This document shows, one piece after another, positions 1 through 31,631 of a DNA stretch of 31,631 nt; positions within the stretch are counted from its first letter, which is position 1, and every line of letters begins with the position of its first letter. Below the pieces are notes generated by a model. It searched no databases. It had not been told where the DNA came from and saw nothing but the letters and a program-made list of their open reading frames with translations. Location: positions 1 through 31,631 of the IMG/VR virus record IMGVR_UViG_3300009155_000159; one strand, written 5' to 3'. Made by a program: the position numbers and the translations under genes. The stretch comes from a virus.

Positions 1-123
1 CACACTTGCTGGCTCACAAAGTGAGCTTGCTCGTATCCTCGGCATAACTAGGGCTGCTGTCTTTCATTGGAAGACAATCCCTAAACTACGCATTTATCAA
101 CTAAAAGAACTCAGACCAGAGTG
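1..123. repeat. Terminal direct repeat, left copy (circular-assembly overlap)
   Basis: Bases 1-123 are identical to bases 31509-31631, and the cro-like reading frame runs unbroken across the joined ends. The simplest reading is a circular contig left untrimmed at one k-mer overlap, giving a unique genome of about 31,508 bp. A real 123-bp terminal repeat is possible, but its position inside a coding frame makes that less likely. Confidence 0.9.
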
Positions 124-133
124 GTTTAAATGA
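1..133 (+). CDS. Cro-like helix-turn-helix regulator, 3' part (start lies at 31489)
   Basis: This is the 3' part of a 50-residue protein whose start is at 31489 across the circular junction; codons here begin at base 2. The joined product carries a compact helix-turn-helix, with GSQSELARILGIT then RAAVFHWK, followed by a short C-terminal helix. The layout resembles the very small P22-type Cro proteins (a QRAVAKALGISDAAVSQWK-like pattern). The stop TGA (131-133) overlaps the next start ATG (130) by 4 nt, so it is the first gene of the rightward operon. Its likely job is to repress one or both divergent early promoters in 31400-31482. Family assignment is by pattern recognition. Confidence 0.8.
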   Translation, partial: TLAGSQSELARILGITRAAVFHWKTIPKLRIYQLKELRPEWFK

Positions 134-498
134 CACAAGAAGCAATCATCAGGGCATTACAAAATGGCTCACTTACATCCTACCAACTAGAGGATTTAAC
201 AGGCATACCCAGACTATCTATTGCAGCTTGTTGCACAAAAATGAGTTACAAGAAGAAATTAAAAATTGGAAAAATTAAGATGGGACGTTCTTGGGTTTCT
301 CAGTACACCCTAGAGCCACACATGATTGAGGCCACAAAAGCCGCCAATGATGAGCCATACGACAAGCTAAATCCTTTTGACATTCGTAATGCCAGAGGTA
401 TCTTTTCTAAGGCTGAATATGCGGTGATGAACGCACAAGCTGTTAGATTGCTTGGCAGACAACCATCAAATGAAATTACCAACAATCAATTTATTTGA
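130..498 (+). CDS. Winged-helix-like DNA-binding protein, unknown role
   Basis: 122 residues. The N-terminal third (about residues 4-60) reads as a winged helix: IIRALQNGSLTSYQLEDLTG, then IPRLSIAACCTKM, then a strongly basic KKKLKIGKIKMGRSW stretch that could be the wing. The C-terminal half has RNARGIFSKAEYAVMNAQAVRLLG, a helical segment I recall from other small phage proteins. The start overlaps the stop of the Cro-like gene (ATGA), so the two are co-translated early. By position it sits where lambdoid phages carry CII or another early regulator, but I see no homology to CII. Function unproven. Confidence 0.65.
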   Translation: MTQEAIIRALQNGSLTSYQLEDLTGIPRLSIAACCTKMSYKKKLKIGKIKMGRSWVSQYTLEPHMIEATKAANDEPYDKLNPFDIRNARGIFSKAEYAVMNAQAVRLLGRQPSNEITNNQFI

Positions 499-504
499 TA
501 CAAT
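476..504 (+). promoter_or_regulatory. Putative promoter for the replication gene
   Basis: TTACCA (476-481), a 17-nt spacer and TACAAT (499-504), with an extended -10 TG at 496-497. It sits at the end of the preceding ORF and fires into the 609 gene leader. Moderate match to sigma-70 consensus, found by eye. Confidence 0.45.
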
Positions 505-608
505 GTTTTGAAACACGGCTAGGTTGGGAGTTGCTACCCAACTGAAAAGAGTTAACCCTTCTCCTGCCGCAGTTTCTTTCAAAGGGTGTTTTAAAAAGCG
601 GTATTTAT
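505..608 (+). promoter_or_regulatory. Structured leader before the DUF1376 gene
   Basis: About 100 nt with no ORF. It holds a 6-bp hairpin GTTGGG (523-528) / CCCAAC (537-542) and a longer-range pairing ACCCTT (555-560) / AAGGGT (582-587) followed by GTTTTAAAAAG. No good Shine-Dalgarno precedes the ATG at 609. The paired elements could attenuate transcription or control translation of the replication protein; that is inference. Confidence 0.35.
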
Positions 609-1391
609 ATGCACTACTATCAGCATCATATTGGTGATTTCATCAAGGACACATCGTTCTTGACCAATGAAGAAATCGGCATTTATCTCAAGTTAATTTG
701 GCTTTACTACGACTCTGAAAAGCCATTGCCAAACAATTTGTTTGAACTTGGCATGAAAACAGGGACTAGGGACAACCAAGTTGTTCTTGAGGGTCTTTTA
801 GAGATGTTCTTTATTCTCGATGAGCAGAATAAATGTTGGAATCACACTAGATGCGACAAAGAACTTGAACACTACAAACAACAATTAACTATTGCTTCTA
901 AGGCTGGAAAAGCATCAGCACTTAAACGAGCGATGAACAAGAATCCAACGAGCGTTGAACAGACGTTAAACGAGCGTTCAACAGAGGTTCAACCAACCAA
1001 TAACCAACAACCAATAACCAAGAACCAAGAGAAGAAGACACTCGGCAAACGCCTCGCTTCTGATTTTAGTTTTCCAAAAGAATGGGAAGACTTCTGTGTT
1101 GAGCAAAGACCAGAACTTAGCCCTGTCAAAACCTTTGACCAATTCAAGGATTATTGGATTTCTCAAGCTGGTCAGAAAGGTGTGAAGTTGGATTGGTTTG
1201 CTACTTGGCGTAATTGGGTGAGAAGCACTAACGCACCAAAAGTTAACCCTGCTGACAGAGTAAGGCTTACAGTTGCGCCATCAAATGAGCCTGATGCTGC
1301 TCTTGAGAAAATAAAAGCAGATGAAAAAGTAACTCGTCCTCCAACTCCAGAGGAACGAGCAATTCTTAGTGCCTACAGGAGAAAAGCATGA
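609..1391 (+). CDS. DUF1376/YdaU-type phage replication initiation protein
   Basis: 260 residues. The N-terminus (MHYYQHHIGDFIKDTSFLTN, then IGIYLKLIWLYYDSEKPLP) matches the DUF1376 (YdaU) pattern of phage replication proteins with a winged-helix fold. Residues about 105-145 are a low-complexity N/Q/T linker, and the C-terminal half (SDFSFPKEWEDFC, then FKDYWISQ and WFATWRNWVR) looks like the tail domain of replisome organisers. The DNA for the linker carries regularly spaced 22-bp repeats, just as the lambda origin lies within gene O. It is the only replication gene seen, so it presumably recruits host helicase and polymerase. The stop overlaps the following HNH start (ATGA). Confidence 0.8.
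   Translation: MHYYQHHIGDFIKDTSFLTNEEIGIYLKLIWLYYDSEKPLPNNLFELGMKTGTRDNQVVLEGLLEMFFILDEQNKCWNHTRCDKELEHYKQQLTIASKAGKASALKRAMNKNPTSVEQTLNERSTEVQPTNNQQPITKNQEKKTLGKRLASDFSFPKEWEDFCVEQRPELSPVKTFDQFKDYWISQAGQKGVKLDWFATWRNWVRSTNAPKVNPADRVRLTVAPSNEPDAALEKIKADEKVTRPPTPEERAILSAYRRKA
925..1035 (+). repeat. Iteron array, candidate origin of replication
   Basis: AACGAGCG occurs at 925, 947 and 969, exactly 22 bp apart, and GTTNAAC occurs at 954, 965, 976 and 987, exactly 11 bp apart. These are tandem repeats in helical phase. They run into a strand-asymmetric A/C-rich stretch (about 991-1030) with ACCAATAACCA at 996 and 1010, which could be the unwinding element. The location inside the replication gene, in the linker between its two domains, mirrors lambda ori within O. 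Confidence 0.65.
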
Positions 1392-2059
1392 AAATTAAAG
1401 AGTTGCCAAGCAAAGATGTTTTGCATAATTTGTTTTATTACAAAAATGGAAATTTATTTCATAAAAAAAGTAAAGCTAAAGGAAAAGCTGACCATGTTGT
1501 TGGATGGATTGAAAAGAATGGTTATTCAGCTACAAACATCAAAGGTGTTAGATACAGAATTCATCGTTTAATTTATCAATTTCATCATGGATGCTGTCCA
1601 GACTTCATTGACCATATTGATGGCAACAAACAAAACAACAACATTGAAAATTTAAGACCAGCAACATCTTCACAAAACAATCAAAATGTAAAAGCAAAAA
1701 TTACAAATAAACTTGGTGTTAAAGGTGTTTGTATTGAAAGAGGAAAGTACAAAGCAAACATAAAAATAAATGGGAAAAGTAAACATTTGGGATATTTTTA
1801 TACCCTAGAGGAAGCAAAAAACGTTTATGAAGATTTCTCAAAAAAAATTCACGGGAATTATTCTTTCTGCAGCAGACATAGAATTCATGAAGGATTCGGA
1901 GAGCAGGGAATGGATACAGAGATTCAAGAAAAAGAAATTGACGATTGGCTCAAGCAAAGCGTTGCTCTGGTGGCAGGGTGTGTGCGTGGACTTGGAACGA
2001 ATCAGAGGAAAGTCAGATACTTTGCTTTTGAGAGACAGAATGACGAGGCTACGAAATGA
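1388..2059 (+). CDS. HNH homing endonuclease with AP2 DNA-binding domain
   Basis: 223 residues as an open frame. Residues 58-100 form an HNH domain (HRLIYQFHHG, FIDHIDGNKQNNNIENLRP), and residues 108-158 form an AP2-type DNA-binding domain (LGVKGVCIERGKYKANI, HLGYFYTLEEAKNVYEDF). Such proteins normally end soon after the AP2 helix, here at about residue 160 (base 1867). The remaining 63 residues are read in a different frame over what looks like an unrelated conserved gene (1887-2078). The gene is A-rich compared with its neighbours, which suits a mobile intruder. The start ATGA overlaps the stop of the replication gene. It should be a site-specific nicking or cutting enzyme that spreads itself; activity is untested. 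Confidence 0.85.
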   Translation: MKIKELPSKDVLHNLFYYKNGNLFHKKSKAKGKADHVVGWIEKNGYSATNIKGVRYRIHRLIYQFHHGCCPDFIDHIDGNKQNNNIENLRPATSSQNNQNVKAKITNKLGVKGVCIERGKYKANIKINGKSKHLGYFYTLEEAKNVYEDFSKKIHGNYSFCSRHRIHEGFGEQGMDTEIQEKEIDDWLKQSVALVAGCVRGLGTNQRKVRYFAFERQNDEATK

Positions 2060-2078
2060 GGAGAGCAGCAAGAGTTGA
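1887..2078 (+). CDS. Small phage protein overlapping the end of the HNH gene
   Basis: 63 residues from ATG 1887; an upstream ATG at 1827 is in frame but falls in the AP2 coding region. The sequence has EWIQRFKKKK, then ALLWWQGVCVDLERIRG and LLRDRMTRLRNEE. This W, L-x-RIRG, LR-x-RM spacing is one I recall from small conserved proteins beside phage replication and nuclease genes. It overlaps the HNH frame by 173 nt and the VRR-NUC gene by 23 nt. Only one of the two frames is likely to be an old gene, and I favour this one. No function assigned. Confidence 0.5.
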   Translation: MKDSESREWIQRFKKKKLTIGSSKALLWWQGVCVDLERIRGKSDTLLLRDRMTRLRNEESSKS

Positions 2079-2322
2079 TGCTAACCAAGAAGCCATTGTC
2101 AGCGCATTAAGGGCAGCAAACGCTTATGTCTGGATTATTGGTCTACCAGTTGACCTTTTGGTTGGCTACAAAGGTCACACTTTTTTGGTGGAGATTAAAA
2201 CGGACTCTAAAAAGCGTTTAACGAAGCTACAAGCCGACTTTTTCGAAAATTGGTCTGGTAGTACCTTGGCGAGAATAGATTGCCCAGAAGCGGCTCTACG
2301 GATGATTGGAGTAGTCAAGTGA
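2056..2322 (+). CDS. VRR-NUC family nuclease
   Basis: 88 residues, within the usual length of stand-alone phage VRR-NUC proteins. It has the PD-(D/E)xK-like core: GLPVDLLVGYKGHTFLVEIK (D about residue 38, then VEIKTD with E and K), then LTKLQADFFENW and the closing segment DCPEAALRMIG. These are Holliday-junction-resolvase-like or structure-specific nucleases in phage recombination regions. ATGA at its start overlaps the stop of the HNH open frame, and GTGA at its end overlaps the next gene. Confidence 0.85.
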   Translation: MRRAARVDANQEAIVSALRAANAYVWIIGLPVDLLVGYKGHTFLVEIKTDSKKRLTKLQADFFENWSGSTLARIDCPEAALRMIGVVK

Positions 2323-2651
2323 AAGCACCCTACAAAGCCATTGAATACATCATTGAAAACGCACCCAAGTTTGCCGAGGCTAAAGCACAAAGAATCTACC
2401 TTGAGGAGTTTCGGAAAACAAAGAAGGCTCTTCTGATGAAAGATGCGTTAGCCAGAGGTATAGATTCTGCCGTAGCTCAAGAGCGTGAAGCGTATGCCAA
2501 CATTGAGTATGCTGATTTGCTAAAGGGTTTGATGGTGGCAATTGAAAAGGAAGAAACTCTTAAATGGATGCTGACTGCTGCCCAGATGAAAGCTGACATT
2601 TGGAGAAGTGAGCAAGCAAGTGAGCGTCTTGGCGTAAAAACTACGGAGTAG
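2319..2651 (+). CDS. Conserved phage hypothetical, helical
   Basis: 110 residues. The GTG at 2319 is chosen because it overlaps the VRR-NUC stop (GTGA) and has GGAG at 2308-2311 at ideal spacing; a longer in-frame TTG start at 2280 has no such support. The protein is almost wholly helical and charged: YKAIEYIIENAPKFAEAKAQ, YLEEFRKTKKALLMKDA, then an E/K-rich middle and WMLTAAQMKADIWRSEQ. It follows a recombination nuclease in the early operon. I recall similar proteins in phage early regions but no known role. Confidence 0.65.
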   Translation: MKAPYKAIEYIIENAPKFAEAKAQRIYLEEFRKTKKALLMKDALARGIDSAVAQEREAYANIEYADLLKGLMVAIEKEETLKWMLTAAQMKADIWRSEQASERLGVKTTE

Positions 2652-2654
2652 GTA

Positions 2655-2692
2655 TAAACACCTAGTAGATATTGTGTTTAGTTTGCTATACT
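2655..2692 (+). promoter_or_regulatory. Early promoter with extended -10 and flanking inverted repeat
   Basis: TATACT at 2687-2692 with an upstream TGC gives an extended -10. The 18 bases TGTTTAGTTTGCTATACT (2675-2692) are identical to the leftward early promoter at 31417-31400. A 7-bp inverted repeat TAAACAC (2655-2661) / GTGTTTA (2674-2680) lies across the -35 position and could be an operator. No convincing -35 hexamer is seen. The start would fall near 2698, with the next gene at 2739. Confidence 0.6.
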
Positions 2693-2738
2693 TTAGTCAG
2701 CCCAAGCAATTCGCAAGGGTACTTTTAAGGACTAAGCA

Positions 2739-2984
2739 ATGAAATACGAATTTGACACAACTACTGGTGAAGGCTCTGTAATCGTTACTGTCGTGATGGA
2801 ATACGAGCGTGACGAAGAAGGTACTTACAACGAGAACATTGATGAAGTCTGGTTTGAAGGACGTAACGTCATGGGCATCTTTACTGACCAACAATTCAAA
2901 GAATTAGAGATTGAAGGCTGTATGCGCTTGCAAAAGCATATCTTAGAGCAAGCAGACGAAGCCAAGATTGCTGCGTATGAGTAA
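2739..2984 (+). CDS. Acidic hypothetical protein
   Basis: 81 residues, strongly acidic (EYERDEEGTYNENIDEVWFEG). It starts with beta-like alternation (SVIVTVVMEYE) and ends in a helix (KELEIEGCMRLQKHILEQAD). The SD AAGGA is 7 nt before the ATG. It has its own early promoter at 2687. The opening MKYEFD loosely resembles MKFEMD of the acidic protein at 29092-29301, but I cannot claim homology. A DNA-mimic or host-takeover role is conceivable but unsupported. Confidence 0.6.
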   Translation: MKYEFDTTTGEGSVIVTVVMEYERDEEGTYNENIDEVWFEGRNVMGIFTDQQFKELEIEGCMRLQKHILEQADEAKIAAYE

Positions 2985-3063
2985 GGTTTGGAAACTAATT
3001 CTTGTGGGGCTGACTGCTTTTTGGGCGGCAGTCCTTGTTTTATTAAGGTTTTGGTATGACTAA
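2977..3063 (+). CDS. Tiny single-span membrane protein
   Basis: 28 residues. A basic N-terminus (MSKVWK) is followed by about 20 hydrophobic residues (LILVGLTAFWAAVLVLL), then RFWYD. The ATG overlaps the end of the upstream gene by 8 nt, and the stop overlaps the next gene start by 8 nt, so it fills the space between two genes exactly and is likely translationally coupled. No recognisable family. Confidence 0.5.
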   Translation: MSKVWKLILVGLTAFWAAVLVLLRFWYD

Positions 3064-3259
3064 TTTAAACATTTTTGAGAAAGCAATGGGTTGGCGTAAG
3101 CGTCAGATGGTTACAACTCAAGTTGGTAGAAATGAAATTGTTAAAAAAATCAGGAATGACACTCTTGAAGAAGTAGCCAAAGAATTTGACAAAATGAAAG
3201 GATTTGGAAATACATCTCAAAGTTTTGCTACATTTGTTCGTGATATGAAGCATGAATAA
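3056..3259 (+). CDS. Small basic hypothetical protein
   Basis: 67 residues, basic and helical (FEKAMGWRKRQMV, EIVKKIRNDTLEEVAKEFDK, FATFVRDMKHE). The C-terminal FVRDMK segment is common in small phage early proteins of unknown function. The start overlaps the 28-residue membrane ORF and the stop overlaps the HNH gene at 3252 by 8 nt, so it belongs to the same operon. Confidence 0.6.
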   Translation: MTNLNIFEKAMGWRKRQMVTTQVGRNEIVKKIRNDTLEEVAKEFDKMKGFGNTSQSFATFVRDMKHE

Positions 3260-3509
3260 CAGACCCAATAACAGGGAACGACTCCATTTGGCAAAGATTA
3301 AAGAAATGCCTTGTGGGGTATGTAATGCTTCTGGGCCAAGCGATGCACACCATATTGTTCAACATAACCAATACTTATGTATTCCTTTGTGCAAGGATTG
3401 CCATCAGGGTAGCTTTAACGGCATACATGGACAGGCTAGGATATGGAAGGTTATGAAACTGGATGAGATGGATGTTTTAAATTTAACGCTTGCAAATCTT
3501 TTCAGATAG
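3252..3509 (+). CDS. HNH nuclease, Ref/NinB-region-like
   Basis: 85 residues. A zinc-binding HNH core is clear: CGVCNASGPSDAHHIV (CxxC plus HH) followed by CIPLCKDCHQGSFNGIHG, giving a second CxxC with the catalytic-type CH and HG. This order resembles the RecA-dependent nuclease Ref of phage P1 and short HNH proteins found in lambdoid nin regions. It closes the early rightward operon before the terminator at 3546. It probably assists recombination together with the VRR-NUC enzyme and ERF. The specific Ref assignment is tentative; HNH is firm. Confidence 0.75.
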   Translation: MNNRPNNRERLHLAKIKEMPCGVCNASGPSDAHHIVQHNQYLCIPLCKDCHQGSFNGIHGQARIWKVMKLDEMDVLNLTLANLFR

Positions 3510-3545
3510 CGCACAATGAAATAACTCAGTTGCCATTGAGTATTT

Positions 3546-3572
3546 AGAGAGACTTGTTCTCTCTTTTTTTTT
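3546..3572 (+). terminator. Intrinsic terminator of the early rightward operon
   Basis: A perfect 7-bp stem AGAGAGA (3546-3552) / TCTCTCT (3558-3564) with loop CTTGT is followed by an unbroken T run to 3572. A second small stem ACTCA / TGAGT (3524-3541) sits just upstream. It lies 36 nt after the HNH stop. Confidence 0.8.
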
Positions 3573-3582
3573 ATGTGATAAT
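3554..3582 (+). promoter_or_regulatory. Promoter for the 3606 cassette, overlapping the terminator
   Basis: TTGTTC (3554-3559), a 17-nt spacer and GATAAT (3577-3582), with an extended TG at 3574-3575. The -35 lies in the loop and 3' arm of the terminator, so one operon ends and the next begins in the same 37 bp. The SD AGGGA precedes ATG 3606. Confidence 0.65.
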
Positions 3583-3605
3583 GGCACAAACTCCTAGGGA
3601 CAACT

Positions 3606-4091
3606 ATGTCTGGATTATTAGAGCCATCCGTAAAAATTGAGATTGAGATTCAAAATCAAGAGAAAAAAGGCGAAGCCTGTCCAGTTGCGACAGGTGATGT
3701 GTCTGTAAATCTTGAGAATCGTCAAAAGGGCATTGACAAGGCTAACTATGGCCCAATGAATCCTAACGAAGCAAACGCTGGCTACTGGCGTGAAATCTCA
3801 AAGGTATGGCGAAACTCTCCAGAACAGGCTAAAAAGTCTCGTTGCGGAAACTGCGCTGCTTTCATTCAAACCACTAAGATGATGGATTGCATTGAATCAG
3901 GCTTGGCAACAGGCGATAGCGAGATGGATGCTTGGGAAGTCATTGATGCTGGTGACTTAGGTTACTGTGAGATTTGGGACTTTAAGTGTGCTGCCAAACG
4001 TACTTGTACTGCTTGGGTAACTGGTGGCCCGATTACTGACGATTCTGAAATGGCTAACTCTGATATGGGAGAAGACAATGGCAACGACTAA
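3606..4091 (+). CDS. Cysteine-rich hypothetical protein (possible metal or Fe-S binding)
   Basis: 161 residues. The first 45 residues are charged and probably flexible. The core (residues 45-142) contains six cysteines: C80 and C83 (CGNC), C95, C121, C128 and C134. They sit in RCGNCAAFIQTTKMMDCI and GYCEIWDFKCAAKRTCTAWV. The spacing suggests a bound metal or Fe-S cluster rather than random cysteines. I recall similar cores from environmental phages, unannotated. It is first in its operon, directly behind a good promoter. The acidic tail (EMANSDMGEDNGND) overlaps the next gene by 14 nt. Confidence 0.7.
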   Translation: MSGLLEPSVKIEIEIQNQEKKGEACPVATGDVSVNLENRQKGIDKANYGPMNPNEANAGYWREISKVWRNSPEQAKKSRCGNCAAFIQTTKMMDCIESGLATGDSEMDAWEVIDAGDLGYCEIWDFKCAAKRTCTAWVTGGPITDDSEMANSDMGEDNGND

Positions 4092-4230
4092 TATGCAAGC
4101 TGCTGAGATGATGGGACTTTATCCCAGTATGACAGCAAAAAAGAAGCCAGCGACTAAAGCTATGCCAAAACCAATGCCTATGCGTGGTGAGCGTACAGCA
4201 AAGAACAAAGCAAAGAAAGCTAAGAAGTGA
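4078..4230 (+). CDS. Small basic Met/Lys-rich protein
   Basis: 50 residues from ATG 4078, which has GGAGAA 5 nt upstream; a longer frame from GTG 4024 lacks an SD and is rejected. The protein is Ala/Lys/Met/Pro-rich (MTAKKKPATKAMPKPMPMRG) and ends in KNKAKKAKK. It is probably disordered and nucleic-acid binding, perhaps virion DNA-associated. Its end meets the HNH gene with a GTGA overlap. Confidence 0.6.
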   Translation: MATTNMQAAEMMGLYPSMTAKKKPATKAMPKPMPMRGERTAKNKAKKAKK

Positions 4231-4724
4231 AAACTTGCTTTAAATGTAAAGAGCAAAAAAGTTTAAATTTGTTCTTTCGACATAACCAAACATCAGATGG
4301 ATTTCATAGTTGGTGTAAGGGTTGTTGCAATGAAGGCAATAAAAAATCAAGAGTTAAAGTCAATTCGACAATTGAAGGTCGTGCAAGAGTATTTTTGCAA
4401 AATGCGGCAAAAAGTGCTAAAAAAAGAAATCAAGAATTTAGTTTAACAGTTGACGATATTGTTAAGTGTTGGATAGACCAGTCTGAAGTATGCGCTTATA
4501 GTGGAAGAAAAATGGTGTTAGAAGCTGGTAATTTAAATACAGTTTCTATTGAGCGTATAGATAGTAAAATTGGTTACACAATGGACAATACAATTTTAGT
4601 GTGTCAAGCAATAAACAGAATGAAGTCTGATTTTTTGTTTGAGGATTTTTATGAGTTATGTTCTGATGTTGCGATTTTCCTAGGAGATGAATCGTTAAAA
4701 TTGGATGTAAAGGCTTACAAATGA
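4227..4724 (+). CDS. HNH endonuclease with N-terminal zinc ribbon
   Basis: 165 residues. The N-terminal zinc ribbon has CFKC (C4, C7) and CKGC (C30, C33). The middle is basic (AAKSAKKRNQEFSLTVDD), and the C-terminal HNH-like domain has CAYSGRKM, SIERIDSKIGYTMDN and ILVCQAINRMKSDF. This is the layout of free-standing phage HNH homing-type enzymes. The GTG start overlaps the previous stop (GTGA) and its stop overlaps the next start (ATGA). Cutting out 4227-4720 precisely would leave the same ATGA junction between the flanking genes and the same upstream protein end, so it looks like a clean insertion. A/T-richer than its neighbours. Confidence 0.8.
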   Translation: MKTCFKCKEQKSLNLFFRHNQTSDGFHSWCKGCCNEGNKKSRVKVNSTIEGRARVFLQNAAKSAKKRNQEFSLTVDDIVKCWIDQSEVCAYSGRKMVLEAGNLNTVSIERIDSKIGYTMDNTILVCQAINRMKSDFLFEDFYELCSDVAIFLGDESLKLDVKAYK

Positions 4725-4891
4725 AAAAATCTAACTTTGGTTTGTACGATGCAATTAACGCTAAACAAAAGCGTATTGAGGCTCAAAAGGCTACTGGAAA
4801 AACTCCAGAACGTATGCGTAAGGTAGGCTCAAAAGGCGCACCGACTGCGGATGCGTTTAAGCAAGCAGCTAAGACTGCCAAAAAGAAATGA
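4721..4891 (+). CDS. Small basic hypothetical protein
   Basis: 56 residues, basic and Ala/Lys-rich (NFGLYDAINAKQKRIEAQKA, then TPERMRKVGSKGAPTADAFK) with a KTAKKK end. Its ATG overlaps the HNH stop and its TGA overlaps the next ATG (both ATGA). It is similar in composition to the 4078 protein and may have been its direct partner before the HNH gene arrived. Confidence 0.6.
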   Translation: MKKSNFGLYDAINAKQKRIEAQKATGKTPERMRKVGSKGAPTADAFKQAAKTAKKK

Positions 4892-5139
4892 TTAAGCGTG
4901 GTTCTGAGCAGTTTTCTGGCTATAACAAGCCCAAAGCTACTCCTAACCATCCAACCAAGTCTCACGCTGTTTTAGCGAAGTCTGGTGAGGATGTGAAACT
5001 CATCCGTTTTGGTCAGCAGGGTGTAAAAGGTTCTCCTGATGGCACGAAGCGTAACGAAGCGTTCAAGGCTCGTCACGCTGAAAACATTGCCAAGGGTAAG
5101 ATGAGTGCAGCGTATTGGGCTAACAAAGTTAAATGGTAA
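4888..5139 (+). CDS. DUF5872-like conserved phage protein
   Basis: 83 residues. GYNKPKATPNHPTKSHAVLA, KLIRFGQQGVKGSPDGTK and FKARHAENIAKGKMSAAYWA make a conserved set that I recall as DUF5872, found near packaging genes of many podoviruses and in some nucleoid-associated proteins. Basic with no membrane segment. The role is unknown; binding to DNA is plausible from its charge. The start has no strong SD but overlaps the preceding stop. Confidence 0.7.
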   Translation: MIKRGSEQFSGYNKPKATPNHPTKSHAVLAKSGEDVKLIRFGQQGVKGSPDGTKRNEAFKARHAENIAKGKMSAAYWANKVKW

Positions 5140-5155
5140 AAAACTGGAGTAATTT

Positions 5156-5470
5156 ATGAGTAAACTAGCACGAGATGACAATGGACAGTTGTCGCAGATT
5201 TATAACCTTGGAACAACTCAGGTAATGACTGTTACTGCTTCTAGCGTTCAGTCAACAGCAATTGCATCTGATTGCACGATTATTCGTTTAGCAAATGGAA
5301 GTGCAGCGCATTGCCACTTTCAAATTGGCACTAATCCTACTGCATCCTTAACAACTAGCCCTATGCTTCCTCCTAGTGCCGTTGAGTACATCAAGGTAAC
5401 TGGTGGTGATAAAGTTGCCGTTATCCGTGGTGCTACTGCAACCGATGTTTCAATAACTCAGGTGAACTGA
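5156..5470 (+). CDS. Beta-rich small protein, possible head decoration protein
   Basis: 104 residues, nearly all beta-type alternation and Thr/Ser/Ala-rich: LGTTQVMTVTASSVQS, CTIIRLANGSAAHCHFQIGT, then PPSAVEYIKVTGGDKVAVIR. Such jelly-roll-like proteins of about 100 residues with G-D-K-V-A-V-I near the end often sit beside terminase or capsid genes in phages and may decorate the virion. SD GGAG at 5145-5148. The assignment is inference from composition and location. Confidence 0.6.
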   Translation: MSKLARDDNGQLSQIYNLGTTQVMTVTASSVQSTAIASDCTIIRLANGSAAHCHFQIGTNPTASLTTSPMLPPSAVEYIKVTGGDKVAVIRGATATDVSITQVN

Positions 5471-5471
5471 T

Positions 5472-5645
5472 ATGATGAAAACTAAACTAACAAAAGCTGG
5501 TCAGAAAAAGGTCGGTGCTGTCATGCACGAGTTTGGTAAAGGTGAACTGCACTCTGGTAAAGGCGGTAAAGTCGTTAAGAATCCAAAACAGGCGGTGGCG
5601 ATTGCTATTAGCGAAGCTGCTCGTAAGATGGGTAGAATGAAATGA
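5472..5645 (+). CDS. DUF6496-like basic protein
   Basis: 57 residues. The sequence KKVGAVMHEFGKGELHSGKG, then KVVKNPKQAVAIAISEAARK, matches the DUF6496 pattern (VMHEF, SG-KG, KQAIAIALSEA) as I recall it. It is small and basic, and is found in phages and bacteria without known function. It begins one base after the previous stop and ends against the promoter of the terminase operon. Confidence 0.7.
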   Translation: MMKTKLTKAGQKKVGAVMHEFGKGELHSGKGGKVVKNPKQAVAIAISEAARKMGRMK

Positions 5646-5674
5646 TATAATAAATCTACTCGTTGTGAGTAGAT
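5643..5674 (+). promoter_or_regulatory. Promoter of the terminase/head operon with a leader hairpin
   Basis: A consensus extended -10 TGATATAAT (TATAAT 5646-5651) with no clear -35. Immediately downstream, at the expected transcript 5' end, is a perfect 8-bp stem ATCTACTC (5654-5661) / GAGTAGAT (5667-5674) with loop GTTGT and no T run. That fits a stabilising 5' hairpin better than a terminator. The SD AGAGGAGT follows before ATG 5709. Confidence 0.6.
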
Positions 5675-5708
5675 ACTAACTTGACCAACCCTAGAGGAGT
5701 CAAACAAA

Positions 5709-5951
5709 ATGGCACAAGTCGGAAGACCAATAAACAAACTTCATCAGGAAGATGTACGCAAGAAAATCCAAGTAAGTCAATTACTAAATGTTTTGCAAAA
5801 TCATGCACTTGGTGAAAGTGAGGAGTTAAGTCCTACAAGGATGAAGGCTATTGAGATACTATTGCGTAAATCAATGCCTGATATGGCTTCAGTAACCATA
5901 AGCGGAGACGCTGACCAACCACTTCAGCACATTGTTACATGGGCGAAGTAA
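5709..5951 (+). CDS. Terminase small subunit
   Basis: 80 residues, short for the family. It has an N-terminal basic helix region (VRKKIQVSQLLNVLQNHALG), then SPTRMKAIEILLRKSMPDMA and the tail SVTISGDADQPLQHIV. The IEILLRKSMPD-(M/L)-x-S-V-T-SGD ending is characteristic of small terminases that bind pac DNA and stimulate TerL. It overlaps the start of the large subunit by 13 nt. Confidence 0.75.
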   Translation: MAQVGRPINKLHQEDVRKKIQVSQLLNVLQNHALGESEELSPTRMKAIEILLRKSMPDMASVTISGDADQPLQHIVTWAK

Positions 5952-7201
5952 TTGAAATTCCCTACAAGCCAAGGGAACACCAACTAAAGGTTCACGAGTT
6001 ACTGGATGGCAAACGCTTTGCTGTCGTAGTGGCACATCGTAGGTTCGGTAAGACTGTCGCTGCGCTTAACCACTTAATCCGTGAGGCGGTGCTAAACGAG
6101 AAAGAAACTCCTCGCTATGCTTACATTGCGCCTACCTATGGACAGGCAAAGCGTGTAGCTTGGGACTATCTCGTTAAATACACTACTCCGCTAGGCGGTA
6201 CTAACAACATCTCAGAGTTACGAGTTGACTTCTGGGGTAGGCGTATTCAACTATATGGCTCAGACAATCCTGATTCCCTGCGAGGTCAATACTTTGATGG
6301 GGTAATCATTGATGAGGTGGGTGACCAAAATCCTAAGATATGGACAGACATTGTTAGACCTGCTCTGACTGACAGAAAAGGTTGGTGTCTTTTTATTGGT
6401 ACGCCTAAAGGACATAACCACTTCAAAGAGTTGCGAGACAGAGCAGAAACTGATGATGGATGGGGCTTGCTAGAGTTTAAAGCCTCAGAAACTGGCGTAG
6501 TTGACCAAGATGAACTAAACGCTGCCAAGCATGAGATGGGTGAGGATAAGTACCGCCAAGAATTTGAATGTAGCTTTGACGCTGCCGTAGAGGGTTCATA
6601 CTATGGGCAAATCCTCAATGATCTGGAAGACAAAAAGCATATGCAGGATATTCCCAGAGAGGAATTGAGCAGAACTTTTACTGCTTGGGACTTGGGCATG
6701 GGTGACTCTACTTCTATCTGGGTGGCTCAGTTAGTTGGTACTGAGGTGCGCCTTATCGACTACTACGAGAATCATGGAGTTGGACTAGACCATTACGTCA
6801 AGTGGATTAAGGATAACGACTATCTCAAAGCAGAGCATATATTGCCCCATGACGTTAGGGTCAGAGAACTTGGCACAGGTAAGAGCCGTATGGAAATGCT
6901 TGAGGAATCAGGACTTGAAGTCAAGATTGCACCAAGGATGGGACTAGATGATGGTATCCAAGCGGTAAGAAGACTATTGCCAAGGTGTTGGTTTAATGTA
7001 CCAAAAGTGCAGATAGGGCTTAATTGCTTGAGAAATTACCGCAGAGATTACGATGAGAAGCGTAAGATATTCTATGAGCGTCCATTGCATGATTGGTCAA
7101 GTCATGGATCGGACTCATTCCGCTACTTAGCCCTTGGATTGGATGAAGGACATTCAACGTGGTCTAAGCCTATTAACTCAGCACCGAAATGGATTGTTTA
7201 A
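5939..7201 (+). CDS. Terminase large subunit (ATPase/nuclease)
   Basis: 420 residues. Walker A is AHRRFGKT (32-39), Walker B is GVIIDE (121-126) and the coupling motif is FIGTPKGHN (152-160). The C-terminal RNase H-like nuclease starts at TAWDLGMGDSTS (first catalytic Asp, D251), continues at ILPHD (D305) and ends at GSDSFRYLALGL. All landmarks of a functional packaging motor are present. With the P22-like portal and a circular assembly, headful packaging is the likely mode. The stop overlaps the next start (TAATG). Confidence 0.95.
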   Translation: MGEVIEIPYKPREHQLKVHELLDGKRFAVVVAHRRFGKTVAALNHLIREAVLNEKETPRYAYIAPTYGQAKRVAWDYLVKYTTPLGGTNNISELRVDFWGRRIQLYGSDNPDSLRGQYFDGVIIDEVGDQNPKIWTDIVRPALTDRKGWCLFIGTPKGHNHFKELRDRAETDDGWGLLEFKASETGVVDQDELNAAKHEMGEDKYRQEFECSFDAAVEGSYYGQILNDLEDKKHMQDIPREELSRTFTAWDLGMGDSTSIWVAQLVGTEVRLIDYYENHGVGLDHYVKWIKDNDYLKAEHILPHDVRVRELGTGKSRMEMLEESGLEVKIAPRMGLDDGIQAVRRLLPRCWFNVPKVQIGLNCLRNYRRDYDEKRKIFYERPLHDWSSHGSDSFRYLALGLDEGHSTWSKPINSAPKWIV

Positions 7202-7377
7202 TGTATGTACAAATGCAGGGCATAAATTTAGCCCCAAAGGTAAAAGAACTTGAAAAACGCATTGAAATGTTGGAAAATGTGGTAAAAGAGTTACAATCCT
7301 CACCAAGACCGAAACTTGGTCGCCCTCCAAAGGATGCACATGGAAACGAACGACTTGAAGTCGATACTGCAAGCTGA
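7201..7377 (+). CDS. Small coiled-coil protein between TerL and portal
   Basis: 58 residues from ATG 7201, which overlaps the TerL stop (TAATG); an in-frame ATG at 7189 lies inside terL. Residues about 12-38 form a coiled coil (VKELEKRIEMLENVVKELQS), followed by a basic Pro-rich RPKLGRPPKD tail. It overlaps the portal start by 38 nt. I recall similar small coiled-coil ORFs at this place in podoviruses; role unknown. Confidence 0.6.
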   Translation: MYVQMQGINLAPKVKELEKRIEMLENVVKELQSSPRPKLGRPPKDAHGNERLEVDTAS

Positions 7378-9472
7378 GATTGATGATGCTATTGGCTTTA
7401 TTGAAAGCGAAACAGTAGAGCAACGCAAACAGGCTTTGGAGGCGTATCTTAGACAACCTTACGGCAATGAAGTTGAAGGTAAGTCTCAAATCGTTACAGG
7501 TGAAGTAGCAGAAGCCATTGATGGTGCTTTGCCTTCACTTGTTCGCATTTTCACAGGCTCAGAAAACATCGTAGTCTTTGAGCCACAAGGCCCAAGGGAT
7601 GAAGCCTCTGCCAAACAAGCCACAGATTACTGTAATTGGGTGTTTAGCCGTGATAACGAAGGTGTAGCAATCCTACATGATTGGTTTAAAGATGCTCTTT
7701 TACAGAAGAACGGCATCATTAAAGCATATTGGGAAGATAAAGAAGACATTACTAAAGAGCGTTACTTTGACTTGTCTGATGACGAGTTAGCAATGCTAAT
7801 GAGTGATGAGAGCATGGAAATTGTCGAGCAAGATACGACAGAGTTCCCAATATTTGATCCAATGGGACAGCCAGTTGTTGATCCTATGGGTGCGCCAGTT
7901 ATGGGTGCTACGCATAATGTTGTGGTGCAGCAAAAGAAAAAGTCTGGCAAAGTAACGATTGAGAACGTGCCTCCAGAGGAGTTCTTGATTAGCAAGAAGG
8001 CTAGAACTATTGCTGATTCACCTTTTGTAGCCCACAGGCAGATGCTGACTCGTAGCACTTTGATGGCTATGGGGTTTAACAAGAAGCAGGTAGAAGGCTT
8101 ACAGATTGGTGATGCTCTAGCATACACACCAGAGCGTGTGGCTCGTTACTCAGCAGGTGAGCAACCATACACAATCCAGACAGATGATCCTTCAATGCAA
8201 GAGATTGAAGTCTTTGAGTGCTATGTCAAAACTGATATAGATGGCAAAGGCATTGCTTCATTGGTTCAAGTGTTCTACGCCTCAAACGAGATTCTTGAGG
8301 ATGCCAAGGGTAAGGAAATGGTTGAAGAAGTGGACTATGTTCCTTTCCACTCAATCTGTCCTATTCCTATACCACATAAGTTCTTTGGTAATTCGTTGGC
8401 AGATAGGACAACAGACATTCAGTTGATTAAGACGACTATCACTCGTCAAATGCTGGATAACCTATATCTGACAAACAATGCTCGTGTTGTTGCTGTTGAA
8501 GGACAAGTAAATCTTGACGACTTGCTTACATCTACTGCTGGTGGTGTTATTCGTGCTAAGTCTCCAAACGCTGTTCAGCAATTGGTAGTTCAGAACGTAG
8601 CTTCTCAGGCTTTCCCAATGCTTCAGTATCTGGATACAGTTCAGTCTAAGCGTACTGGTGTTAGCGATGCTTCACAGGGTTTAGACCCATCTATCTTGCA
8701 AAATGTAACGGCAGCAGCAGTAGCTTCAATGCAACAAGCTGGCGCAGGTAAGATTGAGTTAATGGCTCGTATCTTTGCTGAGACAGGCGTTAAGTCGTTG
8801 TTCAAGGGTATCCTTCACTTGCTTTGTAAGTACCAAGACAAGCCTCGTTTGGTGCGTATGCGTGGTGAATTCGTAGAGTTTGATCCTAGAACATGGGCTA
8901 ACCAATATGATGTTTCTATCAACGTAGGTCTAGGTGCTGGTAACCGACAAGAGCAGATGGCTATGTTGTCTATGGTTCTTGCTAAACAAGAGCAGTTGAT
9001 TAGTCAGTATGGCCCTGCTAACCCTTACGTTTCACCTGCTCAGTATCGTGGCACTTTGGGACGCATGGTAGAGATTGCAGGTTTTAAGGACTCTGCTGAG
9101 TTCTATAAAGCAATTACGCCAGAACAAGATCAGGCATTGAGTAATCCTCCTCCACAAGAGCAACAGATGCCGCCTGAGATACAGGCATTGATGGCTAAAA
9201 CTCAAGCTGAGATACAAGCTAACCAAGCTAAAGCACAAGCTGACTTGGAGATGCAACAGCAACAGATGCAGATTGATATGCAGATGGCACAACAGAAGGC
9301 TGCTCTTGAAATGCAATTGATGCGTGAGAAAGAACTGGCTAAGTTGCAATTAGAGCGTGAGAAACAACAGGCTTACTTTGCATTGAAACAACAAGAGTTT
9401 GAAGCTGAAGCGCAGTTAAAAGCCATGAAGATAGGTGCTGGAATTACATCTAACGTAGAAATCAGAGGTTAA
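7340..9472 (+). CDS. Portal protein, P22-like
   Basis: 710 residues, close to P22 portal (about 725). Start ATG 7340 has AAAGGA 5 nt upstream; a longer frame from TTG 7316 lacks support. The N-terminal and middle regions look like a phage portal: AYLRQPYGNEVEGKSQIVTG, then DALPSLVRIF-type segments and VPFHSICPIPIPHKFFGNSL. The last 120 residues are a Gln-rich coiled coil (EIQANQAKAQADLEMQQQQM and on), which may be the barrel-like or internal extension. It forms the dodecameric DNA channel at the head vertex. The family is firm from context and sequence. Confidence 0.9.
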   Translation: METNDLKSILQAEIDDAIGFIESETVEQRKQALEAYLRQPYGNEVEGKSQIVTGEVAEAIDGALPSLVRIFTGSENIVVFEPQGPRDEASAKQATDYCNWVFSRDNEGVAILHDWFKDALLQKNGIIKAYWEDKEDITKERYFDLSDDELAMLMSDESMEIVEQDTTEFPIFDPMGQPVVDPMGAPVMGATHNVVVQQKKKSGKVTIENVPPEEFLISKKARTIADSPFVAHRQMLTRSTLMAMGFNKKQVEGLQIGDALAYTPERVARYSAGEQPYTIQTDDPSMQEIEVFECYVKTDIDGKGIASLVQVFYASNEILEDAKGKEMVEEVDYVPFHSICPIPIPHKFFGNSLADRTTDIQLIKTTITRQMLDNLYLTNNARVVAVEGQVNLDDLLTSTAGGVIRAKSPNAVQQLVVQNVASQAFPMLQYLDTVQSKRTGVSDASQGLDPSILQNVTAAAVASMQQAGAGKIELMARIFAETGVKSLFKGILHLLCKYQDKPRLVRMRGEFVEFDPRTWANQYDVSINVGLGAGNRQEQMAMLSMVLAKQEQLISQYGPANPYVSPAQYRGTLGRMVEIAGFKDSAEFYKAITPEQDQALSNPPPQEQQMPPEIQALMAKTQAEIQANQAKAQADLEMQQQQMQIDMQMAQQKAALEMQLMREKELAKLQLEREKQQAYFALKQQEFEAEAQLKAMKIGAGITSNVEIRG

Positions 9473-9474
9473 TC

Positions 9475-11835
9475 ATGGCAGTTTCTAAAGCTGAAATTGT
9501 TAACTTTCTTCAAGCTAATCCTAATATGAGTGATGCAGACATTGCGTCTGCTATGGCTCAGTATGGTGTAACTCCTGCACAAATGGCTGCTGCTACAGGA
9601 TTAAGTGAAGGCCAAGTTATTTCTCGTGTTGCGGCTACAGTACCACAAGGTTCTTCAATTACGTTAGGTGACACTCGTATTGTTCCTAATTATCAAGTAA
9701 TTGGTTCTGGTGAAGACCAACAAATTGGTGCGCTTGAGAATATCTATGTAGACAAAACTACAGGCGATCTTAACTACAAAGCACCAGTAGGATCAACATA
9801 TCAACAACTAAGTGCTGATGGTACGTTTGAAAGAACAGGCGTTATTCAAAAAGATCAGTCATTTTTGGGTGGTTTAGCAGGGGTTTTAAATGACCCAATT
9901 ATTCAAGCTGCTTTATTAGCCAGTGGTGTTGGTGGTGCTATTGGTGGTAGTTTAGGTCTTACAGGCTCAACAGCACAAGCAGTTGGTACAGGTTTATTCA
10001 AAGGTGGAAGCGCACTTGCTGGTGGTGCTGACCTTGAAGACGCTTTAAAAGCTGGGCTTTTAAGTGGTGGTTTAGTTTATGGTGGTGCTGCATTAAACAA
10101 TGCTATTAAGTATCAAGATGTTCCTGTTGACTTCAATACGATGACAACAGATGAAATCAATGATGCACTTGACATAAATTATAGAAATGATCTTTATCGT
10201 GCTGGTTTAACTAATCCGCAGATTAAAGGTTATTTAGCAAATCCTGCAAGTATTTATGATGTAACTTCAGAACTAACTTCTACTGATTTAGCAACGAATC
10301 CAGTAATAACAGATGATACAGTTAATGTTTCTGCAACAACTACACCATCTTTAAATAACTTATTAAATACTGTTGCTAATCCAACAGTAACTGTTACTTC
10401 ACAAAAAACTCCAGAACAAGTAGATCAGTCTGTACTTGACTTAATTAACAGTCAACTTGCAACTAATGTAACTACACCTACTACATTAGCTAATGTTGAA
10501 GTTACAGGTAATAAAGGGGTGTCTTCTGTAGATACTACGGAAATTGATAGATTGTTAGGTTTGCTTCCAACTTTAAATACAGTAGCACCAGTAACTACTA
10601 ATTTAACACCAACAGTAAACGTAGTTGGTCAAAAACCAATAGAAACTACAATTATAGATAAGCCAATTATTGAGCCTACTTTGCCAGTGCGTCCTACTAT
10701 TGGAAATAACGAAGTAGTTATTACGGGCGATAGACCTACAAATGCAACTGATTTAATTTCAGCTTTAGTTCAACCTGTTACTAGAACACCAAGTATAAAT
10801 GTTGTAGCTCAAAAACCAGTGGAAACAACAGTAATAGATAAACCTATTATTGAGCCTGTAGTAGAACCTGTAGTAAAACCTACTATTGGAAATAATGAAG
10901 TAGTCATTACAGGTGAAAGACCAATAAATATAACTGATTTATTAGCTTCTTTAGTTCAACCAACTTCTATAACACCAACAGTAAATGTTGTAGGTCAGAA
11001 ACCTATTGAAACTACAATTATAGATAAGCCAATTATTGAGCCTTTAGTAGAGCCTGTAGTTAAGCCAACAATTACAGAACAGGTTATTACAGGTGATAGA
11101 CCTTTAAATATAACTGATCTAGTTGCTTCTTTAGTTCAACCTGTTATTAAAACATCAACAGTAAATGTTATTGATAAAAAACCAGTAGAATCAATTATTG
11201 TAGATAAACCAATTATTGAGCCAGTTGTTAAACCAATTGTTAAGCCAGTTATTCCAGAGCAAGTAATTACAGGTGATAGAACTATAAGCCTAGATAATTT
11301 ACTTTCTACTTTAGTTGCACCAACTACCTTAACTCCTACAGTAAAAGTTGTTGATAAAAAACCAGTAGAGCAAACTATTGTAGATAAACCTATCATTGAG
11401 CCAAAACCGCCAGTTGAGCCAGACCCTTTAAAAGTAATACAAGATACAGCAAAAATTGTTAACTTGCTTAATACTGATACTGGTACAAATCAAACTGTAA
11501 CTACTACTGATACTGGTTTCCCAATTGTTCCAATACCAGCAGATTGGACAAATCCTTCTGCTACTGGTGTTGCACCATTTACACCATTGCCTCCTATTGA
11601 TTTTGGTACTCGTGAGTTACTTAGGGGTACTCAATGGGAGAAATTCCTAAGTCCTACCTATGGTAAAGTACCAGAGCCAGTTAAGTTTACTCAGCCATCT
11701 AACATGAGTTATAGTGATTTAATGAGTATCTTGGGTGGTAACAAAATGCCAGCAAGATCAAATTTAAGCATTAACGACATTATTTCTGGAATACAAAACC
11801 AATATGGACAAGCATCTAGTAGCAAAGTGGGCTAG
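9475..11835 (+). CDS. Large repeat protein, candidate virion/ejection protein
   Basis: 786 residues. The N-terminus (residues 3-45) is a small helical module (SKAEIVNFLQANPNMSDADI, YGVTPAQMAAATGLSEG). Residues about 130-205 are Gly/Ala-rich and hydrophobic (IQAALLASGVGGAIGGSLGL, GGLVYGGAAL), as in membrane-active ejection proteins. Residues 378-646 consist of tandem 60-62-residue repeats, each with V-N-V-V-G-Q-K-P, then DKPIIEP, then V-V-I-T-G-D-R-P and an LxSLVQP helix. The C-terminus is unrepeated and Pro-rich. It lies between portal and scaffold, so a head-internal or neck role is likely. Exact function unknown. Confidence 0.65.
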   Translation: MAVSKAEIVNFLQANPNMSDADIASAMAQYGVTPAQMAAATGLSEGQVISRVAATVPQGSSITLGDTRIVPNYQVIGSGEDQQIGALENIYVDKTTGDLNYKAPVGSTYQQLSADGTFERTGVIQKDQSFLGGLAGVLNDPIIQAALLASGVGGAIGGSLGLTGSTAQAVGTGLFKGGSALAGGADLEDALKAGLLSGGLVYGGAALNNAIKYQDVPVDFNTMTTDEINDALDINYRNDLYRAGLTNPQIKGYLANPASIYDVTSELTSTDLATNPVITDDTVNVSATTTPSLNNLLNTVANPTVTVTSQKTPEQVDQSVLDLINSQLATNVTTPTTLANVEVTGNKGVSSVDTTEIDRLLGLLPTLNTVAPVTTNLTPTVNVVGQKPIETTIIDKPIIEPTLPVRPTIGNNEVVITGDRPTNATDLISALVQPVTRTPSINVVAQKPVETTVIDKPIIEPVVEPVVKPTIGNNEVVITGERPINITDLLASLVQPTSITPTVNVVGQKPIETTIIDKPIIEPLVEPVVKPTITEQVITGDRPLNITDLVASLVQPVIKTSTVNVIDKKPVESIIVDKPIIEPVVKPIVKPVIPEQVITGDRTISLDNLLSTLVAPTTLTPTVKVVDKKPVEQTIVDKPIIEPKPPVEPDPLKVIQDTAKIVNLLNTDTGTNQTVTTTDTGFPIVPIPADWTNPSATGVAPFTPLPPIDFGTRELLRGTQWEKFLSPTYGKVPEPVKFTQPSNMSYSDLMSILGGNKMPARSNLSINDIISGIQNQYGQASSSKVG
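10606..11412 (+). repeat. Tandem 180-186-bp coding repeats
   Basis: Repeat units begin at 10606, 10786, 10972, 11152 and 11332 (periods 180, 186, 180, 180), the fifth being partial. Each encodes a half-repeat with V-x-V-x-G-Q-K-P and DKPIIEP and a half-repeat with VVITGDRP and LxSLVQP. A degenerate earlier copy can be traced at about 10345-10605. Confidence 0.85.
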
Positions 11836-12043
11836 GAATCTGTTAGATGATGATTTTTTCATAGAAGTCATAGATAACTTGAAAAAAGAGCAGATTAGTG
11901 TAATAATTAACACAAGTGCTGAAGAATCTGATAGGCGTGAGGATGCTTATCGGCACATTAAGACAATTCAACTAATTACAGGACACTTAGAAGGCTTGGC
12001 CTCGGAGACTGTGATTAGAGATAAGAAGTGGAAAATTCTGTAG
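11804..12043 (+). CDS. Small conserved head-region protein
   Basis: 79 residues overlapping the preceding gene by 32 nt. Helical: HLVAKWARNLLDDDFFIEVI, DNLKKEQISVIINTSAEESD, then RHIKTIQLITGHLEGLASE. I recall such FFxEVID...RRxDAY...L..I.G.LE proteins between portal and scaffold in podoviruses, where they probably help head assembly. No SD at good distance; translational coupling is likely. Confidence 0.65.
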   Translation: MDKHLVAKWARNLLDDDFFIEVIDNLKKEQISVIINTSAEESDRREDAYRHIKTIQLITGHLEGLASETVIRDKKWKIL

Positions 12044-12095
12044 CCTAAAAGCTACCCTCCGTCCAGAAGGTTTCTGGTGATTATTGAGATGACAA

Positions 12096-13010
12096 ATGGA
12101 AAACACCAACCCACAAGGGAGTGAAAACCTAAATGTAAACCAAGCCGCTTCAGCGTTTGAGGGCATGATGGGTGATTCTGACGAAGCCGAACAAGGCCAA
12201 TCTGAAGATCAGTCAGAAGACCAGCAAGAGACTGATGAAGTTGAGTATGAGGAAGAGCCAAAGCCTAGATATAAAGTCAAGGCATCTGGTGAGGAAGTCG
12301 AAGTAGAACTAGACGAACTCATTAAAGGTTATCAACAAGGTACGGACTACACAAAGAAGTCTCAGGCTCTAGCTGAACAACGTAAGGCTGTTGAAGCTGA
12401 ACGTGGTCATTTAGAGCAGGTTAAACAAGAGCGACAGGCATATGCCCAGAAATTGCAAGCGTTGGATAGCTTCCTTACGCAGCAAAATCAGGGTGTGGAC
12501 TTAGATGTTCTAAAGGAAACAGACCCTATCGGTTATGCGGTAGCGGTAGCTGAACAGAGTCAGCGTGAGAAACAGTTAGCAGTAGTCAGGAATGAACAGC
12601 AACGCATTGCCCAACAGCAACAAGCCGAGCAACAAGCCTCTCTGCAAAGCCATCTCCGTCAAGAGTCTGAAAAGCTAGTGAGTCTAATTCCTGAGTTAGC
12701 TACGCCACAGGGTGATGCGGTACGGAAACAAATCCGTGACTATGCGAAGTCTGTTGGTTGGTCTGACCAAGAACTCAGTTCCGTATATGACAGTCGTGCT
12801 GTGCATACTTTGTACATGGCAATGAAGTATCAGCAACTTCAAAAGAGCAAGCCAGAGTTGAATAAAAAACTCTTGTCTGCCCCTAAGATGATGCGATCAG
12901 GTTCTTCTGCACCAGTTACTAAGAATTCACAGGATAAACAGGTTATGCAAAGGTTGCGTGAGACAGGAAAAGTTACTGACGCAGCTAAAGCATTTGAACG
13001 ATTCTTTTAA
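12096..13010 (+). CDS. Scaffolding protein
   Basis: 304 residues. The N-terminal 60 residues are highly acidic (GDSDEAEQGQSEDQSEDQQE), followed by EEPKPRYKVKASGEEVEVEL and a long coiled coil (KSQALAEQRKAVEAERGHLE, QVKQERQAYAQKLQ), then a Gln-rich middle. The C-terminus is basic and Ser-rich. Acidic N-terminus, central coiled coil, and position directly before the major capsid gene are the normal features of podovirus scaffolds. It would guide procapsid assembly and then exit. A 6-bp hairpin CCAGAA/TTCTGG (12063-12077) sits before the start. Confidence 0.8.
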   Translation: MENTNPQGSENLNVNQAASAFEGMMGDSDEAEQGQSEDQSEDQQETDEVEYEEEPKPRYKVKASGEEVEVELDELIKGYQQGTDYTKKSQALAEQRKAVEAERGHLEQVKQERQAYAQKLQALDSFLTQQNQGVDLDVLKETDPIGYAVAVAEQSQREKQLAVVRNEQQRIAQQQQAEQQASLQSHLRQESEKLVSLIPELATPQGDAVRKQIRDYAKSVGWSDQELSSVYDSRAVHTLYMAMKYQQLQKSKPELNKKLLSAPKMMRSGSSAPVTKNSQDKQVMQRLRETGKVTDAAKAFERFF

Positions 13011-13028
13011 ATTTTGGAGTATTAAATT

Positions 13029-13973
13029 ATGGCTACCTATCAAACATATACCGCAATCGGTATGCGTGAAGACCTCTCTGACGTTATCTATAACATCAGC
13101 CCTACAGACACACCTTTCATGTCTACCATTGGTAAGACAAAGGCAACTGCTGTTTATCACGAGTGGCAGACTGACTCATTGGCTGCTGCTGGTTTGAACG
13201 TAACAGTTGAGGGTGCAACAGCATCTGACGCTACTATGTCTCCAACTACTCGTGTTGGCAATCGTTGCCAGATTTCACAGAAGACAATCAAGATTTCAAA
13301 CACCTTGAACGCTGTTGATAAAGCTGGTCGTAAGTCTGAAAAGGCTTATCAGTTGGCTAAAGCATCTGCTGAAATCAAGCGTGACATGGAATTGACATTG
13401 CTCAGCAACCAAGTTGCTACCAATGGTAACTCCTCTACTGCTCGTGCTTTGGGTGGTTTGCAAGCATGGTTGGCTACTAACTACTCTGGTGGTACTTCTG
13501 GTGTTGCTGGCGCATCTGGCACTACTGCTCGTACAAATGGTACAAACCGCACTTTCACAGAAGCAATCTTGCAAACTGTTGTTAAGAGCGTTTATACCGC
13601 TGGTGGCAATCCTAAAATCTTGATGGTTACTCCTGCTCACAAGCAAGTAGTCTCTAGCTTTGCTGGTATTGCTGCTCAGCGTTACATGGCCCCTACTAAT
13701 GCCCCTACGACTATCATCGGGGCGGCAGACGTATACCTGTCAGATTTCGGCACTCTGAGCGTTGTTCCCTCACGTTTTATGAACAGCACTAACTCGGCTG
13801 ATGATGTTGCATATTTGCTTGACCCAGAAATGGCAGCAGTTGCTTATCTGCGTCCCTTCCAGACCATTGAGTTGGCTGTTACTGGTGACAACGAGTCTAC
13901 ACAACTATTGGCTGAGTTCACATTGGAAGTTAAGAACGAAGCTGCACACGGCATCATTGCTGACTTAACCTAA
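13029..13973 (+). CDS. Major capsid protein, DUF5309/SU10 type
   Basis: 314 residues. The start MATYQTYTAIGMREDLSDVI, then ISPTDTPFMSTIGKTKA and HEWQTDSLAAAG, matches the SU10-like DUF5309 capsid family. Continuing marks are ISQKTIKISNTLNAVDKAGR, GGNPKILMVTPAHKQVV and a C-terminal LLDPEMAAVAYLRPFQTIEL. HK97 fold is expected. SD TTGGAGT lies before the ATG. Followed at once by a strong terminator, so its mRNA is probably abundant. Confidence 0.92.
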   Translation: MATYQTYTAIGMREDLSDVIYNISPTDTPFMSTIGKTKATAVYHEWQTDSLAAAGLNVTVEGATASDATMSPTTRVGNRCQISQKTIKISNTLNAVDKAGRKSEKAYQLAKASAEIKRDMELTLLSNQVATNGNSSTARALGGLQAWLATNYSGGTSGVAGASGTTARTNGTNRTFTEAILQTVVKSVYTAGGNPKILMVTPAHKQVVSSFAGIAAQRYMAPTNAPTTIIGAADVYLSDFGTLSVVPSRFMNSTNSADDVAYLLDPEMAAVAYLRPFQTIELAVTGDNESTQLLAEFTLEVKNEAAHGIIADLT

Positions 13974-13990
13974 TATTTAGGTGACTCCGA

Positions 13991-14029
13991 AAATGCCTCA
14001 GACTAATCCTCTGGGGCATTTCTTTTTCT
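13991..14029 (+). terminator. Intrinsic terminator after the capsid gene
   Basis: A 12-bp stem AAATGCCTCAGA (13991-14002) / TCTGGGGCATTT (14010-14021) with one G-U pair and a 7-nt loop is followed by CTTTTTCT. It lies 17 nt after the capsid stop and separates head genes from connector and tail genes. Confidence 0.85.
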
Positions 14030-14037
14030 AGCAAAAC

Positions 14038-14053
14038 TGATAGAATTAGTATA
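14038..14053 (+). promoter_or_regulatory. Putative extended -10 promoter, near-leaderless
   Basis: TG at 14038-14039, then A and TAGAAT (14041-14046). The ATG at 14053 is only 7 nt past the -10 and has no SD, so the transcript would be leaderless, as for the Cro-like gene. No clear -35 is seen. Confidence 0.4.
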
Positions 14054-14367
14054 TGCAAAACCCTGTTAAATTTAGAGATTCTGTAGTCCATGCCGATGGC
14101 GATGGCGGTATTGTTATTGAAACTAAACAAGACATTACAGACATTATTGAACAGAATAAAAAGGAATATAACTCCTTTGATGAACGTGCTAAATGGTCTG
14201 ATGAATTGTTTGGTAATAAGGTAGCGTCTATTCCTTTTACAGTAATTGATGAACTGAATAAACAGGGAATCATGCGTGGCTTTGATGTGCTTGATGAAAA
14301 GCGTTTTAAAGCATGGTTAAATGAGCGTGATAACAGAGTTTTTAGAACTCGGACAGGAGTTGTATGA
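14053..14367 (+). CDS. Conserved protein after the capsid gene, connector region
   Basis: 104 residues. It opens with beta-type FRDSVVHADGDGGIVIETKQ, has a helical middle (ITDIIEQNKKEYNSFDERAK) and ends in RDNRVFRTRTGVV, an Arg-rich tail I recall in proteins that follow DUF5309 capsids. It overlaps the next gene by 4 nt (ATGA). Probably a head-completion or capsid-associated protein; role not established. Confidence 0.65.
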   Translation: MQNPVKFRDSVVHADGDGGIVIETKQDITDIIEQNKKEYNSFDERAKWSDELFGNKVASIPFTVIDELNKQGIMRGFDVLDEKRFKAWLNERDNRVFRTRTGVV

Positions 14368-14984
14368 GTTTTGCTACCTACTCTGATTTACAGACTTCAA
14401 TAGCCAATTACTTGGCTCGTTCTGACTTAACTTCTCAGATACCAGATTTCATTACATTTGCTGAAAATCGTTTGCGTAGAGAACTGCGTATTCGTCAGAT
14501 GCTAAAGTCATCAACGACTTCAACAGTTTCAGCAGATTCAACAGTTCAAGTTCCTAGCGACTTTTTAGAGATTCGTGATTTTGTTGTAATGACAAATCCA
14601 ATAACTCCATTGAGTTACTCTAGCCCTTCTTCATTGTCTAATGACCCAAGAACTTCAGAAGTTGGAGTCCCAAGGTCTTACACAATTTTGGCTAGTGATT
14701 TCCAATTAGCACCAATTCCTGATGCTGCTTACACGTTGAAAATGCTTTATTACTCTGCGCCAGCATATTTGTCTAGCAGTAATACATCTAATGTGTTCTT
14801 AACTACAGCAGCAGATGCTTTGCTTTATGCTTCTTTAATTGAAGCAGAGCCATATCTAATGAATGATGCTCGTATCAATACATGGGGAACTATGTATGAC
14901 AGAGCAATTTCTTCTATCACCAAGTCTGATGAAAGCACTCAATACTCTGGTGTACCCCTGTCAATCAAATTAACTTCAAGGTGA
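14364..14984 (+). CDS. Head-tail adaptor protein
   Basis: 206 residues. The N-terminal helical motif SFATYSDLQTSIANYLAR, then FITFAENRLRRELRIRQML, followed by a beta-rich centre (TVQVPSDFLEIRDFVVM, ASDFQLAPIPDAAYTLKMLY) and a C-terminal helix with DALLYASLIEAEPYLMND, is typical of podovirus adaptor proteins of the P22 gp4 / T7 gp11 class. It should bind under the portal and connect the nozzle. Confidence 0.85.
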   Translation: MSFATYSDLQTSIANYLARSDLTSQIPDFITFAENRLRRELRIRQMLKSSTTSTVSADSTVQVPSDFLEIRDFVVMTNPITPLSYSSPSSLSNDPRTSEVGVPRSYTILASDFQLAPIPDAAYTLKMLYYSAPAYLSSSNTSNVFLTTAADALLYASLIEAEPYLMNDARINTWGTMYDRAISSITKSDESTQYSGVPLSIKLTSR

Positions 14985-14988
14985 AATC

Positions 14989-15375
14989 ATGGCTGAAATG
15001 TCTAACTACTTAGAAAATGCTCTTATCAATGTTACGTTGAGAGCAACTACTTATACAGCACCAACAACTGTCTACTTAGCACTTTACACAACTGACCCAA
15101 CTGATGCTGATACTGGAACAGAGTGTTCTGGTACATCGTATGCTCGTCAGTCTGTAACTTTTGGTGCGCCTAGTAATGGTGTATCTACCAATTCAGCAGC
15201 TATTGAGTTTCCTCAAGCTGGTGGCGCATGGGGAACAATTACACACATTGGAATCCGTGATGCTTTGACAGTAGGAAACTTGCTGTATCACACACCACTA
15301 GATGCTTCTAAGACGATTGCAACTGGTGACGTATTCCGTGTAGCTTCTGGTTCATTGAGCGTTACTTTAGCGTAA
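14989..15375 (+). CDS. Phage tail-fibre-like structural protein
   Basis: 128 residues. Pattern SNYLENALINVTLRATTYTA, then TTVYLALYTTDPTDADTGTE and a beta-rich second half (FPQAGGAWGTITHIGIRDAL, GDVFRVASGSLSVTLA). This is the widespread small virion protein seen as phage tail fibre-like or head fibre protein. SD is weak but the start is 4 nt after the previous stop. It is structural by family and by neighbours. Confidence 0.8.
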   Translation: MAEMSNYLENALINVTLRATTYTAPTTVYLALYTTDPTDADTGTECSGTSYARQSVTFGAPSNGVSTNSAAIEFPQAGGAWGTITHIGIRDALTVGNLLYHTPLDASKTIATGDVFRVASGSLSVTLA

Positions 15376-15376
15376 G

Positions 15377-16207
15377 ATGGCTGATTTACTGCCTCCGTGG
15401 ACGATTGATTCGCTAGACAATTTAAAGTCTAGCATTGATGACTTAACACTCACACTTGATAGTTCACTTTATACAACATCTGTAACCCTATGGGATGCCT
15501 ATGGGTCTGTAACTGCGTCTGCAGATGTTACAGCAAGTGGCTCTAGGGTTCAGTTTGGTGTTGGAGTAGTAAATTGTTCAGCAGACGTTACGGCAAGTGC
15601 AATAACAGTTCAATATGCAAGCGCAAGTGTTACAGCAACTGCTAGTACAGTTTGTGATGGTAATAGAGTCCAGTTTGCATCTGGTGCAATTGATGGAACT
15701 TCTACAGTAACTGCTAATGCAACTAAAGTTCAGTTAGCAACTGGAAGTGTTACTGCTAATGCTGATGTAACTGCAATAGGAACTCGTGTTCAGTTTGCTA
15801 GTGGTGCAATTACTGGAAATGCAGATGTTACGGCTCTTGGTGGAATTGTAGCAAATGCTGCTGGTTCAATAACTGCTAATGCTACTGTTACTGCTGATGG
15901 AATTAGAGTTCAACAAGCTATTGCTCTAATTGATTGTAATGCAGACGTAACTGCTAATGGTGGTTTAGTTGTTGGCGCAGTTGCCAACATTGAAGCTAAT
16001 GCTGATGTTTTTGCTAGTGCTTCTGCAATTTATGCAGGTTTAGCATCTGTATCAGGTCTAGCTACAATAACTGCTAAAGGCGTTATCCTTGGTGATAACT
16101 GGACACCAGTTTCAGTAGATGCAAATACATGGACTCCAGTTTCAGCTAATGACAATATATGGACTGAACAGTCTCAAGGAAGTAATACATGGCTACGACA
16201 AGGATAA
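15377..16207 (+). CDS. Beta-solenoid repeat protein, candidate tail appendage
   Basis: 276 residues. The N-terminus (residues 11-32) has SLDNLKSSIDDLTLTLDSSL. Residues 40-239 are ten tandem repeats of about 20 residues with the pattern A-x-G-x-I/V-x-x-x-A-D-V-T-A-x-G-x-R-V-Q-F, which should form a parallel beta-solenoid. The C-terminus is a different repeat: four units of about 10 residues each starting at Trp (WTPVS, WTPVS, WTEQS, WLRQG). It overlaps the nozzle-like gene by 19 nt. Probably an elongated virion appendage. Function unknown. Confidence 0.65.
   Translation: MADLLPPWTIDSLDNLKSSIDDLTLTLDSSLYTTSVTLWDAYGSVTASADVTASGSRVQFGVGVVNCSADVTASAITVQYASASVTATASTVCDGNRVQFASGAIDGTSTVTANATKVQLATGSVTANADVTAIGTRVQFASGAITGNADVTALGGIVANAAGSITANATVTADGIRVQQAIALIDCNADVTANGGLVVGAVANIEANADVFASASAIYAGLASVSGLATITAKGVILGDNWTPVSVDANTWTPVSANDNIWTEQSQGSNTWLRQG
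15494..16090 (+). repeat. Ten tandem 60-bp coding repeats
   Basis: The DNA repeats with a period of about 60 bp, with recurring GTTCAGTTTGC-like and GCAGATGTTAC-like blocks. It encodes the 20-residue beta-solenoid rungs described under the gene. The copies are diverged, so they are old repeats. Confidence 0.8.
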
Positions 16208-17628
16208 CATTTGGCGAATGGATGCCTGACCAATCAGGTATTTCTGGTGCATTAACAGATGCTAAGAATGTAGTATCCCAAGCAATTGGATATGGCCCAT
16301 TTCCTACGCCAGTATCTTTTTCAAGTGCAGCAGCAGAGAATTTAACTTCTTTGTATGCAGCTAAAGCACCAAGTGGAAGCACAGTTTTTTTTACTGCTGG
16401 TTTATCTAAGATTTATACAGTTGGTGGTTCTGGAACACTTACACAAATTAACACAGGATTAACAACTGGCTCAAGTGATAGAGTAAGATTTACTCAGTTT
16501 GGTAAGAGCGTAATTATTACTAATAACGCAGATAAACTAAAATCTTATGTTTTAGGAACTTCTAGCACATTTGCAGAGATAGCTGCTACTGCACCTATTG
16601 CTAAATACATTACAGTTGTTCGTGATTTTGTCGTTGTTGCTAATACTTATGAATCATCTGTACAACAGCAGTATCGTGTTCGTTGGTCTGCTATCAATGA
16701 TGAAACAGATTGGGTTGAAAATGTAAATACTCAGTCTGACTATCAAGATATTCCTGATGGTGGACAGATTATAGGAATTCGTGGTGGTGAATTTGGTTTA
16801 ATTTTATTAGAGCGTTCTATTCATAGAATGACTTATGTTGGTACACCTTTTATATTCCAGTTTGACAATATCTCTAGGAATAAAGGATGTATGGTAGCTG
16901 GCTCTATTGCTCAGTATCAAGGCATTACATTCTTCTTGTCAGACGATGGTTTTTATATGTGTGACGGACAGCAAGTAATTGCTATTGGTGCAGAAAAAGT
17001 AGATAGATTCTTTTTGACAGATGCAAACGAGACAGAATATTCAACAATGTCTACGGCAATTGATCCAGTTCGAAAACTTGTAATCTGGAACTATAAATCT
17101 GTTGATGCAACTCGTAAGTTAATGATTTACAACTTTGCAACTAAAAAATGGACTTATGGGGATGCTAATACTGATTACTTGGGTGAAGCATCATCTGGTG
17201 CTGTGACTCTTGAGGAATTAGATTCTATCTCTGGGTCTATTGATGCTTTAACTACAAGTTTAGACTCTTTGCTATATGTTGGTGGTAAGTATTTCTTAGG
17301 TGGAACTTACGGAACTAGAGTTTATTCGTTTACTGGTTCTAACCTAACTGGGAATATCTCAACTGGAGATATAGATGTTGGTGCTAACTCAGTTGTAACA
17401 CTAGCTAGACCAATTGTTGATAATGGCTCTGGTTCAATATCTGTTGCATCTAGGAAACTGTTAAATGAGTCAGTAACTTATGGAACATCTACTGCTGCTG
17501 ACTCAGAAAATAGGGTTTCTTTGCGTTCTGCTGGAAGATACCATAGATTAAATCTAGTCCCTACTGGCTCTAATTGGAAAACTGCTGTAGCAGTAGACGT
17601 AGATATTACGCCTCAAGGGATTCGGTAA
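16189..17628 (+). CDS. Tail hub/nozzle-like protein (P22 gp10-like position)
   Basis: 479 residues, beta-rich throughout with propeller-like blades: VFFTAGLSKIYTVGGSGTLT, YITVVRDFVVVANTYES, GIRGGEFGLILLERSIHRMT, FFLSDDGFYMCDGQQVIAIG, LVIWNYKSV. This matches the packaged-DNA stabilisation or nozzle proteins that follow adaptors in podoviruses. Residues 342-363 hold LDSISGSIDALTTSLDSLLY, shared with the N-terminus of the previous protein. SD AAGGA is 9 nt upstream of ATG. Confidence 0.8.
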   Translation: MATTRITFGEWMPDQSGISGALTDAKNVVSQAIGYGPFPTPVSFSSAAAENLTSLYAAKAPSGSTVFFTAGLSKIYTVGGSGTLTQINTGLTTGSSDRVRFTQFGKSVIITNNADKLKSYVLGTSSTFAEIAATAPIAKYITVVRDFVVVANTYESSVQQQYRVRWSAINDETDWVENVNTQSDYQDIPDGGQIIGIRGGEFGLILLERSIHRMTYVGTPFIFQFDNISRNKGCMVAGSIAQYQGITFFLSDDGFYMCDGQQVIAIGAEKVDRFFLTDANETEYSTMSTAIDPVRKLVIWNYKSVDATRKLMIYNFATKKWTYGDANTDYLGEASSGAVTLEELDSISGSIDALTTSLDSLLYVGGKYFLGGTYGTRVYSFTGSNLTGNISTGDIDVGANSVVTLARPIVDNGSGSISVASRKLLNESVTYGTSTAADSENRVSLRSAGRYHRLNLVPTGSNWKTAVAVDVDITPQGIR

Positions 17629-17936
17629 TGTTTAAAAGTTTACCTGCATTTGGTGGTGACCAGAGGGCTGTTGCTGATGTTGTTAGAAACATCATGGACG
17701 GAAAGACCAATAACACAGGTTCAGTTACTTTGGCTACTGGTGGTGCTACAACTACCACTTTGACAGACAGAAGGATTGGCCCAGATAGCGTTATTGTCTT
17801 TGTACCTGCTTCTGCTTTGGCTAATGCTGATTCCTCAAGAATTTATGCTAGTTCGCAGGGTCAGGGAACAGCTACTGTAAATCATGCGGCTAATATATCT
17901 GCAAATAAGACGTATAGATATGCAGTTATTGGTTAA
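17628..17936 (+). CDS. Small beta-rich structural protein
   Basis: 102 residues. ATG 17628 overlaps the nozzle-like stop (TAATG) and has AAGGGA upstream; the longer open frame from 17574 is inside the previous gene. Sequence: FKSLPAFGGDQRAVADVVRN, then a short linker and RRIGPDSVIVFVPASALANA, ending in NKTYRYAVIG. A helix plus a small beta domain ending in a TYRYAVIG strand is common in small virion proteins. Likely attaches to the nozzle; unproven. Confidence 0.65.
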   Translation: MFKSLPAFGGDQRAVADVVRNIMDGKTNNTGSVTLATGGATTTTLTDRRIGPDSVIVFVPASALANADSSRIYASSQGQGTATVNHAANISANKTYRYAVIG

Positions 17937-17957
17937 TTTTAATAATTTATGTATAAT
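17929..17957 (+). promoter_or_regulatory. Strong promoter for the ejection/tail operon
   Basis: TTGGTT (17929-17934), a 17-nt spacer and TATAAT (17952-17957), a full consensus -10. It overlaps the end of the previous gene. The SD TAGGAGT precedes ATG 18007. Confidence 0.7.
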
Positions 17958-17987
17958 GGATTCCGTGGATGACCCATCTTGGAATCC
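17958..17987 (+). promoter_or_regulatory. Leader hairpin at the transcript start
   Basis: GGATTCC (17958-17964) pairs with GGAATCC (17981-17987), a perfect 7-bp stem. The loop contains a second small pairing GATG/CATC. It begins at the base after the -10 and has no T run, like the hairpin at 5654-5674. Confidence 0.55.
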
Positions 17988-18006
17988 GAAACTCTAGGAG
18001 TAAAAG

Positions 18007-18900
18007 ATGGCTACCACTTCGTCAATTGACCCAACAATTCAACCATATTTAAATTATGGTTTAACTGAAGCGCAGAGGCTTTACCAAGCTGGTGGCCCTC
18101 AGTATTATGGTGGCCCTACGTTTGTAAGCCCATCGACTACAACTCAAACTGGTTTACAGGCTTTAGAGGCTCGTGCTTCTCAAGGTAATCCTTTGTTGCA
18201 GTCTGCTCAGAATCAACTGCAAAGTACAGTTTCTGGCAATTACTTGAGTGGCAATCCATTCTTTCAAGGTGCTTTCAAACCTGCTGCCCAAGCTGCTGAG
18301 ACTCAGTTTAAAACAACTTTAGGTGACATTGGCTCTAAAGCAAGTCTAGCAGGTCGTTATGGTTCTGGTGCTATGGGTGCATTACAAGATCGTGCTGTTG
18401 GTGCGTTTGGTCAACAATTGGCTAATACTGCTGGCACTTTGGCTTATCAGAACTATGCTGATGAAAGAGCAAGACAGCAAGCCGCTACGATGGCTGCACC
18501 TGCAATGTCTAATGCTGATTACCAAGACATTCAGAATTTGTTGCAAGCTGGTCAGATGCGTGAAGGCTACACAGGCCAACAACAGCAAGCAGATTTGACT
18601 AAGTTCAATTTCTTGCAAAACCAACCACAACAGAACTTACAAAATTATTTGTCATTAGTTTATGGAAGCCCATTAGGTCGTGTTGGACAAACAACTGGTG
18701 CTTCTGAGCCATCTACATTGCAAAACATTTTAGGTGCTGCTGCTACTGCTGGTGGTTTATACAAAAATCTAGGTGGTCAACAAGGCATTAGTAACTTATG
18801 GAATAGTGCTTCTAATTGGTTGAGTGGTGGCTCAACACCTGCATCAATGGGGACTATTGACACAAATCAATATTCTCTTGGTTCTAACTGGTGGGATTAA
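18007..18900 (+). CDS. Ejection/internal virion protein 1
   Basis: 297 residues. Starts IDPTIQPYLNYGLTEAQRLY, Gly/Gln-rich, with AGRYGSGAMGALQDRAVG and a helical Gln-rich centre, then ILGAAATAGGLYKNLGG, an amphipathic Gly-rich segment, and a Trp-containing end (SNWLSGGS, NWWD). This composition and place (first of three) resembles the P22 gp7/gp20/gp16 set or T7-type internal proteins that are ejected into the host. Homology is not claimed. Confidence 0.65.
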   Translation: MATTSSIDPTIQPYLNYGLTEAQRLYQAGGPQYYGGPTFVSPSTTTQTGLQALEARASQGNPLLQSAQNQLQSTVSGNYLSGNPFFQGAFKPAAQAAETQFKTTLGDIGSKASLAGRYGSGAMGALQDRAVGAFGQQLANTAGTLAYQNYADERARQQAATMAAPAMSNADYQDIQNLLQAGQMREGYTGQQQQADLTKFNFLQNQPQQNLQNYLSLVYGSPLGRVGQTTGASEPSTLQNILGAAATAGGLYKNLGGQQGISNLWNSASNWLSGGSTPASMGTIDTNQYSLGSNWWD

Positions 18901-18903
18901 ATC

Positions 18904-20157
18904 ATGGCTGGACTATTAGATATTTTTGGTACTAGTGGTGCAGACACAATGGGTCTGCTAGGTATGTCACAAGCTGACATTGCTCGTAATCGTGATGATG
19001 CACAAGCCCAAGCACTCTACGCATTAGCTGGCAGACTATTCCAAGGAGGGAATACTGGTCAGTCTATTGCTCAAGGTTTGCAAGCTGGTCAGCAAGCCTA
19101 TAAAGGCGGTATGCAAGGTGCTTTGCAAGAGCAATTACAAAATGCTCAACTTCAAGAGATGATTCGTAAGCGTCAACAAGAGCAACAAGCATTGATGCGT
19201 CAGCAAGGTATTGAGAGCGAAATTGCAAAAGCATATCGTCCACAAACTTTTGCTGAGACACCATTGACAAACTTGATGGGTCAAGAGATTGCAGGGCCAA
19301 ACCAACCACAAGCTGCTGGATTGGGATTGCAAGATTTAGCCCCTAAACTAATGACAACACCAGAAGGACGTAAATCTCTTTCTGAATTGATTGCTGCTCA
19401 AAAAGCAATGAGTGGTGAAACTACTACATTGGCAGAAGGCGCAAGTCTTATCCGTGTTAATCCTATTACTGGGAAAGTTGAGAATGTTGCTCAAGGCGCA
19501 CCAAAGCGTGAGCCAGTACCTAGTGCAATTGCTGAATACAAATTTGCACAAGACCAAGGTTATAAAGGTTCTTTCCAAGACTTTGAGTTAGCTAAACGTG
19601 CTGCTGGCGCACCTAAAGTTGCAGTAGATTTAAAAGACCCAACAGCAGTAGCAAAAGCACAATCTGATGTTATTAAAGATTGGCGTGGCGTTGTTAAAGA
19701 TGTTGGCGCAATGGAAGTTGCTGATAGATATAAGGCTGCTAAAGCTGCTGTAGAAGAGGCAAATGCTGGTAATAAAACTGCTGATGGCGCATTGATTTAT
19801 GCCATTGGTAAGATTTATGATCCATCTGGTGCTGTTCAAGAAGGCGACAAGAAAACAATTCTTGGTAATCGTTCTATTCCTCAGTCAATTCAAGCCTATG
19901 CTCAACGAGCATTAAATGGTCAAGAACTGTTGCCACAAGAACGTGCAGGATTACTTGCTGTTGCGGGTAAATTAGTTGAATCTAAGGCTCGTAATCTTGA
20001 GGCTCAAAAAGCACCTTATACAAGCATTTCTCAGCAATTAGGTGGTAATGGTTCATTGTTATTAAATCCTCTTGCAGATGCGTTAACTGCGCCAGTACAA
20101 GCAATGCCATCTATGGCTGATATTGCTGCTGAAATTGCTCGTAGAAAGAAACCATAA
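18904..20157 (+). CDS. Ejection/internal virion protein 2
   Basis: 417 residues. Begins MAGLLDIFGTSGADTMGLLG with ALAGRLFQGGNTGQSIAQGL, then a Gln-rich coiled coil (GALQEQLQNAQLQEMIRKRQ) and a helical C-terminal half (KSDV-type IKDWRGVVKDVGAMEVADRY, YAQRALNGQELLPQERAGLL). The MxGLLDxFG start and Gln-rich helix are typical of phage ejection proteins. It begins 4 nt after the previous stop and its end overlaps the next start by one base (TAATGG). Confidence 0.65.
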   Translation: MAGLLDIFGTSGADTMGLLGMSQADIARNRDDAQAQALYALAGRLFQGGNTGQSIAQGLQAGQQAYKGGMQGALQEQLQNAQLQEMIRKRQQEQQALMRQQGIESEIAKAYRPQTFAETPLTNLMGQEIAGPNQPQAAGLGLQDLAPKLMTTPEGRKSLSELIAAQKAMSGETTTLAEGASLIRVNPITGKVENVAQGAPKREPVPSAIAEYKFAQDQGYKGSFQDFELAKRAAGAPKVAVDLKDPTAVAKAQSDVIKDWRGVVKDVGAMEVADRYKAAKAAVEEANAGNKTADGALIYAIGKIYDPSGAVQEGDKKTILGNRSIPQSIQAYAQRALNGQELLPQERAGLLAVAGKLVESKARNLEAQKAPYTSISQQLGGNGSLLLNPLADALTAPVQAMPSMADIAAEIARRKKP

Positions 20158-22097
20158 TGGACTTAACCAAACTATCAGATGATGACTTGATGGCATTGCA
20201 GTCAGGCGACTTGTCTAAAGTCTCTGATGCAGGTTTGGCTGTTCTTGGTGGAATAAAGGTAGCAGAAACACCAGCATCCGCTAAAAAGCTAACAAGAGAA
20301 GAAGCTATTAAGGAAATTACTAGCTATCCTCGTCCAGAGCAAATGCAAATTGGTAGTGCTAAAGACCTTGGAAGACAAATAGGTCTAACAGGTAGAGCAG
20401 CATTAACTGGTGCTTTGTCATTACCTACAATTGGTGCTGATGCGCTTACAGGATTGATTAACATCTTAGCAGGTAGGCAAGTAATGCAACCTACTAGCCA
20501 AGCATTGCAAAACCTAATGACGCAAGCTGGTGTTCCTACTGCACAGACTCCACAAGAAAGAATTGTTCAAGACGTAACAAGTGCAGGATTTGGTGTAGCT
20601 GCCCCTGCTTCTTTGGGTAAATATTTACCCGCATCAGCACAAGAATTCTTTACTAAGAGTTTAGGAACACAAGGTGCTGCGGCTACAGGTGGTGCATTAG
20701 CATCAGGTGTTGCTCGTGAGAGTGATGTTGGCCCACTTGGTCAAGCATTAGGTGCATTAGCAGGTGCTACAACAGCAGGTGGTGCAGTTGGTTCTGCCCC
20801 TGTTCTTGCTCGTACAACTAGAGAGATTGTGCGCCCATTTACTGAGGCAGGACGTGAAGTTATTACAGGCAATGTATTGCGTAACTTGGCATCTGATGCT
20901 GAACAAGCAATAAAGTCTGCTTCAACTTATGTTCCTAAGATTGGTGGATATACACCTACTACGGCACAAGCGACTCGTGATATTGGATTGATTAACGCTG
21001 AGACTGCAATCAAAGGTTTAGATGTAACTGGCGGGCGTTTTGCCACTAGAGCATTAGAAACAAACCAAGCACAAATGGCTATTTTGAATCGTCTTGCTAA
21101 AGATGATGATGCACTAACAGCGGCTATAAAAAAACGTGATGAAGTATCTGACCCCATAAGAGAAAAAGCATTTGCTAACTCTACTGTTACACCAGAGACA
21201 TTTCAATCTGGCATTGTTTTAACAGTTAACAAAACCATTGACGATATTCTTGCTTCACCAGTTGGTAAGCGTCAAACTGTTATCTCTGTAATGAAAGACG
21301 CAAAAGACGATATTGCTCGTGCTACAACACCTGCTGAACTTTATGAAATTCGTAAAGATTTAAGGATTGCTGCACAAGGTTTGTTGGACAAGTCTGATAG
21401 AGGTGGGCCAACTGCGGGTGCTTACAAGGCGGCAAAAGAGCCACTTAGTCAAGTTATTCGTGCAGTAGATGATGCTATTGAAGCGGGTGCTACTGGCTAC
21501 AAAGATTACTTGAGTAAGTACGCTGCTTCTAGTCGTGGGATTGAGCGTCTTGAAGCTACCCAAGAGTTTAAAGGTAAGGTTCTTTCAACTACACCAGACC
21601 CATCAAGAATCAACGATTATTTAATCTCACAACCTAAGTTTTTAAATGCTATTCGTGCTGCTGAGAAAGAAACTAATCTTTCTACTACGCAACTTGCGGT
21701 GTTAAAGCGTGTAGCTGAAGACTTAGATAGTGGTGTTTTGGCTCGTGCTACCAAGCCAATGGGTTCAGATACATTTAAAAACATGAGTACCGCTAATGTA
21801 ATTGGTGGAATGATTGGTAAGCAAATGTTTGGCGATGTTCCTCTTGCTCTGCAAAAGGCATCTGCACCAATGAACTGGCTTTATAACGGCACAGATGACG
21901 CTATCCGTGAATTATTAGTTAACGCAATGCTTGACCCTAAGTTGGCTGCTACATTGATGAAGAAGGCTTCTGTAATGACAGTAGAGCCATTAAGCAAAGA
22001 GTTACAACGTAAAGCACTTCAGTTAGGATATGGGTCTACATTTGGTTTAACTGAAAAGCCTTACCGAGTTGATTTAACTGGCATGGCTAACCCCTAA
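20157..22097 (+). CDS. Ejection/internal virion protein 3
   Basis: 646 residues. The N-terminus is a helical motif LTKLSDDDLMALQSGDLSKV with SDAGLAVLGG, then a Gly/Ala-rich hydrophobic stretch (residues about 80-220: LTGRAALTGALSLPTIGADA, GALASGV, LAGATTAGGAVGSA) that could insert in membranes. The long helical rest has DAKDDIARATTPAELYEIRK and VIRAVDDAIEAGA. The layout fits large ejected proteins that help DNA cross the envelope. No lytic transglycosylase motif seen. Confidence 0.65.
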   Translation: MDLTKLSDDDLMALQSGDLSKVSDAGLAVLGGIKVAETPASAKKLTREEAIKEITSYPRPEQMQIGSAKDLGRQIGLTGRAALTGALSLPTIGADALTGLINILAGRQVMQPTSQALQNLMTQAGVPTAQTPQERIVQDVTSAGFGVAAPASLGKYLPASAQEFFTKSLGTQGAAATGGALASGVARESDVGPLGQALGALAGATTAGGAVGSAPVLARTTREIVRPFTEAGREVITGNVLRNLASDAEQAIKSASTYVPKIGGYTPTTAQATRDIGLINAETAIKGLDVTGGRFATRALETNQAQMAILNRLAKDDDALTAAIKKRDEVSDPIREKAFANSTVTPETFQSGIVLTVNKTIDDILASPVGKRQTVISVMKDAKDDIARATTPAELYEIRKDLRIAAQGLLDKSDRGGPTAGAYKAAKEPLSQVIRAVDDAIEAGATGYKDYLSKYAASSRGIERLEATQEFKGKVLSTTPDPSRINDYLISQPKFLNAIRAAEKETNLSTTQLAVLKRVAEDLDSGVLARATKPMGSDTFKNMSTANVIGGMIGKQMFGDVPLALQKASAPMNWLYNGTDDAIRELLVNAMLDPKLAATLMKKASVMTVEPLSKELQRKALQLGYGSTFGLTEKPYRVDLTGMANP

Positions 22098-22106
22098 GAG
22101 GACATT

Positions 22107-23126
22107 ATGGCAAAGACAAAAATTAGCGAGTGGAGTTCGACTCCAGCAAGTAATACAGACATAGATAGTATAAATATTGCAGAGGGCTGTGCGCCATCTG
22201 GAATTAACGATGCTATCCGTGAGTTAATGTCACAGGTTAAAGACTTATACTCTGGAACTACTGGTGACACAATTTCTGTTGCTGGTGGTGGTACTGGAGT
22301 AGGTACTTTGACAGGTATTGTCAAGGGTAATGGGACTTCAGCATTTACTGCTGTAACTGCACCTAGTGGGGCAATTGTTGGTACTACTGATACACAGACG
22401 CTAACCAATAAGACTCTGACTTTCCCTGCAATTGACAATCCTCAACTTGGTTATACAACAACTGCTACAGCAGCAGGGACTACAACTCTTACAGTAACTA
22501 GCAATCACCAACAGCTTTTTACTGGAACAACAACTCAAACGATTGTTTTACCTGTAACTAGCACATTGGCTTTAGGTGTAAGTTATTCAATTGAGAATAA
22601 CTCAACTGGATTACTAACTGTTCAATCTAGTGGTGCAAATACAATCACAACAATCCCTGCTGGTGTAACAACTCTCTTTACTTGTATTTTAACAAGTGGA
22701 ACAACTGCTGCATCATGGGACTATGACCAAGTTGGTTTTGGAACAATTACTGGTACAGGTGCTAATGTCTTAGGTACTTCACCAAGCATTACACTTCCAA
22801 CAGTTACTGATTACATTGAAACTCCGTATACCGCAAACTCAAGTACAGCCATTACGCTTGCTTTGACAAACGGAACTGTTCAGATCATTACGCTGACAGG
22901 AAATGCGACCATTACCATGCCAACGGCAACATCGGGTAAATCGTTTATTTTGTTGTTGAAGCAAGATGCAACGGGTTCACGCACAGTTACTTGGACAACA
23001 GTAAAGTGGCCTGCGGGTACTGCACCAACCATTACCAGTACAGCATCTAAGCAAGATATTTTTAGTTTCTTTGCTGATGGCACAAACTGGTATGGCGTGA
23101 CTGTATCTCAGAACTACACACCATAA
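22107..23126 (+). CDS. Tail fibre/appendage protein
   Basis: 339 residues. The N-terminus KISEWSSTPASNTDIDSINI, then EGCAPSGINDAIRELMSQVK, is the familiar virion-attachment domain of many podovirus fibres. It is followed by GGTGVGTLTGIVKGNG and LTNKTLTFPAIDNP, short fibre motifs, and Thr-rich beta repeats to the end (ITLPTVTDYIETPYTANSST, GSRTVTWTTVKWPAG). SD AGAGGA before ATG. Probably forms or anchors the receptor-binding fibre. Confidence 0.85.
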   Translation: MAKTKISEWSSTPASNTDIDSINIAEGCAPSGINDAIRELMSQVKDLYSGTTGDTISVAGGGTGVGTLTGIVKGNGTSAFTAVTAPSGAIVGTTDTQTLTNKTLTFPAIDNPQLGYTTTATAAGTTTLTVTSNHQQLFTGTTTQTIVLPVTSTLALGVSYSIENNSTGLLTVQSSGANTITTIPAGVTTLFTCILTSGTTAASWDYDQVGFGTITGTGANVLGTSPSITLPTVTDYIETPYTANSSTAITLALTNGTVQIITLTGNATITMPTATSGKSFILLLKQDATGSRTVTWTTVKWPAGTAPTITSTASKQDIFSFFADGTNWYGVTVSQNYTP

Positions 23127-23135
23127 GGACTAACA

Positions 23136-25085
23136 ATGTTTGCAGCAAGTAAAACAGCGGGCGTCAGTGGTGCAGTAAATTACATTGAAGATGTGTTTTC
23201 AACGTGGCTATATACAGGCAATGGCACAGGTCAAACCATTACCAATGGTATTGATTTGTCTACTAAAGGTGGATTAGTTTGGCAAAAAGGTCGGGTTACA
23301 CAAACATTTACATCTAATCATAATCTTTCAGATACAGCGCGTGGTGTTTCTAAAATTCTTAGAACAAACAGCACTGTTGCACAACAAACAACCGATTCTG
23401 TTACTGCTTTTAATAGCAATGGTTTTACTATTGGTCTTGACGATACTGTAAATGAAAATGCAAAAACATATGTTTCATGGACATTCCGCAAGCAACCAAA
23501 GTTTTTTGATGTTGTGACTTATACAGGCACTGGAGTTGCTAGACAAATTTCACATTCATTAAATTCAGTGCCAGGATGTATTATTGTTAAGCGCACAGAT
23601 GCTGCCGCTAACTGGCAAGTTTGGCATACATCTGTTGCGGCTGGGGGCTTTGGTGCAATGAATTTAAATACAACTGCCGCTGCTCCATCTGGTAACTATG
23701 TATTTCGTAATGCGTCTTTTCAAACATCTACTGAATTTGGTGTTGACACTGATTCAACAGTAAACGCCTCTGGTGGAACTTATGTTGCATATTTATTTGC
23801 ATCTTCAAGTTCAGGAGGCTTTGGCCTAACTGGTACAGACAATGTGATTTCGTGTGGTTCTTACACAGGCAATGGTTCTGCAACTGGCCCTGTTGTGACA
23901 CTTGGATATGAACCACAATGGTTGATGATAAAAAAGACTAGTAACACTGGGAATTGGCAAATTCTTGATAATATGCGAGGTATGCCAGTTGGTTCTGCTG
24001 ATGGAACACTTCAAGCAAATTTATCCAATGCGGAATCTTCTGTTGAATATGCTAGTTCAACTGCCACAGGCTTTCAAATTACTTCAACAAATACTGAAGT
24101 TAATACAAATGCCGCAACCTACATCTACATAGCCATTCGTATAGGCCCAATGAAAGTGCCTACTTCGGGTACTAGTGTGTTTGGCTTATCTGCTAGATCA
24201 GGTACAGGTGCAAATGCTACTGTGACAGGTGGTCAAACTGATGATGCTGTATTGGTTAAGAATCGTGGATCGGCAGTAGATTCTTTATTTTCTTCACGGC
24301 TTACAGGCACAGGCTATCTTGTAACGTCAACCACAGCGGCAGAAGTAGCAGCAGGGACAACCATACTTCAAGCAAATCCTTGGGATGTAATGGATGGTGT
24401 CAAAGTTGGTACAACATCAACTATTACAAATGATAGTTCAAGCACATTTGTAAATTATTTGTTCAAACGTGCGTCTAATTTTTTTGATGTTGTTTGTTAT
24501 ACAGGGACTGGAAGTGCTACGACACAAACGCATAATTTAGGTGTAGTTCCTGAGTTGATGCTTTTCAAGCAAAGAAGTAGCGCAAACAATTGGCTTGTTT
24601 ATAACAGTACAAGTGGGCCAACAAAGTACATGAATCTGAATACAACATCAGCTGACATTACTGGCGCACAACCATTTAATAATACAGCACCAACATCTAC
24701 TGTATTTACAGTTAATACATCAGGTGGAATTAACGCTTCTGGGCAAACCTATGTCGCCTACTTATTTGCAACCCTTGCAGGCGTTTCCAAAGTAGGCTCA
24801 TACACAGGTAATGGAACAACACAAACCATTGATTGTGGTTTAACGGCAGGGGCTAGGTTCGTGCTTATTAAACGTACTGACTCAACGGGTGATTGGTATG
24901 TTTACGATACCGCCCGTGGCATGACTACATTGACAGACCCTTACTGGCTAACAGACAGTTCAGCGGCTGAAGTTGCAACACTTGGTTCTGTCACAACAGT
25001 ATCTACAGGCTTTGCAGTTAATTCAACTATTTTGGCGGCTATTAACGTAAACGCTGGCACATATATCTTCTTGGCTATCGCATAA
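23136..25085 (+). CDS. Receptor-binding tail protein with DUF7483-like repeats
   Basis: 649 residues made of about six related beta domains of around 100 residues. The recurring marks are Y-T-G-N-G, then GLxxxPxxxxVKRTD, NWxVYxT and a closing TYVAYLFA or TYIYIAIR strand (e.g. FFDVVCYTGTGS, VSKVGSYTGNGT). I recall this as DUF7483, seen in tail proteins of marine and freshwater phages. It follows the fibre gene directly, so it is probably the distal receptor-binding part. Confidence 0.8.
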   Translation: MFAASKTAGVSGAVNYIEDVFSTWLYTGNGTGQTITNGIDLSTKGGLVWQKGRVTQTFTSNHNLSDTARGVSKILRTNSTVAQQTTDSVTAFNSNGFTIGLDDTVNENAKTYVSWTFRKQPKFFDVVTYTGTGVARQISHSLNSVPGCIIVKRTDAAANWQVWHTSVAAGGFGAMNLNTTAAAPSGNYVFRNASFQTSTEFGVDTDSTVNASGGTYVAYLFASSSSGGFGLTGTDNVISCGSYTGNGSATGPVVTLGYEPQWLMIKKTSNTGNWQILDNMRGMPVGSADGTLQANLSNAESSVEYASSTATGFQITSTNTEVNTNAATYIYIAIRIGPMKVPTSGTSVFGLSARSGTGANATVTGGQTDDAVLVKNRGSAVDSLFSSRLTGTGYLVTSTTAAEVAAGTTILQANPWDVMDGVKVGTTSTITNDSSSTFVNYLFKRASNFFDVVCYTGTGSATTQTHNLGVVPELMLFKQRSSANNWLVYNSTSGPTKYMNLNTTSADITGAQPFNNTAPTSTVFTVNTSGGINASGQTYVAYLFATLAGVSKVGSYTGNGTTQTIDCGLTAGARFVLIKRTDSTGDWYVYDTARGMTTLTDPYWLTDSSAAEVATLGSVTTVSTGFAVNSTILAAINVNAGTYIFLAIA

Positions 25086-25093
25086 GGAACATC

Positions 25094-25534
25094 ATGCAAA
25101 TACGAATTCGTGAAACAAGCGCAGTTATGTACGAAGGTGAATTTCGTGCATTGCATCCTAACACATCTATGCCACAACAACTAAGCGAAGAATTGCTTAA
25201 TGACTTTGGTGCTGATGTTGTTTTGGAAGGCCCACAAGCAAGCCCTACACGCTACCAAACGGCATTTGCTGATGGTGTAGAACAACTTGATGGCAAGTGG
25301 TACACAAAGTATTCTGTTGCTGAAATGGATGCCGATGCCATTGCCACTAAAGATACTGAGCAAGCCAAAGCCATGCGTGAGCAACGTGGTGAAAAGCTAA
25401 AAGACAGTGATTGGACACAAGTAGCTGATGCACCTGTGGACAAAGCAGCATGGGCTACCTATCGTCAAGCATTGCGTGATGTAACTGCACAGAGTGGTTT
25501 CCCTTGGACTATTACATGGCCTGATGCACCATGA
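25094..25534 (+). CDS. Tail assembly chaperone-like protein
   Basis: 146 residues. The second half has the Phage_tail_APC/DUF4376-like pattern: REQRGEKLKDSDWTQVADAP, AAWATYRQALRDVT and the end SGFPWTITWPDAP. The N-terminal half carries beta strands typical of the same family (RIRETSAVMYEGEFRAL). Usually found right after fibre genes and thought to help fibre assembly. SD AAGGAA; overlaps the next gene by 4 nt. Confidence 0.85.
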   Translation: MQIRIRETSAVMYEGEFRALHPNTSMPQQLSEELLNDFGADVVLEGPQASPTRYQTAFADGVEQLDGKWYTKYSVAEMDADAIATKDTEQAKAMREQRGEKLKDSDWTQVADAPVDKAAWATYRQALRDVTAQSGFPWTITWPDAP

Positions 25535-25758
25535 CACAAGAAGTAACTCACGAACAAATCTACGAAAGACTGCTTGCAGTTGAGAATAAGGTAGATAGCA
25601 TAGACAAGAACACAAGCGGTCTTGTAGAGGCTATAAAGGCTCTTGATGGGGCTTTTAAAGTCTTGGGTTGGGTTGCCTCTGCTGCCAAGCCTATTCTATG
25701 GGTTGGTGCGTTAATTATGGCGGCTGGTGCTATCTGGCAGACTTGGATTAAAAAATGA
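25531..25758 (+). CDS. XhlA-like holin/membrane protein
   Basis: 75 residues. An N-terminal coiled-coil part (EQIYERLLAVENKVDSIDKN) precedes one membrane span (VASAAKPILWVGALIMAAGA) and a short positive end (IWQTWIKK). This is the layout of XhlA-type haemolysin/holin accessory proteins. It is first in the lysis region, overlapping the previous gene (ATGA). Confidence 0.65.
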   Translation: MTQEVTHEQIYERLLAVENKVDSIDKNTSGLVEAIKALDGAFKVLGWVASAAKPILWVGALIMAAGAIWQTWIKK

Positions 25759-25847
25759 TGGATTGGCTAGAAGCTATTGTGGCTCTAGCCTTTTTCTTTT
25801 GCTTTGTCATGTTCTGTAGCCATGTCATTCTTTGGGCTATGCCGTGA
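25755..25847 (+). CDS. Tiny membrane protein in the lysis region
   Basis: 30 residues: MMDWLEAIVALAFFFCFVMF then CSHVILWAMP. Nearly all hydrophobic, one span. It is locked between its neighbours with ATGA and GTGA overlaps at its two ends, which supports real translation. Possibly an accessory holin or antiholin; no family recognised. Confidence 0.5.
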   Translation: MMDWLEAIVALAFFFCFVMFCSHVILWAMP

Positions 25848-26131
25848 AATGGATAGCTGCACTTGTTTTAGTTCTAGCTCTTAACTCTACAAGCAAAGAT
25901 TTATGTAGTGTGCGTGAGTTTTACTCAATTGCTTGGGGTATCCATGACCCAACTGAGAGACATAAACAGATGGCAGAGTGGCTTACAAAACATCAGCACT
26001 TATGCAAAAGTACCGACTTTAGTGTAATTTGGAACAATTTAGCAGAATGGGGTGGAACTTCTGATTCGCACAACTTGAGGGCATTGGTGATTAGTGGGTA
26101 TAAAACTGCACTTGAAAGGGAAAAGAAGTGA
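25844..26131 (+). CDS. Exported small protein with signal peptide
   Basis: 95 residues from GTG 25844, which overlaps the previous stop; the TTG at 25832 is less supported. The N-terminus MKWIAALVLVLALNS reads as a signal peptide or anchor. The rest is soluble (REFYSIAWGIHDPTERHKQM, LAEWGGTSDSHNLRALVISG) with cysteines at 21 and 54 that may pair in the periplasm. I recall similar REFYxIAxxIHDPxERH proteins in betaproteobacterial phages. There is no lipobox, so a spanin role is not shown. Confidence 0.6.
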   Translation: MKWIAALVLVLALNSTSKDLCSVREFYSIAWGIHDPTERHKQMAEWLTKHQHLCKSTDFSVIWNNLAEWGGTSDSHNLRALVISGYKTALEREKK

Positions 26132-26361
26132 TTATCCCAAGCAAGTGGTTTCCATCTGTTCAACCAAAATACGATTTTCAGACTGTTGTTTTTGATAAAG
26201 CAGTTGAAAAAGTACAAGAAGATTACAAACTTGCAATGAAGGCTCACAAAATTGAAATAAAAATAGAAGAATTAGAAGTAGAGTTGTATAACAAGAAGGC
26301 TAGAGTAAACCAGTTAGAGTTAACTATGTTTACTAACAGAAAACTAGATTTTTATGTATGA
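26128..26361 (+). CDS. Small coiled-coil hypothetical protein
   Basis: 77 residues from GTG 26128 (GTGA overlap). A short start IIPSKWFPSVQPKYDF is followed by a charged helix (residues about 22-70, KVQEDYKLAMKAHKIEIKIE, ELEVELYNKKARVNQLEL). No membrane span. In the lysis region it could be part of a membrane complex; function unknown. Confidence 0.6.
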   Translation: MIIPSKWFPSVQPKYDFQTVVFDKAVEKVQEDYKLAMKAHKIEIKIEELEVELYNKKARVNQLELTMFTNRKLDFYV

Positions 26362-26367
26362 GGTTAT

Positions 26368-26628
26368 ATGGAAAACAATCAAGATGTTGTTGGTAAATTG
26401 ACTTACTCTGTGACCTTAATGGTTGCAGCTACTCTTTGCTTATCAGTATTGGGTATGGTGATTGCATTTTTACTTGGTCTATGGGCAAAAGAGGTGGACA
26501 ACGCAGAAATCTTTGCTATGTTGCATCCTGCATTTCAAACGATCATTGGTGGTTTTATTGGCCTCTTGGCAGGTGTAAAACTCTCGCATGGCGATAGCCA
26601 TCATAAATGTAAACATTGCGGAGAATAA
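26368..26628 (+). CDS. Two-span membrane protein, holin-like
   Basis: 86 residues. Span 1 is about residues 13-40 (VTLMVAATLCLSVLGMVIAF, LLGLW); span 2 is about 53-72 (AFQTIIGGFIGLLAGVKLS). The C-terminus is polar with HKCKHCGE, a CxxC end that might bind a metal. It sits just before the 3TM holin-like gene, so it could be a second holin or an antiholin. SD GAGGT. Confidence 0.6.
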   Translation: MENNQDVVGKLTYSVTLMVAATLCLSVLGMVIAFLLGLWAKEVDNAEIFAMLHPAFQTIIGGFIGLLAGVKLSHGDSHHKCKHCGE

Positions 26629-26630
26629 CC

Positions 26631-27125
26631 ATGTTTGAAATGTTATCAGGCGGCATCCTTGGCTCTATTTTTGGTGGCGTGTTTCGACTAGCCCCAGAAG
26701 TTCTAAAATGGATGGATAAAAAGAATGAGCGTGAGCATGAGCTTAATATGTTCAAGTTCCAATGTGACTTAGAGGCTCAACGTGGTCAACAGAAGTTAGC
26801 CGAGATTGGTGCACAAAGAGAAGCTGCTATTGACGTAGGTGTTATGGATGCCTTCAATAACGCTATTACTCAGCAAGCAGAGATGGTTAAAGCCGCAGGT
26901 GGATGGGTAGCCTCACTTTCTGCTTCTGTGCGTCCTGTGGTGACTTATTGGGTTTTGTTTGTTTGGTCATTTATCCATGTGTGGTTTGCATGGAACGCTT
27001 GGCTTGCAGGTGCGCCAGCTACTGAAGTCTTTAAAACTATGATGACTCCAGACTTTTCTGCTTTGCTATCAGGAACTATTAACTATTGGTTTCTCGATAG
27101 AACTCTGTCTAAGCGTGGCATATGA
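26631..27125 (+). CDS. 3TM holin, GTA-type
   Basis: 164 residues from ATG 26631, which has GGAGAA upstream; a TTG in frame at 26616 is less likely. It begins MFEMLSGGILGSIFGGVFRL with APEVLKWMDKKNEREHEL, continues with a helical section and then membrane segments (VVTYWVLFVWSFIHVWFAW, LSGTINYWFLDR). These marks fit the 3TM GTA holin family (PF11351). It would make the membrane lesion that lets the endolysin out. The stop overlaps the endolysin start (ATGA). Confidence 0.8.
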   Translation: MFEMLSGGILGSIFGGVFRLAPEVLKWMDKKNEREHELNMFKFQCDLEAQRGQQKLAEIGAQREAAIDVGVMDAFNNAITQQAEMVKAAGGWVASLSASVRPVVTYWVLFVWSFIHVWFAWNAWLAGAPATEVFKTMMTPDFSALLSGTINYWFLDRTLSKRGI

Positions 27126-27565
27126 ACTTAGAACTGGCTGCATCTTTATGTAAGCAGTTTGAGGGGTTTAGAAGTAAACCCTACCTTTGCCCTGCTAATG
27201 TAGCTACGATTGGTTATGGCTCTACATACTACGCAGATGGACGTAAGGTAACGCTTCAAGATAGCCCTATAGGTGAAGCTGTAGCTAGTGCCTTACTAAT
27301 GCACGAACTAGAGCATACCTACTTACAGGGTGCTTTAAGGAACTGCCCAATCCTTATGACAGATGAACGCAAGTGCAATGCTATTGTGGATTTTTGCTAT
27401 AACTTAGGCATTGGTAGACTACAAACTTCTACCCTAAAGCGAAAAATCAATGCTCAAGATTGGAAAGGTGCTAAAGAACAACTAATGCTTTGGAACAAAG
27501 GCGGTGGTAAAGTTCTAGCTGGTCTGACAAAGCGCAGAGTTGCTGAATGTGCCTTGTTAAATTAA
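27122..27565 (+). CDS. Endolysin, T4-type lysozyme (GH24)
   Basis: 147 residues. The catalytic motif is E14 (FEGFRSKPYLCP), then C23 at the place of the usual Asp, and T29 (ATIGYGST), with the same 9- and 15-residue spacing as E11/D20/T26 of T4 lysozyme. An E-C-T triad also occurs in some other phage lysozymes such as P1 Lyz. Later marks are NAIVDFCYNLGIGRLQTSTL and GKVLAGLTKRRVAECALL. There is no signal sequence or SAR anchor, so it needs the holin. It cleaves peptidoglycan between MurNAc and GlcNAc. Confidence 0.9.
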   Translation: MNLELAASLCKQFEGFRSKPYLCPANVATIGYGSTYYADGRKVTLQDSPIGEAVASALLMHELEHTYLQGALRNCPILMTDERKCNAIVDFCYNLGIGRLQTSTLKRKINAQDWKGAKEQLMLWNKGGGKVLAGLTKRRVAECALLN

Positions 27566-27567
27566 AA

Positions 27568-27590
27568 TGTCATAATAATTGTATAAGGTG
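27568..27590 (+). promoter_or_regulatory. Weak extended -10 promoter and RBS before the metalloprotease-like gene
   Basis: TGTCATAAT (27568-27576) resembles an extended -10 but has no clear -35. AAGGTG (27585-27590), 5 nt before ATG 27596, is a good SD. Low-confidence promoter call. Confidence 0.3.
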
Positions 27591-27595
27591 TTGTA

Positions 27596-27970
27596 ATGTC
27601 TAACATTCCTACGCCAGAACACTCAGAGTTATTTGCACAAAGTGTCAGAAAATGGCAGCAAATTTTGAGTTTGTGTGATTGGAGAATAGAAAAGGGTAGT
27701 AAGCCAGCAAAGGAAGCAATGGCCTCTGTGGAGTTTAACCAGACAGCTAGATTGGCTACTTATCGACTTGGTGATTTTGGTGCTGAAAAGATAACACCAG
27801 AGAGCCTAGACAAGACTGCACTACACGAGTTACTTCATGTGTTTCTTTATGATTTGCTATGTGTAGCTACAGACCCTAAATCGTCAGATGAAGACATAGA
27901 AATGCAAGAGCATCGGGTCATCAATCTGTTAGAGAAATTGCTATCTAAGGATTCCAATGGGCGCACATAA
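27596..27970 (+). CDS. HELLH putative zinc metalloprotease
   Basis: 124 residues. The zinc motif HELLH is at 77-81 (LDKTALHELLHVFLYDLL), with a downstream acidic helix (DEDIEMQEHRVINLLEKLL) that may give the third ligand or stabilise the fold. The small size and the N-terminal strand pattern (LSLCDWRIEKG, ARLATYRLGDFG) resemble SprT-like or phage metallopeptidase-like proteins. It overlaps the next gene by 14 nt. Substrate unknown; such genes often occur near lysis or packaging modules. Confidence 0.75.
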   Translation: MSNIPTPEHSELFAQSVRKWQQILSLCDWRIEKGSKPAKEAMASVEFNQTARLATYRLGDFGAEKITPESLDKTALHELLHVFLYDLLCVATDPKSSDEDIEMQEHRVINLLEKLLSKDSNGRT

Positions 27971-28943
27971 TGAGACTTGTACGGATACCGAGTTCATCCA
28001 GTTATGGGGTCAACTTCAATCTGCTGCAAGAGTAGCTGAACATCTTGGAGTTGCAATCAGAGCAGTTCATTTGCGCAGAAGATGGATTGAAAAAGAATAC
28101 AACATGGCACTAACCGCAAGTGACCATCGTGGTATGAAATACGATAAAAACAAACCCAAGTCATTTAGCCCACTAAAACAAATAAATCTTGGCATACTGG
28201 ATGGAACAGTTATTGTTTTCTCAGATGCACACTTTATACCTGCACAACGTACAACAGCGTTTAAAGGTCTTCTATGGGCTATAGAGAAGTTTAAACCCAA
28301 GGCAGTGATATGTAACGGGGATGCTTTCGATGGTGCGTCTATATCGAGGCATGACGTAACTGACCAACCACAGACTTCTGTTATCCAAGAGTTAAAAGCT
28401 ACGCAAGGTGCGTTGGGTGAGATAGAAGAAGTAGCCAAAGCAGCGAGACACAATGTAAAGCTACTGTTTACATGGGGCAATCACGACATTCGGTTTGGCA
28501 ATAGACTTGCACAACAAGCCCCTCAGTTTAAAGAAGTAAAGGGCTTTAAGCTGACAGACCATATAACTGAGTGGGACTTTTGTTGGGCGGTTTGGCCTAC
28601 CGAGCAAGTCATCATCAAACACCGATATAAAGGTGGAATCCATGCAACCCACAACAATACTGTAAACGCTGGTGTGTCAGTAATTACTGGACACCTTCAC
28701 AGTCTAAAGGTCACCCCTTTTAGCGACTATAACGGAGTTCGGTATGGGGTAGATACGGGTACTTTAGCTGAGACTGACGGGCCGCAATTTACTTATGCTG
28801 AGATAAACCCAAGTAACCACAGATCAGGCTTTGCGGTGTTAAACTTCTTCAATGGTCAGCTTTTATGGCCTGAACTCGTCCATAAATTTGATGAAGACCA
28901 GATTCAGTTCCGTGGAGAAGTGATTGATGTAGGTGCATTTTGA
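27957..28943 (+). CDS. Metallophosphoesterase
   Basis: 328 residues. The calcineurin-like motifs are all present in order: DAH (D90, H92) in VIVFSDAHF, GD (D122) in ICNGDAFDG, GNHD (174-177) in FTWGNHDIRF, H229 in GGIHATHN and GHLH (245-248). The N-terminal about 60 residues are helix-turn-helix-like (LWGQLQSAARVAEHLGVAIR), suggesting DNA binding. It could be a nuclease or phosphatase acting on DNA or nucleotides; many phages carry such an enzyme without known substrate. The end overlaps a small membrane ORF by 4 nt (TTGA). Confidence 0.85.
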   Translation: MGAHNETCTDTEFIQLWGQLQSAARVAEHLGVAIRAVHLRRRWIEKEYNMALTASDHRGMKYDKNKPKSFSPLKQINLGILDGTVIVFSDAHFIPAQRTTAFKGLLWAIEKFKPKAVICNGDAFDGASISRHDVTDQPQTSVIQELKATQGALGEIEEVAKAARHNVKLLFTWGNHDIRFGNRLAQQAPQFKEVKGFKLTDHITEWDFCWAVWPTEQVIIKHRYKGGIHATHNNTVNAGVSVITGHLHSLKVTPFSDYNGVRYGVDTGTLAETDGPQFTYAEINPSNHRSGFAVLNFFNGQLLWPELVHKFDEDQIQFRGEVIDVGAF

Positions 28944-29083
28944 GTGCATGGCTAATCATTGTTACAGGTGGTATCTACGCTTACATTGCTGGTGAGCAGC
29001 TATATAAAGAAAACCCACATATGGCTATTGTCTATGCGGGTTATGCTTTTTCAAATGTAGGTCTTTACCTACTTGCAAAGTAA
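28940..29083 (+). CDS. Small membrane protein with TTG start
   Basis: 47 residues starting at TTG 28940, which overlaps the upstream stop (TTGA). Two short hydrophobic stretches: SAWLIIVTGGIYAYIAGEQL and MAIVYAGYAFSNVGLYLLA. I recall close look-alikes (AWL, IYAY, EQ, AITYAGYAFSN) in other phages, which supports the rare start. No known function. It ends in the hairpin region between the convergent operons. Confidence 0.6.
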   Translation: MSAWLIIVTGGIYAYIAGEQLYKENPHMAIVYAGYAFSNVGLYLLAK

Positions 29084-29096
29084 CTTATAAGTTACT
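29057..29096. terminator. Paired hairpins between convergent operons
   Basis: GTAGGT/ACCTAC (29057-29072, loop CTTT) is followed by an 18-bp perfect palindrome AGTAACTTATAAGTTACT (29079-29096). They cover the ends of the rightward membrane gene and the leftward acidic gene. No T run follows in either direction, so they could be bidirectional, factor-assisted or RNA-processing sites. Confidence 0.5.
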
Positions 29097-29301
29097 CATC
29101 TAAACCTGCAACTACTACTTCTTCTGATGCGTCTTCTTCAAAGTCATCTTCATCAGAGTCAATAGCTTCATATTCAACTTCCCATCCGTTTTCTTCTTGG
29201 AACTGAATAAAGGCTTGAATGATTTGAATCTTCTCGAAGTCATAGGTTTCAACTGTAATTTTCTCATTACCAATATAACCAAAATCCATTTCAAATTTCA
29301 T
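29092..29301 (-). CDS. Acidic hypothetical protein
   Basis: 69 residues, very acidic. The N-terminus is beta-like (KFEMDFGYIGNEKITVETYD), then a helix (QIIQAFIQFQEENGWEVEYE) and a tail rich in D and E (DSDEDDFEEDASEE). SD AGGAGA is present. It has its own promoter (29331-29359) and an inverted repeat that could be an operator, so it can be expressed separately from the operon. A DNA-mimic role is possible but unsupported. Confidence 0.65.
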   Translation of the reverse strand: MKFEMDFGYIGNEKITVETYDFEKIQIIQAFIQFQEENGWEVEYEAIDSDEDDFEEDASEEVVVAGLDE

Positions 29302-29315
29302 GATGTTCTCCTAGC

Positions 29316-29330
29316 GCAACGGATTGTTGC
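29316..29330 (-). promoter_or_regulatory. Inverted repeat, possible Cro operator
   Basis: GCAAC (29316-29320), GGATT, GTTGC (29326-29330): a 5-5-5 inverted repeat lying just downstream of the promoter start point. It has the same CAAC-N5-GTTG layout as the repeat beside the cro-like promoter (31456-31470). Confidence 0.4.
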
Positions 29331-29359
29331 AGTTAAATCGTAGAACAATTTTATGTCAA
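29331..29359 (-). promoter_or_regulatory. Promoter for the acidic gene
   Basis: On the minus strand: a perfect TTGACA (29359-29354), a 17-nt spacer and TTAACT (29336-29331), a weak -10. The -35 overlaps the stop of the MazG-like gene. Confidence 0.55.
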
Positions 29360-29664
29360 TCAAGTGTCTTTTGGAAAACACCATTAGGTAAAAGAATTCC
29401 CTTACGATTCTTGATCTGGTCATAAGCAACTTCCATGCAATCTACTAGATGAATATCTTGTAAAGCGCAGTAGTTAATAAGACAGACCATGACATCACCA
29501 ACAGCATCAACAATAGCTTCTTTGTCATTTTTAATCGTGGCATCTGCTAATTCCCCCATCTCTGACATTGCTTTAAGAAGCTGAACATCTGGTGTGCTAT
29601 TTGGGATAATCTTACGAGCCTCTGCCCATTGGATTATTTTCATTTCTATGTTTGCGTAACTCAT
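29356..29664 (-). CDS. MazG-like NTP pyrophosphohydrolase
   Basis: 102 residues. It has the MazG all-alpha motif: SEMGELADATIKND (the E-x-x-E metal pair) followed by DAVGDVMVCLINYCALQ (the downstream acidic pair). The opening IIQWAEARKI and the later RKGILLPNGVF also match phage MazG-like proteins. It hydrolyses NTPs or alarmone-like nucleotides and may counter the starvation response or clean the dNTP pool. The start overlaps the upstream stop (ATGA). Confidence 0.85.
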   Translation of the reverse strand: MSYANIEMKIIQWAEARKIIPNSTPDVQLLKAMSEMGELADATIKNDKEAIVDAVGDVMVCLINYCALQDIHLVDCMEVAYDQIKNRKGILLPNGVFQKTLD

Positions 29665-29993
29665 AATTTAACTTTCATAATTCGTTGTTTCTTACCAGAG
29701 CGTCCTACTCTAGTTCCAGTAATCTCAATAAATCCTTTATCTAGCAAAGCACGATAGCGTGGTGTTACTGATGAGTAACGATGCTCTGGCAATGCCTCTA
29801 ACACTTCATCTGAGATACACCCATTAGGAAAGCCTTTAATAGCCTCGTAGACGATTTGCTCTAGCTTGTTGGTGTCAACTGTTTGCGCTGCTTCATGGCT
29901 TGTTACAGGGTCTTGGTTTCGTACCAATTTAAATGGTTCAGTACCAAAGAATCTTTCCATTGACTCTTTCATGTTGTCAAAAAGGTCTCTCAT
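29661..29993 (-). CDS. Winged-helix DNA-binding protein
   Basis: 110 residues. Residues about 25-100 form a wHTH pattern: DPVTSHEAAQTVDTNKLEQI, GFPNGCISDEVLEALPEHRY, SSVTPRYRALLDKGFIEITG, ending with a basic SGKKQRIMKV wing. This SSVTPRYRALLDKGFI signature is widespread in small phage proteins. A transcription or replication adaptor role is plausible. A structured leader (30011-30060) lies before the start; SD AAGGAG. Confidence 0.75.
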   Translation of the reverse strand: MRDLFDNMKESMERFFGTEPFKLVRNQDPVTSHEAAQTVDTNKLEQIVYEAIKGFPNGCISDEVLEALPEHRYSSVTPRYRALLDKGFIEITGTRVGRSGKKQRIMKVKL

Positions 29994-30010
29994 TATCTTC
30001 TCCTTGAGAT

Positions 30011-30060
30011 GGGGGTACTAACTGCTCGTCCGCAAGCTAAAATTGCACAGCGTTCCCCCC
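30011..30060 (-). promoter_or_regulatory. Structured intergenic leader
   Basis: On the minus strand a run of six G (30060-30055) faces a run of five C (30015-30011), with extra pairings inside (AC/GT, CTG/CAG), giving an imperfect hairpin of about 10 bp that ends just before the SD of the 29993 gene. It could modulate translation of the wHTH protein. Inference only. Confidence 0.4.
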
Positions 30061-30066
30061 GTTAAC

Positions 30067-30318
30067 TTAAAATGGAATGTCGCTATCGTTAAAAAATTCT
30101 TTTGATTTAACAGGCTTTTTGTCTAATGAAGAATCAGCGTTTTTATTCTTGATAGACAGAGACATAAACTTCTGTCCATCCTTACTGACTTTTAGCCAAG
30201 CAGATAGCCAGAACTCAACCCCATCTACATTTAGACTTCCTTTGTAATCAGGAAACTTAGCATCGTCTTTCCTGTCGTTCTTGAACAAACTTCCTCGGTT
30301 TGTATTATCGTATTCCAT
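30067..30318 (-). CDS. DUF736-like protein with SSB-type C-terminal tip
   Basis: 83 residues. The N-terminal part, NRGSLFKNDRKDDAKFPDYK then GSLNVDGVEFWLSAWLKVSK and FMSLSIKNK, matches the DUF736 pattern. The end, EFFNDSDIPF, copies the acidic DDDIPF tip of bacterial SSB, which recruits many replication and repair proteins. Together with ERF next door, the likely job is ssDNA binding in the phage recombination module. SD AAAGG. One base separates it from the ERF stop. Confidence 0.8.
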   Translation of the reverse strand: MEYDNTNRGSLFKNDRKDDAKFPDYKGSLNVDGVEFWLSAWLKVSKDGQKFMSLSIKNKNADSSLDKKPVKSKEFFNDSDIPF

Positions 30319-30319
30319 A

Positions 30320-30925
30320 TTAACCTTTCGCTTTCTTTAATGCACTTCTTATTTGACTAGGAAGCAATGTCCATAGAGCAACTTTCTGTTCATCGTCTAG
30401 GTTCTGTGCTTCCAATATATCCCAAGCTGCCTTGGAGACTCCTGCTTCACAATGGTGTATTAAATCCATTGCTAATTCTTTGAGAGATTCCATTTCCTCT
30501 GAAGAAAGGTTATCTGTTGCGCCTTGTGTTGGCGTAATAATTACTTTATCTTTAATAGGCGCAGATGAATCCAGAGCATCATGCTCAACGATTTCCATTG
30601 CTGTAACCCATAGGTAGCGTCTAGTGTATGTCTCGACTGCACCAAGGTTCTGAATAGGATGGCAACCTTTAAGGTTAGCTTCTGCCATTGGGCTAGTAAT
30701 TACTAGACTAGTGCCATCGTCTGTGTCTGTGATTGTTAGACTTGCTATTTCAGAATCGTAGGAGACTACGCCACACAAGCCAATGTTATAAAAAATTTCG
30801 GTAATTGTTGGGATAAAGTCACCAAGTTCAAAGTAGCTGTAGCCAGCAAACTTATTGTGACCTGACTTTTTGAGCGTTGCTTCTTGCAAACTCATTCGTG
30901 CTGCCATTAACTTCTTGTGTACCAT
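30320..30925 (-). CDS. erf: ERF-family single-strand annealing protein
   Basis: 201 residues from ATG 30925, which has AAGGA 6 nt upstream; a GTG at 30940 is less likely. ERF marks: HNKFAGYSYFELGDFIPTIT, SLTITDTDDGTSLVITSPM, QNLGAVETYTRRYLWVTAME and IVEHDALD. The C-terminal part is helical and charged. ERF proteins anneal ssDNA and are used for genome circularisation or recombination of terminally redundant phages such as P22, which fits this circular map. Confidence 0.88.
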   Translation of the reverse strand: MVHKKLMAARMSLQEATLKKSGHNKFAGYSYFELGDFIPTITEIFYNIGLCGVVSYDSEIASLTITDTDDGTSLVITSPMAEANLKGCHPIQNLGAVETYTRRYLWVTAMEIVEHDALDSSAPIKDKVIITPTQGATDNLSSEEMESLKELAMDLIHHCEAGVSKAAWDILEAQNLDDEQKVALWTLLPSQIRSALKKAKG

Positions 30926-30926
30926 T

Positions 30927-31106
30927 TTAATTTCCTTCACTTAAATATTCTTGAATCATTGCTTCTTTGTCTTCCTCGTATAAATCCTCAAAAGGTACGA
31001 AGTGGTTTTCATGGCAACATGAGCCAGATGTTTTTAATTCAGCACAGTAGCAGCAGTAAGTACCTTGTAGGTCTTGGATTGCATCTTGTCTTGTTAGCTT
31101 GGTCAT
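30927..31106 (-). CDS. Small Cys-rich protein
   Basis: 59 residues. Cysteine cluster in GTYCCYCAELKTSGSCCHEN, giving a CCxxC...CCH set that could hold zinc; the rest is acidic and helical (VPFEDLYEEDKEAMIQEYLS). Overlaps the upstream gene by 4 nt and ends 1 nt before the ERF ATG. The SD for ERF lies in its last codons. Function unknown. Confidence 0.6.
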   Translation of the reverse strand: MTKLTRQDAIQDLQGTYCCYCAELKTSGSCCHENHFVPFEDLYEEDKEAMIQEYLSEGN

Positions 31107-31258
31107 TGGATTCTTTCGATGGGTTTAGCTACAAGCCACTTGTCACCTAACTGGCGTACTGACTTCACCCATTGCTTTTGGTAGCTTCTAATGACTTCTG
31201 GAGGGGCATCATAGGTGCTAAATATCTTACGGACATGGGTTAGATAGTGTGTATTCAT
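31103..31258 (-). CDS. Small basic hypothetical protein
   Basis: 51 residues: HYLTHVRKIFSTYDAPPEVI, then SYQKQWVKSVRQLGDKWLVA and a short end. It is basic and helical, and overlaps both neighbours (TAATG start, ATGA end). The W-x-x-S-V-R-x-LG-x-KWL pattern is one I recall from small phage proteins. No function assigned. Confidence 0.6.
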   Translation of the reverse strand: MNTHYLTHVRKIFSTYDAPPEVIRSYQKQWVKSVRQLGDKWLVAKPIERIQ

Positions 31259-31350
31259 TAACCTCTCCAAGCAAGCAGTACACCGATACCGCCAAAAATA
31301 ACGATGGCTAACACATACTCAACTAGCGTCTGAATAATCTTACTTTTCAT
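31258..31350 (-). CDS. Tiny single-span membrane protein, first leftward gene
   Basis: 30 residues: KSKIIQTLVEYVLAIVIFGG then IGVLLAWRG. One span, positive ends. SD AAGGA with AAGGAAATTAA before the ATG, nearly identical to that before ERF. It is the first gene made by the leftward early promoter, a place where phages often carry host-takeover or superinfection-exclusion proteins. Function unknown. Confidence 0.55.
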   Translation of the reverse strand: MKSKIIQTLVEYVLAIVIFGGIGVLLAWRG

Positions 31351-31369
31351 CTTAATTTCCTTAAAAATA

Positions 31370-31391
31370 CCCACTTACGTTTTGTTGTGGG
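31370..31391 (-). promoter_or_regulatory. Small leader hairpin, possible attenuator
   Basis: CCCAC/GTGGG pairing (31370-31374 with 31387-31391, 12-nt loop) followed on the minus strand by TATTTTT. It sits between the leftward promoter and its first gene. The stem is short, so the call is weak. Confidence 0.25.
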
Positions 31392-31399
31392 CTGAGTGC

Positions 31400-31427
31400 A
31401 GTATAGCAAACTAAACAAGCAGGTCAA
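31400..31427 (-). promoter_or_regulatory. Leftward early promoter
   Basis: On the minus strand: TTGACC (31427-31422), a 16-nt spacer and TATACT (31405-31400) with an extended TGC. Best promoter in the window. Its last 18 bases are identical to the promoter at 2675-2692. It drives the ERF operon; the expected start is near 31393. Confidence 0.75.
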
Positions 31428-31455
31428 TAACTATTTTCTAGGTAATTTCCCTAAG

Positions 31456-31470
31456 TCAACATTTTGTTGA
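31456..31470. promoter_or_regulatory. Candidate Cro operator
   Basis: TCAACA, TTT, TGTTGA: a perfect 6-3-6 inverted repeat between the two divergent early promoters, ending 6 nt before the -10 of the cro-like promoter. Suitable for a dimeric small HTH regulator. Confidence 0.5.
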
Positions 31471-31474
31471 TTTT

Positions 31475-31489
31475 GCTATACTTCTTGGA
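31475..31489 (+). promoter_or_regulatory. Promoter of the cro-like gene
   Basis: TTTGCTATACT with TATACT at 31477-31482 and an extended TGC; no good -35. The ATG at 31489 is at the expected start point, giving a leaderless mRNA. Confidence 0.6.
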
Positions 31490-31631
31490 TGGACAAACAA
31501 ACTGCTATCACACTTGCTGGCTCACAAAGTGAGCTTGCTCGTATCCTCGGCATAACTAGGGCTGCTGTCTTTCATTGGAAGACAATCCCTAAACTACGCA
31601 TTTATCAACTAAAAGAACTCAGACCAGAGTG
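31489..31631 (+). CDS. Cro-like helix-turn-helix regulator, 5' part (continues at 1-133)
   Basis: The ATG at 31489 begins a 50-residue Cro-like protein that runs off the window end and finishes at base 133. There is no Shine-Dalgarno sequence: the ATG is 7 nt after the -10 hexamer TATACT (31477-31482), which places it at or next to the expected transcription start. The mRNA is therefore probably leaderless, as known for lambda cI made from PRM. A 15-bp inverted repeat (31456-31470) just upstream of the -10 is a plausible self-operator. Confidence 0.8.
   Translation, partial: MDKQTAITLAGSQSELARILGITRAAVFHWKTIPKLRIYQLKELRPE
31509..31631. repeat. Terminal direct repeat, right copy
   Basis: Exact second copy of bases 1-123. 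It lies inside the cro-like gene that starts at 31489, so the window end is an arbitrary cut in a circular map. Confidence 0.9.

Follow-up and report, generated by a model that had tools for sequence, protein, structure and literature searches.

The DNA encoding the linker of a DUF1376 protein in the window, i.e., the whole stretch of 31,631 nucleotides analysed here, is likely a phage replication origin, which lies in the gene of its own initiator and has a two-period anatomy. This assignment supports the probable phage origin proposed in the initial annotation but remains inferred, with no data on binding, strand opening or replication. Shown are selection at the DNA level on both repeat elements, their phase, recurrence across phages and covariation of the iterons with a protein segment. 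The anatomy of 11-bp iterons followed by 7-bp A/C-rich units is new, its layout is lambda-like, and a similar two-part layout recurs in many other phages. No tie between DUF1376 and an origin was found in the open-licence literature searched.

The repeat array and its host protein

The features on which the argument rests are as follows:

609..1391, + strand: DUF1376 gene, 260 amino acids, proposed replication initiator (PF07120 at 70.8 bits against a cut-off of 30.1; PHROG primosomal protein families)
612..869, + strand: winged-helix domain, residues 2-87 (PF07120 match, model and structural matches)
900..920, + strand: segment KAGKASA, residues 98-104, proposed iteron-specificity segment (covaries with GTTNAAC arrays; end of the long helix 80-109)
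922..998, + strand: iteron array of seven 11-bp units (consensus TTnAACRAGCG), of which 922-983 also shows a 22-bp super-period
942..1055, + strand: linker modelled as disordered, residues 111-149 (pLDDT under 50)
995..1029, + strand: five 7-bp units AACCAA(T/C/G) forming the A/C-rich tract, a putative element for opening or for single-strand binding
1044..1388, + strand: C-domain, residues 146-260 (first 66 residues possibly resembling the DnaT single-stranded-DNA-binding domain; best structural match 4ou6, Z 4.5)

The array is real and, with its seven 11-bp and five 7-bp units, longer than first described. Both spacings reported in the initial annotation were confirmed: AACGAGCG occurs at 925, 947 and 969 in steps of 22 bp and nowhere else on either strand of the window, and GTTNAAC occurs at 954, 965, 976 and 987 in steps of 11 bp, with 18 single copies elsewhere in the window. 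All seven 11-bp units (922-998) carry AAC at the identical position. The A/C-rich, strand-biased stretch said to follow is also present, as the A+C-richest 35-mers of the window begin at 990-994 (32 of 35 A+C). The further claim that the copies share one helical face held only in part; a turn of B-DNA takes about 10.5 bp, so that 11 bp is not exactly one turn, and the seven units together rotate away from a common face by about one third of a turn.

Across the whole 31.6-kb window, periodicity peaks in the array region at each of the three lags, with matches of 0.591 at lag 11 (77-bp stretches), 0.727 at lag 22 and 0.80 at lag 7 (42-bp stretches). These values exceed the maxima of 100 first-order Markov windows (0.515, 0.582 and 0.629, respectively). 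When synonymous codons were redrawn 20,000 times, no redraw matched the iterons at lag 22 (0/20,000), four GTTNAAC copies were reached in 5/20,000, and the lag-11 match gave p 0.0009; for the A/C tract, lag 7 gave p 0.0009 and the lag-14 match was reached in 0/20,000. The copies are spread over all three reading frames because 11 and 7 are not multiples of three. A protein-level repeat, which had been discounted from the outset, was hence rejected on the grounds of frame usage and the synonymous nulls.

The position of the array in an inter-domain linker, as initially claimed, is borne out by the structure model, in which a confident N-domain (helices, wing and the long helix 80-109) precedes a disordered linker and a less certain C-domain. 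The N-domain exceeds the curated cut-off of PF07120 and structurally resembles winged helices best (top match the ORC2 winged helix, Z 7.0), although a Z of 7 can reflect a common arrangement. DUF1376 is the only Pfam family above its cut-off for this protein, which thereby falls outside the lambda O sequence family, and among the PHROG families one named "replication initiation protein" weakly matches the C-terminal part (6.4e-06). A search of solved structures by sequence returned one match, to an unrelated protein (E 0.29), and Foldseek returned nothing at E<=0.001 for either model.

DnaT is a single-stranded-DNA-binding protein with a role in the loading of DnaB (PMC4129139), and a weak resemblance of the C-domain to DnaT is possible, with mixed sequence support that stays below cut-off. 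Modelled alone (pLDDT 73), the predicted C-domain matched DnaT84-153 with dT10 best (Z 4.5; next 3.7), in a comparison with only 60 aligned chains. Its profile match reached 97% to a pair including a bridging relative and 23% to the YdaU DnaT domain alone. No Pfam family, PF17948 included, was matched by the C-domain of the window, and 2 of 21 relatives matched DnaT below cut-off (best E 0.0047).

The initial annotation had drawn an analogy to lambda ori in gene O, of which the layout held and the AT-rich, weak-duplex part failed. The A/C tract (994-1032) is not a weak duplex, ranking 9812 of 31591 by nearest-neighbour stability among the 39-mers of the window; an AT-rich unwinding element was rejected at this place for lack of such support, and within the first 2.5 kb stability is lowest for the 39-mers that begin at 1425-1435, in an HNH gene. 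A DnaA-assisted origin was likewise rejected, as no DnaA box (up to one mismatch) lies within 5 kb of the array and all eight boxes of this kind are found at 6541 or beyond. The turn in GC skew near the window start, one of the checks initially suggested, tracks gene strand and was set aside as confounded.

None of the 13 window ORFs searched was recognised as a helicase-loader gene. The DUF1376 gene is directly followed by one for an HNH endonuclease (PF13392, 1388-2059); since the latter is missing at this place in two related loci, L002 (small ORFs) and L014 (an ORF resembling a DNA methyltransferase by eye), it could be a homing insertion next to the proposed origin. Upstream of the initiator gene, the ORF 130-498 weakly matches Ren-like exclusion proteins (E 0.0021). 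Farther away, a 786-aa ORF (9475-11835) contains long imperfect protein repeats (IIDKPIIEP etc.), part of it with a GC content below the surroundings. Genes for an Erf-like annealing protein and a single-strand-binding protein (30067-30940, strand -) are found in opposite orientation near the far end of the record; replication and recombination genes would possibly be adjacent if the genome were circular or permuted.

Selection on the linker as DNA

For a test of silent change, 26 relatives were picked from 80, all with KAGKASA at the same residue and an open frame and with exact repeats removed, and the fraction of comparable codons that differ silently from them was determined. This fraction was 507/1959 (~26%) in the winged-helix N-domain and 34/207 in the segment after it, 27/501 (~5%) in the iterons, 3/271 (~1%) in the A/C tract and 13/236 at residues 142-153, and again 326/1029 (~32%) in the C-domain and 281/710 in its tail. 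Silent sites of the linker elements are consequently 5 to 25 times more conserved than those of the domains. At the same time, amino-acid change amounted to 0.125 and 0.193 in the linker parts; the values for the N- and C-domains were 0.088 and 0.202, respectively. Silent change is thus suppressed in both elements while residues vary, and therefore iterons and A/C tract are under selection as DNA. With the four most divergent relatives alone, the gap for the iterons is smaller (16/61, 0.26, in the iterons and 1/36 in the A/C tract against 108/264, 0.41, and 64/143, 0.45, in the domains).

Periodicity was compared with the synonymous null in 32 distinct linkers drawn from the window and the 80 relatives, giving a mean z of 2.75 at lag 11, 2.84 at lag 22 and 2.29 at lag 7, whereas the same lags in the two flanking domains, taken as controls, gave values between -0.15 and 1.06. 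Array phase and sequence are hence retained in close relatives. The initial annotation had named absent or unphased repeats in such relatives as its refutation; neither was met, and silent changes are far fewer than in the flanking domains.

Segment classes and their iterons across phages

A broader sample of 496 loci plus the window, 372 of them with the N-domain and 279 unique, yielded 136 distinct linkers, in which three classes were distinguished by the segment after the winged helix. Linkers of the GKAS class (33) contain at least two GTTNAAC in 28 cases; they total 88 copies, where synonymous redraws predict 10.3, with spacings of 11 (41 times) and 22 (11 times) and frame counts of 37/26/25. 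In the GGRP class (19), 14 linkers have at least two AACCCA/AACCGG, with 61 copies against 15.1 expected by the same redraw, spacings of 11 (26) and 22 (7), and frames 23/22/16. For the ARW class (48), the corrected count is 31 linkers with GCAATG-type repeats; an uncorrected pattern had counted GCATTGC twice (19 spacings of 1), so that its 105 copies, 34 linkers and frame counts were too high. The repeat of another class occurred twice in 0/100 classified linkers. A further 36 of the 136 fit no class, 35 of which have none of the three repeats twice and one of which has GCAATG twice. Across linkers, the spacings 11 and 22 dominate, i.e., these are helically phased direct repeats as the criterion for iteron plasmids asks.

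The second element recurs as well. A short tandem tract (match >=0.8) was found in 78/136 linkers, with period 7 in 50, 6 in 24 and 5 in 4, a coding-strand composition of A 49, C 32, T 13 and G 6 per cent, and a mean best match of 0.796 compared to 0.623 for synonymous redraws. The strongest periodic signal lay inside the linker in 52 of 81 cases and elsewhere in 29. By eye, the DUF1376 linkers of L306, L323, L471 and L494 show 12-bp in-frame repeats, in L306 followed by a 6-bp ACAACC tract, i.e., a like layout with codon-compatible periods.

Segment and repeat agree in all 73 scorable linkers of the 136, AGKASA being paired with GTTnAAC, GGRP with AACCCA and ARW with GCAATG; left out were 63 linkers, namely the 36 unclassified ones and 27 of known class that lacked a scorable array or a complete N-domain. 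It should be considered that segment classes and repeat patterns were set after viewing linkers that also enter the class counts and this test. On the winged-helix tree, segment and iteron class each require 12 parsimony changes, compared to at least 27 for shuffled labels. On the C-domain tree, which covers 48 of the 73, they need 20 changes, within the range of shuffled labels (mean 21.7, minimum 17), while the same 48 need 11 on the winged-helix tree. As the labels fit the winged-helix tree but not the C-domain tree, N-domain, segment and iterons move as a unit, whereas C-domains are swapped.

Within the N-terminal part, the segment looks to be the better predictor of the iteron than the winged helix, with the reservation that the pairs compared are not independent. 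L286 (GKAS, GTTnAAC) and L064 (ARW, GCAATG) share 64% of the winged helix and differ in their iterons. In a comparison of 250 unique proteins with the wide GKAS pattern, same-segment pairs under 30% identity had the iteron class in common in 603/607 cases, and 86 of 10,994 pairs disagreed over all identities (in neither case independent pairs); this set also contained one GKAS protein with AACCCA repeats and 56 classified proteins without repeats. Frozen rules performed weakly on 29 more distant DUF1376 proteins; these came from 44 loci, in 33 of which an HMM recovered the domain, after removal of 4 that had been used before. At least two of the expected copies were found in 1/8 ARW and 1/7 GGRP members and at least one in 4/8 and 5/7, respectively; GKAS members were absent. 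The three segment classes do not cover the whole DUF1376 family.

Scans of DNA alone, blind to protein, approached the pairing from the other side. Three GTTNAAC at 11 bp occurred at no fewer than 120 places. In this set of 120, DUF1376 ORFs account for 93 (domain E<0.01, some twelve of them with a weak or partial domain) and other ORFs for 20, while 7 lie outside any ORF of 100 aa. Of the 93 arrays, 89 sit 15-56 codons past the domain end. The wide GKAS segment lies at most 45 codons upstream in 103 of the 113 ORF places, against a background of 5.9% in 659 random segments; the pattern was widened in the course of the analysis, and the earlier strict one gave 67/113. After removal of places seen before and near-copies, 58 ORF places remained, with the wide segment in 48, the strict one in 30 and GGRP in 0. 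The scan for AACCCA arrays gave at least 121 places; of these 121, 49 lie in DUF1376 ORFs and 24 without an ORF of 100 aa in array orientation. GGRP lies upstream in 66/97 ORF places (background 2.3% of 815) and in 44/66 new and distinct ones, with GKAS in 1 of these 66; part of the matches without GGRP belong to other, unidentified protein families.

Among the non-DUF1376 ORFs with a GTTNAAC array, the segment was present in 14/20. Four were tested further: three with the segment proved to be Lin1244_N, and one without it matched no family. The Pfam-supported Lin1244_N cases (L598, L617, L618) show an AG[KQ]xSAxxR-like segment and a phased GTTNAAC array, and look-alikes with a similar segment and array are L544, L548, L576, L592, L607, L610, L615, L627 and L633. 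In L592, L598 and L617, the tract after the array is A/G-rich rather than A/C-rich.

A bolder reading of these pairings, which at present could fall either way, is that AG[KRQ]xSAxxR, NGKxGGRPKK or AxARW represents a swappable DNA-reading module that fixes the iteron (GTTnAAC, AACCCA or GCAATG, respectively) of in-gene origins, with the first pairing in at least two families (DUF1376, Lin1244_N) and the 6- or 7-bp A/C-rich tract serving as a non-AT-rich opening element. Should it be correct, the sequence of an origin could be read off its protein. This testable segment-to-iteron rule is the most interesting claim of the study. Origins have rarely been mapped in phages for which nothing but sequence is available; if the origin assignment is true, sequence alone would suffice to locate, type and test those of a large phage class, exclusion could be predicted where phages have like iterons, and a domain still named as of unknown function would gain a role. 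It would also provide naturally matched pairs of protein segment and DNA repeat for studying how initiators choose their sites, and would allow one to ask whether an opening element must be AT-rich.

Proposed mechanism, alternatives and known systems

In the mechanism we infer, the DUF1376 protein would bind the 11-bp-phased iterons in its own gene via the winged helix and the AGKASA segment, and several bound copies would assemble and, as a complex, open the 7-bp A/C-rich repeats next to the iterons. The DnaT-like C-domain may then hold one exposed strand of the A/C tract and recruit the host DnaB helicase and its loader, as inferred from the role of DnaT. Since the duplex of the A/C tract does not melt easily, the bound protein would need to force it open, or opening would have to take place elsewhere.

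An alternative, though unlikely, option is that the iterons are an operator through which the DUF1376 protein or another regulator controls transcription of the replication operon, with the true origin elsewhere. Plasmid initiators often combine binding and autoregulation, which favours this view, and selection and covariation show cognate binding sites at most, not an origin. However, the array lies ~310 bp inside the gene and not at its start, and an operator needs no A/C tract, which nevertheless adjoins, is better conserved at silent sites (3/271) and recurs in 78/136 linkers. An even weaker case, which we regard as very unlikely, can be made for a site of another DNA transaction, e.g., packaging or a programmed exchange of N- and C-domains with shuffling as its result. 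N-domain and iterons are indeed shuffled relative to C-domains, so that the region borders recombination junctions, but the unit sequence matches the initiator's own segment rather than a packaging or recombination protein, and the layout is that of origins in initiator genes (PMC7466680; PMC6316719).

The repeats could also be by-products of slippage or recombination in a tolerant linker and lack any DNA function. In favour of this, the linker is disordered in the model and variable in its amino acids, tandem tracts are common in such places, and some relatives have 12-bp and 6-bp in-frame repeats. Silent-site conservation 5 to 25 times that of the domains, a unit sequence that tracks the protein segment class through 12 switches, and arrays found from DNA alone that sit in initiator ORFs with the segment make this explanation highly improbable, too. 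Selection on the linker peptide, e.g., on an ST.VQP or TNNHKPIT motif, with the DNA pattern as a secondary effect, would fit the similar linker peptides of same-class relatives. This is practically ruled out, as periods of 11 and 7 break the frame and place copies in all three frames, the synonymous nulls are exceeded, and silent change is suppressed though residues change.

An origin inside the initiator gene has several counterparts. At the ori of lambda and Stx phages, initiator-binding repeats, 4 and 6 in different phages, lie in the middle of gene O beside a compositionally biased tract (PMC7466680), and the array described here similarly consists of phased direct repeats between the two domains of an initiator in its own gene. 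Lambda iterons are longer than 11 bp, whereas the window has 11-bp units with a 22-bp super-period; 7-bp A/C-rich repeats replace the AT-rich region, and no easily melted element adjoins the array; and the protein combines the DUF1376 winged helix with a putative DnaT-like C-domain, with no P gene recognised in the window. The array probably works like lambda ori in gene O, but we do not class it as lambda-type because Pfam places the protein outside the lambda O family and there is no AT-rich element; binding or replication data are lacking. Direct repeats inside the gene of the initiator that binds them are also known from SPP1 oriL within gene 38 (PMC6316719), where, unlike at the array, unwinding takes place at an AT-rich element; SPP1 also encodes a helicase and a helicase loader of its own, while no loader was recognised among the 13 window ORFs searched.

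The Rac prophage, which is said to have an active origin, oriJ (PMC3945230), encodes in ydaU a like DUF1376 N-domain with a GKAS-like segment (AAGKASV), and in the Rac-SA53 phage DUF1376 is joined to a Pfam DnaT domain, with a P-like helicase loader gene next to it. Compared to the window, the linker repeats of K-12 YdaU are degenerate, with only three GTTNAA 33 and 12 bp apart and no phased array. Finally, initiators of iteron origins hold double-stranded sites as well as one strand of the opened element (PMC4081077; PMC10797057; PMC5043065). The window shares with the plasmids RK2 and F the helically phased iterons, a winged-helix initiator and a repeated element beside the iterons, theirs being bound on one strand; it differs in that the plasmid elements are AT-rich 13-mers or 8-mers, whereas its own units are 7 bp long, A/C-rich on the coding strand and located within the gene.

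Follow-up and report, generated by a model that had tools for sequence, protein, structure and literature searches.

The window, by which we mean the whole 31.6-kb stretch of DNA analysed here, is a virus record that we assign to a freshwater podophage of the LUZ24/SU10-portal type, with the SU10-type portal, major capsid protein (MCP) and adaptor all found on the contig (Pfam PF23899, PF17236 and PF24175) along with a Pfam match to GP4 gp80. Its block of head genes includes a gene for a 786-residue protein, hereafter X. The features of this block and of X are as follows.

7334 to 9472, plus strand: portal gene (begun at a TTG at 7316 in the open reading frame list); Pfam SU10_portal, 718 bits; median identity among relatives 92.6%
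9475 to 11835, plus strand: gene for X, an open reading frame of 786 aa with an ATG start; its family spans at least 197 IMG/VR contigs
9475 to 9645, plus strand: N-terminal four-helix domain of X, HTH/UBA-like in the AlphaFold model, residues 1–57 (pLDDT 81–95)
9646 to 9849, plus strand: predicted beta-sheet domain, residues 58–125 (AlphaFold)
9865 to 10119, plus strand: Gly-rich segment, predicted helical, residues 131–215 (AlphaFold and hydropathy)
10312 to 10521, plus strand: three single TonB-box-like motifs, DDTVNVSATTTP (residue 280), NPTVTVTSQKTP (residue 302) and LANVEVTGNKGV (residue 338)
10606 to 11469, plus strand: tandem array of four units of 60–62 residues and a half unit, residues 378–665
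11515 to 11832, plus strand: conserved C-terminal tail of about 105 aa, residues 681–786, likely a docking segment
11804 to 12043, plus strand: 79-aa gene overlapping the 3' end of X, positional counterpart of LUZ24 gp64; 86% identity
12096 to 13010, plus strand: scaffold gene (phrog_3927, E=1.4e-53)
13029 to 13973, plus strand: MCP gene (Pfam SU10_MCP, 334 bits)

Two nucleotides separate the portal stop codon at 9472 from the start of X, which overlaps the 79-aa gene by 32 nt, and X occupies the same position in relatives. The order terminase–portal–small gene–scaffold–MCP is shared with LUZ24-like podophages and with the Methylophilales phage Venkman, although in LUZ24 and Venkman, unlike the X-bearing contig, nothing lies between the portal and the small gene. 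The slot is likewise empty in phiM5, a Rhizobium phage and some Manatee Spring phages. X is thus an optional, fast-changing gene. Three other loci carry apparently unrelated long Gly-rich or repeat proteins between portal and scaffold (L128:7185-8756, L132:6350-7870 and L046:22001-23089), and in other lineages this gap is apparently a recurrent insertion slot. Further downstream, the contig has a separate ejection-protein-like block (18007–22097) and dedicated tail-fibre genes (22107–25085). The window also encodes, at 15377–16204, a 276-aa protein with repeats of about 21 residues (VTAxGxRVQFASG) that probably belongs to the tail or a fibre; its counterpart at the same place in MW202462 is named 'serine-rich adhesin'.

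We searched for relatives of X among known families and found no characterised match by Pfam, PHROGs, PDB sequence, Foldseek or VIA, the VIA list being dominated by matches to residues 3–128 with other parts of the protein barely covered. The sole strong structural match was an uncharacterised protein of an uncultured phage. PHROG 'portal' and 'head fiber' matches in single relatives involved only short helical or low-complexity stretches and were set aside. These searches agree with a sequence-only reading of this DNA, which had described a modular repeat protein within the structural block and knew no family with its full layout; that reading set X between portal and scaffold, and here the intervening 79-aa gene has to be added.

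An AlphaFold model of X, built on a 32-sequence alignment, was confident for residues 1–125 (four helices, then a beta sheet), helical in the Gly-rich part and disordered from 260 to 685. The N-terminus scored below the Pfam cutoff for HTH_AsnC (18.9 bits vs 27), so we do not assign it to the AsnC-type HTH proteins; for the beta-sheet domain no PDB entry matched clearly (best Z 4.4), and no PDB fold stands out for X. The Gly-rich segment had been called membrane-like: it is indeed present, at residues ~131–215, but with a peak Kyte-Doolittle value of 1.54 and a helical prediction its membrane-like character is borderline. Modelled alone from a 52-sequence alignment, the C-terminal tail gave short helices and no autonomous fold (pTM 0.22), and yet it carries residues that are invariant in all members (F-G, L-x-G-T-Q, E and D-x-I-S-G-I-Q). 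A tail that is conserved while predicted not to fold by itself would fit a docking segment.

Next, we considered the repeat array. Tandem Repeats Finder reported a period of 180 at 10605–11402 (score 631–651), with no stronger array in the window. Units start at residues 378, 438, 500, 560 and 620 and have lengths of 60, 62, 60 and 60, the fifth being truncated at 46; both halves of each unit share a V-x-[VI]-[VT]-G/D-x-K/R-P core, so the 60–62-residue unit with two related halves recognised in the sequence-only reading is confirmed. The array is predicted to be disordered (AlphaFold, pLDDT 27–54). The heptad DKPIIEP is identical in all five copies and is more invariant than the TonB-like core discussed below. 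Full units compared pairwise were 0.68–0.79 identical in DNA with dS of 0.56–0.69, which indicates that the array did not expand very recently in the window genome; recent expansion, proposed earlier from DNA identity, was thus overstated for this genome. Units have been gained outright elsewhere: relatives L034 and L035 differ by insertions of 18 and 22 aa and are otherwise identical. This gain, and the variation in repeat type and number among relatives, some of which have coiled coils or short linkers instead, would be expected if the repeats were a neutral low-complexity expansion without function. We consider that very improbable, because dN between full units (0.16–0.38) is below dS and because one motif recurs in linkers that otherwise cannot be aligned.

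To place X in its family, we collected relatives from IMG/VR, obtaining 40 when the query was the whole protein and at least 197 contigs when it was the C-terminal tail; 81 distinct complete members of 281–1061 aa were extracted (the shortest, at 281 aa, is possibly a truncated gene call). By sequence, X belongs to an undescribed and uncharacterised family whose layout is constant: a swapped N-terminal domain, a Gly-rich helical segment, a disordered linker and the invariant tail. The linkers are interchangeable, some combining V-x-V-T-x-x-x-P strands with short amphipathic helices and others being Pro-rich spacers or coiled coils, and so are the N-termini, which may be HTH-like, an SGNH hydrolase, DUF4214 or a coiled coil. 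Beyond what had been noticed earlier, then, the repeats are just one of several linkers in a large family, and the conserved part of X is its tail, not the repeats. Swapping is seen directly in L054 and L057, which are near-identical save for an SGNH-bearing N-terminus of ~277 aa. Across up to 114 loci, neighbouring genes had median identities of 92% (TerL), 92.6% (portal), 86% (small gene), 88% (scaffold) and 84% (MCP); coverage-weighted identity of X was 18%, with a median of 68% in the tail and 11% in the repeat region. No host or prophage copy of the tail was found in 84,980 species genomes, in which there were five MCP relatives, two of them in Burkholderiales.

Other parts of these genomes are exchanged as well. 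The ejection-block protein at 20157–22094 had 82% identity in 2 of 12 long relatives, ~40% across the N-terminal third in 2 of 12 and no match in 8 of 12, and is thus also swapped. We saw no link between the type of X and the type of this protein: L071 and L097 share a ~82% identical version while their X proteins differ. The TerL proteins of L071, L078 and L042 are just 35–40% identical while their portals are 69–92% identical, pointing to terminase exchange within the group.

Hypervariability of this kind is typical of receptor-binding proteins. X could be a fibre or adhesin that faces outward from the portal vertex or the capsid, with the tail docking, the repeats acting as spacers and the N-terminus binding or trimming surface glycans. 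SGNH hydrolase matches among 35 members (12 of them, with DUF4214 in 2), the SGNH virion protein of the related phage phiM5, polysaccharide-deacetylating tail fibres known from the literature (PMC9569702) and a Variovorax prophage in which portal and scaffold flank a repeat-bearing protein of 507 aa all speak for it. Like phiM5 gp14 and the deacetylating fibres, then, some X relatives carry an SGNH domain; unlike them, X of the window has no SGNH/GDSL domain by Pfam, and both the gene and the attachment end are different. In most SGNH copies that we read in X relatives, GAS replaces GDS and GGVD replaces GGND, again unlike those virion proteins. In L015, L024–L026 and others, which show these replacements, the Ser and the D..H are kept, and the L005 module keeps GDS and GGND; judged from these residues, activity of the GAS/GGVD modules may be altered. 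The polarity of X is opposite to that of classical tail fibres, which pair a conserved N-terminal attachment domain with a variable C-terminus: in X the C-terminus is conserved and the N-terminus variable. Tail-fibre genes are in any case already present at 22107–25085, and one would not usually expect a Gly-rich segment in an adhesin. A fibre would also leave the match of motif order to TonB boxes, described below, unexplained, other than as convergence of a short extended strand. We regard this explanation as unlikely.

An assembly factor or internal cargo, bridging portal and scaffold or organising DNA, seems to us quite improbable. The position of the gene between portal and scaffold, either of which the tail may bind, and the HTH-like N-terminal fold in the window would suit such a role. 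However, LUZ24 and Venkman assemble without the gene, hydrolase modules and extreme variability are unexpected of an assembly factor, and a linker that needs only length and flexibility predicts no ordered motif.

The linkers do contain such a motif, P-[TNEA]-V-x-[VI]-T-[AGTS]-x-[RK]-P, and in many cases an amphipathic-helix-like stretch comes next. The TonB box is a short sequence that couples bacterial outer-membrane pumps to an energy source. The likeness of the linker motif to it, which is new relative to the sequence-only reading, was noticed first and tested afterwards. A PROSITE-style TonB pattern gave almost no matches, and profiles were therefore built from receptor sequences instead. 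Whichever way the test was run, the motif resembled the TonB boxes found in TonB-dependent receptors of Burkholderiales. In the forward direction, a profile of 70 phage motifs was run against 663 proteins of two Burkholderiales genomes, which are distant prophage carriers rather than established hosts. Receptors held 6 of the top 7 ranks and were matched at their TonB boxes. The AUC was 0.90, and 0 of 300 column-shuffled profiles reached either this value or the top-20 count; for proteins of at least 500 aa the AUC was 0.84, reached by 1 of 300. Regions around receptors had been sampled deliberately, so receptors are over-represented among the 663 proteins, which leaves the AUC comparison with shuffled profiles unaffected.

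For the reverse test, we scanned 58 non-redundant linkers with a profile made from 19 real TonB boxes, and 46 scored above 10 bits (mean 17.8 and maximum 27 for local shuffles; none of 1000 column-permuted profiles equalled 46). Smaller linker sets gave modest (n=15) and better (n=23) support, and we rely on n=58. Above 12 bits, the receptor profile had 83 matches in 58,988 aa of X and 2 in 162,943 aa of the other proteins from the same contigs; in composition-matched windows the counts were 65/13,148 for X and 1/13,980 for other proteins, and bacterial non-receptor proteins gave 10 receptor-profile matches in 222,561 aa. Because of family kinship the linkers are not independent samples, a problem that is eased in part by permuting columns and by using other proteins as a control. 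The linkers of the X family thus conform to the TonB-box consensus as a receptor-derived profile describes it.

By the same profile, the repeats of X in the window are only moderately TonB-box-like. DDTVNVSATTTP, NPTVTVTSQKTP and LANVEVTGNKGV scored 9.2, 13.5 and 13.3 bits, the best matches lying at residues 302 and 338, ahead of the array, and most array cores reached only 5–10 bits. NNEVVITGDRPT is a further linker peptide. Of 82 complete members, 12 had no motif above 8 bits; where the linker is a coiled coil, the motif is mostly missing.

Known users of TonB differ from X in layout. Like TonB-dependent receptors and bacteriocins (colicins B/Ia/M, pyocin S2), X carries a P-x-V-x-V-T-[AG]-x-[RK] strand in a disordered stretch, a likeness drawn from sequence profiles, with TonB binding putative. 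Unlike them, it has up to about ten internal copies and no plug, barrel or toxin domain: receptors have a single N-terminal box followed by plug and beta-barrel, whereas the motifs of X lie within the predicted disordered tether (residues 280–630), and the window contig gave no Plug match. In bacteriocins, one N-terminal TonB box in a flexible segment suffices, and the Ton motor pulls them in (PMC12927319); strand beta-3 of TonB pairs with the box (PMC7014051). Among the open-licence papers searched, none describes a TonB box in a protein of a tailed phage, and the one phage paper among the first matches concerns the receptor FhuA's own box. Filamentous phages use TolA, which is related to TonB.

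We propose that X is a tail-docked, tethered accessory protein of the virion that acts at the envelope, a reading to which we give an even chance, its presence in the virion being suggested by gene position. The invariant tail would dock on a conserved component of the head or portal, and the long disordered tether, of variable length, would carry the Gly-rich helices and the swappable N-terminal domain (HTH-like in the window, SGNH hydrolase or DUF4214 in relatives), which would be delivered to and act at the host envelope during entry. Tight gene spacing, conserved neighbours, a variable X, the disordered tether and the unfolded tail count in favour of this docked tether; the separate ejection-like block already on the contig counts against it. 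Podophage ejection or internal proteins (P22 gp7/gp16/gp20, T7 gp14-16) are similar in their place in the structural block, their Gly-rich helical segment and their likely status as virion cargo. Unlike these, X has no match to ejection-protein families in PHROGs or Pfam, and it has a putative C-terminal docking tail and swapped heads.

Once X is periplasmic, its V-x-V-T-G-x-R-P strands could pair by strand addition with the C-terminal domain of the host's TonB, and the PMF-driven Ton complex might then pull on X or be occupied by it, as with TonB-dependent bacteriocins. On the resemblance to TonB boxes, this engagement is the role that we favour for the strands, though we hold it to be less likely than not. 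It is harder to reconcile with the internal position of the motifs, the box of receptors and bacteriocins being single and close to the N-terminus (PMC12927319), with the motif-less members, and with DKPIIEP, rather than the TonB-like core, being the most invariant part of the window units. The full proposal, that a tether with up to about ten TonB-box mimics serves on entry as a multivalent virion hook for TonB-ExbBD, is doubtful.

Little is known about the way in which podophages get their DNA and proteins through the host envelope, or about whether energy from the host is used for this. Repeated TonB-box-like strands in a phage protein make questions of TonB binding and TonB dependence directly testable. 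If the proposal is true, the PMF would assist in drawing phage components across the envelope, or competitors would find TonB blocked. The X family is in itself a case of extreme diversification locked in an otherwise conserved block of head genes, and its constant C-terminal tail would allow the swapped modules to be found and studied.
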